Shown: positions 1 to 64,000 of the stretch, one piece after another
Position numbering within the stretch: position 1 is the first letter of the stretch
How the letters are laid out: every line of letters begins with the position of its first letter
Source of the DNA: Thiobacillus denitrificans ATCC 25259
GTDB taxonomy: Bacteria; Pseudomonadota; Gammaproteobacteria; Burkholderiales; Thiobacillaceae
Direction of reading: 5' to 3'
DNA length: 64,000 nt
NCBI RefSeq assembly: GCF_000012745.1
Contig: NC_007404.1
Location: 2,294,001-2,358,000, forward strand
Program-made: the position numbers and the translations under genes
The notes under the pieces: model-generated
Database searches by the model: none
Told to the model about the DNA's origin: nothing
Seen by the model: only the letters and a program-made list of their open reading frames with translations

Positions 1-180
1 CGACTCGGCCTTGCCTTTCTCGATCGCGAGGCGCAGGCGCGGGTTCATCGCTGGATCACCGCCACCCATCTTCGCGGCGACCGTGATTTCCTTGATAAGC
101 TTGGTGAAGATCTTGCCGCGCTTGGCATCCTGGCGACCCTTGCGGTGCTGGATGTTGGCCCACTTCGAATGTCCTGCCAT
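1..180 (-). CDS. YebC/PmpR family DNA-binding regulator, N-terminal part
   Basis: The reverse strand reads [20 protein letters not shown] from an ATG at 180 and stays open to the window edge, giving 60 residues of a protein that is normally about 240 long. The opening [12 protein letters not shown], followed by [11 protein letters not shown], is the signature of the YebC/TACO1 family. These proteins act as transcription regulators, and more recent work links members to translation of difficult proline stretches. It is divergent from the ROK kinase, with about 40 bp between them. The rest of the gene lies outside the window. Confidence 0.93.
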
Positions 181-221
181 GTCGATTCCAACGCAATTTG
201 AATAGCCGGAGATTTTACACC

Positions 222-1211
222 GTGGCCCCTTCCCTCCGTTTCGGCATCGACCTCGGCGGCAGCAAAATCGAACTCATCGCACTCGACCGCGACGGCCGGG
301 AAATCCTGCGTCGGCGCGTCCCGACGCCGCAGGGCGACTACCCCGCGACGGTCGCCGCGATCGCCGCGCTGGTCGGCCACGCCGAATCGGGCTTGGGACA
401 GCAGGGCAGCGTCGGCGTCGGAACCCCGGGCGCGGTCTCACCGGCGAGCGGCCGCATGAAGAACTGCAACTCGACCTGCCTCAACGGCCAGCCGCTCAGG
501 GAGGATCTCGAACGCGCGCTCGGCCGCGAGGTCCGGGTCGCCAACGACGCCAATTGCCTGGCGCTGTCGGAAGCGACCGACGGTTCGGCGGCCGGGGCCG
601 AGAGCGTGTTCGGCGTAATCCTCGGTACCGGCGTCGGCGGCGGCGTGGTCGTGCACGGCCGGCTGCTCCAGGGCGCCAATGCCATCGCCGGGGAATGGGG
701 GCACTCACCGCTGCCCTATTTCCAGTTCGCCGGCGCGCAGGCCGACCGCGCCATGACTGGACACCATCCTGCGACCGGCGAAGCGATCGTCCACCCCTGG
801 CCGCAACCGCGCGAACTGGACGCCGCCCCCGCCTGCTACTGCGGCAAGAAGGGCTGCATCGAAACCTGGCTCTCGGGACCCGGTCTCGCCGCCGACCACG
901 TGCGCTACGGCGGCGAGGACCTGCCCGCGCACGAGATCGTGCAACTGGCGAACGCGGGCTACGGCCCATGCAGCGCGACGCTCGCGCGCTACGAAGAAAG
1001 ACTTGCGCGCGCGCTCGCCGGCGTCATCAACCTCGTCGACCCCGACGTGATCGTGCTCGGTGGCGGGCTCTCCAATATCGCCCGGCTGTATGACACCGTG
1101 CCGCGTCTATGGCCGCGTTACGTGTTTTCCGATCGCGTCGACACCAAGTTCGTGCCGCCGAAATACGGCGATTCGAGCGGCGTGCGCGGCGCGGCCTGGT
1201 TATGGGAGTAG
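222..1211 (+). CDS. ROK family sugar kinase (fructokinase/glucokinase-like)
   Basis: About 329 residues. The N-terminal ATP-binding loop FGIDLGGSK lies at residues 7-15. [11 protein letters not shown] and the zinc-type motif [11 protein letters not shown] near residue 205 are ROK hallmarks. The family phosphorylates hexoses such as fructose, glucose or N-acetyl sugars in the cytoplasm; the exact sugar cannot be read here, though the cysteine motif resembles Mak-type fructokinases. I chose the GTG at 222, preceded by GGAG about 11 bp upstream, over an in-frame TTG at 198 because the conserved domain begins right after it. It stands alone, divergent from the YebC-type gene. Confidence 0.88.
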
Positions 1212-1216
1212 CCGGT

Positions 1217-2401
1217 TTAACTCGGTAGCATTGCGGCCGGCGCCCCAACCGCCCCGCGCCGCGCCGAGATTTCGCGCTCGGCGGTTTCGATCATGCCTTT
1301 TAACAGTTGGGTATTCTTGCCCATGATGTCCAGTGCCTGGCTGCGGAAGGCGTCCATGGCGTCCATTGCGCGCGTGGTGTTCTCGAAGGCGGCCTTCAGG
1401 TGATCGACGGCAATCACCGGAGCCGACGCAAACGCACCGGTTGTCTCGACATGCTTGCCGATCATCACCGAAGTTTGCTCGACCAGGTCGCCGATCGCCT
1501 GTGAACCGGCATTGAGCATGTCCATGACCTTGATTTGCGCGCCGGTCGCGCGCGCCACAGCCTGGGCGGTGGCGAGAGCGCTCATCCCGGTGGTGGCCAT
1601 GCGGTCGCAGCCATTGACGAGCTCGCGCCCGGTCTTTTTCAAGATACCGATCTGGCGATAGGCGTTCACGTTGACCACTTGCTGCGCGAGCAGATCCGAA
1701 TGCACCTGACGCACGTAGAACAGCACCTCCTGCTCCAGCGCCTCGGCCTTCAGGGGATTGGCCCGTTTCAACACCGACACTTCCGCGGCAAGCCGAACAT
1801 CCAGTTTTTCCGCGAAGAACGCCGCTTCGCGAATGCGGCCCATCCCCTCCCACAACTGGCCTTCCATCTCCGCGAGCGCGGTCAGGTCGCGCTTGATTTC
1901 ATCCTGCGCGGTCCGGAGCTCGCTCATCAGCATGGCGATCTCCCCGCCCGCCGAATCGAATTTTCGGAAATAGGCCTGCAGCTTGGTCCCGTAGGGGATG
2001 AGCCCAAAGAGCTTGTGCGCCGAGAGCAGGTCGCCGGCACGCGCGGGGTTGAGTTCCGCAAAGACGCCGCGTAGCTCGTTGATGGTCTTGAAAGCCAGGC
2101 TGTCGGAGAATCCGACGAAGCTTTTGTCCATGAAGCGCCCGGTCAAGGCGCTGGCGTTCGCAATCGACTGCCGTCCCAATGCATTGGCCGCGTCCAGCTT
2201 GACACGAAACTCCTCGCTGCCCAGATCGGCAGCCAGAAGCCCCTGGACGTAGCTTTCCACCTGCGCGGAAAGCGCGTTAGCGCGTTCGGGTTTCAACGTC
2301 ACCAGGTCGTTGGCCTCGCTTTTGGCCACGGGGGCGAGAAGTTCTGGCGGAGACAACTCCATGGAGGGACCGGCTGCGGACAATGGCGCTTCCATATTCA
2401 T
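1217..2401 (-). CDS. TelA/KlaA family toxic-anion resistance protein
   Basis: 394 residues, mostly alpha-helical with no signal peptide or membrane segment. The central LFGLIPYGTKLQAYFRKF and the later AAFFAEKLDVRLAAEV, QEVLFYVRQVHSDLLAQQV stretches match the TelA (KlaA, tellurite resistance) family. The biochemical role of the family is unsettled. Many members sit in membrane-stress operons rather than acting on tellurite. The ATG overlaps the stop of the flotillin gene by four bases (ATGA), so translation of the two is probably coupled. It is the last gene of a three-gene operon with the YqiJ-like and flotillin-like genes. Confidence 0.88.
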   Translation of the reverse strand: MNMEAPLSAAGPSMELSPPELLAPVAKSEANDLVTLKPERANALSAQVESYVQGLLAADLGSEEFRVKLDAANALGRQSIANASALTGRFMDKSFVGFSDSLAFKTINELRGVFAELNPARAGDLLSAHKLFGLIPYGTKLQAYFRKFDSAGGEIAMLMSELRTAQDEIKRDLTALAEMEGQLWEGMGRIREAAFFAEKLDVRLAAEVSVLKRANPLKAEALEQEVLFYVRQVHSDLLAQQVVNVNAYRQIGILKKTGRELVNGCDRMATTGMSALATAQAVARATGAQIKVMDMLNAGSQAIGDLVEQTSVMIGKHVETTGAFASAPVIAVDHLKAAFENTTRAMDAMDAFRSQALDIMGKNTQLLKGMIETAEREISARRGAVGAPAAMLPS

Positions 2402-4074
2402 TCTTCCAGCTCCGGTACGCGCTCAGTCTTGACGGAAGCGTTCGGCGTAAAAAGCGATGCGTCCAGCCGCGCGGACACCCCTTCCTTGAGGCCAACCTCG
2501 CTGAGCAGGGAGTCGATCAGCGGCTGCTGCGCTCGGTAGGCCAGCGCAGCCGATACGGCCTGCTCGGCGAGGTTGCCAGTAGCCGATGCGCCAAGCCCCG
2601 CACTGGCCGCGCCGGCGGCACTGCCGCGATTCAACCCATCCACCTGAATGATCTTGATGCCGTCGATGCGCTCGATCGGCTTGACCGAGGCGGCAATGAT
2701 TTCGGGCAGGGCACGGATCAATTCCAGCTTGACGTTCATCGCGATCTGCTCGGGCGAGAGCACGTTGACGGCATCGTTGAGCTTGCGCTTGCCCTCGGCT
2801 TCGACCTCATAGTTGGTGGCATTCGCCTCGGCCAGCGTACGGATCGCCTGTGCGCGATCTTCGGCTGCCTGCCGCTCTGCCTCGGCTGCCACGGTCAACT
2901 CGATCGCCCGACGCTGGGCATCTTCGTCCGCCTTCACCATCGCCACCTGCTTTTCGCGTTCGGCACGTGCCACCTCTTCCGCGGTGACCACGCTTTGTGC
3001 CGCCTTGACCGATTCGGCACGCGCCAGGTTGGCCTGCGCCTCGGCGACCGACTGCTGCTCGGATTTCTGCGCGATGGCGATCGCACGTTCCTGCTCGGCG
3101 ATCTCGATCGAGCGCTGCTGTTCGATCGCTGCGACTTTCAGCCCACGTTCGGCCTCGATCTGCCGCTGTTGGACGCTGCGGTCACGTTCGACCTCGGCTT
3201 CCTTGATCTGTCGCTCGGCGGTGATGCGCGCCTGTTCGGATTCCTGCTTCTTGGCTGCCTCGAATCCCGCCACCTGGGCACTCTGCTCCGCCTGTCGGTT
3301 GGCCACTTCCTGTTCTTGGGAGAGCACGGCAAAAGTCTGCTGCTGCGCAATGCGCAATTGCTCCTGCTTGGTCATGAAGTTCTTCTCGGCGATCTGCACC
3401 GCCGTGTCCTGCTCGATGTCATTGCGCTGTTTGGCTCGCAACTGGGTTTCTTCGGTGAGTTTGGTCAAACCCTCGGCATCGAAGGCATTGTTGGGGTCGA
3501 AGAACTGCATCGCCGTCTGGTCGATCCGGGTCAGCGAAACCGACTCCAGCTCAAGCCCGTTCTTCATCAGGTCTTCCTGCACGGTGTTCTGCACCGCCTG
3601 TATGAAGTCCTGACGCATGTCGAGCAGCTCCTGCATCGTCATCGACACGGCTGCCGCGCGCAGCGAATCGACGAACTTGTCCTCGATCAACTCCTTCAGT
3701 GCAGTCGGGTCCATTGTTCGTTGCCCCAGCGTCTGCGCGGCCTGCGCGATGCCCTCAAGCATGGGACGCACCCGCACGAAGAATGCTGCAACCGCGTCCA
3801 CCCGCATCCGATCCTTGGTGAACAAGCTGTCCTTGCCGCTGCGCGCAACCTCCAGCTTCAGCGTGTTCATATTGACCGGAATGATCTGATGGAAGCCGGG
3901 CAGCACGATCGCGCCGCCGTCCATGACCACCTTCTGCCCGCCGAGCCCGGTGCGAACGAAAGAAAGCTCCTTCGAGGCGCGCTGGTAGAGGCGCACGATG
4001 ATGATGCCAATGACCAGAATGGCCAGCAAAACGACCGCCCCCAGCATGAGCGCGGGATACAGATTTTCCAGCAT
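2398..4074 (-). CDS. Flotillin/SPFH-domain membrane scaffold (YqiK-like)
   Basis: 558 residues. An N-terminal membrane segment (about residues 8-28, LMLGAVVLLAILVIGIIIV) is followed by an SPFH domain. A long coiled coil rich in E, Q, A and R (about 220-450) carries the repeated EA-type heptads of flotillins. The C-terminus contains GLGASATGNLAEQAVSAALA. Flotillins scaffold membrane microdomains. In E. coli YqiK is paired with YqiJ, exactly as here. It starts 23 bp after the YqiJ-like gene and overlaps telA by four bases. Confidence 0.92.
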   Translation of the reverse strand: MLENLYPALMLGAVVLLAILVIGIIIVRLYQRASKELSFVRTGLGGQKVVMDGGAIVLPGFHQIIPVNMNTLKLEVARSGKDSLFTKDRMRVDAVAAFFVRVRPMLEGIAQAAQTLGQRTMDPTALKELIEDKFVDSLRAAAVSMTMQELLDMRQDFIQAVQNTVQEDLMKNGLELESVSLTRIDQTAMQFFDPNNAFDAEGLTKLTEETQLRAKQRNDIEQDTAVQIAEKNFMTKQEQLRIAQQQTFAVLSQEQEVANRQAEQSAQVAGFEAAKKQESEQARITAERQIKEAEVERDRSVQQRQIEAERGLKVAAIEQQRSIEIAEQERAIAIAQKSEQQSVAEAQANLARAESVKAAQSVVTAEEVARAEREKQVAMVKADEDAQRRAIELTVAAEAERQAAEDRAQAIRTLAEANATNYEVEAEGKRKLNDAVNVLSPEQIAMNVKLELIRALPEIIAASVKPIERIDGIKIIQVDGLNRGSAAGAASAGLGASATGNLAEQAVSAALAYRAQQPLIDSLLSEVGLKEGVSARLDASLFTPNASVKTERVPELEE

Positions 4075-4096
4075 GGTGTTGCTCCCTTTGGTGTGA

Positions 4097-4708
4097 TTAT
4101 TCGGTGATCGGATTGGGGGTGGCCTGATAGCGCCCAGCGCTCAACTCACGCAGCAGCAGCACACGTTCCCCGGCACCAAGATTGGGCGAGTCTGCGGCAG
4201 GCTCCACCATCACGTAGTGCGTCTGCCCATATTCGTCCTGAAAACGGGCTTCGGCGGATTTGCCAGGCCGAGCCTCCCCTGCCGTGACCACGGCAGTGCG
4301 CCCGACGAAACTGGATGCGGCGATCGCCGCGGACTCATCACGCGGCATGGCGCGAGAAAGCGTGAAACCGACCGCACGCGTCGCCGGTAGAGTACCAACC
4401 AGCGCCAGCGGTGATGCTGCAAGTGCAGGGAGCGCCTGTCCGAGTACCGCGGCCGCCACGCCTTGGAGCGCAAACCCCAGCAGCGAAAACAAGGTGAGAA
4501 ATAGAACCAGGATCACCAGGAAAGGTAATCGTCCGACGTGTAACCAGGCCAAGCCTCCGCCATCCGGGGCCTCACCGACGAAGCCATCGACGACGGACGA
4601 CAGCGACCCACCGACTGCGAGCGCGAACAATTCGAGCGCGCCGATGCCGACCACCACTACCAGCGCGGCCGAGAATAGCCAGTTCCCCTCGCTGAGCAGA
4701 AACTCCAT
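4097..4708 (-). CDS. YqiJ/NfeD-like membrane protein with OB-fold tail
   Basis: 203 residues. Two or three hydrophobic helices occupy the first half (LFSAALVVVVGIGALELFAL; LPFLVILVLFLTLFSLLGFAL). The last ~70 residues (FVGRTAVVTAGEARPGKSAEARF, then VMVEPAADSP) look like the soluble OB fold of NfeD/YqiJ proteins. Members accompany flotillins and are thought to help assemble microdomains. I start at MEFLLSEGNW because a GGGGGG Shine-Dalgarno run lies six bases upstream. An in-frame ATG at 4780 would only add a charged, unconserved leader. First gene of the yqiJ-flotillin-telA operon. Confidence 0.87.
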   Translation of the reverse strand: MEFLLSEGNWLFSAALVVVVGIGALELFALAVGGSLSSVVDGFVGEAPDGGGLAWLHVGRLPFLVILVLFLTLFSLLGFALQGVAAAVLGQALPALAASPLALVGTLPATRAVGFTLSRAMPRDESAAIAASSFVGRTAVVTAGEARPGKSAEARFQDEYGQTHYVMVEPAADSPNLGAGERVLLLRELSAGRYQATPNPITE

Positions 4709-4965
4709 CGATCCCCCCTTATGTGTTTTCTTTAAGACGTCGGCGTGTTCCGCCATCGCTGTGGGCGGAATCCACGACACTCACCATTTCGGGCGACGGG
4801 GGGTCAAACTTGAGTGCAAGCAACCCCGCACGCGGGAAATTCTCCCTAAACCGGATATCGCCTTCCGGATTGCTGTCCACCTGAAGCTAAGCGGCGAGCG
4901 CACGCCGCCCTATGAGCGGAAGTGTGCCGGTGGCCCGATCGCATGCAGCAACAATTCGGGAAAAA

Positions 4966-6279
4966 TCAGTGCAGCTTGATCCGCGCCCGTGTCGGCGTGC
5001 TGATGAAATGCGCGTAGGTCGTGAGCGAGGTCTTGAACCAGCCGTGCAATGCGACCTGGTGCATCTTGTGCAGCGACCAGTACACGAGTCGGGCCAGCGC
5101 GCCCTCGATCATGATGCTGCCGCCGGTGAGTCCACCCATCAGGTTGCCGACGGTGGAAAAACGTCCGAGCGCGACCAGTGAACCGTAGTCGCGATAGACG
5201 TATTCAGGCAGGGATTTGCCGCGGAAGCGCCGGCAGATCGACTTGACGAGCATCGATGCCTGCTGGTGCGCGGCCTGCGCCCGCGGTGGCACGAAGCCGC
5301 TGCCGTCGGGCAGTGGGCACGCGGCGCAATCGCCGAAGGCGAAGATGTTGTCGTCGCGCGTCGTCTGCAGCGTCGGTCGCACGACCAGCTGGTTGATGCG
5401 ATTGGTCTCGAGGCCGTCGATGTCCTTGAGGAAATCGGGCGCCTTGATGCCGGCCGACCACACCATCATGCTCGCCGGGATGAGCTTGCCGTCGGCAGTG
5501 ACCATGCCGTTCTCGCGCACCTCGACGATGCGCTCGCGGGTATGCATTTCGACGCCGAGCTCGGCGAGGCGCTCGGCGGCGGCCGCCGACAGGCGCGGCG
5601 GCAATCCGGGCAGGATGCGGTCCGACGCCTCCACGATCAGAAGCTTCAGGCTCTTGTCCGGCTCGATCTGATCCATGCCGTAGGACGAAAGCTCGCGCGT
5701 CGTGTCGTGCAGTTCGGCGGCGAGTTCGACACCGGTCGCGCCGGCACCGACGATGCCGACCGTGAGCTGTCCGGGCGCGACGGCCTCGGTCTGGGTGTTG
5801 GCGCGCAGGCAGGCGTTGATGTGGCGGCGATGGAATTCGCGCGCCTGTTCCGGCGTATCGAGCATGATGCAATGCTCCTTGACGCCCGGGACGCCGAAGT
5901 CGTTGCCGACCGAACCGACCGCGATGACCAGCGTGTCGTAGCGGAAGCTGCGGCGCGGGATGATCTCGCGACCCTCCTCGTCGAAAGTCGGTGCGACGCT
6001 GACCTCCTGGCGTGCGCGGTCGAGGCCGTCCATGCGCCCGAGGCGGAAGGTGAAGCCGTGCCAGTGGCCCTGCGCCAGATATTCGAGACGCTCGGCGTAG
6101 GAATCGAGGCTGCCTGCAGCGACTTCGTAAAGCAACGGCTTCCACAGATGCGAGGGTGAGGCGTCGATCAGCGTGATGTTCGCGCGCTTCTTGCCTCCGA
6201 GCTTGTCGCCGAGCCGCGTCGCGAGTTCCAGACCGCCCGCACCGCCGCCGACGATGACGATTTCGTGTTTCTCTGTCAC
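4966..6279 (-). CDS. ndh: Type II NADH:quinone oxidoreductase (NDH-2)
   Basis: 437 residues. The FAD-binding fold opens with IVIVGGGAGGLELATRLGDK (residues 7-26). The NAD-binding fold carries VGIVGAGATGVELAAELHD near residue 170. The region IFAFGDCAACP and the QAAHQQASMLVKS helix are characteristic of NDH-2. The enzyme is single-subunit and non-proton-pumping, passing electrons from NADH to quinone at the inner face of the cytoplasmic membrane. The C-terminal ~60 residues, with hydrophobic and basic patches, would anchor it peripherally. In a sulfur lithotroph it could also relate to flavoprotein quinone reductases, but no SQR-type cysteine pair is evident. Confidence 0.9.
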   Translation of the reverse strand: MTEKHEIVIVGGGAGGLELATRLGDKLGGKKRANITLIDASPSHLWKPLLYEVAAGSLDSYAERLEYLAQGHWHGFTFRLGRMDGLDRARQEVSVAPTFDEEGREIIPRRSFRYDTLVIAVGSVGNDFGVPGVKEHCIMLDTPEQAREFHRRHINACLRANTQTEAVAPGQLTVGIVGAGATGVELAAELHDTTRELSSYGMDQIEPDKSLKLLIVEASDRILPGLPPRLSAAAAERLAELGVEMHTRERIVEVRENGMVTADGKLIPASMMVWSAGIKAPDFLKDIDGLETNRINQLVVRPTLQTTRDDNIFAFGDCAACPLPDGSGFVPPRAQAAHQQASMLVKSICRRFRGKSLPEYVYRDYGSLVALGRFSTVGNLMGGLTGGSIMIEGALARLVYWSLHKMHQVALHGWFKTSLTTYAHFISTPTRARIKLH

Positions 6280-6396
6280 GTGTCCCCCTTTTGATAGGCG
6301 GCGATGATAACCGCAACATTAGCCGGCGCTTCTATAGGGCGCGGGCGGCGGCGGGAAGCCGTTTAGAATCCTCGCATCCGGGAACCAGGAGCCGCC

Positions 6397-7890
6397 ATGA
6401 CCGAACCCTTGCTCATCGCGAAAAGCGCGACCGCCGATCTTGTCCTGTTGCCGCAGATGGCCAACCGCCACGGCCTCGTCACGGGTGCGACCGGTACCGG
6501 AAAGACGGTGACCCTGCAGACGCTCGCCGAGCACTTCTCGTCGATCGGCGTGCCCTGCTTCATGTCCGACGTGAAAGGCGACCTCTCGGGAATCTCGCAG
6601 CCCGGCGGCGGCAACGCCAAGGTTGCCGAGCGCGTCGAGATGCTCAAGCTCGAGGGCTTCGAACACCGCGCCTGCCCGGTCACGCTCTGGGACCCCTTCG
6701 GCGAGGCCGGCCATCCGGTGCGGACGACGGTATCCGACCTCGGGCCGCTGCTGCTCTCGCGCATGCTCGACCTCAACGACACGCAGGCGGGCGTCCTCAA
6801 TCTCGTGTTCCGCATCGCCGACGACAACGGGCTGCTGCTGCTCGACCTCGCCGACCTGCGCGCGATGCTCACTTTCGTCGGCGAGAACGCGCGGAAGTTC
6901 ACGACCGAATACGGCAACGTCTCGGCCGCGTCGATCGGCGCGATCCAGCGCGGCGTGCTCGCGCTCGAGTCGCAGGGCGGCGCCGCGGTCTTCGGCGAGC
7001 CGATGCTCGACATCGCCGACCTCATGCAGACCGACCGCGGGCGCGGCGTGATCAACATCCTCGCGGCCGACCGCCTGATGCAGGCGCCGAAGATGTACGC
7101 AACGCTGCTGCTGTGGCTGTTGGCGGAACTGTTCGAGAACCTGCCCGAGGCGGGCGACCTCGACAAGCCCAAGCTCGTCTTCTTTTTCGACGAGGCGCAC
7201 CTGCTGTTCGCCGATGCGCCGGCCGCGCTGGTCGAGAAGATCGAACAGGTCGTGCGCCTGATCCGCTCGAAGGGCGTCGGCGTCTACTTCGTGACGCAGA
7301 ATCCGGCCGACGTTCCCGACAAGGTGCTGTCGCAACTCGGCAACCGCGTGCAGCACGCGCTGCGGGCCTTCTCCGCGCGCGACCAGAAGGCGGTGCGCGC
7401 GGCTGCGGAGACGATGCGCGACAACCCCGAGCTCGACGAGACGACGGCGATCACCGAACTCGGCGTCGGCGAGGCGCTGGTTTCCTTCCTCGACGCCAAG
7501 GGGCGCCCCGGCGTCGTCGAGCGCGCCTACATCGTGCCGCCCGAGGGGCAGATCGGCCCGATCAGCGAAGATCAACGCAGGCAGTTGATGCAGACCTCGC
7601 TTGTCGCCGGCGTCTACGACAAGGCCGTCGACCGCGAGTCCGCGCACGAGATCCTCAAAGCGCGCGCACAGCGTGCGCTCGAGAACGCGGAAGCCGAAGC
7701 AAAGGCGAAGTCCGCCGCGAGCCAGCCCGCAGGCGGCGGCATCCTGGGCGACATTCTTGGCGGACGCGGCGGCCGGCGCGAAAGCGCGGTCGAGGCGATG
7801 GCAAAGTCCGCCGCGCGCTCGATCGGCAGCCAGGTCGGCCGTGCGCTCATCCGCGGCGTGCTCGGGAGTCTTTTCGGCGGCAAGCGCTGA
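6397..7890 (+). CDS. HerA-like helicase/ATPase, DUF853 (YjgR family)
   Basis: 497 residues. The Walker A motif [12 protein letters not shown] is at about 31-42 and a Walker B-like region [13 protein letters not shown] at about 260-272. Later come [13 protein letters not shown] and [22 protein letters not shown], typical of DUF853. The C-terminus is low-complexity and glycine-rich ([16 protein letters not shown]). The family is related to HerA/FtsK hexameric ATPases, but its substrate is not established. The gene is monocistronic, divergent from ndh and convergent with trpC. Confidence 0.9.
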
Positions 7891-7965
7891 ACGCCGAGCC
7901 TTCCCGAGGAGTCGCCGGAAGCCCCTCTCTCGTGAAGTCGTTTTTGACGTCGCCCCGGAGACGCG

Positions 7966-8754
7966 TCAGGCAAACAGCCTGGCAAGCTCGGCGCCCGGGT
8001 CGGCCGCACGCATGAAGGCCTCGCCGACCAGAAAGGTATTGACGCCGCGGCTGCGCATCGTATCCACGTCGGCCGGCGCGAGGATGCCGGACTCGGTGAC
8101 GACGATGCGCTCGGGGCCTATCTTCGGCAGCAGCGAAAGCGTGGTATCGAGGCTGACCTCGAAGGTGCGCAGGTTGCGGTTGTTGATGCCCTGCAGCGGC
8201 GTGCGCAGCGTCAGCGCGGCGTCGAGTTCGGCGGCGTCGTGCGACTCCACGAGAACCGCCATCCCCAATTCATTCGCCAGCGCTTCGAGCGCCTGCATCG
8301 CCGGCAACTCGAGCGCGGCGACGATCAGCAGGATGCAGTCGGCGCCCATCGCGCGCGCCTCGTAGACCTGGTAGGCGTCGATCATGAAATCCTTGCGCAG
8401 GACCGGAAGCGTACAGGCCGCGCGTGCGGCCTTGAGGTAGTCCGCGCTGCCCTGGAAATATTCCGCGTCGGTCAGTATGGACAGACATGCCGCGCCGCCC
8501 TTTTCATAACTGGCGGCGATTTCCGCGGGCCGGAAGTCGGCCCGGATCACGCCCTTGGACGGACTTGCCTTCTTGATCTCTGCGATCACGGCCGGCCGGC
8601 CGGCATCGCGCTTTGCCCGCAGCGCGCCGACGAAATCGCGTGCCGGCGCGGCCGCCTCGGCACGCGCGCGCATTTCGGCGAGCGGCACCCGGGCGAGGCC
8701 GGCCGCGACCTCGGCGCGTTTGGTCGCGAGGATTTTTTCGAGGATGTCCGACAT
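7966..8754 (-). CDS. trpC: Indole-3-glycerol-phosphate synthase
   Basis: 262 residues from the ATG at 8754. It closes the indole ring of carboxyphenylamino-deoxyribulose phosphate in tryptophan synthesis. A TIM barrel is indicated by [50 protein letters not shown] and VTESGI. A GTG at 8763 overlapping the trpD stop is also in frame. I prefer the ATG because family members begin MSDIL, but the two starts differ by only three codons. Last gene of trpG-trpD-trpC. Confidence 0.96.
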
Positions 8755-8759
8755 CGTGC

Positions 8760-9791
8760 TCACGCCTGCTTTGCCTGCGTCGAGTAGGCGACGAGTTGTT
8801 GCAACTTGTCGCGTGCAGCGCCGCTGCGGATCGCCTCGCGCGCCAGCTCGATGCCCTCGCCGAGCGTCGCCGCGCGGTCGGCGACGTAGATCGCCGCGCC
8901 GGCGTTGAACAGCACGATGTCGCGCGCCGGGCCCGGCAGGTCGTCAAGCACCGACAGCAACATGTCCTTGGCCTGCGTCGCATCCCACACCTTGAGCGCG
9001 TCGCTGCCGCAGGGCTGCAGCCCGAACTCGCGCGGGTTGATCGTGTATTCGCTGACCTCGCCGTCCTTCAGTTCGCCGATCAGGGTATCGCCGGCGAGCG
9101 TGATTTCGTCCATGCCGTCGCTACCGTGAACGACCATGACGTGGCTGCTGCCAAGGCGTTGCAGCACGCGCACGAGGATGCCGACGAGGTCGGCGTGGAA
9201 GACGCCGAGCAGTTGATGCGGCGCGTTCGCCGGATTGGTCAGCGGCCCGAGAATGTTGAAAAGCGTGCGCACGCCGAGTTCGCGGCGGACCGGCGCCGCG
9301 TGCCTCATCGCGCCGTGGAAGTTCGGCGCGAACATGAAGCCGATGCCGATCGCGTCGATGCTCGCGGCGACCTGCTCGGGCGTGAGCGCGAGGTTGACGC
9401 CAAGCGCCTCGAGCACGTCGGCGCTGCCGCTCGTCGATGAGACCGAGCGGCCGCCGTGCTTGGCGACCCGCGCGCCGGCAGCTGCGGCGACGAAGGCCGC
9501 GGTCGTCGAAATGTTGAAGGTGTGCGCGGCGTCGCCGCCGGTGCCGCAGGTGTCGACGAGATGCTCGCGCTGCTGCACCGGTACCTCGAGCGCGAACTCG
9601 CGCATGACCTCCGCCGCCGCCGCGATCTCGCCGACAGTCTCCTTCTTCACCCTGAGCCCGGTGATGACGCCGGCGATCTGCACGGGCGTGAGCTCGCCGC
9701 GCATGATCTGGCGCATCAGCGCGAGCATCTCGTCGTGAAAGATTTCGCGCTGTTCGACCAGGCGGGTCAGCGCCTGCTGCGGCGTGATCAT
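8760..9791 (-). CDS. trpD: Anthranilate phosphoribosyltransferase
   Basis: 343 residues, the usual family length. It transfers the phosphoribosyl group of PRPP to anthranilate. The PRPP-binding motif [17 protein letters not shown] lies around residue 80. [23 protein letters not shown] and [10 protein letters not shown] are both strongly conserved in TrpD. The ATG overlaps the trpG stop by four bases, so trpG and trpD are translationally coupled. Confidence 0.97.
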
Positions 9792-10357
9792 CGCGTTCCC
9801 TTCAGGAAGTTCTTCAACATCGCGTGGCCGTGCTCGGTCAGGATCGATTCGGGATGGAACTGCACGCCCTCGACCGCAAGCGTCTTGTGACGTACCCCCA
9901 TGATCTCGCCGTCGTCGCTCCAGGCCGTGATCTCCAGGCAGTCGGGCAGCGATTCGCGCTCGATCACGAGCGAGTGGTAGCGCGTGGCGCGGAAGGGATT
10001 GGGCAGGCCCTTGAAGACGCCCGCGTCCAGATGCTCGATCATCGAGGTCTTGCCGTGCATGAGTTCCTTCGCGCGCACGATCCTGCCGCCGAAGGCCTGA
10101 CCGATGCTCTGGTGCCCGAGGCAGACGCCGAGGATCGGAATCCGCCCCGAAAATTCCTTGATCAGCGGCACCGAGACGCCGGCTTCGTTGGGCGTGCAGG
10201 GGCCGGGCGAGACGACGATGTGGTCGGGCGCGAGTGTCGCGATTCCGGCGAGGTCGATTTCGTCGTTGCGCACGACCTTGACCGCTTCACCGAGCTCGCC
10301 GAAGTACTGCACAAGGTTGTAGGTGAAGCTGTCGTAGTTGTCGATCATCAAAAGCAT
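9788..10357 (-). CDS. trpG: Anthranilate synthase, glutamine amidotransferase subunit
   Basis: 189 residues starting at [20 protein letters not shown]. Class I glutamine amidotransferase: oxyanion motif [11 protein letters not shown], nucleophile cysteine in [15 protein letters not shown], and the His/Glu pair in VQFHPESI. It supplies ammonia to TrpE and may be shared with 4-amino-4-deoxychorismate synthase. Its partner trpE is not adjacent but lies 3 kb away across the sqr module. First gene of trpGDC; the upstream region also contains the terminator of sqr. Confidence 0.97.
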
Positions 10358-10454
10358 GGCTGTCCTTCGGCTCGCGGCACCCGCGCTCGCGCGCGCCGCC
10401 GGACCGGAAATTATAGCTGCGCGGCCCGCCGGCCATAAAAAAAGCGCGCCCCAT

Positions 10455-10477
10455 AAAAAAAGCGCCCGAAGGCGCTT
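10455..10477 (-). terminator. Rho-independent terminator of the sqr operon
   Basis: Read on the minus strand, the hairpin AAGCGCC-TTCG-GGCGCTT (7-bp stem, stable UUCG tetraloop) is followed directly by a run of seven T. It lies 24 bp after the sqr stop. Immediately beyond it the sequence CCATAAAAAAAGCGC occurs a second time (10433-10447 and 10451-10465), which looks like a partial tandem duplication of the terminator tail. Confidence 0.85.
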
Positions 10478-10500
10478 AGGGGGCAGGAGTCCGAAATTGT

Positions 10501-11769
10501 TTACTTGAGTTTCTTGATGCCCATGAGGCCGAGCACGTACTTCTCGTACAGCGGCTCGGTCGAGCCTTTTTTCATCTTGCGGATGAAGTACTTCTCGAAG
10601 GCGACCTTGGCCAGATGCACCCACTTGCCTTCCTTGAACCAGTTGACATTGCGCGGCGGAATCTGCGGCAGGGCCACGAAGGCGGCGCCGGTGTCGCCGA
10701 AGTCGGCGAGGCAGATCGCGTTCCAGGTCGCCTTCTCGGCAGGCTCGCGGCCGTCGAGCACGGCGCGGATGTTGTGCGCGGTCGCCGTCACCATCGATTC
10801 GATCATGTAGCCGGTCTTCGGCGTGCCGGTCGGCACGGGAGTGACCTCGACGGGTGGGATCGCGACGCACACGCCGACGGAGTAGACGTTCGGGTACTTC
10901 GCGTTGCGCTGGTAGGGGTCGATCGTGATGAAGCCGCGCGGATTGGTCAGCCCCTCGATGCCGAACACAGCATCGATGCCCTTGAACGCCGGCAGCATCA
11001 TCGAGTAGCCGAACGGCAGTTCGTGCTCCTTGATCACTTCGCCCTTGTCGTTGTGCTCGGCGACGAACATCTTGCCAGCCTCGACCTTGGTGACCTTGGC
11101 GTTGCAGATCCACTTGATGTGGCGCTCGCGGAGGACCGATTCGAGCATGCCCTTGGAATCGCCGACGCCGCCCAGTCCCAGATGGCCGATATACGGCTCG
11201 GCCGTGACGTAGGTCATCGGCACGCGGTCACGAATCTTGCGCTTGCGCAGGTCGGTGTCCATGATCATCGCGTACTCGTACGCCGGGCCGTAGCAGGAAG
11301 CCCCCTGCACCGCGCCGACCACGATCGGCCCCGGGTTCTTCACAAAATCGTCCCACGCGCGGCCCGCGGCCTGGGCATGGTCGACCGTGCATACCGACTG
11401 GGTGTAACCCTCGGGGCCGAGGCCCGGGACTTCGTCGAACGCGAGCTTGGGCCCCGTCGCGATGACGAGGAAGTCATAGTCGACGGTCCTGCCGTCGGTG
11501 AGGTCGATCTGGTTCCTGTCGGGATGCACGCGCGCGGCGCCGACCGGAATGAAGTCGATGTTTTTCTTGTTGAGGTAAGGCGCGGCCTCGAGCGTGACGT
11601 CGTCACGCTTGCGCCAGTTCACCCCCACCCAGGGGTTGGACGGCGTGAACTGGAAGTACGAATTGTTGGAAATGACGGTGACCTTGTCCTCGGCCCGTGC
11701 CGACTCGCGCATTTCATACGCCATGGTCATGCCGCCGACGCCGGCGCCGAGTATTACGATGTGTGCCAT
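10501..11769 (-). CDS. sqr: Sulfide:quinone oxidoreductase-type flavoprotein
   Basis: 422 residues. The FAD motif [16 protein letters not shown] is at residues 4-19. The conserved cysteines expected for SQR are present: C127 (SVCTVD), C159 (GASCYGP) and C301 (VGVCVAIPP). [13 protein letters not shown] matches the quinone/FAD end of the family. The protein oxidises sulfide to polysulfide or S0 and reduces quinone at the periplasmic membrane face. There is no signal peptide, which is normal for SQRs. The subtype is not certain; the sequence resembles types III-VI more than type I. It follows a 67-residue gene after a short gap, behind a sigma-54 promoter. Confidence 0.87.
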
Positions 11770-11809
11770 GTGTTGTTCTCCTGGGGTGCTGTGTGGTTGG
11801 GTAGGCGAC

Positions 11810-12013
11810 TCACCACTCGAAGACGCGCACCATGGCGTCGAGGCCGTCCTGAACGATCTTCTGCAAGTCCTCGGGGCAGTCCTCGCGCTCGAGCGCGAGG
11901 GTCGTGTAGGCGGACAGGCTCTTCAGCGCACAGGCGATCCTGGCCACATCGTCGACCAGTTCCGGGGGGATGTTCACGCCCGGCTTCAGCTTCCAGTTCG
12001 TGTTTTCAGACAT
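11810..12013 (-). CDS. Small conserved protein paired with SQR
   Basis: 67 residues, acidic, no membrane segment, ending FEW. The sequence (KPGVNIPPELVDDVARIACALKS and CPEDLQKIVQDGL) predicts two or three helices and has two cysteines. A GGAG Shine-Dalgarno precedes the ATG. It is the first gene after the sigma-54 promoter and is followed 40 bp later by sqr, so the two are co-transcribed. I do not recognise a named family. A role in sulfide sensing or SQR function is inference from position only. Confidence 0.75.
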   Translation of the reverse strand: MSENTNWKLKPGVNIPPELVDDVARIACALKSLSAYTTLALEREDCPEDLQKIVQDGLDAMVRVFEW

Positions 12014-12052
12014 GTTCGCTCCGTCCTATCGAGGGTTGTGTCTCCCTGTTAT

Positions 12053-12068
12053 AGCAACCGGCATGCCA
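12053..12068 (-). promoter_or_regulatory. Sigma-54 (-24/-12) promoter for the sqr operon
   Basis: On the minus strand the sequence TGGCATGCCGGTTGCT fits the consensus TGGCAYRNNNNTTGCW at every defined position. It would start transcription about 30 bp before the 67-residue gene. The divergent neighbour encodes a sigma-54 activator, which makes the match far more convincing than the sequence alone. Confidence 0.82.
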
Positions 12069-12114
12069 ACCGCGAGGGGCCGTAATTACGCGGGGCGCGG
12101 CGGTGGTCCAACGC

Positions 12115-12154
12115 TGACATGGCTTTGATGTCATGGCACTGTTAGCATGTGTCA
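12115..12154. promoter_or_regulatory. Candidate upstream activator sites (two dyads)
   Basis: Two inverted repeats sit back to back. TGACAT-N7-ATGTCA (12115-12133) is perfect. TGGCAC-N9-GTGTCA (12134-12154) has one mismatch. Relative to the sqr sigma-54 promoter they lie roughly 70-110 bp upstream, the usual place for enhancer binding. They also fall just before the activator's own start, which would allow autoregulation. The binding protein is inferred to be the adjacent activator. Confidence 0.6.
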
Positions 12155-12177
12155 TGACGATCAGCGGGGACCACGCC

Positions 12178-13470
12178 ATGCCATCCATCGAACTGCAGGA
12201 CATCATCGACGCGAACGACCAGCCTTTCGTCGTGATCGACAGCGCATACCGCATCGTCGCGGCCAACCGGCGCTACGCGGAAACCTATGGCGCGACGCCC
12301 GAGGCGATCGTCGGCGAGCACTGCTACGCCGTGTCTCACCACTCGCCGCGGCCCTGCCACGAAAACGGCGAGCAATGCCCGCACCGCGCCCTGTTCGAGA
12401 ACGGCGAGGCGGTCGAGGTCGTGCACACGCACTTTCATGCCAACGATCAGCCCGAGCGCACTCGCATCCGCGGCCACGCGCTGCGCGGCCCGGACGGCGA
12501 GCGCTACCTGGGCGAGCAGCTCTACCCGCTCGAAGCCGACATCGGCCTGGATTGCGACGCCATGCAGATGGTCGGGCAGTCCCCGGCGTTTCTCGCGTGC
12601 GTCGACAATCTCGCGCGCGTCGCCGAAAGCGAAGCGTCGATCCTGCTGTATGGCGAAAGCGGCGTCGGCAAGGAACTCGCCGCGCGCTTCATCCATGCTC
12701 GCTCGCAGCGCAGGGGCGGCGCCTTCATCGTGATCAACTGCGCCGCGGTGCCCGAAACCCTGTTCGAAAGCGAGCTGTTCGGCCACGAACGCGGCGCGTT
12801 CTCGGGCAGCAGCGGCCTCAAGAAAGGCCTGTTCGAACTCGCCGACGGTGGCACGCTATTCCTCGACGAGGTCGCGGAGATCCCGCTGGCGCTGCAGGCC
12901 AAGCTGCTGCGCGTACTGGAGACCGGGGAATTCCGCCGTGTCGGCGGCACCCACACGCTGACCGCGGACGTGCGGCTGGTGTCGGCGACCAACCGCCGCC
13001 TGCTGGACGAAGTCGACGAAAAGCGCTTCCGGCTCGACCTCTACTACCGGCTGGCCGGCATCGACGTCGTGCTGCCGCCGCTGCGCGAGCGCCGCGCCGA
13101 CCTGCCCGCGCTGGCCGCCTTCCTGCTCAAGCGACTGGCCGGCGGCCGCCGAGCCTGCCGGCTCGACGCGAGCGGACTGGCGGCGCTGCAGGCCTACGAT
13201 TTTCCGGGGAACGTGCGCGAACTGCGCAACCTGCTGCAGCGCGCGGTGCTGACCTGCCGCGACGGCGTGATCGGCGCCGCCGATCTGAACCTGCCCGTCG
13301 CCGCCGTGACGCCGGTCCAGCCGGCGACGCAGGGGCTCGCCGACATCGAGCGCGCGCACATTCGCGCGCTGCTCGCCAGCCGCGGCGGCCACCGCGGACG
13401 GGTCGCCCAGGCACTCGGCGTCACCGAGCGCACGCTGTACCGCAAGCTCAAACGCTACGGCCTGAGTTAG
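12178..13470 (+). CDS. PAS-sensor sigma-54 activator, probable regulator of sqr
   Basis: 430 residues. An N-terminal PAS domain (about 1-115) carries a cysteine/histidine cluster (H48, C49, C60, C67, H69). The AAA+ domain has Walker A GESGVGKE at 159-166 and Walker B GGTLFLDE at 224-231. A Fis-type helix-turn-helix ends the protein ([20 protein letters not shown]). The sigma-54-contacting loop reads GAFSGS rather than GAFTGA. I start at MPSIELQD, behind GGGGA, because earlier in-frame ATGs (12133, 12154) would run through the candidate operator dyads. Divergent from the sqr operon. Signal identity (redox, sulfide) is inference. Confidence 0.9.
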
Positions 13471-13503
13471 CGCCCGCGCGTTTCGGCGGGCCGGGCAAAC
13501 GCC

Positions 13504-14997
13504 TTATTCGACGACGTCGCCGAAGCGCGCGTAGGCGAGCTCGGCCGCACGCACGACCGCCCGCGCCTTGTTGAGCGTCTCGGTCCACTCGTTGTCGGGG
13601 ACCGAGTCGGCGACGATGCCGGCGCCGGCCTGGGCGTAGAGCATTCCATCCTTGACGACGGCCGTGCGGATCGCGATCGCGAGATCCATGTCGCCGCTGA
13701 AGCCGAGGTAGCCGACGGCGCCGGCGTAGACCCCGCGCTTGCTCGGTTCGAGCTCGTCGATGATCTCCATCGCCCGCACCTTGGGCGCCCCCGAGACCGT
13801 ACCTGCCGGAAAGCTCGCGCGCAGGACGTCGAGCGCGGAGAGTCCGGGCTTGAGCTTGCCTTCGACGTTCGAGACGATGTGCATGACGTGCGAATAGCGC
13901 TCGATCTGCATGTGTTCCGTGACCTTGACGCTGCCGGTCACGGCGACCCGCCCCGTGTCGTTGCGCCCGAGGTCGAGGAGCTGCAGATGTTCGGCGCATT
14001 CCTTCGGGTCGGCCATCAATTCGGCCGCGAGGCGCTGATCGTCCTCGCGCGTGAGCCCGCGCGGCCGCGTGCCGGCGATCGGCCGCAGCGTGACCGTGTC
14101 GCCCTCGAGCCGGACCAGGATCTCGGGCGACGAGCCGACGATGTGGAAGCCGCCAAGGTCGTAGAAATACATGTAGGGCGACGGGTTGAGGCTGCGCAGC
14201 GCACGGTAGAGCGACAGCGGCGAGGCCTCGAACGGCCGCGCCATCCGCTGCGACAGCACGACCTGCATGACGTCGCCGGCCGCGATGTACTCCTTGGCCT
14301 TGGCAACCGCGGCCTTGAACTCGGCTTCGCCGAATTCGGAGCTCGCTTCGGCGACGACCGGGCGCGGCTCGCTCGGCAGCGTGACCGGCGCGTGCAGCTT
14401 CTCGGCAAGCTCCGCGAGCCGCAAGTGCCCCTGCGCATAGGCGTCCGCCTGCATCGGGTCGGCGTGGGTGACGAGATAGAGCTTGCCGGCGAGGTTGTCG
14501 AAGACGGCGAGTTCCTCGGTCAGCATCAGCAGGATGTCGGGCGTGTGCAGGACGTCGTCCTTGCGCACGAGGTTCTTGTTGAATTCCGGCGTCAGTCGCT
14601 TCTCGATGTAACGGATCGTGTCGTAGCCGAAGTAGCCGGCCAGGCCGCCGGTGAAGCGCGGCAAGCCCAGGACCGGCGCGGCCTTGAAGCGGGTCTGATA
14701 CTCGGCGATGAAAGCGAGCGGATCGGGCGTGCTGCATTCCTCGACGACCTGGCCGTCGGTTTCGACCGTCAGGAGGTGGGCGCGCACCCTGAGCACGGTG
14801 CGCGCCGGCAGGCCGATGAAGGAATAGCGTCCGAAGCGTTCGCCGCCGACGACCGATTCGAGGAGATAGGTATAGGGCGCGTTGGCGAGCTTGAGATAGA
14901 CCGACAGCGGCGTCTCGAGGTCGCCGGGCAGTTCGCGCACCAGCGGGATACGGTTGAAGCCCTGGCGGGCAAGGTCGAAGAATTCTTGTTCGGTCAT
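13504..14997 (-). CDS. trpE: Anthranilate synthase component I
   Basis: 497 residues from [20 protein letters not shown]. Chorismate-binding enzyme: the feedback-inhibition element [18 protein letters not shown] is near residue 40-57. The catalytic core has [25 protein letters not shown] and [18 protein letters not shown]. It converts chorismate plus ammonia from TrpG to anthranilate. An upstream in-frame ATG at 15078 is rejected because the extra residues are encoded by a repeat element. It would normally be next to trpG, but here the sqr module intervenes. Confidence 0.97.
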
Positions 14998-15000
14998 GGC

Positions 15001-15112
15001 AGGGGTCGGGATCCGGGATTCAGGGGTCAGGGAATGTGCTGCGCGTCTTGTCAGGACGAGCGCCGCCATCGGCGGCACGGCCCCTGAATCCTGATCCCCG
15101 AATCCCGCCCCC
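15001..15112. repeat. 112-bp inverted-repeat element, copy A
   Basis: Fills the trpE-gph gap. The left arm is built of GGGGTC/GGATTCAGG units (GGATTCAGGGGTCAGGG). The right arm is their complement (CCCCTGAATCCTGATCCCC). The central part differs from copies B and C. It can form a long imperfect hairpin in DNA or RNA. See copies at 15810 and 51491. Confidence 0.75.
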
Positions 15113-15118
15113 TTGCCA

Positions 15119-15802
15119 TCACGCCTTCGTCACCATCAGCGCCGCCTCGGCGAGACTCGGCACGACTGCGTCGAGATCGAGTTCGGTGACCGGGCGCCCG
15201 CGGTTGTAGCCGTAGGGCACGCAGAATACCGGGCAGCCTGCGGCGCGCGCGGCCTGCGTGTCGTTGAGCGAATCGCCGATCAGCAACAGCTCGGCTGGGG
15301 CTACGCCGAACACCTCGCACGCATGCAACAGCGGCAGTGGGTCGGGCTTGCGCTTGGGCAGCGTATCGCCGGAGAGGATCAGCTCGAAGTAGTCGTACAG
15401 CCCCGTGCCCTTGAGGAGCGGGACGGTGAACTGCTCGGCCTTGTTGGTGATGCACGCCATGTGCAACCCCATCGCCTTGAAGGCCTGTAGGCCCTCGACC
15501 ACGCCGTCGAAGGGGCGCGAGTGCAGCGACACGTGCTCGCCGTAATGCTTCTGGTAGGACGCGATCGCCTGCGCGAACAACGCCGGATCCGGCTCGGCGT
15601 CCATCTCGCCGGTGAGCACCCGCTTGACCAGACGCGAGACGCCGTTGCCGATATAGGTCGAAATGGTCTCGAGCGACGGGCAGGGCCGCCCGAGCTCTGC
15701 CATCATGAGTTCGGCGGCATGCGCGAGATCGGGCGCCGTATTGAGCAGGGTGCCGTCGAGGTCGATGACGACGGCCTTGATGGGAAGGGGGAAGCTTTTC
15801 AT
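15119..15802 (-). CDS. gph: Phosphoglycolate phosphatase (HAD family)
   Basis: 227 residues. HAD motif [13 protein letters not shown] has the nucleophile pair D14/D16. Motif II is ACITNK and motif [19 protein letters not shown]. It removes the phosphate of 2-phosphoglycolate, a by-product of Rubisco oxygenation or DNA repair, which makes sense in an autotroph. The rpe-gph-trpE order is common in Betaproteobacteria. Repeat elements flank it on both sides. Confidence 0.93.
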
Positions 15803-15809
15803 TTGAGTA

Positions 15810-15921
15810 GGGGTCAGGATTCAGGGGTCGGGGTTCAGGGGACGAGCGGCCTGCGGCCGCACAATTTCGAAAGGCGCGAAGCACAAAGCCCCCCGACCCC
15901 TGACCCCCGAATCCTGGCCCC
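15810..15921. repeat. 112-bp inverted-repeat element, copy B
   Basis: Fills the gph-rpe gap. Left arm GGGGTCAGGATTCAGGGG, then the inner hairpin GCGGCC-TGC-GGCCGC, then a core with GGCGCGAAGC, and a right arm CGACCCCTGACCCCCGAATC. Same length and plan as copies A and C. The inner hairpin and GCGAAGC core are shared with copy C. Confidence 0.8.
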
Positions 15922-15928
15922 TGCGGTT

Positions 15929-16612
15929 TTACACTTTCGCCAACTCCGCGCGCATCGCGGCGATGATGCTGTTATAGCGCTGCGGGTCGCCCTCTTTGGC
16001 CGCGCCGAACACGGCCGAGCCGGCGACGAAGGTGTCGACGCCGGCGCGCGCGACTTCGGCGATGTTGGCCGGGCCCACGCCGCCGTCGATCTCGAGGCTC
16101 ACGTCGAGGCCGCGGTCGTCGATCATCTTGCGCACGGCGCGCGCCTTGTCGAGCACATAGGGGATGAACTTCTGCCCGCCGAAGCCAGGGTTCACGCTCA
16201 TCAGGAGCACCATGTCGAGCTTGTCGAGCGTGTATTCGAGCACGTCGAGCGGCGTCGCGGGGTTGAAGACGAGGCCGGCCTTGCAGCCGTTTTCCTTGAT
16301 CAGTCCGATGGTGCGGTCGATGTGCTCCGACGCTTCGGGGTGGAAGGTGATGTAGGTCGCGCCGGCCTTGGCGAAGTCGGGAATGATGCGGTCGACCGGC
16401 TTGACCATGAGATGCACGTCGATCGGTGCGGTGACGCCGTGCTTGCGCAGCGCTTCGCACACCAGCGGGCCGATCGTGAGGTTGGGCACGTAATGGTTGT
16501 CCATGACATCGAAATGAACGATGTCGGCGCCGGACGCGAGCACGTTGTCGACCTCCTCGCCTAGGCGGGCGAAGTTGGCGGACAGAATGGACGGGGCGAT
16601 GCGGTACGTCAT
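15929..16612 (-). CDS. rpe: Ribulose-phosphate 3-epimerase
   Basis: 227 residues from [23 protein letters not shown]-barrel epimerase: metal and catalytic residues sit in [44 protein letters not shown] and EIDGGVG. It interconverts ribulose-5-P and xylulose-5-P in the pentose phosphate and Calvin cycles. The ORF is open 11 codons further upstream, but MTYRIAPSI matches the family start and has GGAGC before it. Confidence 0.96.
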
Positions 16613-16717
16613 GGGGGAGCTCCGGAATTTTTGTCGACCCCGCATTTTAGCTTAAGTGCACCGGCCCATTGCGTTACACTCGGCGATCCATCCCGTCGAG
16701 CGGAGCCCAGCACAACC

Positions 16718-17101
16718 GTGGCCGAAGGCAAGAAATACCAGATAAACATCAGCGTCAACACGGCTTATCTGGCGGAGCAGAGCGACCCGTCGGCCGACCG
16801 TTACGTGTTCGCCTACACCATCACGATCGAAAACGTCGGCACGGTCGCCGCGCAGCTGATCTCGCGTCACTGGGTGATCACCGACGCCGACGACGTCGTG
16901 CAGGAAGTCAAGGGCCTCGGCGTCGTCGGCGAGCAGCCGCTGCTGCGCCCCGGCGAGACCTTCGAATACAGCAGCGGGGCAGCGCTCGCGACGCCGGTCG
17001 GAACCATGCAGGGCAGCTATCAGATGGTGGCCGAGGACGGCAACAAGTTCGACGCCGAGATTCCCCGCTTCACGCTGGCCATGCCGCGCGTGCTGCACTG
17101 A
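16718..17101 (+). CDS. apaG: ApaG-domain protein
   Basis: 127 residues, the normal ApaG size, starting at a GTG at 16718 (family consensus opens near [13 protein letters not shown]). The fibronectin-III-like fold is seen in [58 protein letters not shown] and [10 protein letters not shown]. It is linked to Co2+/Mg2+ resistance phenotypes but its biochemistry is unclear. An ATG-type reading from 16631 is possible but adds a non-conserved leader. Divergent from rpe. Confidence 0.92.
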
Positions 17102-17120
17102 CGCCGCTGGCGCACGGGGC

Positions 17121-17213
17121 TTATTTCTTCATGGTCCACCAGACGATGAAAGCGAGCAGTCCCAGCGCAATCCCGGCTTCCAGCACCAGCCAGCCCAAGC
17201 CCTGGCTCTCCAT
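17121..17213 (-). CDS. 30-residue single-helix membrane protein
   Basis: Minus-strand reading MESQGLGWLVLEAGIALG followed by LLAFIVWWTMKK. A strong AGGAGG Shine-Dalgarno lies seven bases before the ATG. One hydrophobic helix (about residues 8-27) and a KK tail predict an inner-membrane micropeptide with cytoplasmic C-terminus. It lies between apaG and mltA on the opposite strand. Function unknown; the perfect ribosome site is the main argument that it is real. Confidence 0.68.
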   Translation of the reverse strand: MESQGLGWLVLEAGIALGLLAFIVWWTMKK

Positions 17214-17230
17214 GAGTCGTCCTCCTCGCT

Positions 17231-17239
17231 TGCTATACT
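17231..17239 (+). promoter_or_regulatory. Extended -10 promoter of mltA
   Basis: TGCTATACT is an extended -10 element (TGn plus TATACT) about 38 bp before the mltA GTG start. No clear -35 box is visible, as is common for extended -10 promoters. Confidence 0.5.
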
Positions 17240-17276
17240 CGGCGCTCGTTTTTCCTGCCGTGAACGATATTCACCC

Positions 17277-18479
17277 GTGACGCCACTACGCGCAAGTCCG
17301 TGGCTGGTCGCGCTGCTGCTTTCGGCGTGCGCGGTCCGTCCTCCCGCGCCCGAGGTCCCGCCGCCCGCGCAAGCACCGCAACCCGTCCCGCCGGTGGCCG
17401 CGCCCCTGCTGCCAACGCTCGTTCCGGCCGACTGGTCGGCGGTCACTTCCTGGCAGAGCGACAGCGCCGAAGAAGCCTGGGGCGCGTTCCTGCAAAGCTG
17501 CAGCGCGCTCGGCAAGCGTCCGGCGTGGCAGGCGGTCTGCGCCGACGCCGCGGCCATGCCCACGCCCGACGCGGCCGCTGCCCGCGCCTTTTTCGAGCAG
17601 CGCTTCCAGCCCCACGAAGCGCGCCAGGAGGACGGCAGCGCCGAAGGGCTCGTAACCGGCTACTACGAACCGCTGCTCAAGGGCGACCGCGTGCGCACCC
17701 AACGCGCGCGCTACCCGCTCTACGCCGCGCCCGACGATCTCGTCGCGGTCGAACTGGCGAGCGTCTACCCCGAGTTGAAGAACCTGCGGCTGCGCGGACG
17801 TCTGGTCGGGAAAAAGGTCGTGCCCTACCCGTCGCGTGGCGAGATCACCACGGGCGGCGACAACGGGGGCTTCCGCGGCAGGCCGATCGCCTGGGCCGAA
17901 GACCCGGTCGACCTGTTCTTTCTGCAGATCCAGGGGTCAGGCCGCATCGAATTGCCCGACGGTTCGCACTTGCGCGTCGGCTATGCGGACCAGAACGGCC
18001 ACCCCTACCGCTCGATCGGCAAGCTCCTGGTCGAACGCGGCGAACTCAAGCTCGAAGAGGCTTCGATGCAGGGAATCAAGAACTGGGGCGCGAAAAATCC
18101 CGAGAAGCTGCCCGAACTTCTCGCCAGCAATCCGAGCTACGTCTTCTTCCGCGAGTTGCCGAACGGCACTGAGGGGCCCCTCGGCGCGCTCGGTGTGCCG
18201 CTCACGGGCGGGCGCTCCATCGCGGTCGACCCGCGCTTCATTCCACTCGGCGCGCCGGTCTTTCTCGCGACGACCGAGCCGAACTCGAGCGTTCCGCTAA
18301 ACCGGCTGGTCATGGCACAGGACACGGGCGGTGCGATTCGCGGCGGCGTGCGCGCGGATTTCTTCTGGGGGTTCGGCACGGCGGCCGGGGAACAAGCGGG
18401 CCGCATGAAGCAGCGCGGCCGGATGTGGGTATTGCTGCCGCGTACGGCAATCGAGACCGCAGCCGAGCTGCGGCGCTAA
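17277..18479 (+). CDS. mltA: Membrane-bound lytic murein transglycosylase A
   Basis: 400 residues starting at GTG. A lipoprotein signal with lipobox LLSAC ends at about residue 18, and a proline-rich linker follows. The MltA core contains VTGYYEPLL, the 3D-domain stretch GGRSIAVDPRFIPLGAPVFL, and the catalytic aspartate region MAQDTGGAIRGGVRADFFWGFG. It cleaves peptidoglycan glycan strands to 1,6-anhydro products from the inner leaflet of the outer membrane. Confidence 0.95.
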   Translation: MTPLRASPWLVALLLSACAVRPPAPEVPPPAQAPQPVPPVAAPLLPTLVPADWSAVTSWQSDSAEEAWGAFLQSCSALGKRPAWQAVCADAAAMPTPDAAAARAFFEQRFQPHEARQEDGSAEGLVTGYYEPLLKGDRVRTQRARYPLYAAPDDLVAVELASVYPELKNLRLRGRLVGKKVVPYPSRGEITTGGDNGGFRGRPIAWAEDPVDLFFLQIQGSGRIELPDGSHLRVGYADQNGHPYRSIGKLLVERGELKLEEASMQGIKNWGAKNPEKLPELLASNPSYVFFRELPNGTEGPLGALGVPLTGGRSIAVDPRFIPLGAPVFLATTEPNSSVPLNRLVMAQDTGGAIRGGVRADFFWGFGTAAGEQAGRMKQRGRMWVLLPRTAIETAAELRR

Positions 18480-18525
18480 CCGGCTCGGAACGACAACGCC
18501 GGCCGGATCGCGCGACTGCGCGGAC

Positions 18526-19104
18526 TCAGTGCAGCAAGTCCGCCAGCTCGTCGGCGTGGTCCTCCTCCATCGCGAGGATGCCTTCGAGCATGGCGCGCGT
18601 CGTCGGATCGTGCTCGCCGAAATAACGCACCATTTCGCGGTAGCTCTCGATCGCGATCCGTTCCGCGACCAGGTTTTCGCGAATCATGTCCTCGAGCGAC
18701 GCGCTCGTCACGTATTCGGCGTGGGACAGCGAGGTCAGGCACTCCGGATTGAATTCGGGCGCACCGCCGAGTTGCACGATGCGCTTGGCGAGCAGGTCGG
18801 CGTGGGCAAGTTCCTCGTTCGAGTGGACGAGAAACTCCTGCGCGATCGGCTCGGAATTGATGCCCTTGGCGACGAACGCATGCTGGCGATACCGCAGCGT
18901 GCAGACGAGTTCGGTCGCCAGGGCGGCGTTGAGCAACCCGACCGCGGCCTCGGCCTTGAGGCCGTAGTCCCCGGTCACCGCGCCCGCTTCGATGTGCTGG
19001 CGGGCGCGCGCCCGCAGCGTCGCGACGTCGGTCAGAAATCCGCCTGCGGCCGTGCTCCCTTCCGCCTTGCCGGTACCCGCCGCCGGGCGCGCGGTGTCAT
19101 TCAT
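18526..19104 (-). CDS. Ferritin-like (bacterioferritin-type) protein
   Basis: 192 residues. A four-helix ferritin-like bundle follows about 40 loosely conserved residues. Iron-ligand patterns: NAALATELVCTLRYRQHAF, NEELAHADLLAKRI, ENLVAERIAIESYREM and AMEEDHADELADLL. The two ExxH motifs and glutamates are intact. It probably stores or detoxifies iron or acts as a Dps-like protector. It lies next to an entericidin-like gene in what looks like a stress neighbourhood. It is not a classic Bfr, since the heme methionine is not evident. Confidence 0.87.
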   Translation of the reverse strand: MNDTARPAAGTGKAEGSTAAGGFLTDVATLRARARQHIEAGAVTGDYGLKAEAAVGLLNAALATELVCTLRYRQHAFVAKGINSEPIAQEFLVHSNEELAHADLLAKRIVQLGGAPEFNPECLTSLSHAEYVTSASLEDMIRENLVAERIAIESYREMVRYFGEHDPTTRAMLEGILAMEEDHADELADLLH

Positions 19105-19146
19105 GAGTTGCTCCTCGGGTTGAAATGAACGGACAGCGTTTGCGGA

Positions 19147-19281
19147 TTACTTGTCGCGGTCAGCGGCGTCCTGAATCTTTTCGCCACCGCTCTCGATATC
19201 CTTGCCCGCGCCTTCCATCGTGTTGCAGCCCGCCAGGACGACAAAGAACGACGACATCAACAGTGCAAGAAGCTTTTTCAT
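19147..19281 (-). CDS. Entericidin-like small lipoprotein
   Basis: 44 residues: MKKLLALLMSSFFVVLAGCN followed by TMEGAGKDIESGGEKIQDAADRDK. The lipobox LAGC gives a mature peptide of about 26 residues with the GKDIExGGEKIQDAA pattern typical of the entericidin A/B family. In E. coli entericidins form a stress-induced lipoprotein antidote/toxin pair with roles in envelope lysis; only one member is present here. GGAGA lies before the start. Same strand and just upstream of the ferritin-like gene. Confidence 0.88.
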   Translation of the reverse strand: MKKLLALLMSSFFVVLAGCNTMEGAGKDIESGGEKIQDAADRDK

Positions 19282-19455
19282 GGTTTTCTCCTAGGGTTTC
19301 ATGACTGAATGCGTCACAAGCGGGGCGCTTTGGCACACGCCGGATGACGAATCCATCCTAAGCGCCGGCCCGGGCGCCATCTGTCAGTGCGCGCGGATTG
19401 ACCTGTCGGAAGATTCCTGCAATAACAAACGACCATTCGCGTTACGCTATCGATC

Positions 19456-20829
19456 ATGCCCAACGCCTCCGCCCGCCCCCCTATTCACGCGCTGCCGCGG
19501 CCATCCGAGGATTTGCGCGTCAGCACGCATTTGTATCTTGCAGCCGGCATGGCGCTGCTGATCGGCATGCTCGTCGCGAGCTACATGCAGGCCTCGGCGG
19601 GCCTCACCGCGCTCAAGCAATTCGGCGTCGCCAACCAACGCGCCGACCATCTCGACCGCCTGAGCCAGCTCCTGCTCCATGCGCAGTCGGCGACGCGCGG
19701 CTACGCGCTGACCGGCAGTCAGTCGCAGCTCGATTCCTATCGCGCGACCGTGCCCCTGATCCAGGACATCCTGCGCGTGATCGAGCGCGACCACGTCACG
19801 GAATCGCGCTCCGACACCGCCCGCCTGGTACAGCTCGCGCACGGCGTCGCCGCGCGCCAGGAAATCACGACGCGCCACCTCGAAAGCGGCCTTCCGGCGA
19901 AGAAAACTTGGTTCGAGGAAGGCACGCTGGCGATGGACGCCTACCTCCAGCAACACAACAAGATCAAAGTCGATCTGCTCACCGACAACCTGCAGAACGT
20001 CCGCCAGTCGGTCAGCGGCTTCGAGATGGCGCGCGTGAGCACGGTCCTGCTCGCGATTGCCTCCTTGCTGCTGCTGTTGCTGACGATCTCGCAGCAGCAG
20101 AAGAAGCAGGAGCTGCAAGCCAGGATTCGTCACCTGCTCGAAGCGGAAAACGAACGGCTCGATCACGAGGTCCAGCTGCGCACGGCCGAATTGACGAATC
20201 TTGCGACCTACCTCACGGACGTGCGCGAGAGCGAGAAACTGCATCTCGCGCGCGAACTGCACGACGAACTCGGCGCCCTGCTCACCGCGGCCAAGCTCGA
20301 CGCGGACTGGATCGAGCGCAAGCTGCCGCCGGAAATGCGCGCCCTCGTCGAGCAGCGGCTCACGCGTCTGCGCCAAAGCCTGGTCGGGGGGATCACGCTC
20401 AAGCGACGGATCACGAACAACCTGCGTCCTGCGCTGCTCTATGACCTCGGGCTGATCGAGGCCCTCAAGTCGCTGGTCGCCGAGTTCCGCGAGGACGGCG
20501 AGGCGGATATCACCGCGGAACTTCCGGAAGACTGCCCCGAACTCTCCGAAGAGGTGTCATTGAGCCTTTTTCGCATCGTCCAGGAAGCGCTCACCAATGT
20601 GCGCAAATACGCCCAGGCGAAGCACGTACATATCGCACTACGGACGAAGAGCGACGCGGTCGAGTTGTCGATCACGGACGACGGCGTCGGCTTCGACCCG
20701 CATTCGCCGAAAGTCGCGCGCCACGGTCTCGCGGGAATCAAGCATCGGGTGTTCGACCACGGCGGCCAACTCGATATTCGTACGGCGCCGGGAAAAGGCG
20801 TGGCGATCAGCGTGATGCTGCCGCTCTGA
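19456..20829 (+). CDS. CHASE3-type sensor histidine kinase (HisKA_3)
   Basis: 457 residues. Two membrane helices (about 26-44 and 197-214) bracket a helical CHASE3-like periplasmic domain (SATRGYALTGSQSQLDSYRATV). A cytoplasmic coiled coil follows. The HisKA_3 phosphorylation box is LHLARELHDELGALLTAAKL, and the HATPase has DDGVGFDP and HGLAGIKHRV. This is the NarL/DegS-type kinase family. Its likely partners are the LuxR-type response regulator and lone receiver encoded convergently right after it. Confidence 0.93.
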   Translation: MPNASARPPIHALPRPSEDLRVSTHLYLAAGMALLIGMLVASYMQASAGLTALKQFGVANQRADHLDRLSQLLLHAQSATRGYALTGSQSQLDSYRATVPLIQDILRVIERDHVTESRSDTARLVQLAHGVAARQEITTRHLESGLPAKKTWFEEGTLAMDAYLQQHNKIKVDLLTDNLQNVRQSVSGFEMARVSTVLLAIASLLLLLLTISQQQKKQELQARIRHLLEAENERLDHEVQLRTAELTNLATYLTDVRESEKLHLARELHDELGALLTAAKLDADWIERKLPPEMRALVEQRLTRLRQSLVGGITLKRRITNNLRPALLYDLGLIEALKSLVAEFREDGEADITAELPEDCPELSEEVSLSLFRIVQEALTNVRKYAQAKHVHIALRTKSDAVELSITDDGVGFDPHSPKVARHGLAGIKHRVFDHGGQLDIRTAPGKGVAISVMLPL

Positions 20830-20830
20830 G

Positions 20831-21217
20831 TCAGTGCGCGGACTTGTCGTGCGCGGCGGCCGCGACGTAATCCAGGAGCTGGTTGATGTGCAGGGACTTG
20901 TCGAAGAAGGCATCCATGCCGAAGCGCTCGCAGCGCTGGCGCATCGTGGTGTGCCCGTAGTTGGTCAGCACGACCTTGCGCGGCGTGCCGTAGCGATCCG
21001 AATCGGTCTGCAGCGCGTCGAGCACGCCGATCCCGCTGCCCTGCTTGAGCTCGACGTCGATGATCACGAGGTCGACGGGGTTCTCGGCGAGCCGGCGCAG
21101 GGCTTCGGCCTCGCCGTCGGCGCACCCGACGTACTCCACGCCGTCGAGCTCGCTCAGCATGCTGCCGAGCAATTCCTGGAGCAGCAGCGAATCCTCGATC
21201 AGGAAGATCTTCAGCAT
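20831..21217 (-). CDS. Stand-alone receiver-domain protein
   Basis: 128 residues from MLKIFLIEDSLLLQELLGSM. A complete CheY-like domain: acidic pair E/D near residue 8, phosphoacceptor in LVIIDVELKQGSG, threonine switch in VVLTNYG, and lysine in FDKSLHIN. It has no output domain, so it may act by protein contact or as a phosphate sink for the neighbouring kinase. In-frame starts farther upstream (21298, 21316) lie inside or overlap the upstream regulator's end and add no conserved sequence. Confidence 0.87.
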   Translation of the reverse strand: MLKIFLIEDSLLLQELLGSMLSELDGVEYVGCADGEAEALRRLAENPVDLVIIDVELKQGSGIGVLDALQTDSDRYGTPRKVVLTNYGHTTMRQRCERFGMDAFFDKSLHINQLLDYVAAAAHDKSAH

Positions 21218-21266
21218 GTCGGGATGCGAGGGCGAGAGCCGAGCCGAGAACTCATTGTGAGCCGGC

Positions 21267-21902
21267 TTATTCTGCAATGAGTCCGTGTCGTAATGCATAG
21301 GTCGCAAGTTCCGCATTGCTCGCGACGTTGAGCTTTTCGGTCACGCGCGAGCGATAGGTACTGATGGTTTTGACGCTGAGGTGGAGTTGCGAGGCAATGT
21401 CGGACACCGACTCGCCGCGCGCGAGCCTGAGAAACACCTGAAGCTCGCGGTCCGACAAGGCTTCGTGCAGCACCCCGCGCCGCTCGCCGCTCATTTCTTC
21501 GGCGAGCAACTCGGCTGTGCGCGCGGAAACGTAGCGCCGCCCATTGGAAACGGTGTGGATCGCCCGCAGCAGGTCTTCCTGTTCGCAGTCCTTGCACAGG
21601 TAGCCGTTGGCGCCGTTCTTGATCATTGCGAGCGCATAGCTTTCCTCGGGAAAGCCGCTCAGGATCAGTACCTTGACGTCAGGATGACGCTGCCTGATCG
21701 TTCTCAGCACGTCGACCCCACTTTTCCCGGGGAGGGAAATGTCGAGCAGCAGCACGTCGCAGGGCGCGGTCCGCAACTGCGCAAGCGCCTCGTCGCCATC
21801 CGCGGCCTCGAAACTGATGCGAATCGCGGAATCGTCGCCGAGAAGCTCGCGAAAGCCGGTCCGGACGATTTGATGGTCATCGACGATGGCAACCTGAATC
21901 AT
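21267..21902 (-). CDS. NarL/LuxR-family response regulator
   Basis: 211 residues. Receiver domain with the phosphoacceptor in VLLLDISLPGKSG near residue 55. Then a LuxR-type helix-turn-helix (LSDRELQVFLRLARGESVSD, then SVKTISTYRSRVTEKLNV). It is a DNA-binding partner for the CHASE3 histidine kinase that converges on it. The stand-alone receiver gene follows 49 bp downstream on the same strand. Targets unknown; two DUF1328 genes lie immediately upstream. Confidence 0.93.
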   Translation of the reverse strand: MIQVAIVDDHQIVRTGFRELLGDDSAIRISFEAADGDEALAQLRTAPCDVLLLDISLPGKSGVDVLRTIRQRHPDVKVLILSGFPEESYALAMIKNGANGYLCKDCEQEDLLRAIHTVSNGRRYVSARTAELLAEEMSGERRGVLHEALSDRELQVFLRLARGESVSDIASQLHLSVKTISTYRSRVTEKLNVASNAELATYALRHGLIAE

Positions 21903-21953
21903 GTAGCGCTCCGTGGCAATGCCGCTACGATCGATCCGGTATTTTCGCGCCTG

Positions 21954-22118
21954 CTAGCGCCCACGCAGCAGGTTCACCACGAACGTCGCGATTGCCATTA
22001 TTAGAAAGACGACAAAAAGAATCTTTGCGATGCCTACCGCACCTGCCGCGATTCCGGAGAACCCGAACACGGCCGCCACAATGGCGATGATGAAGAATAC
22101 CAACGCATAGTACAACAT
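21954..22118 (-). CDS. DUF1328 small membrane protein (first of two)
   Basis: 54 residues: [20 protein letters not shown], then [20 protein letters not shown] and a basic tail LLRGR. Two hydrophobic helices linked by [14 protein letters not shown], the DUF1328/YtjA signature. These are inner-membrane proteins often induced by stress, without a known mechanism. Same strand as the adjacent response regulator, which could be its regulator. Confidence 0.93.
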
Positions 22119-22251
22119 CAAATTCTCCTCGATAGACCTGGGGATGAGTGCCGATCAGATCTGCCGTGTCTCAAAGACTAAACACATGGCAAGCGTGAGC
22201 CATCAGCCTGAGCCGGGCCCGTTTGTGGGATTCCGCCTACACACACCTGAG

Positions 22252-22425
22252 CTACTTGATGCTTTTGACCGCGAACACACCGAGAACCAGGAACAGCAGG
22301 AACAGTGCAACGGCAATGTAGAACAGGATCTTGGCGATGGCGGCCGCGCCGGAAGCCACCCCGGTAAAGCCGAAAAATCCGGCAATCAACGAGATGACGA
22401 AAAACACCAGTGCCCATTTCAGCAT
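22252..22425 (-). CDS. DUF1328 small membrane protein (second of two)
   Basis: 57 residues: [20 protein letters not shown], then [21 protein letters not shown] paralogue of the neighbour at 21954, with the same two-helix plan and FGFxGxAxGAxxIAKILF motif; local duplication is likely. Strong GGAGATG-type ribosome site before the ATG. Confidence 0.93.
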
Positions 22426-22787
22426 GACGCATCTCCTTCCAAATGACGGCAGACCTGGGGGGCCGATACTTCCGCCTTCGGCGGCGTATGCGGTACCGTA
22501 CCCGCCTGCCCATCTGATCGCATCATTGCCTACGCGTCACGCCATGAATGTCGGAGACGACCGCGATCGGACTCGGTCAACGCTGTCTTGTCGCGTAAGT
22601 GTCGTCCGATTGGACTGTACGAACGATGTAGGGGACCACCTACAGCGGCTTGGCAACGTGACGGACACCGAGCCGCGGTCGACTCTCCTGTGTACCCGCC
22701 TGTACGTTTCCTAGACTGAAGCTGTGCCCGGCGCGTGTCCGGCACCGTCCGCAAAACCAGTCTGCCAAGACCACATAGGAGAATCAC
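22426..22787. other. 362-bp divergent control region with inverted repeat
   Basis: No gene is visible. It separates the DUF1328 gene (minus) from the YqjD-like operon (plus). It holds a clear dyad TGTAGG-GGACCA-CCTACA at 22627-22644, about 145 bp before the YqjD-like start. The same TGTAGG core recurs near other stress genes in this window. Confidence 0.5.
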
Positions 22788-23087
22788 ATGGACCCATGGA
22801 ACACTGAAAATCCGGCCGGCGGCGTGAGCACCGGCGACCCCGCGGCCGAACACGCCCGCCGCTCGCTCGAGGAGGTTCGCGCGAGCGCCGAAGACCTCGC
22901 CGCTCGCGGCAGCGACGCGATCCGCAGCAGCACGGCGCGTGCGCGCGAAGCGATCCATCACACGACCGATCAGGCCGCCCATTACATCCAGCAGCAGCCC
23001 TTGAAAGCCCTGCTGATGGCCGCGGCGGCGGGCGCGGCGATCGCGATGCTCGCCGGCCTGCTCAGCAAGAGCCACCACACGCACTGA
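22788..23087 (+). CDS. DUF883/YqjD-like membrane-anchored protein
   Basis: 99 residues. An acidic/helical N-terminal region (RRSLEEVRASAEDLAARGSD) is followed by a C-terminal glycine-zipper helix (LLMAAAAGAAIAMLAGLLS). This is the layout of DUF883 proteins such as E. coli YqjD and ElaB, which bind ribosomes and anchor them to the inner membrane in stationary phase. It is the first of three genes matching the yqjD-yqjE-yqjK order. GGAG stands before the start. Confidence 0.87.
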   Translation: MDPWNTENPAGGVSTGDPAAEHARRSLEEVRASAEDLAARGSDAIRSSTARAREAIHHTTDQAAHYIQQQPLKALLMAAAAGAAIAMLAGLLSKSHHTH

Positions 23088-23110
23088 TCGACGACCCTAG
23101 GCGGCCTGCC

Positions 23111-23524
23111 ATGTTGCCACCGCTCGTGCGCGCGATGCTCGAGGAGCCCGGCCTGTTCACCGGGTACGTCAAAGCCTACGCCGTGTTGTTCAAACAGGAC
23201 GCGGCATGGTGGCGAACCAAGCAGGTGCGCCGCCTGGTGAATCTCGCCGCCCTCGTCGGCGGCGGATTTTTCGCCGTGCTGTTCGGCGGCGTGGCGTTGA
23301 TGATGTTCGCCGTGACCGGCGTGGCCCACTGGCTGTTGTGGGCCGTCCCCGTCGCGCCCGCGCTCGTCGCACTCGTTGCAGCTTGGCGCCTGCGTCACCC
23401 GCGGCCGGAATCGGAAATATTTCCACGCGTCCGCGAGCAGGTCGCGCAGGACATGCGCTTATTCAGCCTCAAGGAGCGGACCCATGAACCAGCCCATGAA
23501 CCAAAACTACAACCAAGATCATGA
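23111..23524 (+). CDS. YqjE-like (phage-holin-superfamily) membrane protein
   Basis: 137 residues with two close membrane helices (LVNLAALVGGGFFAVLFGGV and MMFAVTGVAHWLLWAVPVAP), then a charged tail ending KERTHEPAHEPKLQPRS. Size, topology and position after a DUF883 gene suggest a YqjE counterpart. The 3' end overlaps the next gene by 41 bases in another frame. Function unknown. Confidence 0.8.
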   Translation: MLPPLVRAMLEEPGLFTGYVKAYAVLFKQDAAWWRTKQVRRLVNLAALVGGGFFAVLFGGVALMMFAVTGVAHWLLWAVPVAPALVALVAAWRLRHPRPESEIFPRVREQVAQDMRLFSLKERTHEPAHEPKLQPRS

Positions 23525-23894
23525 CGCGTCCGTCGCAGCGCCGGCGTTTGGCGACGCCGAGAGCGCACTGCAGCAGAACCGCGACGTGCTGCGCCAGCGT
23601 CTGGCACAGCGGGAGCAGGAAAAGCACTCGCTCGACGGCGTGTCCGACTTCGTCGAGATCGCCGCGCCGCTCGCACGTCGGCTCGTGCGCAAGCACCCCT
23701 ACGCCGCCATCGGCGGTGCCGCCGTGGTCGGCGCACTGCTCGCGCGCGGCAACCTCTGGCGCACGCTCGGCGGGTCGCTGATCGCGGGTGCCGTCGCCCG
23801 CGAGGTCGTCAAGGTATCGCTGTCGTCGGGTCGCAGCTGGCTGGAACGGCTCAACGCGGCGGCCGCCGCCGAGGACAGCAGTCCACCGCCGTAA
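23484..23894 (+). CDS. YqjK-like small membrane-associated protein
   Basis: 136 residues starting MNQPMNQNYN behind GGAGCGG. A central helix pair includes LVRKHPYAAIGGAAVVGALL and LGGSLIAGAVAREVVKVSLS, glycine/alanine-rich like its YqjD-type neighbour. Third gene of the trio, overlapping the second. The YqjK parallel comes from position and composition rather than strong sequence identity. Confidence 0.75.
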   Translation: MNQPMNQNYNQDHDASVAAPAFGDAESALQQNRDVLRQRLAQREQEKHSLDGVSDFVEIAAPLARRLVRKHPYAAIGGAAVVGALLARGNLWRTLGGSLIAGAVAREVVKVSLSSGRSWLERLNAAAAAEDSSPPP

Positions 23895-23917
23895 TCGCGT
23901 GAGGGCGGGGATACGCG

Positions 23918-25360
23918 ATGCCGCATCCGAGCCCCTCACCCATCCCGCGACGCAGTCGCGGCGGGATCGCGGGCCTGACAAGAATCCTGATCGCTTGTTG
24001 CGCGGCGCCGCTCTGCGCCTGCGCCACCCTGCCCGAGGCGCCGCGTCTCGCGGCGGGTCCAGTCGCCAGTCCGCCGGTCAATTTCGAGTCCGCTCGCGGC
24101 CCGGTTTCGGCACGCCGCAACGCGGCGATCTTCGCCGAGCTCAAGCGCGACGGCGGCGACAGCGCGATCCTGCTGCGCCACCTCGCGCTCGAGGAAGCGG
24201 TCAATCGCGACAGCCCGCTCGTCGTCGGCAACCGGCTGACGTTGCTGCAGGACGGGCCGGCGACCTACCGCGCGATGTTCGCCGCGATCCGCAGCGCTCG
24301 CGATCACGTCAACCTGCAGACCTATATTTTCGAGGCGGGGCAGACCGGCGAGACCTTCGCGCGCCTGCTGCTCGAGAAACAGGCTGCCGGCGTGCAGGTC
24401 AACATCATCTACGACAGTGTCGGCTCGATCGACACGCCGCCCGCTTTCTTCCAGCGGCTGCGCGACGCCGGCATGCGCGTGCTCGAATTCAATCCGGTCA
24501 ACCCGGCCAAGCTCAAGAAGAAGAAATGGCGGCTCAACAACCGCGATCACCGGAAGCTGCTCGTCGTCGACGGCAAGACGGCTTTTCTCGGCGGGATCAA
24601 CATCAGCGAGACCTATTCGAGCGGCTCGCTGTCGCGCCCGAGCAAGAAAAAAGCCAAGGACCGTGAATCGGAGGGATGGCGCGACACGCATCTGCAGGTC
24701 GACGGTCCTGCCGTCGCCGAATTCCAGAAGCTGTTTCTCGACACCTGGGCGCGGCAGAAAGGCCCGCCGCTGCCCGCGCGCGCGTATTTCCCCAAGCTCG
24801 CGCGCCAAGGCAACGAAATCGTGCGCGCGATCGCGAGCGAAGCCGACGAGGGCGACAGCCCGATCTATCTGACGCTGCTCTCGGCGATCGAACACGCCGA
24901 GCGCAGCATCCGCCTGACCAACGCGTATTTCGTCCCCGACCCGCAATTGCGCCGGGCGCTCGCCGCCGCGTCCCGGCGCGGCGTCGACGTGCAGATCATC
25001 CTGCCGAGCCGGACCGACTCGTGGGCCGTGTTCCACGCCGGACGCTCGCACTACGACGAACTGCTCGACGCCGGCGTGAAGATCTACGAACGCCACGGTA
25101 CCGTGCTGCACGCCAAGACCGCGTCGGTCGACGGCGTCTGGTCGACGATCGGTTCGACCAACCTCGACTGGCGCAGCTTTCTTCACAACGACGAGCTCAA
25201 CGCGGTCGTGCTCGGAACCGACTTCGCCCGCCAGCTCGACGCGATGTTCGTGCGCGACCGGGCGGCATCGGAAAAGATCGACCTCGAGAAATGGCGTCGT
25301 CGCGCGCTGCACATCCGCATGCAGGAATGGATCGCCCGGCGCTTCGAGTACTGGCTGTAG
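23918..25360 (+). CDS. Cardiolipin synthase-like phospholipase D lipoprotein
   Basis: 480 residues. The N-terminal signal has a lipobox-like APLCAC near residue 35. Two HKD motifs are present: DHRKLLVVDGKTAFLGG (about 208-224) and VLHAKTASVDG with GSTNLDWRS (about 390-410). This arrangement fits ClsB/ClsC-type cardiolipin synthases, which join two phosphatidyl groups at the membrane. A predicted lipoprotein form is less usual than the membrane-anchored ones. It follows the Yqj-like trio after 23 bp. Confidence 0.88.
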   Translation: MPHPSPSPIPRRSRGGIAGLTRILIACCAAPLCACATLPEAPRLAAGPVASPPVNFESARGPVSARRNAAIFAELKRDGGDSAILLRHLALEEAVNRDSPLVVGNRLTLLQDGPATYRAMFAAIRSARDHVNLQTYIFEAGQTGETFARLLLEKQAAGVQVNIIYDSVGSIDTPPAFFQRLRDAGMRVLEFNPVNPAKLKKKKWRLNNRDHRKLLVVDGKTAFLGGINISETYSSGSLSRPSKKKAKDRESEGWRDTHLQVDGPAVAEFQKLFLDTWARQKGPPLPARAYFPKLARQGNEIVRAIASEADEGDSPIYLTLLSAIEHAERSIRLTNAYFVPDPQLRRALAAASRRGVDVQIILPSRTDSWAVFHAGRSHYDELLDAGVKIYERHGTVLHAKTASVDGVWSTIGSTNLDWRSFLHNDELNAVVLGTDFARQLDAMFVRDRAASEKIDLEKWRRRALHIRMQEWIARRFEYWL

Positions 25361-25476
25361 ATCGCGAGCGCCTCGGAGAACGCGGGAACGGAACTTAATC
25401 GCCAACGCGGCGACGAATTCGAGTCGCGCCGAATTACAAGCGGCCCCTTCCGGGCCAGAACAGTAAGGAGAGAGAC

Positions 25477-26067
25477 ATGAAAACGCTGATCGTCGGCCAC
25501 TACGGCCAGCAGACCGACGCGGACAACGCCGCACGCGAATTGCTGCGGGCCGGCTTTCCGGCCGCCGAACTGGGCCTCTTTTACTTCAACCCGCAGGGAC
25601 AACACGCGACCTACCCGATCGGTGGCGACGAGAATGAATCGCCCGGCACCCACGACGCCAAGAGCGGGGCGGTACGCGGCGCGGTGGGCGGCGTCGGCGC
25701 CGGCACGCTCGTCGGTGCGGCGACCATTCCGGTTCTCGGTCCGGCCGCGCCGCTGTTCGGTGCGGCCGTCGGCGCCTACACGGGTTCGCTCGTCGGCGCG
25801 CTCAAGCACATGGAAGAGTCCGAGGAAGCCGCAAGTCCGCCGCCCGAGCGGGCCCCACGTGCCGCCGCCGCGGACACGCGCAAGGCCGGCATCATGCTCG
25901 CGGTCGCGGTCGACACGGCCGACGAGCGTCAAACTGCCGTCGAGGTTCTCGGCGCCCAGGCCGATGAACTCGAAGAGGCGCAGGGCACGCTGCAGAACGG
26001 CGACTGGGTTGATTTCGACCCGCTCGCCCCGCGCAAGCTGATCCCCTCCGCCGCCCCACGCCCCTGA
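25477..26067 (+). CDS. Glycine-zipper stress-type protein
   Basis: 196 residues. The N-terminal ~45 residues (GHYGQQTDADNAARELLRAG) resemble the ferredoxin-like half of general-stress YflT/heat-induced proteins. The middle has a glycine zipper (GAVRGAVGGVGAGTLVGAAT; LFGAAVGAYTGSLVGALKHM). A second ferredoxin-like half follows (GIMLAVAVDTADERQTAVEVL). It probably modulates or senses membrane stress, but no enzyme motif is visible. AAGGAG precedes the start. Confidence 0.78.
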   Translation: MKTLIVGHYGQQTDADNAARELLRAGFPAAELGLFYFNPQGQHATYPIGGDENESPGTHDAKSGAVRGAVGGVGAGTLVGAATIPVLGPAAPLFGAAVGAYTGSLVGALKHMEESEEAASPPPERAPRAAAADTRKAGIMLAVAVDTADERQTAVEVLGAQADELEEAQGTLQNGDWVDFDPLAPRKLIPSAAPRP

Positions 26068-26108
26068 GTCCGACGCGGCGGCGCTACCGTCACGCCGCTT
26101 CGGACGTC

Positions 26109-26116
26109 TCCTACAT
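26109..26116 (-). promoter_or_regulatory. TGTAGG-type motif upstream of 26329 gene
   Basis: TCCTACAT on the plus strand, i.e. ATGTAGGA read on the minus strand. It is one of six similar motifs in intergenic regions of the stress cluster. Its function is not known. Confidence 0.3.
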
Positions 26117-26328
26117 CCGCCTCCACCCGCGCCTGACGGCTGCGAAGACGCGCCCCGGCTAATATCCGAGGGACCGTACGTCGCGCCGGGTTGTGGAAGG
26201 GTGGGTTCCGGTGCGACCGATAATGACAAACATACGGAGCAGCCCCCACGGCCCGGCGCGTCGCCACTTGCGCGCGGCCTCTGCGCGCTCGCCTCCGAGG
26301 GCCTTTCGCCTGCGAAAGGAGGGAAAAA

Positions 26329-26697
26329 ATGGCTAGCTGGCTGCGGAATTGGTTCGAGAATCTGACCCAGACGCGCAAATTCCATCCGTCCTGGATCCTG
26401 ATCGGCGTCATCGTATCGGCCTTTCTTGCCGCGCTGGTCTGGGGCGCGGCCGTGCTCCTGACACGCGCCGAGGCCGACGACCTCACGCCCGTCGACACGC
26501 GGATCCCGACAGGCGGCGACGCAGTGCACGAGGGCGCGCCGGCGACCATCACGCCACCGGCCGTGCCGCGCGAAGCGCCGCAGAAGACGATCCAGGTCCG
26601 CTTCCTCCCGCCGGCCGCCCAGTGGGAGCGCATTCCAGCGGCGACGCCGGCGCCCACGCCGCTGCCCTGGGCGCGCCCGCTCCGCCGCGTGACCTGA
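26329..26697 (+). CDS. Single-pass membrane protein of unknown function
   Basis: 122 residues. The N-terminus is basic, one membrane helix spans about residues 22-45 (WILIGVIVSAFLAALVWGAA), and a proline-rich exterior tail follows (TPPAVPREAPQKTIQ; ATPAPTPLPW). AGGAGGG lies before the ATG. No family recognised. It immediately precedes the Ku gene on the same strand, 78 bp away. Confidence 0.72.
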   Translation: MASWLRNWFENLTQTRKFHPSWILIGVIVSAFLAALVWGAAVLLTRAEADDLTPVDTRIPTGGDAVHEGAPATITPPAVPREAPQKTIQVRFLPPAAQWERIPAATPAPTPLPWARPLRRVT

Positions 26698-26775
26698 GCG
26701 CAGGCCGCGGAACGCCCGGCCTGCGGGTGGCTCGAAAGAGTCTGGATCCACGTTTTTGACGACCGGAGGTGAAGC

Positions 26776-27675
26776 ATGGCGACAAGCCCACGAACGCTCT
26801 GGAAAGGCGCCATCAGTTTCGGCCTGGTACACATTCCGATCGCCCTCTACACCGCGACCACCGAGCAGGGACTCGACTTCGACTGGCTCGACAAGCGCAG
26901 CATGGATCCGGTCGGCTACAAGCGCGTCAACAAGCGCACCGGCAAGGAGATTTCGCGCGAGAACATCGTCAAGGGCATCGAGTACGAGGACGGCCGCTAC
27001 GTCGTGCTGTCGCCCGAAGAGATTGCCGCAGCCTACCCGAAGACGACGCAGACGATAGAGATCGAGACCTTCGCGCCGGCCGCGGACATCCCCTTCATCT
27101 ACCTCGATCGACCCTACTACGTCGCGCCGATCAACAAGGGCGCGAAGGTCTACGCCCTGCTGCGCGAGATCCTGCGCAAGACCGGCAAGGTGGGCATCGC
27201 GCGCGTCGTCATCCAGAGCAAGCAGCATCTCGCGGCGCTGATGCCCTATGGCCCGGTCATGGTCCTCAACCTGCTGCGCTGGGGCGACAAGATACGCGGC
27301 TACGACGCCCTCGATCTGCCGGCGGAAGGCATCAAGGCGGCCGGCGTGAGCGACAAGGAAATGCGCATCGGTGAGCAGCTCGTCGAGGACATGAGCGCCC
27401 CCTGGGATCCGGCCGCGACCCGCGACTCGTTCAAGGAGCAGATCCTGCAGCTCGTCGAGGCGAAGGCACAAGCCGGCAAACTCGAATCGGTCGCGCCGAT
27501 CGAAGCGCGCGAGCACGAACCGGCCGGCGCCACGATCTACGACCTCACCGAACTGCTGCAGCGCAGCCTGAGCAAGGCGAAGCAGGACAAACAGCCTTCG
27601 GCGCGCGCCACGCCCAAGGCCCGCGCGGGTGCGAAGACGCCGACCAAGTCGGGCGGCAAGCGCAAGGCCGCGTAA
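26776..27675 (+). CDS. ku: Ku DNA end-binding protein (NHEJ)
   Basis: 299 residues, typical bacterial Ku. It opens TLWKGAISFGLVHIPIALYT. Conserved core pieces are YEDGRYVVLSPEEI, EIETFAPAADIPFIYLDRPYY and LMPYGPVMVLNLLRW. The lysine-rich tail (KARAGAKTPTKSGGKRKAA) is the usual DNA/LigD-binding extension. It forms a homodimer ring on broken DNA ends and recruits LigD. The LigD gene starts three bases after the stop. Strong GGAGGT ribosome site. Confidence 0.96.
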   Translation: MATSPRTLWKGAISFGLVHIPIALYTATTEQGLDFDWLDKRSMDPVGYKRVNKRTGKEISRENIVKGIEYEDGRYVVLSPEEIAAAYPKTTQTIEIETFAPAADIPFIYLDRPYYVAPINKGAKVYALLREILRKTGKVGIARVVIQSKQHLAALMPYGPVMVLNLLRWGDKIRGYDALDLPAEGIKAAGVSDKEMRIGEQLVEDMSAPWDPAATRDSFKEQILQLVEAKAQAGKLESVAPIEAREHEPAGATIYDLTELLQRSLSKAKQDKQPSARATPKARAGAKTPTKSGGKRKAA

Positions 27676-27678
27676 CCA

Positions 27679-30219
27679 ATGGCCAAGCGCGACCCGCTTT
27701 CCACCTACACCGAGAAACGCGATTTTTCGATCAGCCCGGAGCCAGTGTCGGGCGGCCAGGCCAATGAGGCGGCGCGCTCGTTCGTCGTGCAGAAACACTG
27801 GGCGACGCGACTGCATTACGACTTCCGGCTCGAACTCGACGGCAGCATGAAAAGCTGGGCCGTACCGAAGGGGCCGAGCCTCGACCCCGCGGACAAGCGC
27901 ATGGCCGTGCACGTCGAGGACCACCCGATCGCCTACAACGCGTTCGAGGGGACGATCCCGCCCAGGCAATACGGCGCCGGCAAGGTCATCATCTGGGACA
28001 AAGGCACCTGGGTTCCGCTCGTCGATCCGCGCCGCGGCTACGAGGAAGGCCATCTCAAATTCGAACTCCACGGTCACAAGCTGCAGGGGCGGTGGGCGCT
28101 CGTGCGCATGAAGGGTAAAGGCGAAGCCAAGGAGCCCTGGCTCCTGATCAAGGAAAAGGACGAACATGCGCGCCCCGCCGCCGACTACAGCGTCGTCGAC
28201 GCCCTGCCCGACAGCGTCGCGGACAAGGACGACGCCGCGGCCGTGACGAAGGCCGCGGCGCCGCGGCGGCGTGCAGGCGAAACGCCGCGCCCGCGCAAGG
28301 CGCGCGCGGCGAAGGCCACGGAAAAAGCGGGCGCGGCGGCCGTCGAGGGCGCGGTGAAAAGCGCGCTGCCGGCGACGCTGGCCCCCCAGCTCGCGACGCT
28401 CGCCGACAAGCCGCCGGACGACGGCGACGGCTGGGTCTACGAGGTAAAGTTCGACGGCTATCGCATGCTCGCGCGCATCGACAAGACGGTCCGCCTGTTC
28501 ACGCGCAACGGCAACGACTGGAGCCACAGGCTCGCGCCGCTGGTCAAGGCGATCGAAGCGGCCGGGCTGCGGCCCGGCTGGCTCGACGGCGAGGTCGTCG
28601 TACCGAACGCGGCCGGCGTGCCGGACTTCCAGGCGCTGCAGAACGCCTTCGACCAGGCGCGCGCGGACGCCATCGTCTACTACGTCTTCGACCTGCCGTT
28701 CTACGACGGTTACGACCTGCGCGCGGCGCCGCTCGTCGCGCGCAAGGCGCTGCTCGCGGGCTTGCTCGACACGCCGCACAGCGACGCGCTGCGCTTGAGT
28801 GAAAGCTTCGACGCAGCGCCGCGCGACATCCTCGCATCAGCCTGCAAGATGGGGCTCGAGGGCGTGATCGCGAAGCGCCGCGACGCGCCCTACGTCTCGC
28901 GCCGCTCGACCGACTGGCTCAAGCTCAAGTGCACGCGGCGCCAGGAATTCGTGATCGGCGGCTACACCGATCCGCGCGGCTCCCGGCCCGGGCTCGGCTC
29001 GCTGCTGCTCGGCGTGCACGACGCGCGCGGCGAACTCGTCTACGCCGGCAACGTCGGCACCGGCTTCGACCACGGCACGCTCGGCGATCTCAGGAAAAAA
29101 CTCGCGGCGCACGCGCGCGACACGAGCCCGTTCGTCGACGCGACGGGCATCGCGGGCAAGCCGCACTGGGTCGACCCCAAACTTGTCGCCGAGGTGTCGT
29201 TCGGCGAATGGACCAAGAGCGGCCGGATCCGCCACGCGGTGTTCGAGGGGCTGCGGCTCGACAAGCGCGCGGCCAGCGTCGTCCGCGAGGAACCCGTTGC
29301 CGCGGCGGCCGCCGCCCCGCGCCTGCCGGCCGATCTGAAGGTCTCGCACCCGGAGCGCGTGGTCGACAAGGCGAGCGGCACCACCAAGCTCGCGCTCATC
29401 GCCTACTACGCGCGGGTCGCCCCGCTGATGATGCCGCACCTGAAGGCGCGGCCGGTGTCGCTGGTGCGCGCGCCCGACGGCGTGGGCGGATCGCTCTTTT
29501 TCCAGAAGCACGTCGAGGCGTCGCAGATGCGCGGCGTCAAGACGCTGCCGCGCACGCTCGACCCGGGTCACGCGCCGCTCATCGAGGTCGCCGCGGCCGA
29601 GGGCCTGCTGACCGCAGCGCAGATGAACGTGATCGAATTCCATACCTGGAACGCGCGCAAGACCCGGATCGACAAGCCGGACCGCATGACCTTCGACCTC
29701 GATCCCGGCGAGGGCGTCGGCTGGACCACGGTGCAGGAATCCGCCCACCTCGTGCGCGAATTTCTCTCCCAGCTCGGGCTGGCGTCGTTTCTCAAGACCA
29801 GCGGCGGCAAGGGCCTGCACATCGTCGTGCCGCTCAAGCGCCTGCACGACTGGGATACGGTCAAGGATTTTTCGCACGCGATCGTGCGCCATCTCGCGAG
29901 GACGCTGCCGCAACGCTTTGCCGCCAAGAGCGGGCCGAAAAACCGGGTCGGCAAGATCTTCATCGATTACCTGCGCAACGGCTTCGGCGCGACCACGGTC
30001 GCCGCCTGGTCGGTGCGCGCACGCCCAGGGCTCGGCGTCTCGGTGCCACTCGAATGGCGCGAACTCGACGCGCTCACGAGCGCTGCGCAGTGGACGGTCC
30101 CGAACATCGACTCGCGCCTCGAAATCGGCAACGCGCCGTGGGAGGCCTACGACGCCTCGAGCCACAGCCTGACCCGGGCGATGAAGACGCTGGGCCACGT
30201 TCCGAAAACGCCGGCATAG
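27679..30219 (+). CDS. ligD: Multifunctional DNA ligase D (PE-ligase-polymerase)
   Basis: 846 residues with all three modules, in the Pseudomonas-type order. The 3'-phosphoesterase (about 1-165) includes KHWATRLHYDFRLELDG. The ATP-dependent ligase (about 225-530) has the adenylated lysine in YEVKFDGYRMLA. The polymerase/primase (about 555-846) has TFDLDPGEG and KTSGGKGLHIVVPL. It repairs double-strand breaks with Ku: end cleaning, fill-in, sealing. The PE-ligase linker is alanine/lysine-rich. Co-transcribed with ku. Confidence 0.97.
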   Translation: MAKRDPLSTYTEKRDFSISPEPVSGGQANEAARSFVVQKHWATRLHYDFRLELDGSMKSWAVPKGPSLDPADKRMAVHVEDHPIAYNAFEGTIPPRQYGAGKVIIWDKGTWVPLVDPRRGYEEGHLKFELHGHKLQGRWALVRMKGKGEAKEPWLLIKEKDEHARPAADYSVVDALPDSVADKDDAAAVTKAAAPRRRAGETPRPRKARAAKATEKAGAAAVEGAVKSALPATLAPQLATLADKPPDDGDGWVYEVKFDGYRMLARIDKTVRLFTRNGNDWSHRLAPLVKAIEAAGLRPGWLDGEVVVPNAAGVPDFQALQNAFDQARADAIVYYVFDLPFYDGYDLRAAPLVARKALLAGLLDTPHSDALRLSESFDAAPRDILASACKMGLEGVIAKRRDAPYVSRRSTDWLKLKCTRRQEFVIGGYTDPRGSRPGLGSLLLGVHDARGELVYAGNVGTGFDHGTLGDLRKKLAAHARDTSPFVDATGIAGKPHWVDPKLVAEVSFGEWTKSGRIRHAVFEGLRLDKRAASVVREEPVAAAAAAPRLPADLKVSHPERVVDKASGTTKLALIAYYARVAPLMMPHLKARPVSLVRAPDGVGGSLFFQKHVEASQMRGVKTLPRTLDPGHAPLIEVAAAEGLLTAAQMNVIEFHTWNARKTRIDKPDRMTFDLDPGEGVGWTTVQESAHLVREFLSQLGLASFLKTSGGKGLHIVVPLKRLHDWDTVKDFSHAIVRHLARTLPQRFAAKSGPKNRVGKIFIDYLRNGFGATTVAAWSVRARPGLGVSVPLEWRELDALTSAAQWTVPNIDSRLEIGNAPWEAYDASSHSLTRAMKTLGHVPKTPA

Positions 30220-30358
30220 GCCGCGTCCGACAACACGTCGCGCCGATCGCCCTTGAAGCACCGCGCGCCGCGCCGTGAAATAGAGGGGAGCGACCCTCGG
30301 CCCGCCCGATGTGGTCGCCACTCATCTTCCTTCAACCCGTGATGCGAAAGGACACACC

Positions 30359-30844
30359 ATGACCACAGCAAAACAGAAGGACGCCTGCGATCTGCTCGAC
30401 GCCGATCACAAGGCGGTCAAGAAGATGTTCGGTGAATTCGAGGAACTGACCGAGGCGCGCGGCAATACCCGTGAGAAGAAACGCGCGCTCGCGGAGAAGA
30501 TCTGCCGCGAACTGACGGTCCATACCCGGATCGAGGAGGAGATCTTCTATCCCGGCATCCGCAACGCGATCCGCGACGAGCTCATGATGAGCGAGGCCGA
30601 AGTCGAGCACGAAAGCGCCAAGCAGCTCATCGCGCAGATCCAGGCCATGGAGCCGGGTGACGCGCACTACGACGCCAAGGTGATGGTGCTCGGCGAATAC
30701 GTCGACCACCACGTCAAGGAGGAGCGCAACGAGATGTTCCCCAAGGCGCGCGCGACCAAGGTCGACCTCGTGAAGATGCGCGATGCGCTGCAGGCGCGCA
30801 AGGAGGAACTGATGGCGGAATACGAGGAAAAGGCCGCGGCCTGA
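30359..30844 (+). CDS. Hemerythrin-like HHE-domain protein
   Basis: 161 residues. Di-iron ligand pattern: DADHKAVKKMF (His about 17), ELTVHTRIEEEIFYP (H plus E), EVEHESAKQLI, and YVDHHVKEERNEMFP. This is the HHE cation-binding domain with an added C-terminal helix. Such proteins sense or store oxygen or react with NO and peroxide; the role here is not known. I start at the ATG at 30359, preceded by AAAGGA, rather than at 30311. It follows ligD on the same strand. Confidence 0.9.
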   Translation: MTTAKQKDACDLLDADHKAVKKMFGEFEELTEARGNTREKKRALAEKICRELTVHTRIEEEIFYPGIRNAIRDELMMSEAEVEHESAKQLIAQIQAMEPGDAHYDAKVMVLGEYVDHHVKEERNEMFPKARATKVDLVKMRDALQARKEELMAEYEEKAAA

Positions 30845-30950
30845 TGCAGACCCGGGCGGGGCGACTCTCCGCCCTACCCCCGCGCCCGGCGACGCCGGGA
30901 CGCCAACACACCTCGCGCGCGGTGGGACTCCCCGTGCGACGAGGCGATCC

Positions 30951-30958
30951 CCCTACAT
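30951..30958 (-). promoter_or_regulatory. TGTAGG-type motif between hemerythrin and 31023 gene
   Basis: CCCTACAT on the plus strand (ATGTAGGG on the minus strand), in a 178-bp intergenic gap that otherwise has no visible gene. It lies near two convergent 3' ends, which weakens a promoter interpretation. Confidence 0.25.
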
Positions 30959-31022
30959 GGAAGTGGCATCCCCTGCCGGCACGGCGGGGGCAGACCAGCG
31001 AAACGCGGGCCGCAGGCGCCGT

Positions 31023-31574
31023 TCAGAGGCTGCGCACGACTCGCTCGCTGCGCTGACGCAGTTCGCGCATCGCGGCGTGCAATTGCTGCGGCGTGAGCGG
31101 GTGGACGACCAGCGCCCAGCGTCCCTGCCGGATCGCACGCCGCACCGTGGAGATCACGCGGCTGTGGTCGGGCCGCGCGGTGAGCAGACCGCCGAGCAGC
31201 AGCCCGATCGCGCCGGCGAAGGCGACGAAGCCGAACAAGGCCATGCCCGGCGTGCTCCTGACCGCCGGATTTCCCGCGGCCATCAGGCCGAGCCAGATCA
31301 ACACCCCGATCGCGCCGCCGACGAATCCCATCACCAGGTGGGTGCGGATCATCGTCCGCCAGATTCCCGCCTGCTCGGGCTCGAGCTTGCGCGAGAACGC
31401 CGGTGTCGGAGCAGCGGCGTCGTCTTCCGGTCCGATCAGATAGACCTGGGCATCGTCGACCTGCGCGGCGCGCTTGAGCTCCTGCGCCACGCTCTCGGCC
31501 TGCGCCTTGCTGGCGAACAGCGCCGCAACCTTGGTCAGCGAGCGTTCACCGAACAGCAGTTGCTTCAGTCTCAT
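31023..31574 (-). CDS. Two-helix membrane protein of the stress cluster
   Basis: 183 residues. A soluble N-terminal domain (KVAALFASKAQAESVAQELK; AQVYLIGPEDD) recalls the ferredoxin-like half of general-stress proteins. Two membrane helices follow (HLVMGFVGGAIGVLIWLGLM; MALFGFVAFAGAIGLLLGGL), then a basic C-terminal domain (RWALVVHPLTPQQLHAAM). Similar in plan to the glycine-zipper protein at 25477. Likely senses or modulates membrane stress; no enzyme motif. Confidence 0.75.
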   Translation of the reverse strand: MRLKQLLFGERSLTKVAALFASKAQAESVAQELKRAAQVDDAQVYLIGPEDDAAAPTPAFSRKLEPEQAGIWRTMIRTHLVMGFVGGAIGVLIWLGLMAAGNPAVRSTPGMALFGFVAFAGAIGLLLGGLLTARPDHSRVISTVRRAIRQGRWALVVHPLTPQQLHAAMRELRQRSERVVRSL

Positions 31575-31724
31575 CGCCGCTCCTTATGCTGAGAAGACCG
31601 GCCGGCGGCGGGTAAATCGCCTCCCCTCGACGCAGCAACGGCTGCGCAAAGCGCGCAGCCGTCGTACCCGCCGCCTGCGCGGCTTGAGCGCCGGCGACCG
31701 GGGTCGCCCGCTCGATGGAACCGG

Positions 31725-31940
31725 TCAATGGAACCAGTCGTCGCGCGCGCGCGTCTGCCAGTCGTTGATCTGTCTTTCCGCTTCGTCCTTGGTGACCCCG
31801 TAGCGCTCCTGGATACGCCCGGCCAGCTGGTCGCGCTGCCCCTGGATCCTGTCGAAGTCGTCGTCGGTCAACTGTCCCCACTGCTCCTTGAGCTTGCCCT
31901 TGGCCTGCTTCCAGTTACCTTGGATGATGTCCCAGTTCAT
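31725..31940 (-). CDS. CsbD-family general stress protein
   Basis: 71 residues from MNWDIIQGNWKQAKGKLKEQ, matching the CsbD signature WxxxxGxWKQxKGKxKEQWG. Typical small, hydrophilic, helical stress proteins induced in stationary phase; molecular role unknown. The ORF is open five codons upstream, but AAGGAG sits directly before this ATG. Confidence 0.95.
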   Translation of the reverse strand: MNWDIIQGNWKQAKGKLKEQWGQLTDDDFDRIQGQRDQLAGRIQERYGVTKDEAERQINDWQTRARDDWFH

Positions 31941-31985
31941 GCTGTCTCCTTCCAATGCGTGTTCGTGAAGTGCGCCTGCGCGCGC

Positions 31986-32297
31986 TCAGGGTTGCACGAC
32001 GATGTCGTTGCGTACGTCCTTGACGTTGGCGACGCTGCGGGCGATCGACTCGGCCGCCTCGCGCTCGCTGGCGTTCTTGGCGAAGCCCGATAGCTGCACG
32101 GTGCCGTTGAGCGTCTTGACCTTGATCGCCATCGCACTGACGACGGGGCTTTCGGCAAAGCGTGCCTTGACCTGGGTCGTGATCGCCGAGTCGTCGACGA
32201 ACTGGCCGACCGTCGACTGGTCGCGCGTGACCGCGCAACCCGCAAGGCCGAGCGTGCTCGCGACGAATACCGCGGCAATGAGTTTTCCGGTCGCCAT
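31986..32297 (-). CDS. BON-domain lipoprotein
   Basis: 103 residues. Lipoprotein signal MATGKLIAAVFVASTLGLAG with lipobox LAGC at about 18-21. Then a BON domain (DDSAITTQVKARFAESPVVS; IKVKTLNGTVQLSGFAKNAS). Relative of OsmY/DolP, which bind phospholipid at the outer-membrane inner leaflet and guard envelope integrity. Lies between the PEP-CTERM gene and csbD on the same strand. Confidence 0.93.
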   Translation of the reverse strand: MATGKLIAAVFVASTLGLAGCAVTRDQSTVGQFVDDSAITTQVKARFAESPVVSAMAIKVKTLNGTVQLSGFAKNASEREAAESIARSVANVKDVRNDIVVQP

Positions 32298-32317
32298 GAT
32301 GATGTCCTTTTTGTTCC

Positions 32318-32338
32318 GGGGCGGGCGTCGCCCGCCCC
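32318..32338 (-). terminator. Perfect GC hairpin after the PEP-CTERM gene
   Basis: GGGGCGGGC-GTC-GCCCGCCCC, a nine-base-pair perfect stem with a three-base loop, 20 bp after the PEP-CTERM stop. There is no T-run on either strand, so it is either a weak terminator or an mRNA-end stabiliser between the PEP-CTERM and BON genes. Confidence 0.4.
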
Positions 32339-32358
32339 TTGCGCGACCCGACTAAGGC

Positions 32359-33060
32359 TTAGGCCTTGGTCGTCAGGCCGCGACGACGGCTGACCTGCCA
32401 GCCGATGAGGCCGAGGCCGGCGAGCATCATCGCGTAGGTCTCGGCTTCCGGGATCGGCGCCGTGGCGACGGTCAGGCCGCCGTACTTCTTGTCGACGAAG
32501 GCCATCGACGAACCGGCGTTCGTCTCGCCGATCAACAGATTCTGCCAGGTGACATTGACGGTCTGCGCGTCGGTCCAGCTCGAGATGTCGGTCGAGTTGC
32601 TGGCGGACCAGTTGGTCGTGCCGCCGCTGCTGATGACGTCCAGCGGCGCGTCGGGCGCGATCGCGGTCGTCACGTCGGAGAGCGGATTCGCGACGTCGAA
32701 GACGCGAACCTGGCCCGCGACGTTGGCGCTGCTGCCGCCGCCGAGCAGCATGTAGTCGCCGCGCTCGGTCATGTCGACGCTCGAGAAGTTGTAGCCGCTG
32801 TGGGCGGTGACCTGGACGTTGACCGTGTTATTGGTCAGGTCGATGCCTGCGCCGTTGAGCGATTCGGCCTGGAATTCCACCGGCGTGAACGACAGGGTGT
32901 CGCCGACCAGGGTCGGGGTGCCGAATAGGCCCAGCAATTCGTCGTCGAAGGTGTAGTCGACGGTATCTCCGGTCAGCGTGACGGACGCCGCCGACGCTGC
33001 GCCGGACAGTGCTTGCCCAAGCAGGAAGACAGCTACTGCCGCTTTTTTCATATGCTTCAT
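32359..33060 (-). CDS. PEP-CTERM-sorted extracellular protein
   Basis: 233 residues. Signal peptide MKHMKKAAVAVFLLGQALSG, a beta-rich polar exterior (many T, S, N, D), and at the C-terminus the sorting signal PIPEAETYAMMLAGLGLIGW followed by QVSRRR. Such proteins are processed by exosortase and linked to exopolysaccharide or biofilm matrix. No exosortase lies in this window. Start chosen at 33060 (AAGGAG upstream) rather than at 33144. Ligand or structural role unknown. Confidence 0.9.
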   Translation of the reverse strand: MKHMKKAAVAVFLLGQALSGAASAASVTLTGDTVDYTFDDELLGLFGTPTLVGDTLSFTPVEFQAESLNGAGIDLTNNTVNVQVTAHSGYNFSSVDMTERGDYMLLGGGSSANVAGQVRVFDVANPLSDVTTAIAPDAPLDVISSGGTTNWSASNSTDISSWTDAQTVNVTWQNLLIGETNAGSSMAFVDKKYGGLTVATAPIPEAETYAMMLAGLGLIGWQVSRRRGLTTKA

Positions 33061-33291
33061 GGATCGCTCCTTAAAATTGCCTTTGGGAATAGAAGAACCT
33101 GGGCTGGCCAGGCTCTCGACCGTCCCTCTCGCGAGGTTCGGCATGTGCTTGAAGCGGACACGAAATGCATGCGCGGATCGCGCTTCGCGCCCGTTTCAGG
33201 CTCGACGCGCGGGAAGCAGACGCTCCGCACGACATGCTGGAACTCTACGAGCGGCGCGGGTTTCCGCCCATCGGCCCGCCGCGCTTTAGGG

Positions 33292-33300
33292 TGTAGGAAT
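33292..33300 (+). promoter_or_regulatory. TGTAGG-type motif upstream of the PEP-CTERM gene
   Basis: TGTAGGAAT, about 230 bp upstream of the PEP-CTERM start, in a 277-bp gap without a gene. Part of the recurring motif set. Confidence 0.25.
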
Positions 33301-33337
33301 CGGCGAAGCCTTGTTGAGGGAAGGCGCTGTCGGACAC

Positions 33338-34507
33338 TCAGTCGCCCAACAGTTCGCCTATCGACCTGAAGTCCTCGATGTGGTCGCAGATCGCCTTGAT
33401 CGCGATCATGATCGGCATGCCGAGCAGCAGCCCCCAGGCGCCCCACAGCCAGCCCCAGAACAGCACGCCGATGAAGATCACGACCGCGTTCATGCGGTTG
33501 GCGCGGCCGGTGAGCCAGGGCATGAGGAGGTAGCCCTCGAGGCTGTTGATGACGAGCGAAACGCCGCCGACCGTCAGCGCCGTGCTCACGCTGCCGAATT
33601 GCAGCAGCCCGACCAGCGCCGCCCCGCCGGCGACGATCACCGCGCCGAGATAGGGAATGATGTTGAGCACCCCGGCGACGACGCCCCAGAGCGCCGCGTG
33701 CTCGACGCCGAGCCAGCTGAACGCGGCCCAGGTGGCGAGGCCGACGATGGCGCCGGCGAAGGCCTGCACCAGCAGGTAGCGCTGGATCTGCACGCTGATT
33801 TCGTTCAGCACCTGCAGCGTTATCTTCTTTTTGCTGAACGCGGGGCCCGAAATCTGCACCAGCTTGCGGCGGTAGGTGTCGCCGGAAATCATCATGAAAA
33901 AGGCGAGGAAGAGCACCATGACCGCGAGGCTCACGATCGAGAGGGCGCCGAGCGTACCGTTCCACAGATAGTCCTCGAGGCGGAAGCGCGGCTCTTCGAT
34001 CTGCACGCGCGTCACGCCGCGCGGGACGACCGGATCGGACGCGGTTTCGCGCGCCGCGCGCTCGATCTGGCTGGCCGCTTCCTGGACGTTGCCGATCGCG
34101 CCGCTTTCGAGCCCTGCAATCTCCTTCTGCACGGTGCGGCGCAGTTTTTTCGCCGCCTGCGGCAGGGTTTCGATCATTCCGATGGCCTCGTCGCGCAGCG
34201 AATACGCGAGCGATCCGCCCGCACCGACGATCAGCGCCAGCAGCAGCGACGCGCCGACGATCTGCGGCACGTGCAGCCGGCCGAGCAGACGCATGGGCGG
34301 CGCCAGCGCGTAACTGATGATGACGGCGAGCACGAGCGGGATGAACACGGCCTGCGCCCAGTCGAGCACGAACACCGTCGACAGCACGCTGAGCAACAGA
34401 AGCGGCCCGTTGCGGTTTTCGCCGGAGAGCTGTACGGCCGGCGTGTCAACGTCGCACTGCGCATCGCGGGCAGCAGTCACCGGGCTGGCAGGTTTGTTCT
34501 CGTCCAT
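33338..34507 (-). CDS. AI-2E/PerM-family transporter
   Basis: 389 residues starting MDENKPASPVTAARDAQCDV; an upstream reading of the same frame goes through the asmA gene and is rejected. Eight or so membrane helices include SVLSTVFVLDWAQAVFIPLV and VSLAVMVLFLAFFMMISG. The family motif region GVVAGVLNIIPYLGAVIVAG is present. Members export diverse solutes (autoinducer-2, Na+), and none can be assigned here. Last gene of the sod-hyp-asmA-AI-2E cluster. Confidence 0.9.
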   Translation of the reverse strand: MDENKPASPVTAARDAQCDVDTPAVQLSGENRNGPLLLLSVLSTVFVLDWAQAVFIPLVLAVIISYALAPPMRLLGRLHVPQIVGASLLLALIVGAGGSLAYSLRDEAIGMIETLPQAAKKLRRTVQKEIAGLESGAIGNVQEAASQIERAARETASDPVVPRGVTRVQIEEPRFRLEDYLWNGTLGALSIVSLAVMVLFLAFFMMISGDTYRRKLVQISGPAFSKKKITLQVLNEISVQIQRYLLVQAFAGAIVGLATWAAFSWLGVEHAALWGVVAGVLNIIPYLGAVIVAGGAALVGLLQFGSVSTALTVGGVSLVINSLEGYLLMPWLTGRANRMNAVVIFIGVLFWGWLWGAWGLLLGMPIMIAIKAICDHIEDFRSIGELLGD

Positions 34508-34533
34508 GTTCGCGCCCCTTTTCTCGGCGGGGG

Positions 34534-36432
34534 TCAGGGCGACTGCCGGGCCTCGGCGATCAGGCGGCGGCACGCGCTGTCTTCCGCAGTGTTCGCTTCG
34601 ATCAGCGGCGCGAGCGCCAGCGCCGGGTTGACGATACCGAGCGCGAGCGCGCCGAGCCCGCGCAGCGCGAGCTTGCCCTTGTCGAGGCCGATGTCGGGCT
34701 TGGCGAAACGGCCCTCGATATGGATCGGGGTACGCAGGGAGGCGACGCGTAGTTTCTTCGACCTCGGCACGATCTCGAGATCGAGCCTTTCTTCGCCGAG
34801 GTCGACGGTGCCGCGGCCATCGATACGCACGACGTCGGTATCGAGCACCAGGCTGCGCGCCTCCATGACGCCATCTTTCACGCCGAAATCGGCGACGCCG
34901 CAATCGATGGTGATGATCTCGTCGCCGGTAAGCGTGAGCTTCAGCATCTCGAGCAGATGCAGGCCGACCGCCTCCATCATGAAACGGCTGACCGTTCCGC
35001 CGTCGACGACGAGCGCGAGCTTGCCGTCGGCGTTGCGGAGCATTTCGGCGACCGAGTCGCCCTTTCCGGCGAGGTCGAAGTCGCCGCTGACCCGGCCGAC
35101 CCTCGCCTTCTTGATACGGGCGTCCGGAAACAGGCGCGCCAGTTGCATCTTGCGCGCCTCGAGGTCGACCGCCGCCTCGATCGGGCCCTGTCGACCGTCG
35201 AGGCGGATCGTGCCCGCGAGCGTGCCGCCGGCGGCGTCGAACTTCAGCGGGTCGAGCGTCAGCACGCCGTTGTCGAGGCGCAGCCGGGTCGTGAGATTGT
35301 CGATCGGCAGCGCGTCGGGGCGCGCGATCGCGCCTGCGGTCAGCCGGACATCGGCATCCATGCGCCGCCAGCGCTCGGTCGAGAACGGGCGGTCGGGCAG
35401 CACGCCGCCGGCGCGATCCACCACCGGCTCGTCGCTTCCACCGATGACCGGCCCGAGGTCGCCGAGATCGAGCTTGTCCGAACGCAGCGTCGCCGCCAGT
35501 ACCGGCCGCTCGCCGGCACGATCGACCTGCAGGGTTCCGGCGACGTCGCTCTTGCCGACGCGGCCGCGGAAGTTCTCGTAACGCCACAGGCTGCCACGGT
35601 GGATCAGGCGACCCGCGGTTTCGTAAGGCGGCGTGCGCGGAAATACGGTGCCGATCAAGGGATAGAGGTGGCCGAGGCTCGCGCCCGCGACTTTGATCTG
35701 CAGATCGACCGCGGAGGGCTTGAGCAGATTGGTGATCCGGCCTGCAGCACTCGCGCGCGTCTGTCCGACGCGCCCCGCGACCGCGAGGCGGTACGGCTCC
35801 TGCTGTTCGCGCAGGCCGAGCACGCTTTCACCGCTGCCGCGGGCGACGATCGGCTCGCCCTTGTAGCGGCCCTCGACATCGAAGCGCAGCCCGCCGGTGG
35901 TCTCGCCAGCGTCCGGACGCACAGTCGCGACGCGCGCGCGCAGCGAGGTTTCGGCGGCCGGGTCGCTGTACGCCACCCGGCCATCGCTCACGGAGACGTG
36001 CTTGACGACGACACGCGCCTCCTCGTCGCGCTGCTCGCGGTCGAGCAGCCAGTTCTTGCGACCGTCGGCGCTCTTTTCGAGATCGACCTCGGCCCGGTCG
36101 AGGCGGACGTCGGCGAAAACCAGGTCACCGCCGAGCAGCGGGACAAGCTCGACGTGGAACGCGACCTGCCCGATGTCGAGCATGTTCTTTTGGGCCGCCC
36201 AGGACGGATTGGCAAAACTGACGTCGGCGGCGCCGATCCGGATCGCCGGCGGCCATGCGAGGCGGACCTTCAGGTCGCCGCCGATGCGCAGTTCGCGGCC
36301 GGTTTTCTCGGCGACGAGGCGCTCGATCGGATCACGCAGCGCGTTCCAGTTCGGCAGGGCAAAAAGAATGAGGACCGCCGCGACGACGACGGCGAAGCTG
36401 ATCGCGAACCATTTCAGCGCACGCCGCGCCAT
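34534..36432 (-). CDS. AsmA-family envelope protein
   Basis: 632 residues from MARRALKWFAISFAVVVAAV. One N-terminal signal-anchor helix. The AsmA N-terminal domain (NWNALRDPIERLVAEKTGRE; DVSFANPSWA) and C-terminal AsmA-2 region (LALVVDGGTVSRFMMEAVGL; TDVVRIDGRGTVDLGEERLD). AsmA-like proteins bridge inner and outer membranes and probably carry phospholipid. The upstream continuation to 36519 adds only low-complexity residues. Overlaps neither neighbour. Confidence 0.9.
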   Translation of the reverse strand: MARRALKWFAISFAVVVAAVLILFALPNWNALRDPIERLVAEKTGRELRIGGDLKVRLAWPPAIRIGAADVSFANPSWAAQKNMLDIGQVAFHVELVPLLGGDLVFADVRLDRAEVDLEKSADGRKNWLLDREQRDEEARVVVKHVSVSDGRVAYSDPAAETSLRARVATVRPDAGETTGGLRFDVEGRYKGEPIVARGSGESVLGLREQQEPYRLAVAGRVGQTRASAAGRITNLLKPSAVDLQIKVAGASLGHLYPLIGTVFPRTPPYETAGRLIHRGSLWRYENFRGRVGKSDVAGTLQVDRAGERPVLAATLRSDKLDLGDLGPVIGGSDEPVVDRAGGVLPDRPFSTERWRRMDADVRLTAGAIARPDALPIDNLTTRLRLDNGVLTLDPLKFDAAGGTLAGTIRLDGRQGPIEAAVDLEARKMQLARLFPDARIKKARVGRVSGDFDLAGKGDSVAEMLRNADGKLALVVDGGTVSRFMMEAVGLHLLEMLKLTLTGDEIITIDCGVADFGVKDGVMEARSLVLDTDVVRIDGRGTVDLGEERLDLEIVPRSKKLRVASLRTPIHIEGRFAKPDIGLDKGKLALRGLGALALGIVNPALALAPLIEANTAEDSACRRLIAEARQSP

Positions 36433-36481
36433 GGCCGCCGCTGACGCCCGTCGAGCGCAAGCGCCGAGGGCGACGACGCGC

Positions 36482-36859
36482 TCACGCGCCGCCTCCGGGG
36501 CTTTCGACCGCTGGCGCAAGCGCGGGCAGGCCGGCGAGTTCGTGGATGCGCGCGAGTACGCCGCGCGCGTCCGCGACGACCGCGAACAGCGAATGCAGGT
36601 AGGCGCGGCCGCCGCGGAACTCGTAGGCCTCCTCGAGGAAGCGCATCGCCTCGTGGACGAGGCGGCTGCCGCGCGCGCAGCAGCCTCGTTTGTAGTGCGC
36701 GATCAACGAGCGGATCACGTTCAGATGCTCGTCGCCGAGGTCGAAACATCGTGCGGCGGCGTTGCGTCGCGCGGTCTGCTCGATCTGCTCGGGGGTCACG
36801 TAGCGGACCGCGTCGTAGATCGGCGTTTCGCGGTCCGGCGTCGGGGTGCTGTCAGTCAT
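36482..36859 (-). CDS. Conserved-looking small protein, unknown family
   Basis: 125 residues from MTDSTPTPDRETPIYDAVRY. No signal or membrane segment. It has two cysteines in the string YKRGCCARGSRLVHEAMRFLE and a helical second half. Nothing recognised. Sits 50 bp before asmA and 31 bp after the superoxide dismutase gene on the same strand, so it is probably co-transcribed with both. Confidence 0.75.
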   Translation of the reverse strand: MTDSTPTPDRETPIYDAVRYVTPEQIEQTARRNAAARCFDLGDEHLNVIRSLIAHYKRGCCARGSRLVHEAMRFLEEAYEFRGGRAYLHSLFAVVADARGVLARIHELAGLPALAPAVESPGGGA

Positions 36860-36890
36860 ACGGTTTCCTCGGGCGGGGCGTCGAAGCTCG

Positions 36891-37595
36891 TCAGACAAGA
36901 TTCTTCGCCGCGAAATCCCAGTTGACCAGGCGGCCGATCACGCCGCTGACGTGATCTTCGAGCCGGTTCTGGTAATCGAGGTAGTACGCGTGTTCCCACA
37001 GGTCGATCGCGAGCAGCGGGGTCAGCTCCCGCGTCAGCGGGTTGTCGGCACCACAGGTCCGCACGACCCGGATCTTCTTGTCGTCGCGCGCGAGCCACAC
37101 CCAGCCCGTGCCGAACTGCGCGATGGCCGCGTGGGCGAGCTGGCGCAGGCAGGCGTCGACCGAGCCGAACGACGCGTCGATCATTTTCCGCAGCGCAGGC
37201 GGTGGCAGGCCGCCGCCTTGCGGCGTGAGGCTGTCCCAGTAGAAGGCGTGGTTCCACGCCTGCGCGGCATTGTTGAAGATCACGGCCGTCTCCGGTTTGC
37301 CGGCCGTCGCGCGGATGACCGCGCGCAAGGGCATCGCCCCGAACTCGGTGTCGTCGATCCCGCGATTGAGTCCGTCGATGTAACGCTGGTGATGCTCGCG
37401 ATGGTGGAAACGGATCGTGTTCCCGGAAATCAGCGGCCGCAGGGCGTCCGGCCCGTACGGCAGTGGCGGAAGCTCGTAGGGGAAGCGCATCGCCTCGATC
37501 GTGGACGTGCAGATGCCGCATTCGCCTGCGGACATCCCGGTTTCCATGGTCTGTCGCGTGGGCGGCGCGGTCCATGCCATCTTTAATGCATTCAT
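36891..37595 (-). CDS. Iron/manganese superoxide dismutase with N-terminal extension
   Basis: 234 residues. The SOD core starts at about residue 36 (MRFPYELPPLPYGPDALRPL). Metal ligands: H64 in RFHHREHHQRY, the His in AQAWNHAFYWDSL, and D/H in DLWEHAYYLDYQNR. WNHAFYW and related residues favour the iron-type (SodB-like) enzyme. The preceding 35 residues contain a CGIC pair and no signal peptide. A start at 37490 would give a standard-length SOD, but 37595 has a plausible GGAG behind it. Confidence 0.87.
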   Translation of the reverse strand: MNALKMAWTAPPTRQTMETGMSAGECGICTSTIEAMRFPYELPPLPYGPDALRPLISGNTIRFHHREHHQRYIDGLNRGIDDTEFGAMPLRAVIRATAGKPETAVIFNNAAQAWNHAFYWDSLTPQGGGLPPPALRKMIDASFGSVDACLRQLAHAAIAQFGTGWVWLARDDKKIRVVRTCGADNPLTRELTPLLAIDLWEHAYYLDYQNRLEDHVSGVIGRLVNWDFAAKNLV

Positions 37596-37726
37596 TACTG
37601 CTGAGTTCTCCTCGATCCTGTCTCGCGCAGGGACGGCGGCGCATCCCCGTACCGCGCGGAACACGACGCTGTCGTCCGGCTGGCGCGCGAGACTGCGCGC
37701 CCCACCGGTCATGTTCGAAGCAGCGC

Positions 37727-38131
37727 TCACTTCGCGTACTTGATCTTGGCCTCGCTGATGCAGCTGTCCTTGGCCGCGCCCGAAAGCTGGTCGCAGCGCT
37801 CGCGGGCGGCCTTGTAGTCCGCCTTCAGCTGCTCCTCGGTGGCCTCGGCCTGCGCCTTGCCGCCCTTCTCGTATGCCTTGGCCTGCGACTTGGCTTTCTT
37901 GAGGTCGGCCTTGGCCTGGGCGATGCAGGCGTCCTTCGCCTGGCCGCGCAGATCGTCGCACTTCTCCTTCGCGCGTTCGTAGTTTTGTTCGGCCGTGTCG
38001 TGCGCCATGTCGGAACGCGCCTCGGTACGATCCTCCATGGTGTTTTTCACGTCGCTGGGGTAGTCGCGGGCGTACAAGGGGCTCGCTGCCGCGAGGGTCA
38101 TGGCGATGAGCAGGGCGCTGGCAAGTTTCAT
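37727..38131 (-). CDS. Secreted lysine/alanine-rich repeat protein
   Basis: 134 residues from MKLASALLIAMTLAAASPLY, with the signal peptide cut near A-R-D. The mature part repeats a unit of the type AKxxC(D)xLxGxAKDxCIxxAK (KEKCDDLRGQAKDACIAQAK; RERCDQLSGAAKDSCISEAK), so four cysteines are in regular pairs. Helical, periplasmic. No known function. Similar DUF-type proteins are common in stress loci of Betaproteobacteria. Confidence 0.78.
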   Translation of the reverse strand: MKLASALLIAMTLAAASPLYARDYPSDVKNTMEDRTEARSDMAHDTAEQNYERAKEKCDDLRGQAKDACIAQAKADLKKAKSQAKAYEKGGKAQAEATEEQLKADYKAARERCDQLSGAAKDSCISEAKIKYAK

Positions 38132-38321
38132 TTTTCTCTCCTGGAAAAAAGAATCGGGTATGCACTGGACTCCACGGTCAGGCACTGCGAGACGTGGGAA
38201 GGGGACGGACCCGTATCTCGCCTGGCCGAAGCGTCCAGGGCACGGGAGCAATCTACATGCCCGCCCCGGGGCGCGAAATCCGGTTGTACTGAGAAAGGCG
38301 TGAGCGGGCCGGAGGGGGCCG

Positions 38322-38330
38322 TGTAGGGAT
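38322..38330 (+). promoter_or_regulatory. TGTAGG-type motif upstream of the repeat protein
   Basis: TGTAGGGAT, about 190 bp upstream of the start at 38131, in a 231-bp gap without a gene. Confidence 0.25.
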
Positions 38331-38362
38331 TCTCCGACCGACGCGAGCGCTGCAGGCGCAGC

Positions 38363-39529
38363 CTAGCCCTTGTCAGATGGCGCGCGGGCGCGCACGAGCC
38401 GCGGTTTGTCGATCGGCGGCCGCGAGCGTTCCTGATCGCTGTCGGGCCGCTCCACCTTGCCGGCGGGCGCGAGGCGGACGAGCTTTCCGATTTTGGCCGA
38501 GCGGTAGAGCGCCTCGATAATGCGCACGTCGAGCCGGCCCTCCTCGCCCGAAGGCTCGGGCGTCCGGTCCTGCAGGATGCAATCGGAGAAATAGAGCAGT
38601 TGCGGGGCGAACTGGTCGCCGCGCGGAAACACGCGCTCCCGCGTCTTGCCGCCGATCGTCACGACGTGTTTGAGATCCTCGGCGTAACCGTAGGCGGGCG
38701 CGACGCGCAATGAACCCTTGGTGCCGACGACCTCGTAGGACGAGCCGCGGGCCGCGCCGAAGCTCGCGGTGAAGCTCGCGAGGCGGTCGCCCGGAAAGCG
38801 CATGAGCGCGCTCGCCATCTCCTCGACCTCGTCGAAGCGCGCGTCCGGCTTGCGCGCCGTCGCCGCGAAGACCTCGGTCGGCTCGTCGCGAAACAGGTAA
38901 CGCGCAGCGTTGATGCAGTAGACGCCGATGTCGTAGAGCACCCCGCCGCCGGTTTCGTCCTGCAGGCGGATGTTGTCGGGATCGTTGACCTGCATCGTGA
39001 ACACCGAATTGAAAATCCGCGCGTCGCCGAGCTTGCCCGAATTGACGAGTTCGGCCGCCGCGAGATTCGCCTTCTCGAAGTGCAGACGGTAGGCGATCAT
39101 CAGCTTGACCCCGCGCTTTTCGCATTCACGCGTCATGCGCCGGCATTCGGCCTCGGTCACCGCCATCGGTTTTTCGCACAGCACGTGCACCCCGGCGCGC
39201 GCCGCGCGCAATGTGTAATCGAGGTGCAGGTGGTTGGGCAGCGCGATGTAGACGGCGTCGATCTCGCCGCTCGCCAGCAGCGCGTCGTATTCCGCGTAGC
39301 TCGCGACGCGCGGGACGCCGTATTGCTTCGCCAGCTTCTTGAGCTTGACCGGGTCATCCGACACCAGCGCCGCGAGTTCGGCGTTCTTCGCGGCCTGGGC
39401 AAAAGCCGGCAGCACGGCGATCTGCGCGATGTAGCCGAGGCCGACGACGGCGTAGCGGATCTTTCTGCCGCGTCGCGGCGCGGCCTTCACCCCGGGGGCA
39501 GTCGCCGCCCGCTTGCTTGTACGAGCCAT
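38363..39529 (-). CDS. Gfo/Idh/MocA-family oxidoreductase
   Basis: 388 residues. NAD(P)-binding motif VVGLGYIAQIAVLPAF near residue 28. Catalytic EKP motif in HVLCEKPMAVTEAE near 120. The C-terminal dehydrogenase domain includes GGGVLYDIGVYCINAARYLF. Oxidises a sugar or related alcohol; substrate cannot be read from sequence. The N-terminus (about 20 residues) and C-terminus (about 25) are basic/proline-rich extensions. Stands alone; not clearly part of the stress operons beside it. Confidence 0.88.
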   Translation of the reverse strand: MARTSKRAATAPGVKAAPRRGRKIRYAVVGLGYIAQIAVLPAFAQAAKNAELAALVSDDPVKLKKLAKQYGVPRVASYAEYDALLASGEIDAVYIALPNHLHLDYTLRAARAGVHVLCEKPMAVTEAECRRMTRECEKRGVKLMIAYRLHFEKANLAAAELVNSGKLGDARIFNSVFTMQVNDPDNIRLQDETGGGVLYDIGVYCINAARYLFRDEPTEVFAATARKPDARFDEVEEMASALMRFPGDRLASFTASFGAARGSSYEVVGTKGSLRVAPAYGYAEDLKHVVTIGGKTRERVFPRGDQFAPQLLYFSDCILQDRTPEPSGEEGRLDVRIIEALYRSAKIGKLVRLAPAGKVERPDSDQERSRPPIDKPRLVRARAPSDKG

Positions 39530-39568
39530 ACGGAATCTCCTCGATGCGCTGCAGGCGGCGACGGCCGC

Positions 39569-39889
39569 TCAGGAAGCGGCCTTCCTTTTCGCGGCGTTGC
39601 GCGCACGCGTCTGCGCCCCCTTCTTCGCCGACGCGCTGCGCTGCGCCGCGGTACGCGACGCCGAGGCCGCGCCACCGGCCTTGCCGCCTTTTTTCGCGGG
39701 CGAGGTATCGACCGCCTTGCCGCGACCCGACCCGCTCTTCTTGCCGCCGCCGGTCATTTTGTTGACCGTGGCCCAGGCGCGCGATTCGGCTTCCTTCTCC
39801 GAGACGCCGCGCTGGCGATAGCCTTCCTCGATGTGCTCGGCCTGCCGTTTCTGTTTGCCGCTGTAACTGGATTTGTCACCTCTGGGCAT
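39569..39889 (-). CDS. Small basic protein, KGG/plasmid-stabilisation-like
   Basis: 106 residues. The N-terminal half MPRGDKSSYSGKQKRQAEHI, then EEGYRQRGVSEKEAESRAWA, matches a widespread small family often mislabelled plasmid stabilisation protein. The C-terminal half is a lysine/alanine/serine-rich, probably disordered, DNA- or RNA-binding tail (SAKKGAQTRARNAAKRKAAS). No toxin-antitoxin partner nearby, so a stabilisation role is doubtful. Confidence 0.85.
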   Translation of the reverse strand: MPRGDKSSYSGKQKRQAEHIEEGYRQRGVSEKEAESRAWATVNKMTGGGKKSGSGRGKAVDTSPAKKGGKAGGAASASRTAAQRSASAKKGAQTRARNAAKRKAAS

Positions 39890-39916
39890 GATCTGTCCCT
39901 CCGGATGATGTCCCGC

Positions 39917-40717
<801 letters not shown>

Positions 40718-40824
40718 GGGATTTCCTCGACGTGTCCCGACTCGCACTTCCTGCACGCGCGTCCGGTTCGTGTGTGCCCTGCTTCGCGCGACGGCGCCGC
40801 GCGAAATGCGCAGCGCCCCGCGGC

Positions 40825-41166
40825 TCAGGGCTGGTAGATTGCCTCGGCTTCGTCGACGCAGGCCGCGCGGACCCGCCCGCTGTAGCGCTCGCAGTAAACG
40901 GCGGCCGCGCGCAGGTAGGCCCGGTTGCGCAAACGCGTCGAACGCGCATCGGCATAGACCCGCGCCTCGTCGCGCCGTGCTCGGGGCGCAGGCGCGGCAT
41001 CCTGGTCGCAAGGCTTGCCACGCGCCCCCGTGGCCGCGCCACAGCGGGGAGTACTGGCGATGAGGGCTGCATCGGCCGCATGCGCCGCGCCGGTTGTCCC
41101 GGTTGCGGCATGCGCCGCAAATGCGACCGCGGCGAAGCACGCCGCGGTCGACCACTGCATGAGCAC
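40825..41166 (-). CDS. Secreted alanine-rich protein, unknown
   Basis: 113 residues. Signal peptide (about 1-20, WSTAACFAAVAFAAHA). The mature part is alanine/arginine-rich and ends AVYCERYSGRVRAACVDEAE with a paired-cysteine helical motif like that in the protein at 37727. Start could be 41166 or the next Met two codons on. Weakly supported because of its simple composition. Confidence 0.6.
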   Translation of the reverse strand: MLMQWSTAACFAAVAFAAHAATGTTGAAHAADAALIASTPRCGAATGARGKPCDQDAAPAPRARRDEARVYADARSTRLRNRAYLRAAAVYCERYSGRVRAACVDEAEAIYQP

Positions 41167-41214
41167 GCGGCGCGCGCGGGCGAAACGCCGGGGCGCGCCG
41201 GTTTCGCTCAGGGC

Positions 41215-41577
41215 TTACTCCCAGTACGGCCGAATGCCGTAATGCGAGTGGACGCTCGCGCCCCAGGTCCGGTCGGCGAAGTCGGGCCAATGGTCCTTGT
41301 CGAAGCCGGGCGCGTTCTTCAGTGTTTCCTTGTCCTGGTCGAAGACGAAACGATGGTGCTCGGTGTCGACCTCCATCGCCGGCAGCGGCACGGCGAAGAG
41401 CTTGCTGCCGAGGCCGAGGAAGCCGCCCGACTCGAGCACGGCGTAGGCAACGCGGCCCGTGTCGACGTCGATCATGAGATCCTTGATCTCACCGAGGTCT
41501 TCGCCGGCGCGGTTGACGACCTTGTCGCCGGAGATGGTGCTCGAGGAAAGGACGTGGCCTGTATCAATACGGTTCAT
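41215..41577 (-). CDS. PRC-barrel domain protein
   Basis: 120 residues. PRC-barrel fold: SSSTISGDKVVNRAGEDLGE, IKDLMIDVDTGRVAYAVLES, then GSKLFAVPLPAMEV. The C-terminus is tryptophan-rich (DHWPDFADRTWGASVHSHYG). PRC-barrels occur in photosynthetic reaction centres and RNA-processing proteins; small free forms are common in stress loci. GGAGATAAG precedes the ATG. Confidence 0.92.
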   Translation of the reverse strand: MNRIDTGHVLSSSTISGDKVVNRAGEDLGEIKDLMIDVDTGRVAYAVLESGGFLGLGSKLFAVPLPAMEVDTEHHRFVFDQDKETLKNAPGFDKDHWPDFADRTWGASVHSHYGIRPYWE

Positions 41578-41628
41578 GACTTATCTCCTATCGATCTAAG
41601 AACAAAAAAGGACTTCACGCACGAGGGC

Positions 41629-41937
41629 TCAGCGGCCCGGGATCTTGCGCGGAACGGGGTTGTTGCCCTCAGGGTGCTCGCCCTGCAACTTCTCGTCTTC
41701 GCGGCCCTGCACGCGCCGGCCGTCACCGGTACGCGCGCCCTTTGCGTGCGCGCGGCCTTCCGCTTCGGCGCGACGCATCTCCTCCGCTTCGCGGGGGTCG
41801 CGCGGCGCAGCGTCCTTGGCTGCCTGCTCGGTACGGCCCGACTGGGCGAACGAACGCGCGTGCTCGTTGTACTTCTTGGCCGAGGCGTAGTCGCCTTCGC
41901 CTTGCACACCGGGGGATTTGGAACTGCTGGATTTCAT
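41629..41937 (-). CDS. Hydrophilic disordered stress-type protein
   Basis: 102 residues from MKSSSSKSPGVQGEGDYASA. Very charged, glycine- and arginine-rich, no hydrophobic stretch, one short conserved-looking segment YNEHARSFAQSGRTEQAAKD. Probably intrinsically disordered, like desiccation or osmotic protectants. AGGAGAC ribosome site. Same strand as the PRC-barrel gene. Confidence 0.75.
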   Translation of the reverse strand: MKSSSSKSPGVQGEGDYASAKKYNEHARSFAQSGRTEQAAKDAAPRDPREAEEMRRAEAEGRAHAKGARTGDGRRVQGREDEKLQGEHPEGNNPVPRKIPGR

Positions 41938-42090
41938 CGGACTCGTCTCCTGTCTTGGGTTGCGCACGGCGGATGCGCGTGCGCGGCCAGTACAGCTTGG
42001 ACTTCTGGCCCGCCGGATCAAAACCGGCTGTGGTGAGACCATTGTGGGAAACCCTCCGCAGAGCACCAGTCGGAGCCTGTTGCCGCCCCG

Positions 42091-42100
42091 CGTAGGAGGA
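42091..42100 (+). promoter_or_regulatory. TGTAGG-like motif upstream of 41937 start
   Basis: CGTAGGAGGA, one mismatch to the recurring core, about 155 bp upstream of the disordered-protein gene. Weakest member of the set. Confidence 0.2.
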
Positions 42101-42103
42101 GTC

Positions 42104-42529
42104 CTAAAAACCCGAAACCCGCTTCAGCAAAGGCTCGGCGGTGCTGGCGTCGAGCTGCGGCAGAAGCCGGCGGAACGCGTCCAGCGCCTCCGCACCGCGC
42201 GCCGCGGCGACCGCGTCGAGGCCCGCGTCGTAACACAGCGCGAAGACCAGCGGCAGGGCGACGAGCGGCGCGCCCGAGGGCGGCCCGGTATGGAGGAGCG
42301 TGAAGTCGGCGTGGCGCGCATCGGCCTGCAGGCGCTGCGCGAGCGTCTCGAGCGCGCCGGCGCTGCCCGAGAAATACTGACAAAAGCGCCAGCCGTCAAA
42401 GACGAGCACGCTGCGGATGCCGCGGCCGACGTTGCGGCTGCGCGCGTGGCGGACGATGCCGCCGACGCAGGCCGGCGACACCCCTCCGGCGAGCGCACTC
42501 AGATACAGCAATTCGCGACGTTCGGTCAT
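42104..42529 (-). CDS. BLUF-domain blue-light photoreceptor (single domain)
   Basis: 141 residues. The first ~95 form a BLUF domain: Y9 in LLYLS, N33 in HARSRN, and Q51 in RFCQYFSG. The spacings of 24 and 18 residues equal those of AppA Y21/N45/Q63. It binds flavin and changes a hydrogen-bond network on blue light. The last ~45 residues are a helical cap, with no attached enzyme, so it is a short BLUF protein that must act through a partner. No obvious partner gene adjoins it. Confidence 0.82.
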   Translation of the reverse strand: MTERRELLYLSALAGGVSPACVGGIVRHARSRNVGRGIRSVLVFDGWRFCQYFSGSAGALETLAQRLQADARHADFTLLHTGPPSGAPLVALPLVFALCYDAGLDAVAAARGAEALDAFRRLLPQLDASTAEPLLKRVSGF

Positions 42530-42727
42530 GACCTTCCTCCGTCAGGCGAGGCCGCCATGATCACGCCGCGCGATGACGCGCCCATGACGGCGCGATGACG
42601 GCGCGCAGGGCACGCCACCGCCGCGTACCGGGGGGTTGAGCGCGGCGCCGCAGGGAAACGTCCGCCCGCGCCGACGCTCTCAGCAACAGGCGTCGCGCCC
42701 GCGCACGGGCCCGAAAAAAGCGCCCGC

Positions 42728-42758
42728 TTGACCTTGCCATGATGGCAAGGTTTATGCT
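42728..42758 (+). promoter_or_regulatory. CueR-type promoter/operator of copA
   Basis: A -35 box TTGACC (42728-42733) and a -10 box TATGCT (42753-42758) are separated by 19 bp instead of 17. The spacer holds the dyad CCTTGCCATGATGGCAAGG (42732-42750). This over-long spacer with a central dyad is the MerR/CueR signature: the regulator bound with Cu(I) twists the promoter into activity. Transcription would start about 25 bp before the copA ATG. Confidence 0.92.
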
Positions 42759-42789
42759 CGACTTGTCCCAGTCCATCAGGAGCGATCGC

Positions 42790-45158
<2,369 letters not shown>

Positions 45159-45162
<4 letters not shown>

Positions 45163-45557
45163 ACATCGGCGAGGCCGCCGCCGCGAGTGGCATATCGGCG
45201 AAGATGATCCGGCACTACGAGCGCATCGGGCTCGTGCGCGAGAGCGGCCGTACGCCGGCCGGATACCGGCAATACGAGGCGCGCGACGTCCACCTGCTGC
45301 GCTTCGTGCGCCGCGCGCGCGACCTCGGCTTCTCGCTCGAGCAGATCCGGCAGTTGTTGTCGCTGTGGGAGGACCCGGCGCGCGCGAGCGCGGACGTCAA
45401 GCGGCTGGCCGAAGCGCACATCGCGGAACTCGACGCGCGCATCGCAGCGCTGAGCGAGATGCGCGCGACGCTCGTCACGCTCGCCCGCGACTGCCGCGGC
45501 GACCACCGTCCCGATTGCCCGATCCTCGCCGACCTCGCGTCCCCGCGCGCGGACTGA
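45159..45557 (+). CDS. cueR: Cu(I)-responsive MerR-family regulator
   Basis: 132 residues. MerR helix-turn-helix [20 protein letters not shown], wing [10 protein letters not shown], then a long dimerisation helix. The C-terminal metal loop [12 protein letters not shown] gives C112 and C120, exactly the CueR copper ligands. It presumably binds the dyad upstream of copA. Translationally coupled to copA (start overlaps the copA stop by four bases), so regulator and pump share one transcript. Confidence 0.95.
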
Positions 45558-45559
45558 GC

Positions 45560-46411
45560 TCAATTCCGCCCCTCCCAGTCGTACACGACCTCGATCAGCA
45601 CGCGAGAACGAACCGGGCGACCCTGTCTTTGCGCCGGCGCGAAGCGCGCCTCGCGAAACGCAGCACGCGCGGAATCGTCGAACACGCCGGGCGGGTCGGC
45701 GCTGACGACGCTGACGTCGCGCACGCGGCCGTCGGCCTCGAGCTCGACCTGCAGGCGGACCGTGCCGGAGATCCTGCTGCGATCGGCGAGCGGCGGATAG
45801 TCGGGGACGATTTCGCGCAGCGCGCGCGGCTGCACGTCGAGTTCGCGCGCGCTGTAATAGGTGAGGTCGACGGCGCTCGTGACTTCGAGCGGGGCGACCG
45901 ACCGGCGCGCCTCGCTTGCCTCGCTTGCCTCGCTTGCCTCGCTTGCCTCGTTCGCGGCGGGCGCTGGCACCGGAGCCGCGGCCGCACCGGGCGCCGGTTG
46001 GGCTGGCGCAGGCGCCGGATCAGGCGATTTCCCCTGTCGGGCCTCCGCGCGCGCCTCAAGGTCCGGCGCCGCGGGCCGGCGAACAGGCGCGACTTCGGGG
46101 CTTGCTGGTTCGGATCGGGGCTGTTCCGCTCGGGGCGGCTCGGCCGGGCGCTCGTTGGATTGGCGCGCTTCGGCCACCCGCGTGGTCGGGGGGGCCGGCG
46201 CGGCTTCGGATTGCGCCGGCTCCCGCTGCTGCGTCCACGCGTCGATCAGCCGCGCCTCGATGACGGCTGGGTCGACGCCACGCGAGGTTGGCGGCGCGAC
46301 CTGGATCAGCGCGACCAGCGCCGCGTGCACGCCGATCGAGATCCAGACCGCGGCGAGCGGGCGGCGCAGCCGCGTCGGGATCGTCGGTTCTTCGAATTCG
46401 GCGCGGTTCAC
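45560..46411 (-). CDS. tonB: TonB-family energy transducer
   Basis: 283 residues. Single N-terminal membrane helix (AAVWISIGVHAALVALIQVA). Long proline/alanine/glutamate-rich periplasmic spacer. C-terminal TonB domain (REIVPDYPPLADRSRISGTV; LQVELEADGRVRDVSVVSAD). It couples inner-membrane proton force to outer-membrane receptors. The spacer contains a perfect EAS repeat. The ExbB/ExbD partners and receptors are not in the window. Convergent with cueR (two bases apart). Confidence 0.9.
   Translation of the reverse strand: MNRAEFEEPTIPTRLRRPLAAVWISIGVHAALVALIQVAPPTSRGVDPAVIEARLIDAWTQQREPAQSEAAPAPPTTRVAEARQSNERPAEPPRAEQPRSEPASPEVAPVRRPAAPDLEARAEARQGKSPDPAPAPAQPAPGAAAAPVPAPAANEASEASEASEASEARRSVAPLEVTSAVDLTYYSARELDVQPRALREIVPDYPPLADRSRISGTVRLQVELEADGRVRDVSVVSADPPGVFDDSARAAFREARFAPAQRQGRPVRSRVLIEVVYDWEGRN
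45909..45953 (-). repeat. 9-bp tandem repeat in the TonB spacer
   Basis: GCCTCGCTT occurs four times in a row plus a fifth copy with changes at the end, coding EASEASEASEAS on the minus strand. In-frame nine-base units allow length variation without frameshift. Confidence 0.85.
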
Positions 46412-46519
46412 GCGCGCGTGTCCTGCGCGAACCGGGGCCGCGTCAGGTACGTTTGGACTGCAGGGAAAAGCGACGCGGCGGCCCTAGAATGAGGCCGGGA
46501 CACAGCCAGGGAGCACAGC

Positions 46520-47320
46520 ATGAAAAGACTCGTCATCGCGGCCGCCATCTTAGCATCGGCCCTTGCGGCGCCCGCGCGCGGCGCCGACGTCGAACTCGTC
46601 AAGGCCACGATCCGCGCGGCCGACGGCAGCGACGTCCCGGTCGAGGTCGCGACGCCTGCCGGCAAGGGTCCGTTCCCGCCGGTCCTCTTCATCCACGCCA
46701 AGCGCGGCTACGAAGGCGACGAGCGCGCCCACGTGCGGGAGCTTGCGGCCCAGGGCTTCCTCGTCGTCGCCCCGGACTGGCAGAGCGGCCGCTTCATCGA
46801 GCGCTGGCCGTCGGCGCACGACCCCGAGACCGAGATGGACGTCGAGGCCGGGCTCGACTATCTGAAGTCGCTGCCGAACGCGTGCAAGGGCAAGGTCGGC
46901 GTCGTCGGCCTGTCACGCGGGCCCTATTACGCGATCCGGCTCGCCGCCAAGCGCGGCGCCGACCTCGCCGCGATCGTGAGCTACTACGGCCACATGCAGA
47001 ACCCCAACGCGCCCGAGCCGGACCAACTCTTCCGCATCGCGCCCGAAGTCACGCAGATCACGACGCCGATGCTGTTCCTGATCGGCGACGCCGACTACGA
47101 GCTGCGCCGCATGAACGGCGGACGCGCGTTCTATGCGCTGTGGGAGCGCGGGGTGCCGGTGGAATGGCAGGAATACCCGATGGCGCGGCGCGCGTTCGAC
47201 TTCCGTCCGGACCAGACGCCGGAGGAAAAAGTCGCGACGCGGCACGCGCGCGAGCGGGCCAAGAACTGGCTCGTGCAATGGATGAAGCTCTCGCCCGACA
47301 TGCGCTGCGCACGTTCCTGA
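46520..47320 (+). CDS. Dienelactone-hydrolase-like secreted protein, altered triad
   Basis: 266 residues. Signal peptide MKRLVIAAAILASALAAPAR. Alpha/beta-hydrolase fold: VLFIHAKRGYEGDERAHVRE, nucleophile motif GVVGLSRGPYY, and the acid in FLIGDADYE. The expected catalytic histidine near the C-terminus is replaced: the equivalent string reads YPMARRAFDF where relatives have an H before AFD. Enzymatic activity is therefore uncertain. Confidence 0.85.
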   Translation: MKRLVIAAAILASALAAPARGADVELVKATIRAADGSDVPVEVATPAGKGPFPPVLFIHAKRGYEGDERAHVRELAAQGFLVVAPDWQSGRFIERWPSAHDPETEMDVEAGLDYLKSLPNACKGKVGVVGLSRGPYYAIRLAAKRGADLAAIVSYYGHMQNPNAPEPDQLFRIAPEVTQITTPMLFLIGDADYELRRMNGGRAFYALWERGVPVEWQEYPMARRAFDFRPDQTPEEKVATRHARERAKNWLVQWMKLSPDMRCARS

Positions 47321-47342
47321 ACGCCCGGGCCGACCCCGGCGT

Positions 47343-48107
47343 TCAGCGCGACCAGCCCCACTTGCGGAAGATCGCCTCGCCCGCGTCGGAGGCGAGGAAG
47401 TCGACGAATTCGCGGGCCGGGGCGCGGGTCTTGCCCTGCGTCGTGAGGACGACGTTGGTGTCGCGGTAGATCGCGTAGTCGCGCTCGATTTTGACGACCT
47501 CGGCGAGATCGGGATTCGCCACCTGCCAGATGTTCCAGATCAGCCACGCGTCGATGTCGGGCGTTTCGGTCCAGGTCTTTTTCGCCTCGGCGCTGTTCTT
47601 GGCGTAGGCGACGATGTTCTTGCGCAGGCGCTTGACCGTTTCGATGTCGCCTTTGCGGCCGGCCATGTCCTCCCACGCCCCGGTCTGCCCGGCGCCGTTC
47701 ACGACAAGAATCTGCACGCCGGGGCGCAGCAGATCCTTGACGCCCGAAATTTTCGCGGGGTTGCCCGGACGGACGAGAATCGCGTAGGGGCGCAGGTACA
47801 GCGGCTCCACCTCGGGCGCGTCGATCCGCCCCTCCATCGCGCCGACGAAGTCGGTCATCATGTGCTCGGACCCGCCGTAGACGACGTCGGCGTCGGCCTT
47901 GGCTTTGTCGATCCATTCCGGCGTCGGCCCGGCGGTGACCACGACCTTCGTGCCGGTTTTTTTCTCGAACGCGCTCGCGGCCTCCTTCATCGCCGGCGCC
48001 GGGCCGCCGGGGCCGTAGACGTTCAGCGTTTCGGCGGCCTGCGCCGCGCCGACGAGTGCGAACAGCCCGATCAGCCCGGTCATCAGCGTGTGGACAAAGG
48101 TATTCAT
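47343..48107 (-). CDS. AcfC-like extracellular solute-binding protein
   Basis: 254 residues from MNTFVHTLMTGLIGLFALVG. Signal peptide, then ETLNVYGPGGPAPAMKEAAS, TGTKVVVTAGPTPEWIDKAK and PDIDAWLIWNIWQVANPDLA. This matches the accessory colonisation factor AcfC subgroup of the periplasmic binding-protein superfamily, related to sulfate and molybdate binders. No transporter genes lie beside it. Ligand not known. Confidence 0.85.
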   Translation of the reverse strand: MNTFVHTLMTGLIGLFALVGAAQAAETLNVYGPGGPAPAMKEAASAFEKKTGTKVVVTAGPTPEWIDKAKADADVVYGGSEHMMTDFVGAMEGRIDAPEVEPLYLRPYAILVRPGNPAKISGVKDLLRPGVQILVVNGAGQTGAWEDMAGRKGDIETVKRLRKNIVAYAKNSAEAKKTWTETPDIDAWLIWNIWQVANPDLAEVVKIERDYAIYRDTNVVLTTQGKTRAPAREFVDFLASDAGEAIFRKWGWSR

Positions 48108-48436
48108 GGCGGCTCCTTGGCGTCTCGCAGAAGCGAAGAGGACCGGCGGGACCGCGCAAAAGTTCTGCCGCGGCCAATACGGGCGGCAGGGTCCGCCGCC
48201 GATCGAGCGCCCCGTTTTGACCCGCTCCGCGCGTGCATGCACCACAAGCGCCCGCCGTGGGGCCGCGGACTTTCGCGGCGCAACGCCCTAATCCCTTGAT
48301 ACGCAAAGGCCGGCACAGTTGGCACGCCGCCTGCTCTATTCGCACTGCTCACTGGCCGTGGGCGTTGTCGGACAGCACCGATCGACGGCGGTCCGTGTTG
48401 CCTTTTTTTGGACGGCTGCAAACGGGCGGATAGAAC
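48108..48436. other. 329-bp region between AcfC-like and ANTAR genes
   Basis: No gene visible. It contains the sigma-54-like promoter at 48320-48335 for the ANTAR regulator and an NtrC half-site-like TGCACCA at 48236-48242. Confidence 0.5.
48320..48335 (+). promoter_or_regulatory. Sigma-54-type promoter of the ANTAR regulator
   Basis: TGGCACGCCGCCTGCT fits TGGCAYRNNNNTTGCW with one mismatch (C for the first T of TTGC). It is about 100 bp before the ANTAR regulator. Plausible because the next operon also has a sigma-54 promoter. Confidence 0.6.
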
Positions 48437-49003
48437 ATGCGCGTACTGATCGTAGAGAACCAGCCGGAACGGCTGGCAATGCTGGTGCCCGCGCTCGAGC
48501 ACGCGGGCTGCGTGGTCGCGGCGACGCTCGATTCGGCGCGCAGCCTCGACGCACAGGTCCGGACGCTGCAGCCCGACGTCGTGATCGTCGCGCAGGATTC
48601 GCCAGACCGCGATACGCTCGAGCAGGTCTGTGTCGCCAGCCGCGACTGCCCACGGCCGATCGTGATGTTCACCGGCGACGGCAGCCCGGCATCGATCCGC
48701 GCCGCGACGCAGGCCGGCGTCACGTCCTACGTCGTCGACGGCCTCGACCCGGCGCGGCTGCGCGCGATTCTCGACGTCGCGGTCTCGCGCTTCGAGGCCT
48801 TCCAGGGCTTGCACGACGAACTCGAGCGAGCACGGCGCGAACTGTCCGAACGCAAGCTCATCGATCGCGCAAAGGCGCTACTGATCAAGCACAGCGGCGC
48901 ATCGGAGCCCGAGGTCTACGGCGAGATGCGCCGCGCGGCGATGGACCGCGGACTGAAGCTTGCCGACATCGCACGACAGATCCTGCAAAAGCCGCCGGCG
49001 TGA
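48437..49003 (+). CDS. ANTAR-domain antitermination regulator (NasT-like)
   Basis: 188 residues. N-terminal response-regulator-like domain (MRVLIVENQPERLAMLVPAL; PDVVIVAQDSPDRDTLEQV). A C-terminal ANTAR RNA-binding domain covers about 125-185 (RKLIDRAKALLIKHSGASEP). NasT-type proteins bind paired hairpins in the leader of nitrate-assimilation operons and stop termination. A transporter operon with a leader terminator lies directly downstream, fitting this role. Confidence 0.9.
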   Translation: MRVLIVENQPERLAMLVPALEHAGCVVAATLDSARSLDAQVRTLQPDVVIVAQDSPDRDTLEQVCVASRDCPRPIVMFTGDGSPASIRAATQAGVTSYVVDGLDPARLRAILDVAVSRFEAFQGLHDELERARRELSERKLIDRAKALLIKHSGASEPEVYGEMRRAAMDRGLKLADIARQILQKPPA

Positions 49004-49035
49004 GCGGGTCGCCTTGGTGCGCGACACGGCTTCGC

Positions 49036-49052
49036 TGCACCGGGCGCGTGCG
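49036..49052 (+). promoter_or_regulatory. NtrC-type site upstream of the transporter promoter
   Basis: TGCAC-N7-GTGC: the GCAC and GTGC cores are at the spacing of the NtrC consensus. Centred about 90 bp upstream of the sigma-54 promoter, the usual enhancer distance. Confidence 0.6.
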
Positions 49053-49129
49053 AAAGTCCCGCCACAGGCACGCGCAGCGTTTGTCGACGTGGTCCGCAAA
49101 CCCTGCTCCCGCCTGGGTTTGGCCGATCT

Positions 49130-49145
49130 GGCACAGCCGTTGCTA
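49130..49145 (+). promoter_or_regulatory. Sigma-54 promoter of the nitrate-type ABC operon
   Basis: TGGCACAGCCGTTGCT matches TGGCAYRNNNNTTGCW at every defined position. It predicts a transcript starting near 49157 with a leader of about 110 nt before the first gene. Confidence 0.82.
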
Positions 49146-49208
49146 AATCCCGGTTGAGCGTCGCAACGCAGCGGCATTCGGCATCCCCCCGCATTCCGAT
49201 TTCTGGAC

Positions 49209-49243
49209 AAAGGCGTCCGCCCTCCGAGGCGACGCCTTTTTTA
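49209..49243 (+). terminator. Leader terminator (attenuator) of the ABC operon
   Basis: Stem AAAGGCGTC/GACGCCTTT (nine perfect pairs) enclosing a smaller GCC/GGC stem, followed by a T-rich run. It lies only 25 bp before the GTG start, between the sigma-54 promoter and the first gene. Unlike an ordinary terminator it is in the leader, so transcription must be able to pass it; the ANTAR protein encoded upstream is the obvious antiterminator. Confidence 0.85.
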
Positions 49244-49267
49244 TTTGCTTCATCTGGAGAAACGACC

Positions 49268-50539
49268 GTGACCGACAGCCAGGACAAATCCCGCATACAG
49301 GACCCGAGCAAACGCGACTTCATCAAGCAGGGCGCTCGACTTTCGGCCGCCGCCGCGCTCATGGCGCTGGTGCCGCCGGGCGTGCGCAGCGGCGCGTGGG
49401 CCGCGGGCTCCGACGCGCCCGAGAAGGCCGCGCTCAAGATCGGCTTCATTCCGTTGACCGACTGCGCGTCGGTCGTCGTCGCGGCGGTCAAGGGCTTCGA
49501 CAAGAAGTACGGCCTCACGATCACGCCGAGCAAGGAGGCGTCGTGGGCGGCGGTGCGCGACAAGCTCGTCAACGGCGAGCTCGACGCCGCACACGTGCTC
49601 TACGGCCTCATCTACGGCGTGCAGCTCGGCATCGGTGGGCCGAAAAAGGACATGGCGGTGCTCGCGACGATCAACAACAACGGCCAGGCGATCACGCTCT
49701 CGAACCAGTTGAGGGCGAAGGGCGTGAGCGGCGGCGCGAGCCTCGCCAAGCTCGTCAAGGCCGAGCCGCGCGAATACACCTTCGCCCAGACCTTTCCCAC
49801 CGGCACCCACGCGATGTGGCTCTACTACTGGCTCGCCGCCTACGGCATCGATCCCTTCCGCGACGTCAAGAACATCGTCGTGCCACCGCCGCAGATGGTC
49901 GCCAACATGCGCGTCGGCAACATGGACGGCTTCTGCGTCGGCGAACCCTGGGGGGCGCGCGCGATCCGCGACCGTATCGGCTTCACCGCAGTCACGACGC
50001 AGGAAATCTGGAAGGACCACCCCGAGAAGGTGCTCGGCACGACCGCCGAATTCGTAGAGCGCTATCCCAACACCGCACGGGCGATGGTCGCGGCGATCCT
50101 CGACGCGTCGAAGTACATCGACGACCTGAAAAACCGCGCCGAAGTCGCGAAGCTCATCGCCGCCAAGTCCTACGTCAACACCGACGTCGCTTCGATCGAA
50201 GGCCGCATGCGCGGCCAGTACGACAACGGCATCGGCCGCAAGTGGGTCGACGCGAACTCCATGAAGTTCTTCGCCGGCGGCCAGGTCGGCTTCCCCTACC
50301 TCTCCGACGGCATGTGGTTCCTGACCCAGCACAAGCGCTGGGGGCTGCTGAAGACGCATCCCGACTATCTCGCGGTCGCGAGGACGGTCAACCGCATCGA
50401 CGTCTACAAGGACGCCGCGGCACTGACCAAAACGCCCCTGCCGTCGTCCGACATGCGCGCCTCGAAACTCATCGACGGCGTGGTCTGGGACGGCTCGAAC
50501 CCGCAGGCCTACGCCGACGGCTTCCGAATCAAGGCCTGA
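49268..50539 (+). CDS. NrtA/CmpA-type substrate-binding protein
   Basis: 423 residues starting at GTG (GGAGAAA upstream). The N-terminal KRDFIKQGARLSAAAALMAL looks like a signal of the Tat type, although the canonical RR is KR. The binding core has IGFIPLTDCASVVVAAVKGF, FPTGTHAMWLYYWLAAYGID, and FCVGEPWGARAI. It binds nitrate, nitrite, cyanate or bicarbonate in relatives. The ANTAR and NtrC/sigma-54 control here favours an assimilated nitrogen oxyanion. First gene of a three-gene ABC operon. Confidence 0.88.
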   Translation: MTDSQDKSRIQDPSKRDFIKQGARLSAAAALMALVPPGVRSGAWAAGSDAPEKAALKIGFIPLTDCASVVVAAVKGFDKKYGLTITPSKEASWAAVRDKLVNGELDAAHVLYGLIYGVQLGIGGPKKDMAVLATINNNGQAITLSNQLRAKGVSGGASLAKLVKAEPREYTFAQTFPTGTHAMWLYYWLAAYGIDPFRDVKNIVVPPPQMVANMRVGNMDGFCVGEPWGARAIRDRIGFTAVTTQEIWKDHPEKVLGTTAEFVERYPNTARAMVAAILDASKYIDDLKNRAEVAKLIAAKSYVNTDVASIEGRMRGQYDNGIGRKWVDANSMKFFAGGQVGFPYLSDGMWFLTQHKRWGLLKTHPDYLAVARTVNRIDVYKDAAALTKTPLPSSDMRASKLIDGVVWDGSNPQAYADGFRIKA

Positions 50540-50591
50540 GCGAGCGCCGCTTCGATCCGAGTCCGACGCATCACCCTTGGAGGACTACCCC

Positions 50592-51491
50592 ATGCACGCA
50601 ATCAACGCAAGAAACCAAGCGCGCAGCGCGCTTCCGGCGAAAGCCGAAGTCGTCGCGCTTCCCACGCCGCCGGCGCGACACGCGCCCTATTTCGAGACCG
50701 ACGCCGGCCGCCGCCTGCTCGACGGCGGCGCGACGCTGGTGAAGAACGCGATTCCGCCGCTGCTTGGCCTGCTGCTTTTCACGGCGCTGTGGGCGCTGGT
50801 CGCGAACAGCGGGCAAACGCTTCCGGGGCCGACGGAGACCTGGGAGGCGGCACGCGCGCTGTTCGCCGACCCCTTCTACGACAACGGGCCCAACGACCAG
50901 GGCATCGGCTGGAACGTCCTCAACTCGCTCTATCGCGTCGGCGTCGGCTTCGGCGCAGCAGCAGCAGTCGGGATACCGCTCGGCTTCATGATCGGCCGCT
51001 TCGATTTTCTGAACCGCATGCTCGCGCCGATCATCGGCATCCTGCGCCCGGTCTCTCCGCTCGCGTGGCTGCCGATCGGCCTGCTCGTGCTGCAGAAGGC
51101 CGAGCCGGCGTCGATCTGGGTGATCTTCATCTCGAGCATCTGGCCGATGGTGCTCAACACCGCTGCCGGCGTGCAGCGCGTGCCGCAGGATTACATGAAC
51201 GTCGCGCGGGTGTTGAAGCTGTCCGAGTTCCGCGTGTTCACGCGCATCCTCTTCCCCGCCGTGCTGCCCCACGTGCTGACCGGCGTGCGCCTGTCGATCG
51301 GCGTCGCCTGGCTCGTCATCGTCGCCGCCGAAATGCTGACCGGCGGCGTCGGCATCGGCTTCTGGGTGTGGGACGAATGGAACAACCTCAACGTCGCCCA
51401 CATCATCATCGCGATCTTCATCGTCGGCCTCGTCGGGCTCGCGCTCGAGCAGGGGCTGATGGTGCTGGCGAAGCGGTTCTCTTACGAGTAG
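50592..51491 (+). CDS. NrtB-type ABC transporter permease
   Basis: 299 residues from MHAINARNQARSALPAKAEV (GGAGGA upstream). Five or six membrane helices include IPPLLGLLLFTALWALVANS and VIVAAEMLTGGVGIGFWVW. The EAA coupling loop MNVARVLKLSEFRVFTRILF is present. The unusual ~45-residue soluble leader precedes the first helix. Works with the binding protein and ATPase on either side; a 112-bp repeat separates it from the ATPase gene. Confidence 0.92.
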   Translation: MHAINARNQARSALPAKAEVVALPTPPARHAPYFETDAGRRLLDGGATLVKNAIPPLLGLLLFTALWALVANSGQTLPGPTETWEAARALFADPFYDNGPNDQGIGWNVLNSLYRVGVGFGAAAAVGIPLGFMIGRFDFLNRMLAPIIGILRPVSPLAWLPIGLLVLQKAEPASIWVIFISSIWPMVLNTAAGVQRVPQDYMNVARVLKLSEFRVFTRILFPAVLPHVLTGVRLSIGVAWLVIVAAEMLTGGVGIGFWVWDEWNNLNVAHIIIAIFIVGLVGLALEQGLMVLAKRFSYE

Positions 51492-51602
51492 GGATCAGGG
51501 GTCAGGATGCAGGGATCAGGGGACGTGCGGCCTCCGGCCGCGCCTTCCCATATCCGCGAAGCGACCTCCCCTGACCCCCGACCCCTGAATCCTGATCCCC
51601 CG
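51491..51602. repeat. 112-bp inverted-repeat element, copy C
   Basis: Lies between the permease and ATPase genes of one operon. Left arm GGGGTCAGGATGCAGGGATC, then the inner hairpin GCGGCC-TCC-GGCCGC, then CGCGAAGCG, and a right arm CCCCTGAATCCTGATCCCCC. Same length and layout as the 15-kb copies; shares the GCGGCCTnCGGCCGC hairpin and GCGAAGC core with copy B. It must be transcribed with the operon. Confidence 0.8.
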
Positions 51603-51615
51603 AAGGAATTCAAAC

Positions 51616-52413
51616 ATGCAACGTTACCTCCAGATCGAAAACGCCGGCATGGCGTTCCACACCCGCAAGGGCACGTTCACCGCGCTGACCGACGTCAACC
51701 TCGACGTCGCGCGCGGCGAATTCATCGCGCTGATCGGCCACTCGGGGTGCGGCAAGTCGACGCTGCTCAACCTCGTCGCCGGCCTGCTCGACGCGACCGA
51801 CGGCGTGCTGCTGCTCGCCAACAAGGAAATCCGCGGCCCCGGGCCCGAGCGCGCGGTGGTGTTCCAGAACCACTCGCTGCTGCCGTGGCTCACGACCTTT
51901 CAGAACGTCTACCTCGCGGTCGAGAAGGTCTTCGGCGGCAAGGAGCCGCGCGCGCAGTTGAAGGTGCGCACGGCCGCCGCGCTCGACCTCGTCGGCCTCG
52001 CCCACGCGGCGGCAAAGCTGCCGGGCGAAATCTCCGGCGGCATGAAGCAGCGCGTCGGCATCGCACGGGCGCTCGCGATGGAGCCGAAGGTGCTGCTGAT
52101 GGACGAGCCGTTCGGTGCGCTCGACGCCCTGACCCGCGCCCACCTGCAGGACGAACTCATGAAGATCGTCGCCGCGACCGGAAGCACCGTCATCATGGTG
52201 ACCCACGACGTCGACGAGGCCGTGCTGCTATCGGACCGCATCGTGATGATGACCAACGGCCCGGCGGCGACGATCGGCGATATCCTCGACGTCGACCTGC
52301 CGCGTCCGCGCGACCGGCTGCGACTCGCCCACGACCCGCAATACCACGCGCTGCGCAGTCGGGTGCTGGAGTTTTTGTATAACCGGCAGATGCGGCCGAA
52401 GGAGGCGGCCTAA
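51616..52413 (+). CDS. NrtD-type ABC transporter ATPase
   Basis: 265 residues. Walker [10 protein letters not shown] (about 43-51), signature [19 protein letters not shown] (about 134-152), Walker [17 protein letters not shown], and switch histidine in [15 protein letters not shown]. Powers import by the preceding permease and binding protein. It ends without the extra binding domain of NrtC, so it is the plain (NrtD) type. Confidence 0.94.
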
Positions 52414-52486
52414 AGGGACACAGGATGCCGATCCATGCGGCCCGCGGAGGGAGCAGAAATCCTTGAGCTGGTCGCTTACGCGTTGG

Positions 52487-55195
52487 TCAAAGCTGGCGGA
52501 GCTTCACCAACGCATCGGCCAGCCGCTCGGCCCCGTCGATTGGGTTGTGCTCGAACACCATCATGTAGCGATAGCCGCGCCCGGCCTTCGCCTCCCACAG
52601 CTTGCCGAGCTTCAGCTTCAATTCGGAATCCGTGTTGTCCCGGTCGTCGCCTTTGGTCTCCAACAAAATGATCCGGCCTGGCTTAGTTTTCACGATGAAG
52701 TCGGGGTAGTGGTTCAGAAAACCGTTGATCCTGAAGCCCTTCCCACGCGAGCCATTACGGTGCCACCACTGCACGCTGCCCAGGTTGGCTACGTCGTTAA
52801 TTACGCGGCGCTCGAAGTCCCCCATGGCGGCTTCGGTGACGTACAAGCTCTTCGGCACCGCGGAGGCATTGGCGCTGGGCGTGATCGAGTCCGGCAGCGC
52901 GAAACTTGGCTGCATGGCGATCCGGTCTACGTCCAGCATGTCGGTGAAGGTTTTCTGCGCATGCGCGTTGGCCAGCGCCGTGATCTTCTGCTTGATCTTG
53001 CGGACGTAGGCCACATCGCGCTCGATGCAATCACGGATTTGCTCGGCATTCATGCCGGTCACCACGCGACGGATGTACTCCTTCACCTCGGGGTCGGTGA
53101 TCGGGTACATGTTGCCCACGAGTTCAGTCAGGCGTGACACGAGGTTCATCATCTGGCTTTCGTGCGACAACGCCAGCAGGTAGTTGGTGAACTGCACGCG
53201 CTCACGCGCCGCCAATTTGAAAGCACGCGGCGCGTAGTTCTCATCGCCCAACTGCTCCAGGTCGACACGATAAATCTCGGTTTCGACATCCTCGAACGAG
53301 ATCGTCGCGTCGCCCTGCGACAGGCGAAAGTCCTTAAGTAATTCCTCGCGCTCGAACAACTGAAACGGCTGCTCTTCCGTGAAGAAGCCGCCGTTCTGCA
53401 CCTGGATGAAGAACTGCGGCAGGCGTACCGCCAAGGCTTCGTCGCGGAAGATGTCTTTGATCTTGTGGCGGTTCATCTTGTCTTCCAGTTCCGGTGAAAC
53501 GTCGTCGTTGCCGGCCTGCGCCTTTTCCTCGAAGGCCTGGTTTTCAGCCAGTGCGCGGGCTTTGATGTCGGCGACGAAGGCCGCGCTGGCCGGTGTGACG
53601 TCTGGCGTCGTGGCGCCGGACTCCCTCGCGCCCGTGCCAGCCTGCGCCGTGGTAGCGGCTGCGGCCTCCCAATCTGGTGAAACGCCGCTCACGTCCAGTT
53701 CACCGACCGGTTCTGCCTCGGCATCGGCTGTTGCCTGCCCAAACAGCCCCCCCAAGGGCAGTTGCTCGGTACCGGCAGCACCCGCTTGTGCCGCCGTGTC
53801 CGCTGCCTGGGCGTCGATGGCGCGATAGTCCTTGTCAGAAAAGCCGGCGCGGTTCAGGCCCTTCACCACGCTTTGCAGCGTATCCATGAAGCGGTTGCTG
53901 GCGGTAAATACATAGGCGAGGTTCAGCAGGTCATGGCCGTGCTGTTGGACATGCGGCATGCGCAGCACGCGCCCCAGTATCTGCTCTACGTCCACGGCCG
54001 AAGTCTTGTCGGCCAGCGAAGCCAGGATGTACGCAAACGGGCAATCCCAGCCCTCCTTGAGCGCGTTCACCGTAATGATGAAACGCACCGGGCAATCCCG
54101 TTTCATCAAGTCAACGTCTTTCAGCTCGTTGATGTCGGCGGTCTTGATCTTGATCTGCTCGGCCGGAATCTTCAGCTCAATCAGCTTCTCGCGAATCTTC
54201 TCGAAGGTGGTGTTGTCCTCATCCGTGCGCGGCTGCGCCTGGAACAGCACGATGGGGCGGATGTACTTGCCGCCTGCCGCCTCTTCCTGCTTGGCCAGGT
54301 CTTCGAGCTGCCTGCGCAGGATCAGCGCCGACTCGATCACCTCGCCCTTGCTGGTGCGGTTGGCCACGATCACCGGCAGCTTCACCATGTGCTGCTTTTT
54401 CAGCGCCAGCGCGTCCACGAAACTGATGATGTTGCTGTTGTTGCGCGGCGTGGCGGTCAGGTCGAGGATGAAGTCCGGGTTCAGGTTCGTCGTCATCTCC
54501 ACCGACAACTGGCTCTCGGCGTTGTGGCTCTCGTCCACCACCACCACCGGCCGCAGCCGCCGGATCACGTTGATCAGGGCCGAAGCATCGTGCTCGGGCA
54601 GCAGCCAGTCGCCGGGGTCGCCCTGGTCAGGCTGCAGGAAAGAAGCCAGGTTGCCGTTCTCCTGGTAAATCTTGCGGTCTTCCTTGTTGCGGGCGCGCAG
54701 CGAATCGAAGCTCATCACAACGATGGACAGTTGCTCCTGTGCCGTGTCGTAGGAGAAGCCGGCGCCCATCAACAGGTCGCGCTTCTCGTACACCGCCACC
54801 CGATGCCGGAATAACTGATCCAACCTTTTTCGATACGGATGCTCCGGGCTGTTCAGTGCCTTCACCGTCTGGTCCAGGATGGTCAGCGAAGGCACCAGCC
54901 ACACCACCATCTTCGGCCGCCTTGGGCTGCGTTTGGCCAACGCGGTAAAGACCGTATCGAGCGCGTTCACGGCAATGAAAGTTTTGCCGCCCGCCGTGGG
55001 CACCTTGGCGCAGATGTGCGGCACGCCGGGCACGGTGTTCTTGTAGGGCTCGATACCGTCGTCGCCGCCTACCCGCACGCCTTTGCCGGCCCAGTAGTCC
55101 CGGAACGCCTGCGCAAGATTGGGCGTGCCGTCCAGCACGTCGAGGTAGCCCGCCAGATCGGCCAGCACGCGGGCCTGATAATCCTTGAGTTCCAT
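52487..55195 (-). CDS. Type III restriction enzyme Res subunit
   Basis: 902 residues from MELKDYQARVLADLAGYLDV. Superfamily II helicase motifs: I VPTAGGKTF (about 67-75), II VVVVDESHN and III LTATP (about 240-270), VI region EQILGRVLRMP. A C-terminal PD-(D/E)xK nuclease shows as PDFIVKTKPGRIILLETKGD. It translocates along or signals over DNA and cuts when two unmethylated, head-to-head sites are met, together with the Mod subunit upstream. A low-complexity spacer at about 500-545 is alanine/glutamine-rich. Confidence 0.93.
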   Translation of the reverse strand: MELKDYQARVLADLAGYLDVLDGTPNLAQAFRDYWAGKGVRVGGDDGIEPYKNTVPGVPHICAKVPTAGGKTFIAVNALDTVFTALAKRSPRRPKMVVWLVPSLTILDQTVKALNSPEHPYRKRLDQLFRHRVAVYEKRDLLMGAGFSYDTAQEQLSIVVMSFDSLRARNKEDRKIYQENGNLASFLQPDQGDPGDWLLPEHDASALINVIRRLRPVVVVDESHNAESQLSVEMTTNLNPDFILDLTATPRNNSNIISFVDALALKKQHMVKLPVIVANRTSKGEVIESALILRRQLEDLAKQEEAAGGKYIRPIVLFQAQPRTDEDNTTFEKIREKLIELKIPAEQIKIKTADINELKDVDLMKRDCPVRFIITVNALKEGWDCPFAYILASLADKTSAVDVEQILGRVLRMPHVQQHGHDLLNLAYVFTASNRFMDTLQSVVKGLNRAGFSDKDYRAIDAQAADTAAQAGAAGTEQLPLGGLFGQATADAEAEPVGELDVSGVSPDWEAAAATTAQAGTGARESGATTPDVTPASAAFVADIKARALAENQAFEEKAQAGNDDVSPELEDKMNRHKIKDIFRDEALAVRLPQFFIQVQNGGFFTEEQPFQLFEREELLKDFRLSQGDATISFEDVETEIYRVDLEQLGDENYAPRAFKLAARERVQFTNYLLALSHESQMMNLVSRLTELVGNMYPITDPEVKEYIRRVVTGMNAEQIRDCIERDVAYVRKIKQKITALANAHAQKTFTDMLDVDRIAMQPSFALPDSITPSANASAVPKSLYVTEAAMGDFERRVINDVANLGSVQWWHRNGSRGKGFRINGFLNHYPDFIVKTKPGRIILLETKGDDRDNTDSELKLKLGKLWEAKAGRGYRYMMVFEHNPIDGAERLADALVKLRQL

Positions 55196-55227
55196 GGTGT
55201 GTCTGCTCTCGTTGTTGTTCTTTTCGG

Positions 55228-56838
55228 TCAGAAGCGGGTGATGTCGCGGGGAATCTTCTTGAAGACGATGCCGTGCCGGATCATGAAGTCCTTCGACAGC
55301 AGGCAACGGTCGGCGTAGACGATCACAGTGTCGGGCTTGCCGGCGCCGGTATCGCCGCCAAAGCGCAGGCCGGCCAGAAAGTCCATGTCCAGGCTGGTCG
55401 CACGGTCCGGCTCGTAGTGGAAGAGCCAGGCCGTTTCCCGGTTCAGGCCCAGCAGATAAGGGCTGTGCGGGTTGTCGGTTGTGGTCTGGTCGGCAGTGGG
55501 GATGCCCTCGCTGTAGGCCACGTAGCCCCGGATGGCCTCGGTGCCGGCGGCTTCATTGAGGTTGTCGTCGGGTAGAAACATCGGCTCGCCGACGATGTAG
55601 TAGTCGAAGCCGCCGCCGAGGCCTTGCATTGCCTTCGTGCCTTCGCCGTAGCCAGTCATCACCCGTCTGATCCGCTCGGCGGTCAACGTATCCGCATAGC
55701 TTTCGGTCTCGATCATCACGAAGCGCCGCGCCCCTGAGTCCTGAGCGTTCAGCTTCATCACTGCGTGCCCAGTTGTTCCGGAGCCAGCGAAAGAATCCAG
55801 CACGATGTCGCTGGACGACGCTGCTATCTGGATAACTCGCTCGATCAATGCGCTGGGCTTCGGCGTGTCAAACGACGCAGTGCCAGCAAAGATCGCGCGC
55901 TGTTCGTTTTTGGACGAACGATTGCTACCTACGGCCTCCTTGGTCCAGAGTGTGCGGGGCACAAGGTCGGCCACCTCGTTCAAATAGCGTTTGATGCTGG
56001 GCCTAGCTTCGCCGGTCGGACCCCACCAAATCCGGCCGTCGTCATCCAACTCCCTCAGCTTTTCCTCTGACACACGCCAGTAGCGACCAGCCGGAGGCGA
56101 AAACTCCCGGCCGGTAGGCCCCGTGATCGTGTACAAGCCCTTTGAATACGGCTTGTTGGCAAAGGGATCGCCTGGTATCCAAGGGCCGCGCTCGTCATCA
56201 TCCTGATTTTGATAGATCGCATCGGATTCTTCGTTGCGTGGCAGGCGAGCAGGCGTCCAGCCTGGCTTCTTGGAGTAGACGAGGATGTAGTCGTGATCGG
56301 TCGAGAACTGGCGCGCCGAGTTCCTGGGGGAGTCTGCCTTTTCCCAGATGACGGTCGCGACGAAGTTGGCACCCCCGAAAATTTCGTCCAACAATGGACG
56401 CAGCAGGCCGGAGGCGTTGTCGTCAATCGAAACCCAAATTGACCCGTCGTCATGCAGCAAGCGATGCAGGAGTTTCAGACGCGGATACATCATGCACAGC
56501 CACTTGTCGTGGCGCGACAGGTCCTCGCCTTCCTTGCCCACCACTTGGCCGAGCCAGCGCTTGATCTTCGGATCGTTGACGGCGTCGTTGTAGACCCACC
56601 CCTCGTTGCCGGTGTTGTACGGCGGATCGATGTAGATGCACTTCACGCGGCCCTCGAACTCGGGTAGCAGGCTCTTCAGGGCTTCGAGGTTGTCGCCGTG
56701 GATGATGCGGTTGTCGGTGGTATTCGCGGGCGTGCCTTCGGGCGCGGTAAAGGTCGAAACCTTCTGGAGCACGCGAAACGGCACATCGTGGTGGTGGTTG
56801 ATCACCTTGTCTTTTCCTACCCAGTGCAGTGTTGGCAT
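55228..56838 (-). CDS. Type III DNA methyltransferase (Mod) subunit
   Basis: 536 residues from MPTLHWVGKDKVINHHHDVP. Adenine N6-methyltransferase with catalytic DPPYNTGNEGW near residue 75. The SAM motif DSFAGSGTTGHAVMKL appears later, near 360: beta-class order, as in type III Mod. The middle part is the target-recognition domain, so the site it reads cannot be predicted. The stop is 32 bp before the res start. Upstream in-frame ATG at 56961 extends into the toxin gene and is rejected. Confidence 0.94.
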   Translation of the reverse strand: MPTLHWVGKDKVINHHHDVPFRVLQKVSTFTAPEGTPANTTDNRIIHGDNLEALKSLLPEFEGRVKCIYIDPPYNTGNEGWVYNDAVNDPKIKRWLGQVVGKEGEDLSRHDKWLCMMYPRLKLLHRLLHDDGSIWVSIDDNASGLLRPLLDEIFGGANFVATVIWEKADSPRNSARQFSTDHDYILVYSKKPGWTPARLPRNEESDAIYQNQDDDERGPWIPGDPFANKPYSKGLYTITGPTGREFSPPAGRYWRVSEEKLRELDDDGRIWWGPTGEARPSIKRYLNEVADLVPRTLWTKEAVGSNRSSKNEQRAIFAGTASFDTPKPSALIERVIQIAASSSDIVLDSFAGSGTTGHAVMKLNAQDSGARRFVMIETESYADTLTAERIRRVMTGYGEGTKAMQGLGGGFDYYIVGEPMFLPDDNLNEAAGTEAIRGYVAYSEGIPTADQTTTDNPHSPYLLGLNRETAWLFHYEPDRATSLDMDFLAGLRFGGDTGAGKPDTVIVYADRCLLSKDFMIRHGIVFKKIPRDITRF

Positions 56839-56881
56839 GTTGTTGGTTGTAGCGGTCAGTTTCTGGCTTGCGCGGTAGCCA

Positions 56882-57265
56882 TCAGGCCCCGAGCCACAGC
56901 CTGGCAAAGTCGAACGAAAGCTGGCGGTGATGCCGGACGGACAGCAGGTAAACGGTGGCATCGGTTTCCGATGCGATATACAGAATCAGGTAATCGCCGT
57001 GCAGGTATACGCGCAGGGCATCGGCTCGGCCGGCCGGCAGCGCTGCGAGCACGGCCAGTGCTTCGGCTGACTGCGGTGGATTGTCGAGGTAGCGCCGGCC
57101 GATGCGTGGGAAGCGGCTCAGGTTCGGAATGACCGAGCCGCGCAACTCGGCCAGCAGCGCATCGAAGGTTTGCTCGGCGTCAGCTTCCCGCAGAAAGGCT
57201 TCGACCGCTTCGAGGCATTGCAGGAAGCTCGCGGTCAGTTCGACCCGGCAGGGGCGGTCAGCCAC
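56882..57265 (-). CDS. RelE/ParE-family toxin
   Basis: 127 residues starting at GTG (VADRPCRVELTASFLQCLEA). ParE-like fold: SFLQCLEAVEAFLREADAEQ, then SRFPRIGRRYLDNPP, and YLHGDYLILYIASETDATVY. Such toxins block gyrase (ParE) or cut mRNA (RelE); the target cannot be told. Overlaps the antitoxin stop by eight bases, the usual antitoxin-first arrangement. Confidence 0.82.
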   Translation of the reverse strand: MADRPCRVELTASFLQCLEAVEAFLREADAEQTFDALLAELRGSVIPNLSRFPRIGRRYLDNPPQSAEALAVLAALPAGRADALRVYLHGDYLILYIASETDATVYLLSVRHHRQLSFDFARLWLGA

Positions 57266-57608
57266 GCTTATTGGCGGGCTTTCTGCTGGGCTTTCCTGCA
57301 GCCGATTCGACAGCTCCAGTCGCGGCGCGGCGCTGTTGCAGCCGCTCGATGGCGTCATCCGCAGCGAAGGTGCGGCCCGCATCGATGTCGGCCAGACCGC
57401 GGCGCGCATCGTCGATCAGCAGCAGGTGGATGCGCTCGCGTTCCAGCCGGTGGTAGTAATCGAGCCGGTCGGCGTCGATCAGGGCGACATAACTCTCGCC
57501 GTTCTTGGTGATGATCTTCTCGGCGCCGGCCTTGGCCTGGTCGGCCAACTCCGAAAGATTCGCGCGTGCCTGCGTGAATGGCACCACGTCTCCAGTAGTA
57601 AACCCCAT
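57258..57608 (-). CDS. Phd/YefM-family antitoxin
   Basis: 116 residues from MGFTTGDVVPFTQARANLSE. Phd-like N-terminal half (NLSELADQAKAGAEKIITKN) binds DNA and autoregulates; the basic, alanine-rich C-terminus binds the toxin. Somewhat longer than the usual ~85 residues. In-frame starts farther upstream are rejected because TTGCC-type leader sequence is not conserved and GAGGAGC lies just before this ATG. Partner of the ParE-like gene. Confidence 0.85.
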   Translation of the reverse strand: MGFTTGDVVPFTQARANLSELADQAKAGAEKIITKNGESYVALIDADRLDYYHRLERERIHLLLIDDARRGLADIDAGRTFAADDAIERLQQRRAATGAVESAAGKPSRKPANKRG

Positions 57609-58098
57609 GGCAAGCTCCTCGAATGGGATGACAGAATTGTGCACAGCATACTGCGCGTCACCCCGCTCCGTCCATCCTCGGTGCTTCCGCATCCGGCGGA
57701 GCGATGACAGTAAGGCGCTGCAAGCGGTCTCCACTCGGGTCGATCCGAGTGCTCGCGGCCCGGCCTTGTTGCGGGTTGCGCGGCTCTTGGTTCCGAGCGC
57801 GCGCTGGCCCCGCAATGACCGTCCTTGCGGGCTGAATCGCCTGGCTCGAAAAATCCGCTACGCGCAATCGCTCGCGAACAGGAGCCGATCCGCCGCTTCA
57901 TCGCCGCGTCGCGACGGCTATGATTGATCGATCCGCTTCGCGCTGCGCCGGACGCGCACTTTCAGGGAAAATACACCGTCGTGTCGCCGCGGCGGCGGGC
58001 GCGGCGGCATGACACGGACGCAGGCCATGGCTGCGCGTCGCAACACGGGAATTTCCCGCCCTCACGGGAAATCGGCCCTTTTCTCGACGGAGGATTCG
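57609..58098. other. 490-bp gene-poor interval at the edge of the RM/TA block
   Basis: No convincing gene, RNA or insertion-sequence remnant is visible. It separates the acquired-looking restriction/toxin block from the histidine kinase and must hold the promoters of both antitoxin (minus) and kinase (plus). Confidence 0.4.
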
Positions 58099-59352
58099 AT
58101 GCGACTGAGGGAATTCATTTTGGAGAACGTCCAGCCGATCCTCAGCGAGTGGGAGGCTTTCGCGGGGAGCCTCGCGCCGGGCGCGAAGATGACCAAGCTT
58201 GCGCTGCGCGATGATGCGGAGTCGATCCTTCTGGCGGCGGCGCGCGACATGCAGGTCGGCCAGAGCGGCGTCCAACAGACGAGCAAGTCTCAAGGGCACG
58301 GTGGTGCTGGCGGCGCGGAGAGCGAGCGGCTCGACGACGCGTCGGCACTGCACGGCGTCGGGCGCGCCGGCTCGGGCTTCGACATCCTGGAGGTGGTCTC
58401 GGAATACCGCGCACTGCGCGCCAGCGTGCTGCGCCTCTGGCGCGAGAGTCTCCCGCAGCCGGACATCGACGACATCGACGACATCACGCGTTTCAACGAG
58501 TCGATGGATCAGTCGCTCGCCACGGCCGTTGGCAGCTACAGCAGGCGCGTGGATCAGTCGCGCCGCATGTTTCTCGCGGTCCTCAGCCACGACCTGCGCA
58601 ACCCGCTGACCTGCATCCGCATGGCCGCTCTGGTTATATCGCGTAGTGCAGAGGGAAACGCGAAGGCTAGCCGCCTCCTGTCGCAGATCGAGACGAACGC
58701 GGACGCGATCAGACGGCTGATCGACGACCTGATCGACTTCGCATCGACCGGCCTCGGCAGCGCCATGCCCCTGACGCGCGGGCCGGTGGATCTGGAAAGA
58801 CTCGGCCGCGAAGTGGTCGACGCGTCTCGCACCGCGCACCCCGGGCGCACGCTTCGCTTCCACGCCGACGGCGATCTCGCCGGCCATTGGGATGCGGGCC
58901 GACTTCGCCAGGTGGTCTCCAACCTGGTGGGCAACGCACTGCAACACGGGTCTGAAACAGGGGCAGTCGGGCTGTCGCTCGCGTCAGAAGGGGCTACCGC
59001 CGTACTAGCCGTGCACAACGAAGGCGCGCCGATTCCGTCGGAGCTGTTGGCGACGATCTTCGATCCGCTGGTGCGCTACGCGCCGGACGCGGCTGTGCGG
59101 CGCGTCCCGGGCAGCGTCGGGCTGGGCTTGTACATCGTGCGCGAGATCGTCGTCGCGCACGGGGGCACCGTCGACGTCGTCTCGACAGCACAGGAAGGCA
59201 CGACGTTCACGGCCCGGCTTCCGCGGGCGCAGCCTGCCGAAGACGACAAGCATGGCGACACAAAGGCGGCGGCAAGCGGCGGGGCGGCGTCGAATTGCGC
59301 TCTGCCCACTCCGGGTCGATCCGGCGCAGGAAAGAGGTCAGCCGAGCGGTAG
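58099..59352 (+). CDS. Cytoplasmic sensor histidine kinase (RsbRD-like N-terminus)
   Basis: 417 residues from MRLREFILENVQPILSEWEA (GGAGGATTC upstream). No membrane helix. The N-terminal ~140 residues resemble RsbRD/helical sensor folds. The dimerisation box is FLAVLSHDLRNPLTCIRMAA and the HATPase has NLVGNALQHG and GSVGLGLYIVREIVVAHGG. Output regulator not adjacent, so it is an orphan. The last ~45 residues are disordered. A start at 58009 is possible but less conserved. Confidence 0.9.
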   Translation: MRLREFILENVQPILSEWEAFAGSLAPGAKMTKLALRDDAESILLAAARDMQVGQSGVQQTSKSQGHGGAGGAESERLDDASALHGVGRAGSGFDILEVVSEYRALRASVLRLWRESLPQPDIDDIDDITRFNESMDQSLATAVGSYSRRVDQSRRMFLAVLSHDLRNPLTCIRMAALVISRSAEGNAKASRLLSQIETNADAIRRLIDDLIDFASTGLGSAMPLTRGPVDLERLGREVVDASRTAHPGRTLRFHADGDLAGHWDAGRLRQVVSNLVGNALQHGSETGAVGLSLASEGATAVLAVHNEGAPIPSELLATIFDPLVRYAPDAAVRRVPGSVGLGLYIVREIVVAHGGTVDVVSTAQEGTTFTARLPRAQPAEDDKHGDTKAAASGGAASNCALPTPGRSGAGKRSAER

Positions 59353-59481
59353 CTTTGGCCTGCGAACAGCGGGCCCTCGAACTCCTCAAGCTGAAGCTCC
59401 GTCCGGCGGTACACCCGTCTCCAAGCCCCGCTCGGGTCAATCAGTACGACGCGCGCGACCGGTCAGATTCGCGCCATCGAT

Positions 59482-59643
59482 TCACGGCTTCTTAGGCGTG
59501 GTGTATTTGACTTCTTTATGGAACGGCTCCCAGACGGTCTCGTATCCGACGTAGCCCTTCTCGTTCGGCGGTTTTTGCCGCGTTGTCACGAAGCGCGATT
59601 TGCCTTCGGGAACCGGACGCCTGGTTTTGGTGGGTTCGCTCAT
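59482..59643 (-). CDS. 53-residue protein downstream of the apr locus
   Basis: MSEPTKTRRPVPEGKSRFVT, then TRQKPPNEKGYVGYETVWEP. Basic, proline-rich, no membrane segment. It has GAGAGG before the ATG and lies 50 bp after the FKBP gene on the same strand. No family recognised; association with sulfur genes is from position only. Confidence 0.65.
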   Translation of the reverse strand: MSEPTKTRRPVPEGKSRFVTTRQKPPNEKGYVGYETVWEPFHKEVKYTTPKKP

Positions 59644-59693
59644 GATGACCTCTCGAAAAAATGGGACTCGGAAACAGGCGGCTTCAACGCCAG

Positions 59694-60203
59694 TCAAACG
59701 GGAACGGCGCGACAGTTGTTGAGGTCTGGCGGCGCTTCCACCTTGCCACCGTAGCGGATTTCCGCGTCGGTGGCGTCACGCACCATCAGGATCTCGAGCT
59801 TGAAAACGACCTGCCGGCCGCACAGCGGGTTGTTGCCGTCTATCGTCACTGTTCTGTGGTCGACCCGCGTCACCAGAAAGCTTTTGGTTTGCCCGGCGTC
59901 GTTTTCCATCAGGATGGCGGTGCCGACTTCGCGGTAGGCCTCGGGGACGTTCGCGATCGCTTCGATGATCACGAGGGATTCATCGCGCGGGCCATAGATG
60001 TCGTTGCAGTCGATGGGGACCTCGATGACGTCGCCCTCGGATTTGCCTTCCAGCGCGTCCATGACGCGCGGCGACAATATCTCGTTGACGCCGTGGACGT
60101 AGCCCAGCGGAAACTCGACCTGCGTCAGCACCTGGCAGGTTTTCTGGTCGATGACCTTGTAGGTCAGTTCGACGTATTTGTTGGCTTCGATGATGGCTTT
60201 CAT
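59694..60203 (-). CDS. SlyD-like FKBP peptidyl-prolyl isomerase
   Basis: 169 residues. FKBP core with insert-in-flap arrangement: LTYKVIDQKTCQVLTQVEFP, YVHGVNEILSPRVMDALEGK, IEVPIDCNDIYGPRDESLVI, and PLCGRQVVFKLEILMVRDAT. Lacks the histidine-rich metal tail of E. coli SlyD but keeps the substrate-insert region. Such chaperone/isomerases help metal or cofactor insertion. It sits downstream of aprA beyond a terminator and may assist apr maturation (inference). Confidence 0.85.
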   Translation of the reverse strand: MKAIIEANKYVELTYKVIDQKTCQVLTQVEFPLGYVHGVNEILSPRVMDALEGKSEGDVIEVPIDCNDIYGPRDESLVIIEAIANVPEAYREVGTAILMENDAGQTKSFLVTRVDHRTVTIDGNNPLCGRQVVFKLEILMVRDATDAEIRYGGKVEAPPDLNNCRAVPV

Positions 60204-60218
60204 GAGGTGTCCGGCCGT

Positions 60219-60608
60219 TCAGAATATGGAGGCGGCAAAGATGCGCACCTCGCCTTGTTCATAGCCCAGCACCAGCCGCCCGAGCCATTCACCTTCCCGC
60301 TTGGTGCTGCGGACGCGGTACAGCACCGTGACGTGCTGGCCCCTGCGGATGATGCCCAGGTAATCCCAGTCCTTGCGCAGGCTTCGAGCCAGTTCGCTGT
60401 TGGCGAACTGTTTGCCGAGCTCGACTTCGTTGAGACCGAGCAGCAGGTCGTAGGAGAACCTGCGGATGAATTTGCCGTATTGCCCCAGGGTGGAGTATTT
60501 GATCAGGTCGTTCCACATCGGGTGGGCGAGCGCCAGGATCTCCTCGTCCGTGTGGTCGATGATGTTCAGGGTGGTCTGGGGTGTGGCCTGGACGACGGAG
60601 CTGCTCAT
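60219..60608 (-). CDS. Conserved-looking protein of the apr locus
   Basis: 129 residues. A helical first half (EEILALAHPMWNDLIKYSTL; QYGKFIRRFSYDLLLGLNEV) and a beta-rich second half (GQHVTVLYRVRSTKREGEWL). AGGA is before the ATG. It is separated from aprA by the apr terminator and starts the hyp-FKBP-53 aa run. No family recognised. The size and position recur, to my knowledge, beside apr genes of sulfur oxidisers, but I cannot verify this here. Confidence 0.75.
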   Translation of the reverse strand: MSSSVVQATPQTTLNIIDHTDEEILALAHPMWNDLIKYSTLGQYGKFIRRFSYDLLLGLNEVELGKQFANSELARSLRKDWDYLGIIRRGQHVTVLYRVRSTKREGEWLGRLVLGYEQGEVRIFAASIF

Positions 60609-60651
60609 GGGTCATTCCTGATAGGGTCGCTGGGTCGCTTGAAAAACACGC

Positions 60652-60683
60652 AAAAAAAGTGAGCGCCGTGAGGCGGCGCACAC
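60652..60683 (-). terminator. Rho-independent terminator of the aprMBA operon
   Basis: On the minus strand, hairpin GTGTGCGCCG-CCTCA-CGGCGCTCAC (one mismatched pair) is followed by seven T. It lies 24 bp after the aprA stop, so the genes below it need their own promoter or readthrough. Confidence 0.85.
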
Positions 60684-60707
60684 CCAGGCGCCGACCGGAA
60701 CTGCGGC

Positions 60708-62576
60708 TTACTCGCCCGCACCGACCAGGTGGTAGCACGGGGCCTTTTCCATGGTGTATTCGCCCGTCGCGGGGTCGCGTCGCGAGACCGTGAGGACGTG
60801 CCAGTTGGCGTCGTCGAGCTTCATCGCATCGCCCCGGTAGTAGTAACCGGGCCAACGGGTTTCCTTGCGGAACAGGGTGTGTTGCATGACCGCCTCCGAG
60901 GTGAGGTGGCGGTGCTTCAACTCCCAGGCACGCAGCAGTTCGTGGATGTCTTCGGCGGCCACCTTCTCCAGGTCTTCTTCCATGAGCTTGAGTTTCTTGA
61001 GGCCGATCTGCAGCAGCTTGTCGTTGGTCATGTAGTTGACCGTCGCCCCGGCGCAGTACTCGTCCATCAGTTTCTGCAGGCGGTCGAGGCCCTGCCGCGG
61101 GTTGATGTAATTGGGGTTGACGCTGCCCGCCGTGATTTCGTTCCGGAAGATCCGGTAATGCTCCATCGGCTTGTAGATTTCTTCGCGACGGCGCTGGATC
61201 TGCTCATCGGTCACCCGGATGCCTTCGGCCTTGCCATCGTCGATGTATTTGCACGCCGCCTTGGCGGCCAGCCGGCCTTCGGTGAACGAACCCGACGAGA
61301 ACGCATGCGGCGTGCCGCCGACGGCATCGCCCGCGCCGAACAGGCCCTCGACCGTGGTCATGCGGTTGTAGCCCCAGTAGTACTCCGGCGGGGAGACGTC
61401 CTCGGGTCCTGAACACCATGCGCCGCAGCCGGTCGCATGCGAGCCCATCACGTAGGGCTCGGAGGTGGTCAGTTCGGGGTTTTCATATTTCGGATTGACG
61501 TCGGTCGCCGCCCACAGCACGGCCTGACCCACGGTCATGCCGAGAAAGTTGTGCCAGCCGATCTCCTCGAGGTGAGGATCCTGGAACGCCTCCATGGTCA
61601 CCATGTGGATCGGCCCGCGACCGGCGTTCACCTCGGAGATGAAGGCGTGGTTGCGCAGACAGGTCGGAATCGGTTTGTGGGACAGATGCTGGCCTTCGGT
61701 GTCGAGGTATTCCTTGCCGACCATTTCGGTCAGCGCCGGGAACCACTTCGACTCGTACTCTTCGCCGTTGCAGTTCTGCGTGTAGGTCTTGAGGTGCAGG
61801 AAATAGGCGCCCACCGGACCGTAGCCGTCCTTGAATCGCGCCAGCACGATGCGGTTTTCCATCTGGGTCATTTTCGCGCCGGCCTGAATCATCAGGCCAT
61901 AGGCCGAGCCCGACGACCACGGCGCGTACCAGACACGGCCCGCGCCTTCACCCACCGAGCGCGGCTTGAAGATGTTGGAGGCGCCGCCCGCGCCGACGAT
62001 GACCGTTTTCGACTTGAAGACGTGGTAATCACCAGTCCGCACGTTGAAGCCGACCGCGCCGGCGACGCGATTCTCCTTGGCGTCGTCCATCAGCAGATGG
62101 GTCACGCAGATCCGGTTGTAAACCTTGTCGGCGGATTTCTTGGCGGCCTCGGCGACGATGGGCTTGTACGATTCGCCGTGGATCATGATCTGCCAGCGCC
62201 CCTCGCGCTGGTAGTGGCCGGTCTTGGGGTCGCGCATGATCGGCAGGCCCCACTCCTCGAACTGGTGGACGGCGGAATCGACGTGACGCGCCATGTCGAA
62301 CAGCAGGTCTTCGCGCACCATGCCCATCAGGTCCATGCGCGCATAACGGACGTGGTCTTCAGGCTTGTTCTCGCCCCAGCGCGTGCCCATGTAACAGTTG
62401 ATCGCGTAGAGACCCTGGGCCACCGCGCCCGACCGGTCGATGTTGGCCTTTTCGGCGATGACGATTTTCTTGTTCTGGCCCCAGTAGCGCGCTTCCCATG
62501 CAGCGCCCGTGCCGCCGAGGCCCGCGCCGACGACGAGGATGTCGATGTTGTCTTCGACCACCGTGTTGTAAGCCAT
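60708..62576 (-). CDS. aprA: Adenylylsulfate (APS) reductase, alpha subunit
   Basis: 622 residues. FAD-binding motif DILVVGAGLGGTGAAWEARY at about 12-31. Fumarate-reductase-like core (EKANIDRSGAVAQGLYAINC; HGESYKPIVAEAAKKSADKV) and a C-terminal part with REEIYKPMEHYRIF. Carries FAD and catalyses sulfite + AMP to APS in sulfur oxidisers, or the reverse in sulfate reducers. Here with AprM and no dsr genes in view, the oxidative direction is likely. Its start overlaps the aprB stop by one base. Confidence 0.96.
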   Translation of the reverse strand: MAYNTVVEDNIDILVVGAGLGGTGAAWEARYWGQNKKIVIAEKANIDRSGAVAQGLYAINCYMGTRWGENKPEDHVRYARMDLMGMVREDLLFDMARHVDSAVHQFEEWGLPIMRDPKTGHYQREGRWQIMIHGESYKPIVAEAAKKSADKVYNRICVTHLLMDDAKENRVAGAVGFNVRTGDYHVFKSKTVIVGAGGASNIFKPRSVGEGAGRVWYAPWSSGSAYGLMIQAGAKMTQMENRIVLARFKDGYGPVGAYFLHLKTYTQNCNGEEYESKWFPALTEMVGKEYLDTEGQHLSHKPIPTCLRNHAFISEVNAGRGPIHMVTMEAFQDPHLEEIGWHNFLGMTVGQAVLWAATDVNPKYENPELTTSEPYVMGSHATGCGAWCSGPEDVSPPEYYWGYNRMTTVEGLFGAGDAVGGTPHAFSSGSFTEGRLAAKAACKYIDDGKAEGIRVTDEQIQRRREEIYKPMEHYRIFRNEITAGSVNPNYINPRQGLDRLQKLMDEYCAGATVNYMTNDKLLQIGLKKLKLMEEDLEKVAAEDIHELLRAWELKHRHLTSEAVMQHTLFRKETRWPGYYYRGDAMKLDDANWHVLTVSRRDPATGEYTMEKAPCYHLVGAGE

Positions 62577-63058
62577 CAGTAGTACACCCCCTCTTTCATC
62601 ACGAGACCGTTCGATGCCAGCGTGTGCAGATCACCTTCGTCCAGGCGGATGTATTTGGGCTCGTTGAACAGCAGCTGGCTGTCGCGCATCGCCTGGCTCG
62701 GCGCGGGCACATCGGCGAGTTGCGGGATGTGCTTGCCCCAGGGTTTGGTCGTGATCGGCGCCAGCAGCTCCATGTCTTTTTCGCCGTTGCGGAACTTGAT
62801 GCGCCAGGCGATGACGCCTTTTTCTTCGTCGCGGCGGACGCGCACCGAATGGCCCAGCGGCGCGAACTCGGCGTAGCCGCGCACGTCGATCGCGTCCATG
62901 GGGCAGGCCTTGACGCACGAATAGCACTCCCAGCACATGTTCGGCTCGATGTTGTAGGCGCGCCGTGTGACTTTGTCGATGTGCATGATGTCCGAGGGAC
63001 AGATGTCGACGCAGTACCCGCAGCCGTCGCAACGCGTCATGTACACAAAGGTAGGCAT
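62576..63058 (-). CDS. aprB: APS reductase, beta subunit (ferredoxin-like)
   Basis: 160 residues. Two [4Fe-4S] motifs: RCDGCGYCVDICPSDIM (about 8-24) and MCWECYSCVKACPMDAI (about 41-57). The C-terminal half wraps the alpha subunit (GVIAWRIKFRNGEKDMELLA). Transfers electrons between AprA and the membrane. Middle gene of aprM-aprB-aprA. Confidence 0.97.
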   Translation of the reverse strand: MPTFVYMTRCDGCGYCVDICPSDIMHIDKVTRRAYNIEPNMCWECYSCVKACPMDAIDVRGYAEFAPLGHSVRVRRDEEKGVIAWRIKFRNGEKDMELLAPITTKPWGKHIPQLADVPAPSQAMRDSQLLFNEPKYIRLDEGDLHTLASNGLVMKEGVYY

Positions 63059-63106
63059 GGGGCTCCTCTCGATTCTGTGGGCTCGGTTCGGGGGTGGCTC
63101 AGCCCG

Positions 63107-63955
63107 TTAAAAATGGCTCGGCGCTTCGCGCTTGATGCCCAGTCCCATGTTGGGCGGGTTGGGGCCCATGTAGGCTGGGACATCGGGAAACCTCGCCTGC
63201 ACGTCGGGATCCGACGGATCGTAGACGGCGGGCATGTTCTCCCTCGATCCGTCGGCCTTGATGACGCGCTTCTGGAACGCGGCCGCGGGCTTGAAGAACA
63301 TGTGGGCGAACTTGGACCAGTACACCGAGCCGAAGAGCAGCGTGCTGAACGCGACGAAGAGCACGAAAAACAGCGTGCCCAGCGTGTCGACGTCCCGGGT
63401 GAACGACCAGAGCAGCGCAAAAGTCGCCATGCCTAGCAGGCCGACGATGAAAAGGTCGCCGCGCCCGTTCAGCTGATACCACTTGACGCCTTCGGAGGCG
63501 ACGTCGACGCGGATGCTGAACCAGAACCAGTAACCCCCGAAGGCCAGCATGGCGGCGCCCAGGTGCCAAAGCAGCGGCACGACGGTTGGCGCAGGATCGT
63601 CCGGGGTCGGATAGGCAAAGATCAGGATCGCCGTGGTGACGACGAAAATGATGAAGCCGTACATCGTGAGGAGGTGGGAAATGCGGCGCTTCGGATTGTT
63701 GAATTCGCCCGAGGTCAGCACCTCCTTGCCGAGTGTCTTCAAGGCCAGTGCGCCTTTTTCGCCCGAACTTAGCGTGCGCGTCGCGTTTCTTTTGGCCCGC
63801 CTGGCATTCTCGAAAAAGTATTGGCCGCTCTTCTTGTGCAGCATGTCGAGTATCGTCCCGACCGCCACAAGAACAACCATCAGTACGACGTAGGCCTGCA
63901 TCGCAGTCGGGGAGATGAAGGCGGCGAGTTCGGCAAAGGGGTTACTGTCGATCAT
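63107..63955 (-). CDS. aprM: APS reductase membrane anchor
   Basis: 282 residues with about six helices, for example AYVVLMVVLVAVGTILDMLH, MYGFIIFVVTTAILIFAYPT, WHLGAAMLAFGGYWFWFSIR and FFVLFVAFSTLLFGSVYWSK. It resembles the HdrE/NarI-type cytochrome b anchor of AprM, with several histidines at helix ends that may hold haem. It links AprAB to quinone in lithotrophs instead of the QmoABC of other sulfur bacteria. First gene of the operon; the promoter lies at or beyond the window edge. Confidence 0.92.
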   Translation of the reverse strand: MIDSNPFAELAAFISPTAMQAYVVLMVVLVAVGTILDMLHKKSGQYFFENARRAKRNATRTLSSGEKGALALKTLGKEVLTSGEFNNPKRRISHLLTMYGFIIFVVTTAILIFAYPTPDDPAPTVVPLLWHLGAAMLAFGGYWFWFSIRVDVASEGVKWYQLNGRGDLFIVGLLGMATFALLWSFTRDVDTLGTLFFVLFVAFSTLLFGSVYWSKFAHMFFKPAAAFQKRVIKADGSRENMPAVYDPSDPDVQARFPDVPAYMGPNPPNMGLGIKREAPSHF

Positions 63956-64000
63956 GGGCTCGGGTCTCCTCCGATCTCAGGAATACGAACACGACATCTG

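Follow-up and report, generated by a model that had tools for sequence, protein, structure and literature searches.

A FisR-family activator and sigma-54 probably drive sqr from three conserved boxes in Thiobacillus denitrificans, with a rhodanese operon as putative second target

FisR of Cupriavidus pinatubonensis JMP134 was reportedly described by Li et al. in 2017, and its cysteines are presumably those numbered C53/C64/C71. According to a review, FisR of Cupriavidus senses reactive sulfur through disulfide and tetrasulfide links formed among three conserved cysteines (PMC9774590). In Acinetobacter baumannii, the induction by sulfide of the sqr operon is lost upon deletion of a divergent fisR; this FisR reportedly responds to sulfide while being devoid of the regulatory cysteines (PMC7315123), which makes the cysteine triad dispensable in some FisR. 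An initial annotation of the locus presented below had regarded a PAS/sigma-54 switch of sqr as little described, wrongly so, for such an activator has been published as FisR in both genera (PMC7315123, PMC9774590).

Here, I compare with FisR a stretch of 64,000 nucleotides of Thiobacillus denitrificans ATCC 25259, hereafter the window (G000:C1:2294001-2358000), the genome searched being a single contig of 2,909,809 bases. The window encodes a sulfide:quinone oxidoreductase (SQR) of 422 aa on the - strand (sqr, 10501..11769). Its best match is 3sz0, 'Sulfide-quinone reductase' (569.5 bits, residues 2-422), which I take to originate from A. ferrooxidans; 'type I' is presumably the label for SQR of the A. 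ferrooxidans kind, and is applied here to the window sqr. Membership in that kind is indicated by full-length homology and by three active-site cysteines, namely Cys127, Cys159 and Cys353, which are kept in 25/25, 25/25 and 24/25 relatives (the sole miss, L036, ends before the residue) and align with Cys128/160/356 of the A. ferrooxidans enzyme, as these are named in PMC6335251. On the same strand, sqr is preceded by a conserved leader ORF of 67 aa (11810..12013), which matches nothing in Pfam or NCBIfam at E values up to 0.1 and is present in 4 of the 25 loci with the sqr-activator pair in a first set and in 10/80 loci of a wider set of relatives (see below). The - strand unit consists of these two genes only, the genes that follow looking, by eye, like trp genes. 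No pdo is seen at 8500-15500 of the window, that is, the pdo-sqr operon of the Cupriavidus/Acinetobacter type, with its persulfide dioxygenase gene, is absent there.

The leader ORF stands for a small conserved family preceding sqr; it also occurs in L165, with no activator in the stretch, and in L162 it is duplicated in tandem together with sqr. Another pyridine-nucleotide-disulfide oxidoreductase-like gene lies some 4 kb away from sqr (window 4966-6279, - strand) and probably encodes an NADH dehydrogenase-like protein.

Divergent from sqr is the gene of a FisR-family sigma-54 activator of 430 aa (12178..13470, + strand), whose start was set at 12178 and not at 12133 because many orthologs begin there. 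The protein has the FisR architecture, i.e. an N-terminal regulatory domain, a sigma-54 AAA+ domain and a Fis-type HTH, in the form of PAS_4 (residues 14-108), Sigma54_activat (131-296) and HTH_8 (387-427), all above Pfam cut-offs; among the best 25 of the 37 NCBIfam models listed, none reaches its cut-off. A caution in reading it as an activator of sigma-54 comes from the loop that is normally GAFTGA and contacts sigma-54: it is GAFSGS in the window protein, and GAFTGC or GAFTGS in many members of its clade.

The PAS domain contains the cysteine triad Cys49, Cys60 and Cys67 (C-x10-C-x6-C), which an alignment of relatives places in a 19-residue stretch (12322..12378, + strand) and which is complete in 30/30 of them. 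Three sensor cysteines are also found in Cupriavidus FisR, and the spacing equals that of the relative from C. metallidurans (L188), whose cysteines are residues 53, 64 and 71 when counted from an ATG lying three codons ahead of the stretch translated. Next to the invariant cysteines stand invariant histidines at 54, 55 (12 aligned rows), 61 and 69, a possibly metal-binding composition, and triad-bearing relatives adjoin other genes as well, e.g. cydAB; both facts would suit a domain which, within the same sigma-54 circuit, holds a metal or iron-sulfur centre or senses redox, oxygen or NO, not sulfane sulfur. This is unlikely given the spacing shared with the Cupriavidus relative, the reactive-sulfur sensing reported for FisR in Cupriavidus (PMC9774590) and the fact that sulfur genes are the majority of the activator's neighbours. 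By analogy with FisR, the window activator would instead be switched on by sulfide or sulfane sulfur.

Common descent with FisR is also apparent outside the sensor domain. The window and C. metallidurans activators share 41% identity over 432 columns, along their full length. In a tree of the AAA+ and HTH domains, from which PAS was left out, 25 window-type and 6 Cupriavidus-type rows are sister groups, and these 31 FisR-type rows are set apart from 6 other activators of the genome (100/99), an outgroup so small that other families could still fall between. The L188 activator has, in divergent orientation next to it, genes for a metallo-beta-lactamase-fold protein and a flavoprotein, here read as persulfide dioxygenase and SQR.

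Cupriavidus-type activators with the cysteine triad were also seen divergent from cytochrome bd oxidase genes (cydAB) in L040 and L041, which are genomes of the genus Thiobacillus with -24/-12 matches at 1 and 0 mismatches, and in L189, a Pseudoalteromonas plasmid whose best -24/-12 match has 2 mismatches. This arrangement is possibly a reactive-sulfur switch for the terminal oxidase. A plasmid collection holds five records related to the window activator, all below 60% identity.

Divergence from sulfide-oxidation genes with a sigma-54 promoter, another trait of FisR, is likewise found in the window. The -24/-12 promoter TTGGCATGCCGGTTGCT (12053..12069, - strand) faces the leader ORF and sqr, is conserved, and is the single zero-mismatch match to TTGGCAYGN4TTGCW within the window; at up to 2 mismatches, the window has 10 matches vs 3.53 (sd 1.81) in shuffles. 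It had been annotated as fully matching, and the motif at 12053-12069 is indeed exact, provided that TGGCAT is counted beside the classic TGGCAC. From its position, the sqr transcript would be expected to start near 12042. Two sigma-54 genes are present in the genome, the sigma-54 DNA-binding domain being encoded at G000:C1:557864-558331 and 774830-775288.

Upstream of the promoter, the alignment of 24 genus loci discloses three palindromic TGTCATGACA-like boxes: box C, TGACATGGCT (12115..12124, centre about -77); box B, TGTCATGGCA (12129..12138, about -91); and box A, TGTCATGACG (12150..12159, about -112), which coincides with one of the 13 genomic occurrences of TGTCATGAC. The centres are 21 and 14 bases apart and, with a start at about 12042, would lie at usual enhancer distances. 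The gap consensus, in sqr orientation, reads GTCATGAC-N15-tGnCATGAC-N6-GnCATGTCA, then TGGCAnG-N4-TTGCt. Columns at least 95% identical number 35 among the 146 filled ones (24 rows), and 33 of these 35 are inside the boxes and the promoter. I infer that the boxes are the putative operator to which the activator binds.

Two adjacent dyads had originally been proposed in this gap. Their letters are exact, TGACAT-N7-ATGTCA at 12115-12133 and TGGCAC-N9-GTGTCA at 12134-12154; what is kept in the 24 aligned gaps are the three boxes and the promoter. Since conservation resides in the boxes, the dyads reduce to parts of three TGTCATGACA-like sites, the first joining halves of neighbouring boxes and the second joining halves of the middle and far boxes across an unconserved spacer; both were dropped as sites. 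At up to 2 mismatches, the first dyad has 2 window matches vs 0.68 expected (13/100 shuffles reach as many) and the second has 3 vs 4.50 expected (78/100 shuffles), so that neither is exceptional when considered by itself.

That SQR is needed for lithotroph energy makes steady expression plausible, and sqr might be transcribed mainly from another, constitutive promoter, the sigma-54 switch providing a modest boost. I consider this quite improbable: a simple scan of 11500-12700 finds no sigma-70 sites, and boxes and promoter are kept while the spacer separating them is unconserved. Control of sqr through the conserved sigma-54 promoter is the reading retained.

The survey of the genus covered 60 genomes, 36 of them in the genus (the window's own included). 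The activator's sensor domain is at least 65% identical in 24/36 genus genomes, and 50% identical in one genome of another family. The divergent gene pair that the initial annotation proposed to look for in relatives is there: sqr adjoins the activator, with the gap kept, in 25/30 fetched loci, and 24 genus gaps could be aligned. A wider scan of genome contigs, several of the genomes being shared with the first survey, returned 89 relatives, of which 80 were kept; they belong to Thiobacillus, Sulfuriferula, Sulfuricella, Sideroxydans, Gallionellales, Thiohalobacter, Acidithiobacillus and MAGs. An sqr at least 69% identical (best piece) lies near the activator in 68/80 loci. The remaining 12 comprise two contig ends (L107, L134), four loci with a more distant flavoprotein (see below) and six without such an sqr beside the activator (L106, L125, L126, L128, L135, L137).

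Boxes and promoters were counted in 78 regions of 200 bases (48 close and 30 distant loci) at up to 1 mismatch. At least two boxes are found in 43/48 close loci vs 0.16 expected and in 16/30 distant loci vs 0.06 expected; a promoter is found in 47/48 close loci vs 0.4 expected and in 15/30 distant loci vs 0.14 expected. Most loci come from related genomes, so these counts are not independent. Two boxes 41-44 bases apart take the place of the triad in 12 of the 33 loci listed, and L125, L126, L135 and L137 have no box. Where the fetched stretch lacks an activator, as is the case for five sqr homologues (L010, L163-L166), no box is present at up to 1 mismatch, and promoter matches have at least 3 mismatches.

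In the four loci with the more distant flavoprotein (L113, L117, L120 and L129; 21-23% identical to the window SQR), the activator is divergent from this protein and a small ORF, DsrE-like by eye, and these loci again show an exact sigma-54 promoter along with a TGTCATGACA box. In L160 (G018), sqr has mere fragments of a FisR-like frame upstream, no boxes, and a best promoter match with 2 mismatches; joint decay of activator and operator is possible, as is an assembly fault.

Is the switch dedicated to sqr, as first proposed? Probably not, since the site and a sigma-54-like promoter are met again in front of a rhodanese operon. The box A-B pair is exact in the genome at sqr only, and the next best place, with 1 mismatch, is at G000:C1:1733874; the box B-C pair is also exact at sqr only, and has five other places with 3 mismatches. 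Among the 13 places of TGTCATGAC, a promoter match (up to 1 mismatch) occurs within 260 bases only at sqr and at 1733873. Downstream of the latter site come a small ORF and a rhodanese; the rhodanese has a signal-like N terminus and is taken as periplasmic. With this single recurrence of a TGTCATGACA-like site and sigma-54-like promoter, exclusivity was dropped.

The rhodanese is found in 16/60 genomes, all within the genus. Fifteen primary orthologs (L168-L182) have a box at up to 1 mismatch in 14 cases, an exact TGTCATGACA in 11 and a promoter at up to 2 mismatches in 12; the promoter of L181 has three mismatches, no promoter lies near the box of L173, and the L182 rhodanese has neither box nor promoter. 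The distant L183 and the second tandem copies (L184-L186) have no box. In L106, a distant genome, the activator itself lies next to a small ORF and a rhodanese, in divergent orientation; this rhodanese shares 76% identity with its counterpart in the window genome, and the locus has an exact promoter and one box only at up to 1 mismatch. Within the genus, the activator is present in 15/16 genomes with the rhodanese vs 9/20 others (Fisher p = 0.0035, relatedness uncontrolled); the exception, G022, keeps rhodanese and box, and its genome, 81% complete, yielded no activator. These patterns point to the rhodanese operon as a second, unlinked target, whose regulation by the activator would go through the same kind of site.

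They also bear on a further alternative, namely that the boxes serve mainly the autoregulation of the activator, sqr being controlled otherwise. Box A does lie 19 bases from the activator gene start; the promoter, however, faces sqr, and its distance to the boxes varies fairly little, and the unlinked rhodanese of the genome has box and promoter with no activator gene adjoining it, which leaves autoregulation as very improbable.

To sum up, the comparison indicates a real, conserved and probably functional switch: a FisR-family one-component sensor and sigma-54 activator probably drives sqr from three boxes, with the rhodanese operon as second target. The product of sulfide oxidation by SQR would be sulfane sulfur (polysulfide or persulfide), and its reaction with the PAS cysteine triad would free the AAA+ domain; activator dimers on the three boxes, some 77 to 112 bases upstream, would assemble and remodel the sigma-54 polymerase at 12053-12069, resulting in more transcription of sqr and its leader ORF, and the unlinked rhodanese-containing operon would respond likewise. 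The proposal of the initial annotation, that sqr is run by sigma-54 and a divergent PAS activator, is well supported on sequence grounds by the kept pair, boxes and promoter; its two dyads, exclusivity and novelty did not stand. A bolder idea, put forward tentatively, is that FisR has an undescribed branch in lithotrophs and that this branch forms a feed-forward loop with product sensing, in which polysulfide made by SQR acts via the triad and TGTCATGACA-type boxes on sqr and the rhodanese operon; if so, and since sister triad activators are wired to cydAB and other genes, PAS activators with the triad might be a modular family coupling reactive sulfur to respiration. For Thiobacillus and its sulfur- and iron-oxidising relatives, the switch provides a testable operator, promoter and regulon of two operons for the oxidation of sulfide; a new sulfide-responsive gene is predicted (the rhodanese with the signal-like N terminus), and FisR, which serves sulfide detoxification in heterotrophs, would gain a role in the energy metabolism of lithotrophs.

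As to known systems, NorR, likewise a one-component protein, activates a divergent operon through sigma-54 and has three enhancer sites; it is an NO sensor, with a sensor domain unlike that of the window activator, and the latter scores 295.3 against the NorR NCBIfam model vs a cut-off of 476. No description of the window clade, its operator or the rhodanese target was found in the open literature searched; the operator would count as new only if no FisR binding site had been defined by Li et al. 2017. The SqrR/BigR proteins share thiol-based control of sulfide oxidation, but they are ArsR-type repressors and not sigma-54 activators (PMC12170894). A. baumannii FisR, a sigma-54 activator encoded divergently from an sqr operon that sulfide induces, parallels the window protein, but is reported without the regulatory cysteines, and its operon adds pdo1 and tauE (PMC7315123). 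Turning to the closest case, no TGTCATGACA-like box at up to 1 mismatch occurs in L188, where the best -24/-12 match has 2 mismatches. Cupriavidus FisR (JMP134, L188) and the window activator have in common the PAS-AAA+-HTH order, the cysteine spacing and the divergence from sulfide-oxidation genes; they differ in clade, in motif (PCHxNGExC in the window protein, PCDxxGExC in Cupriavidus) and in target, which in the window is a type I sqr with no dioxygenase gene. The window activator appears to be of the FisR kind but to form, with its relatives, a clade apart, whose members mostly adjoin type I sqr and have a conserved operator of their own.
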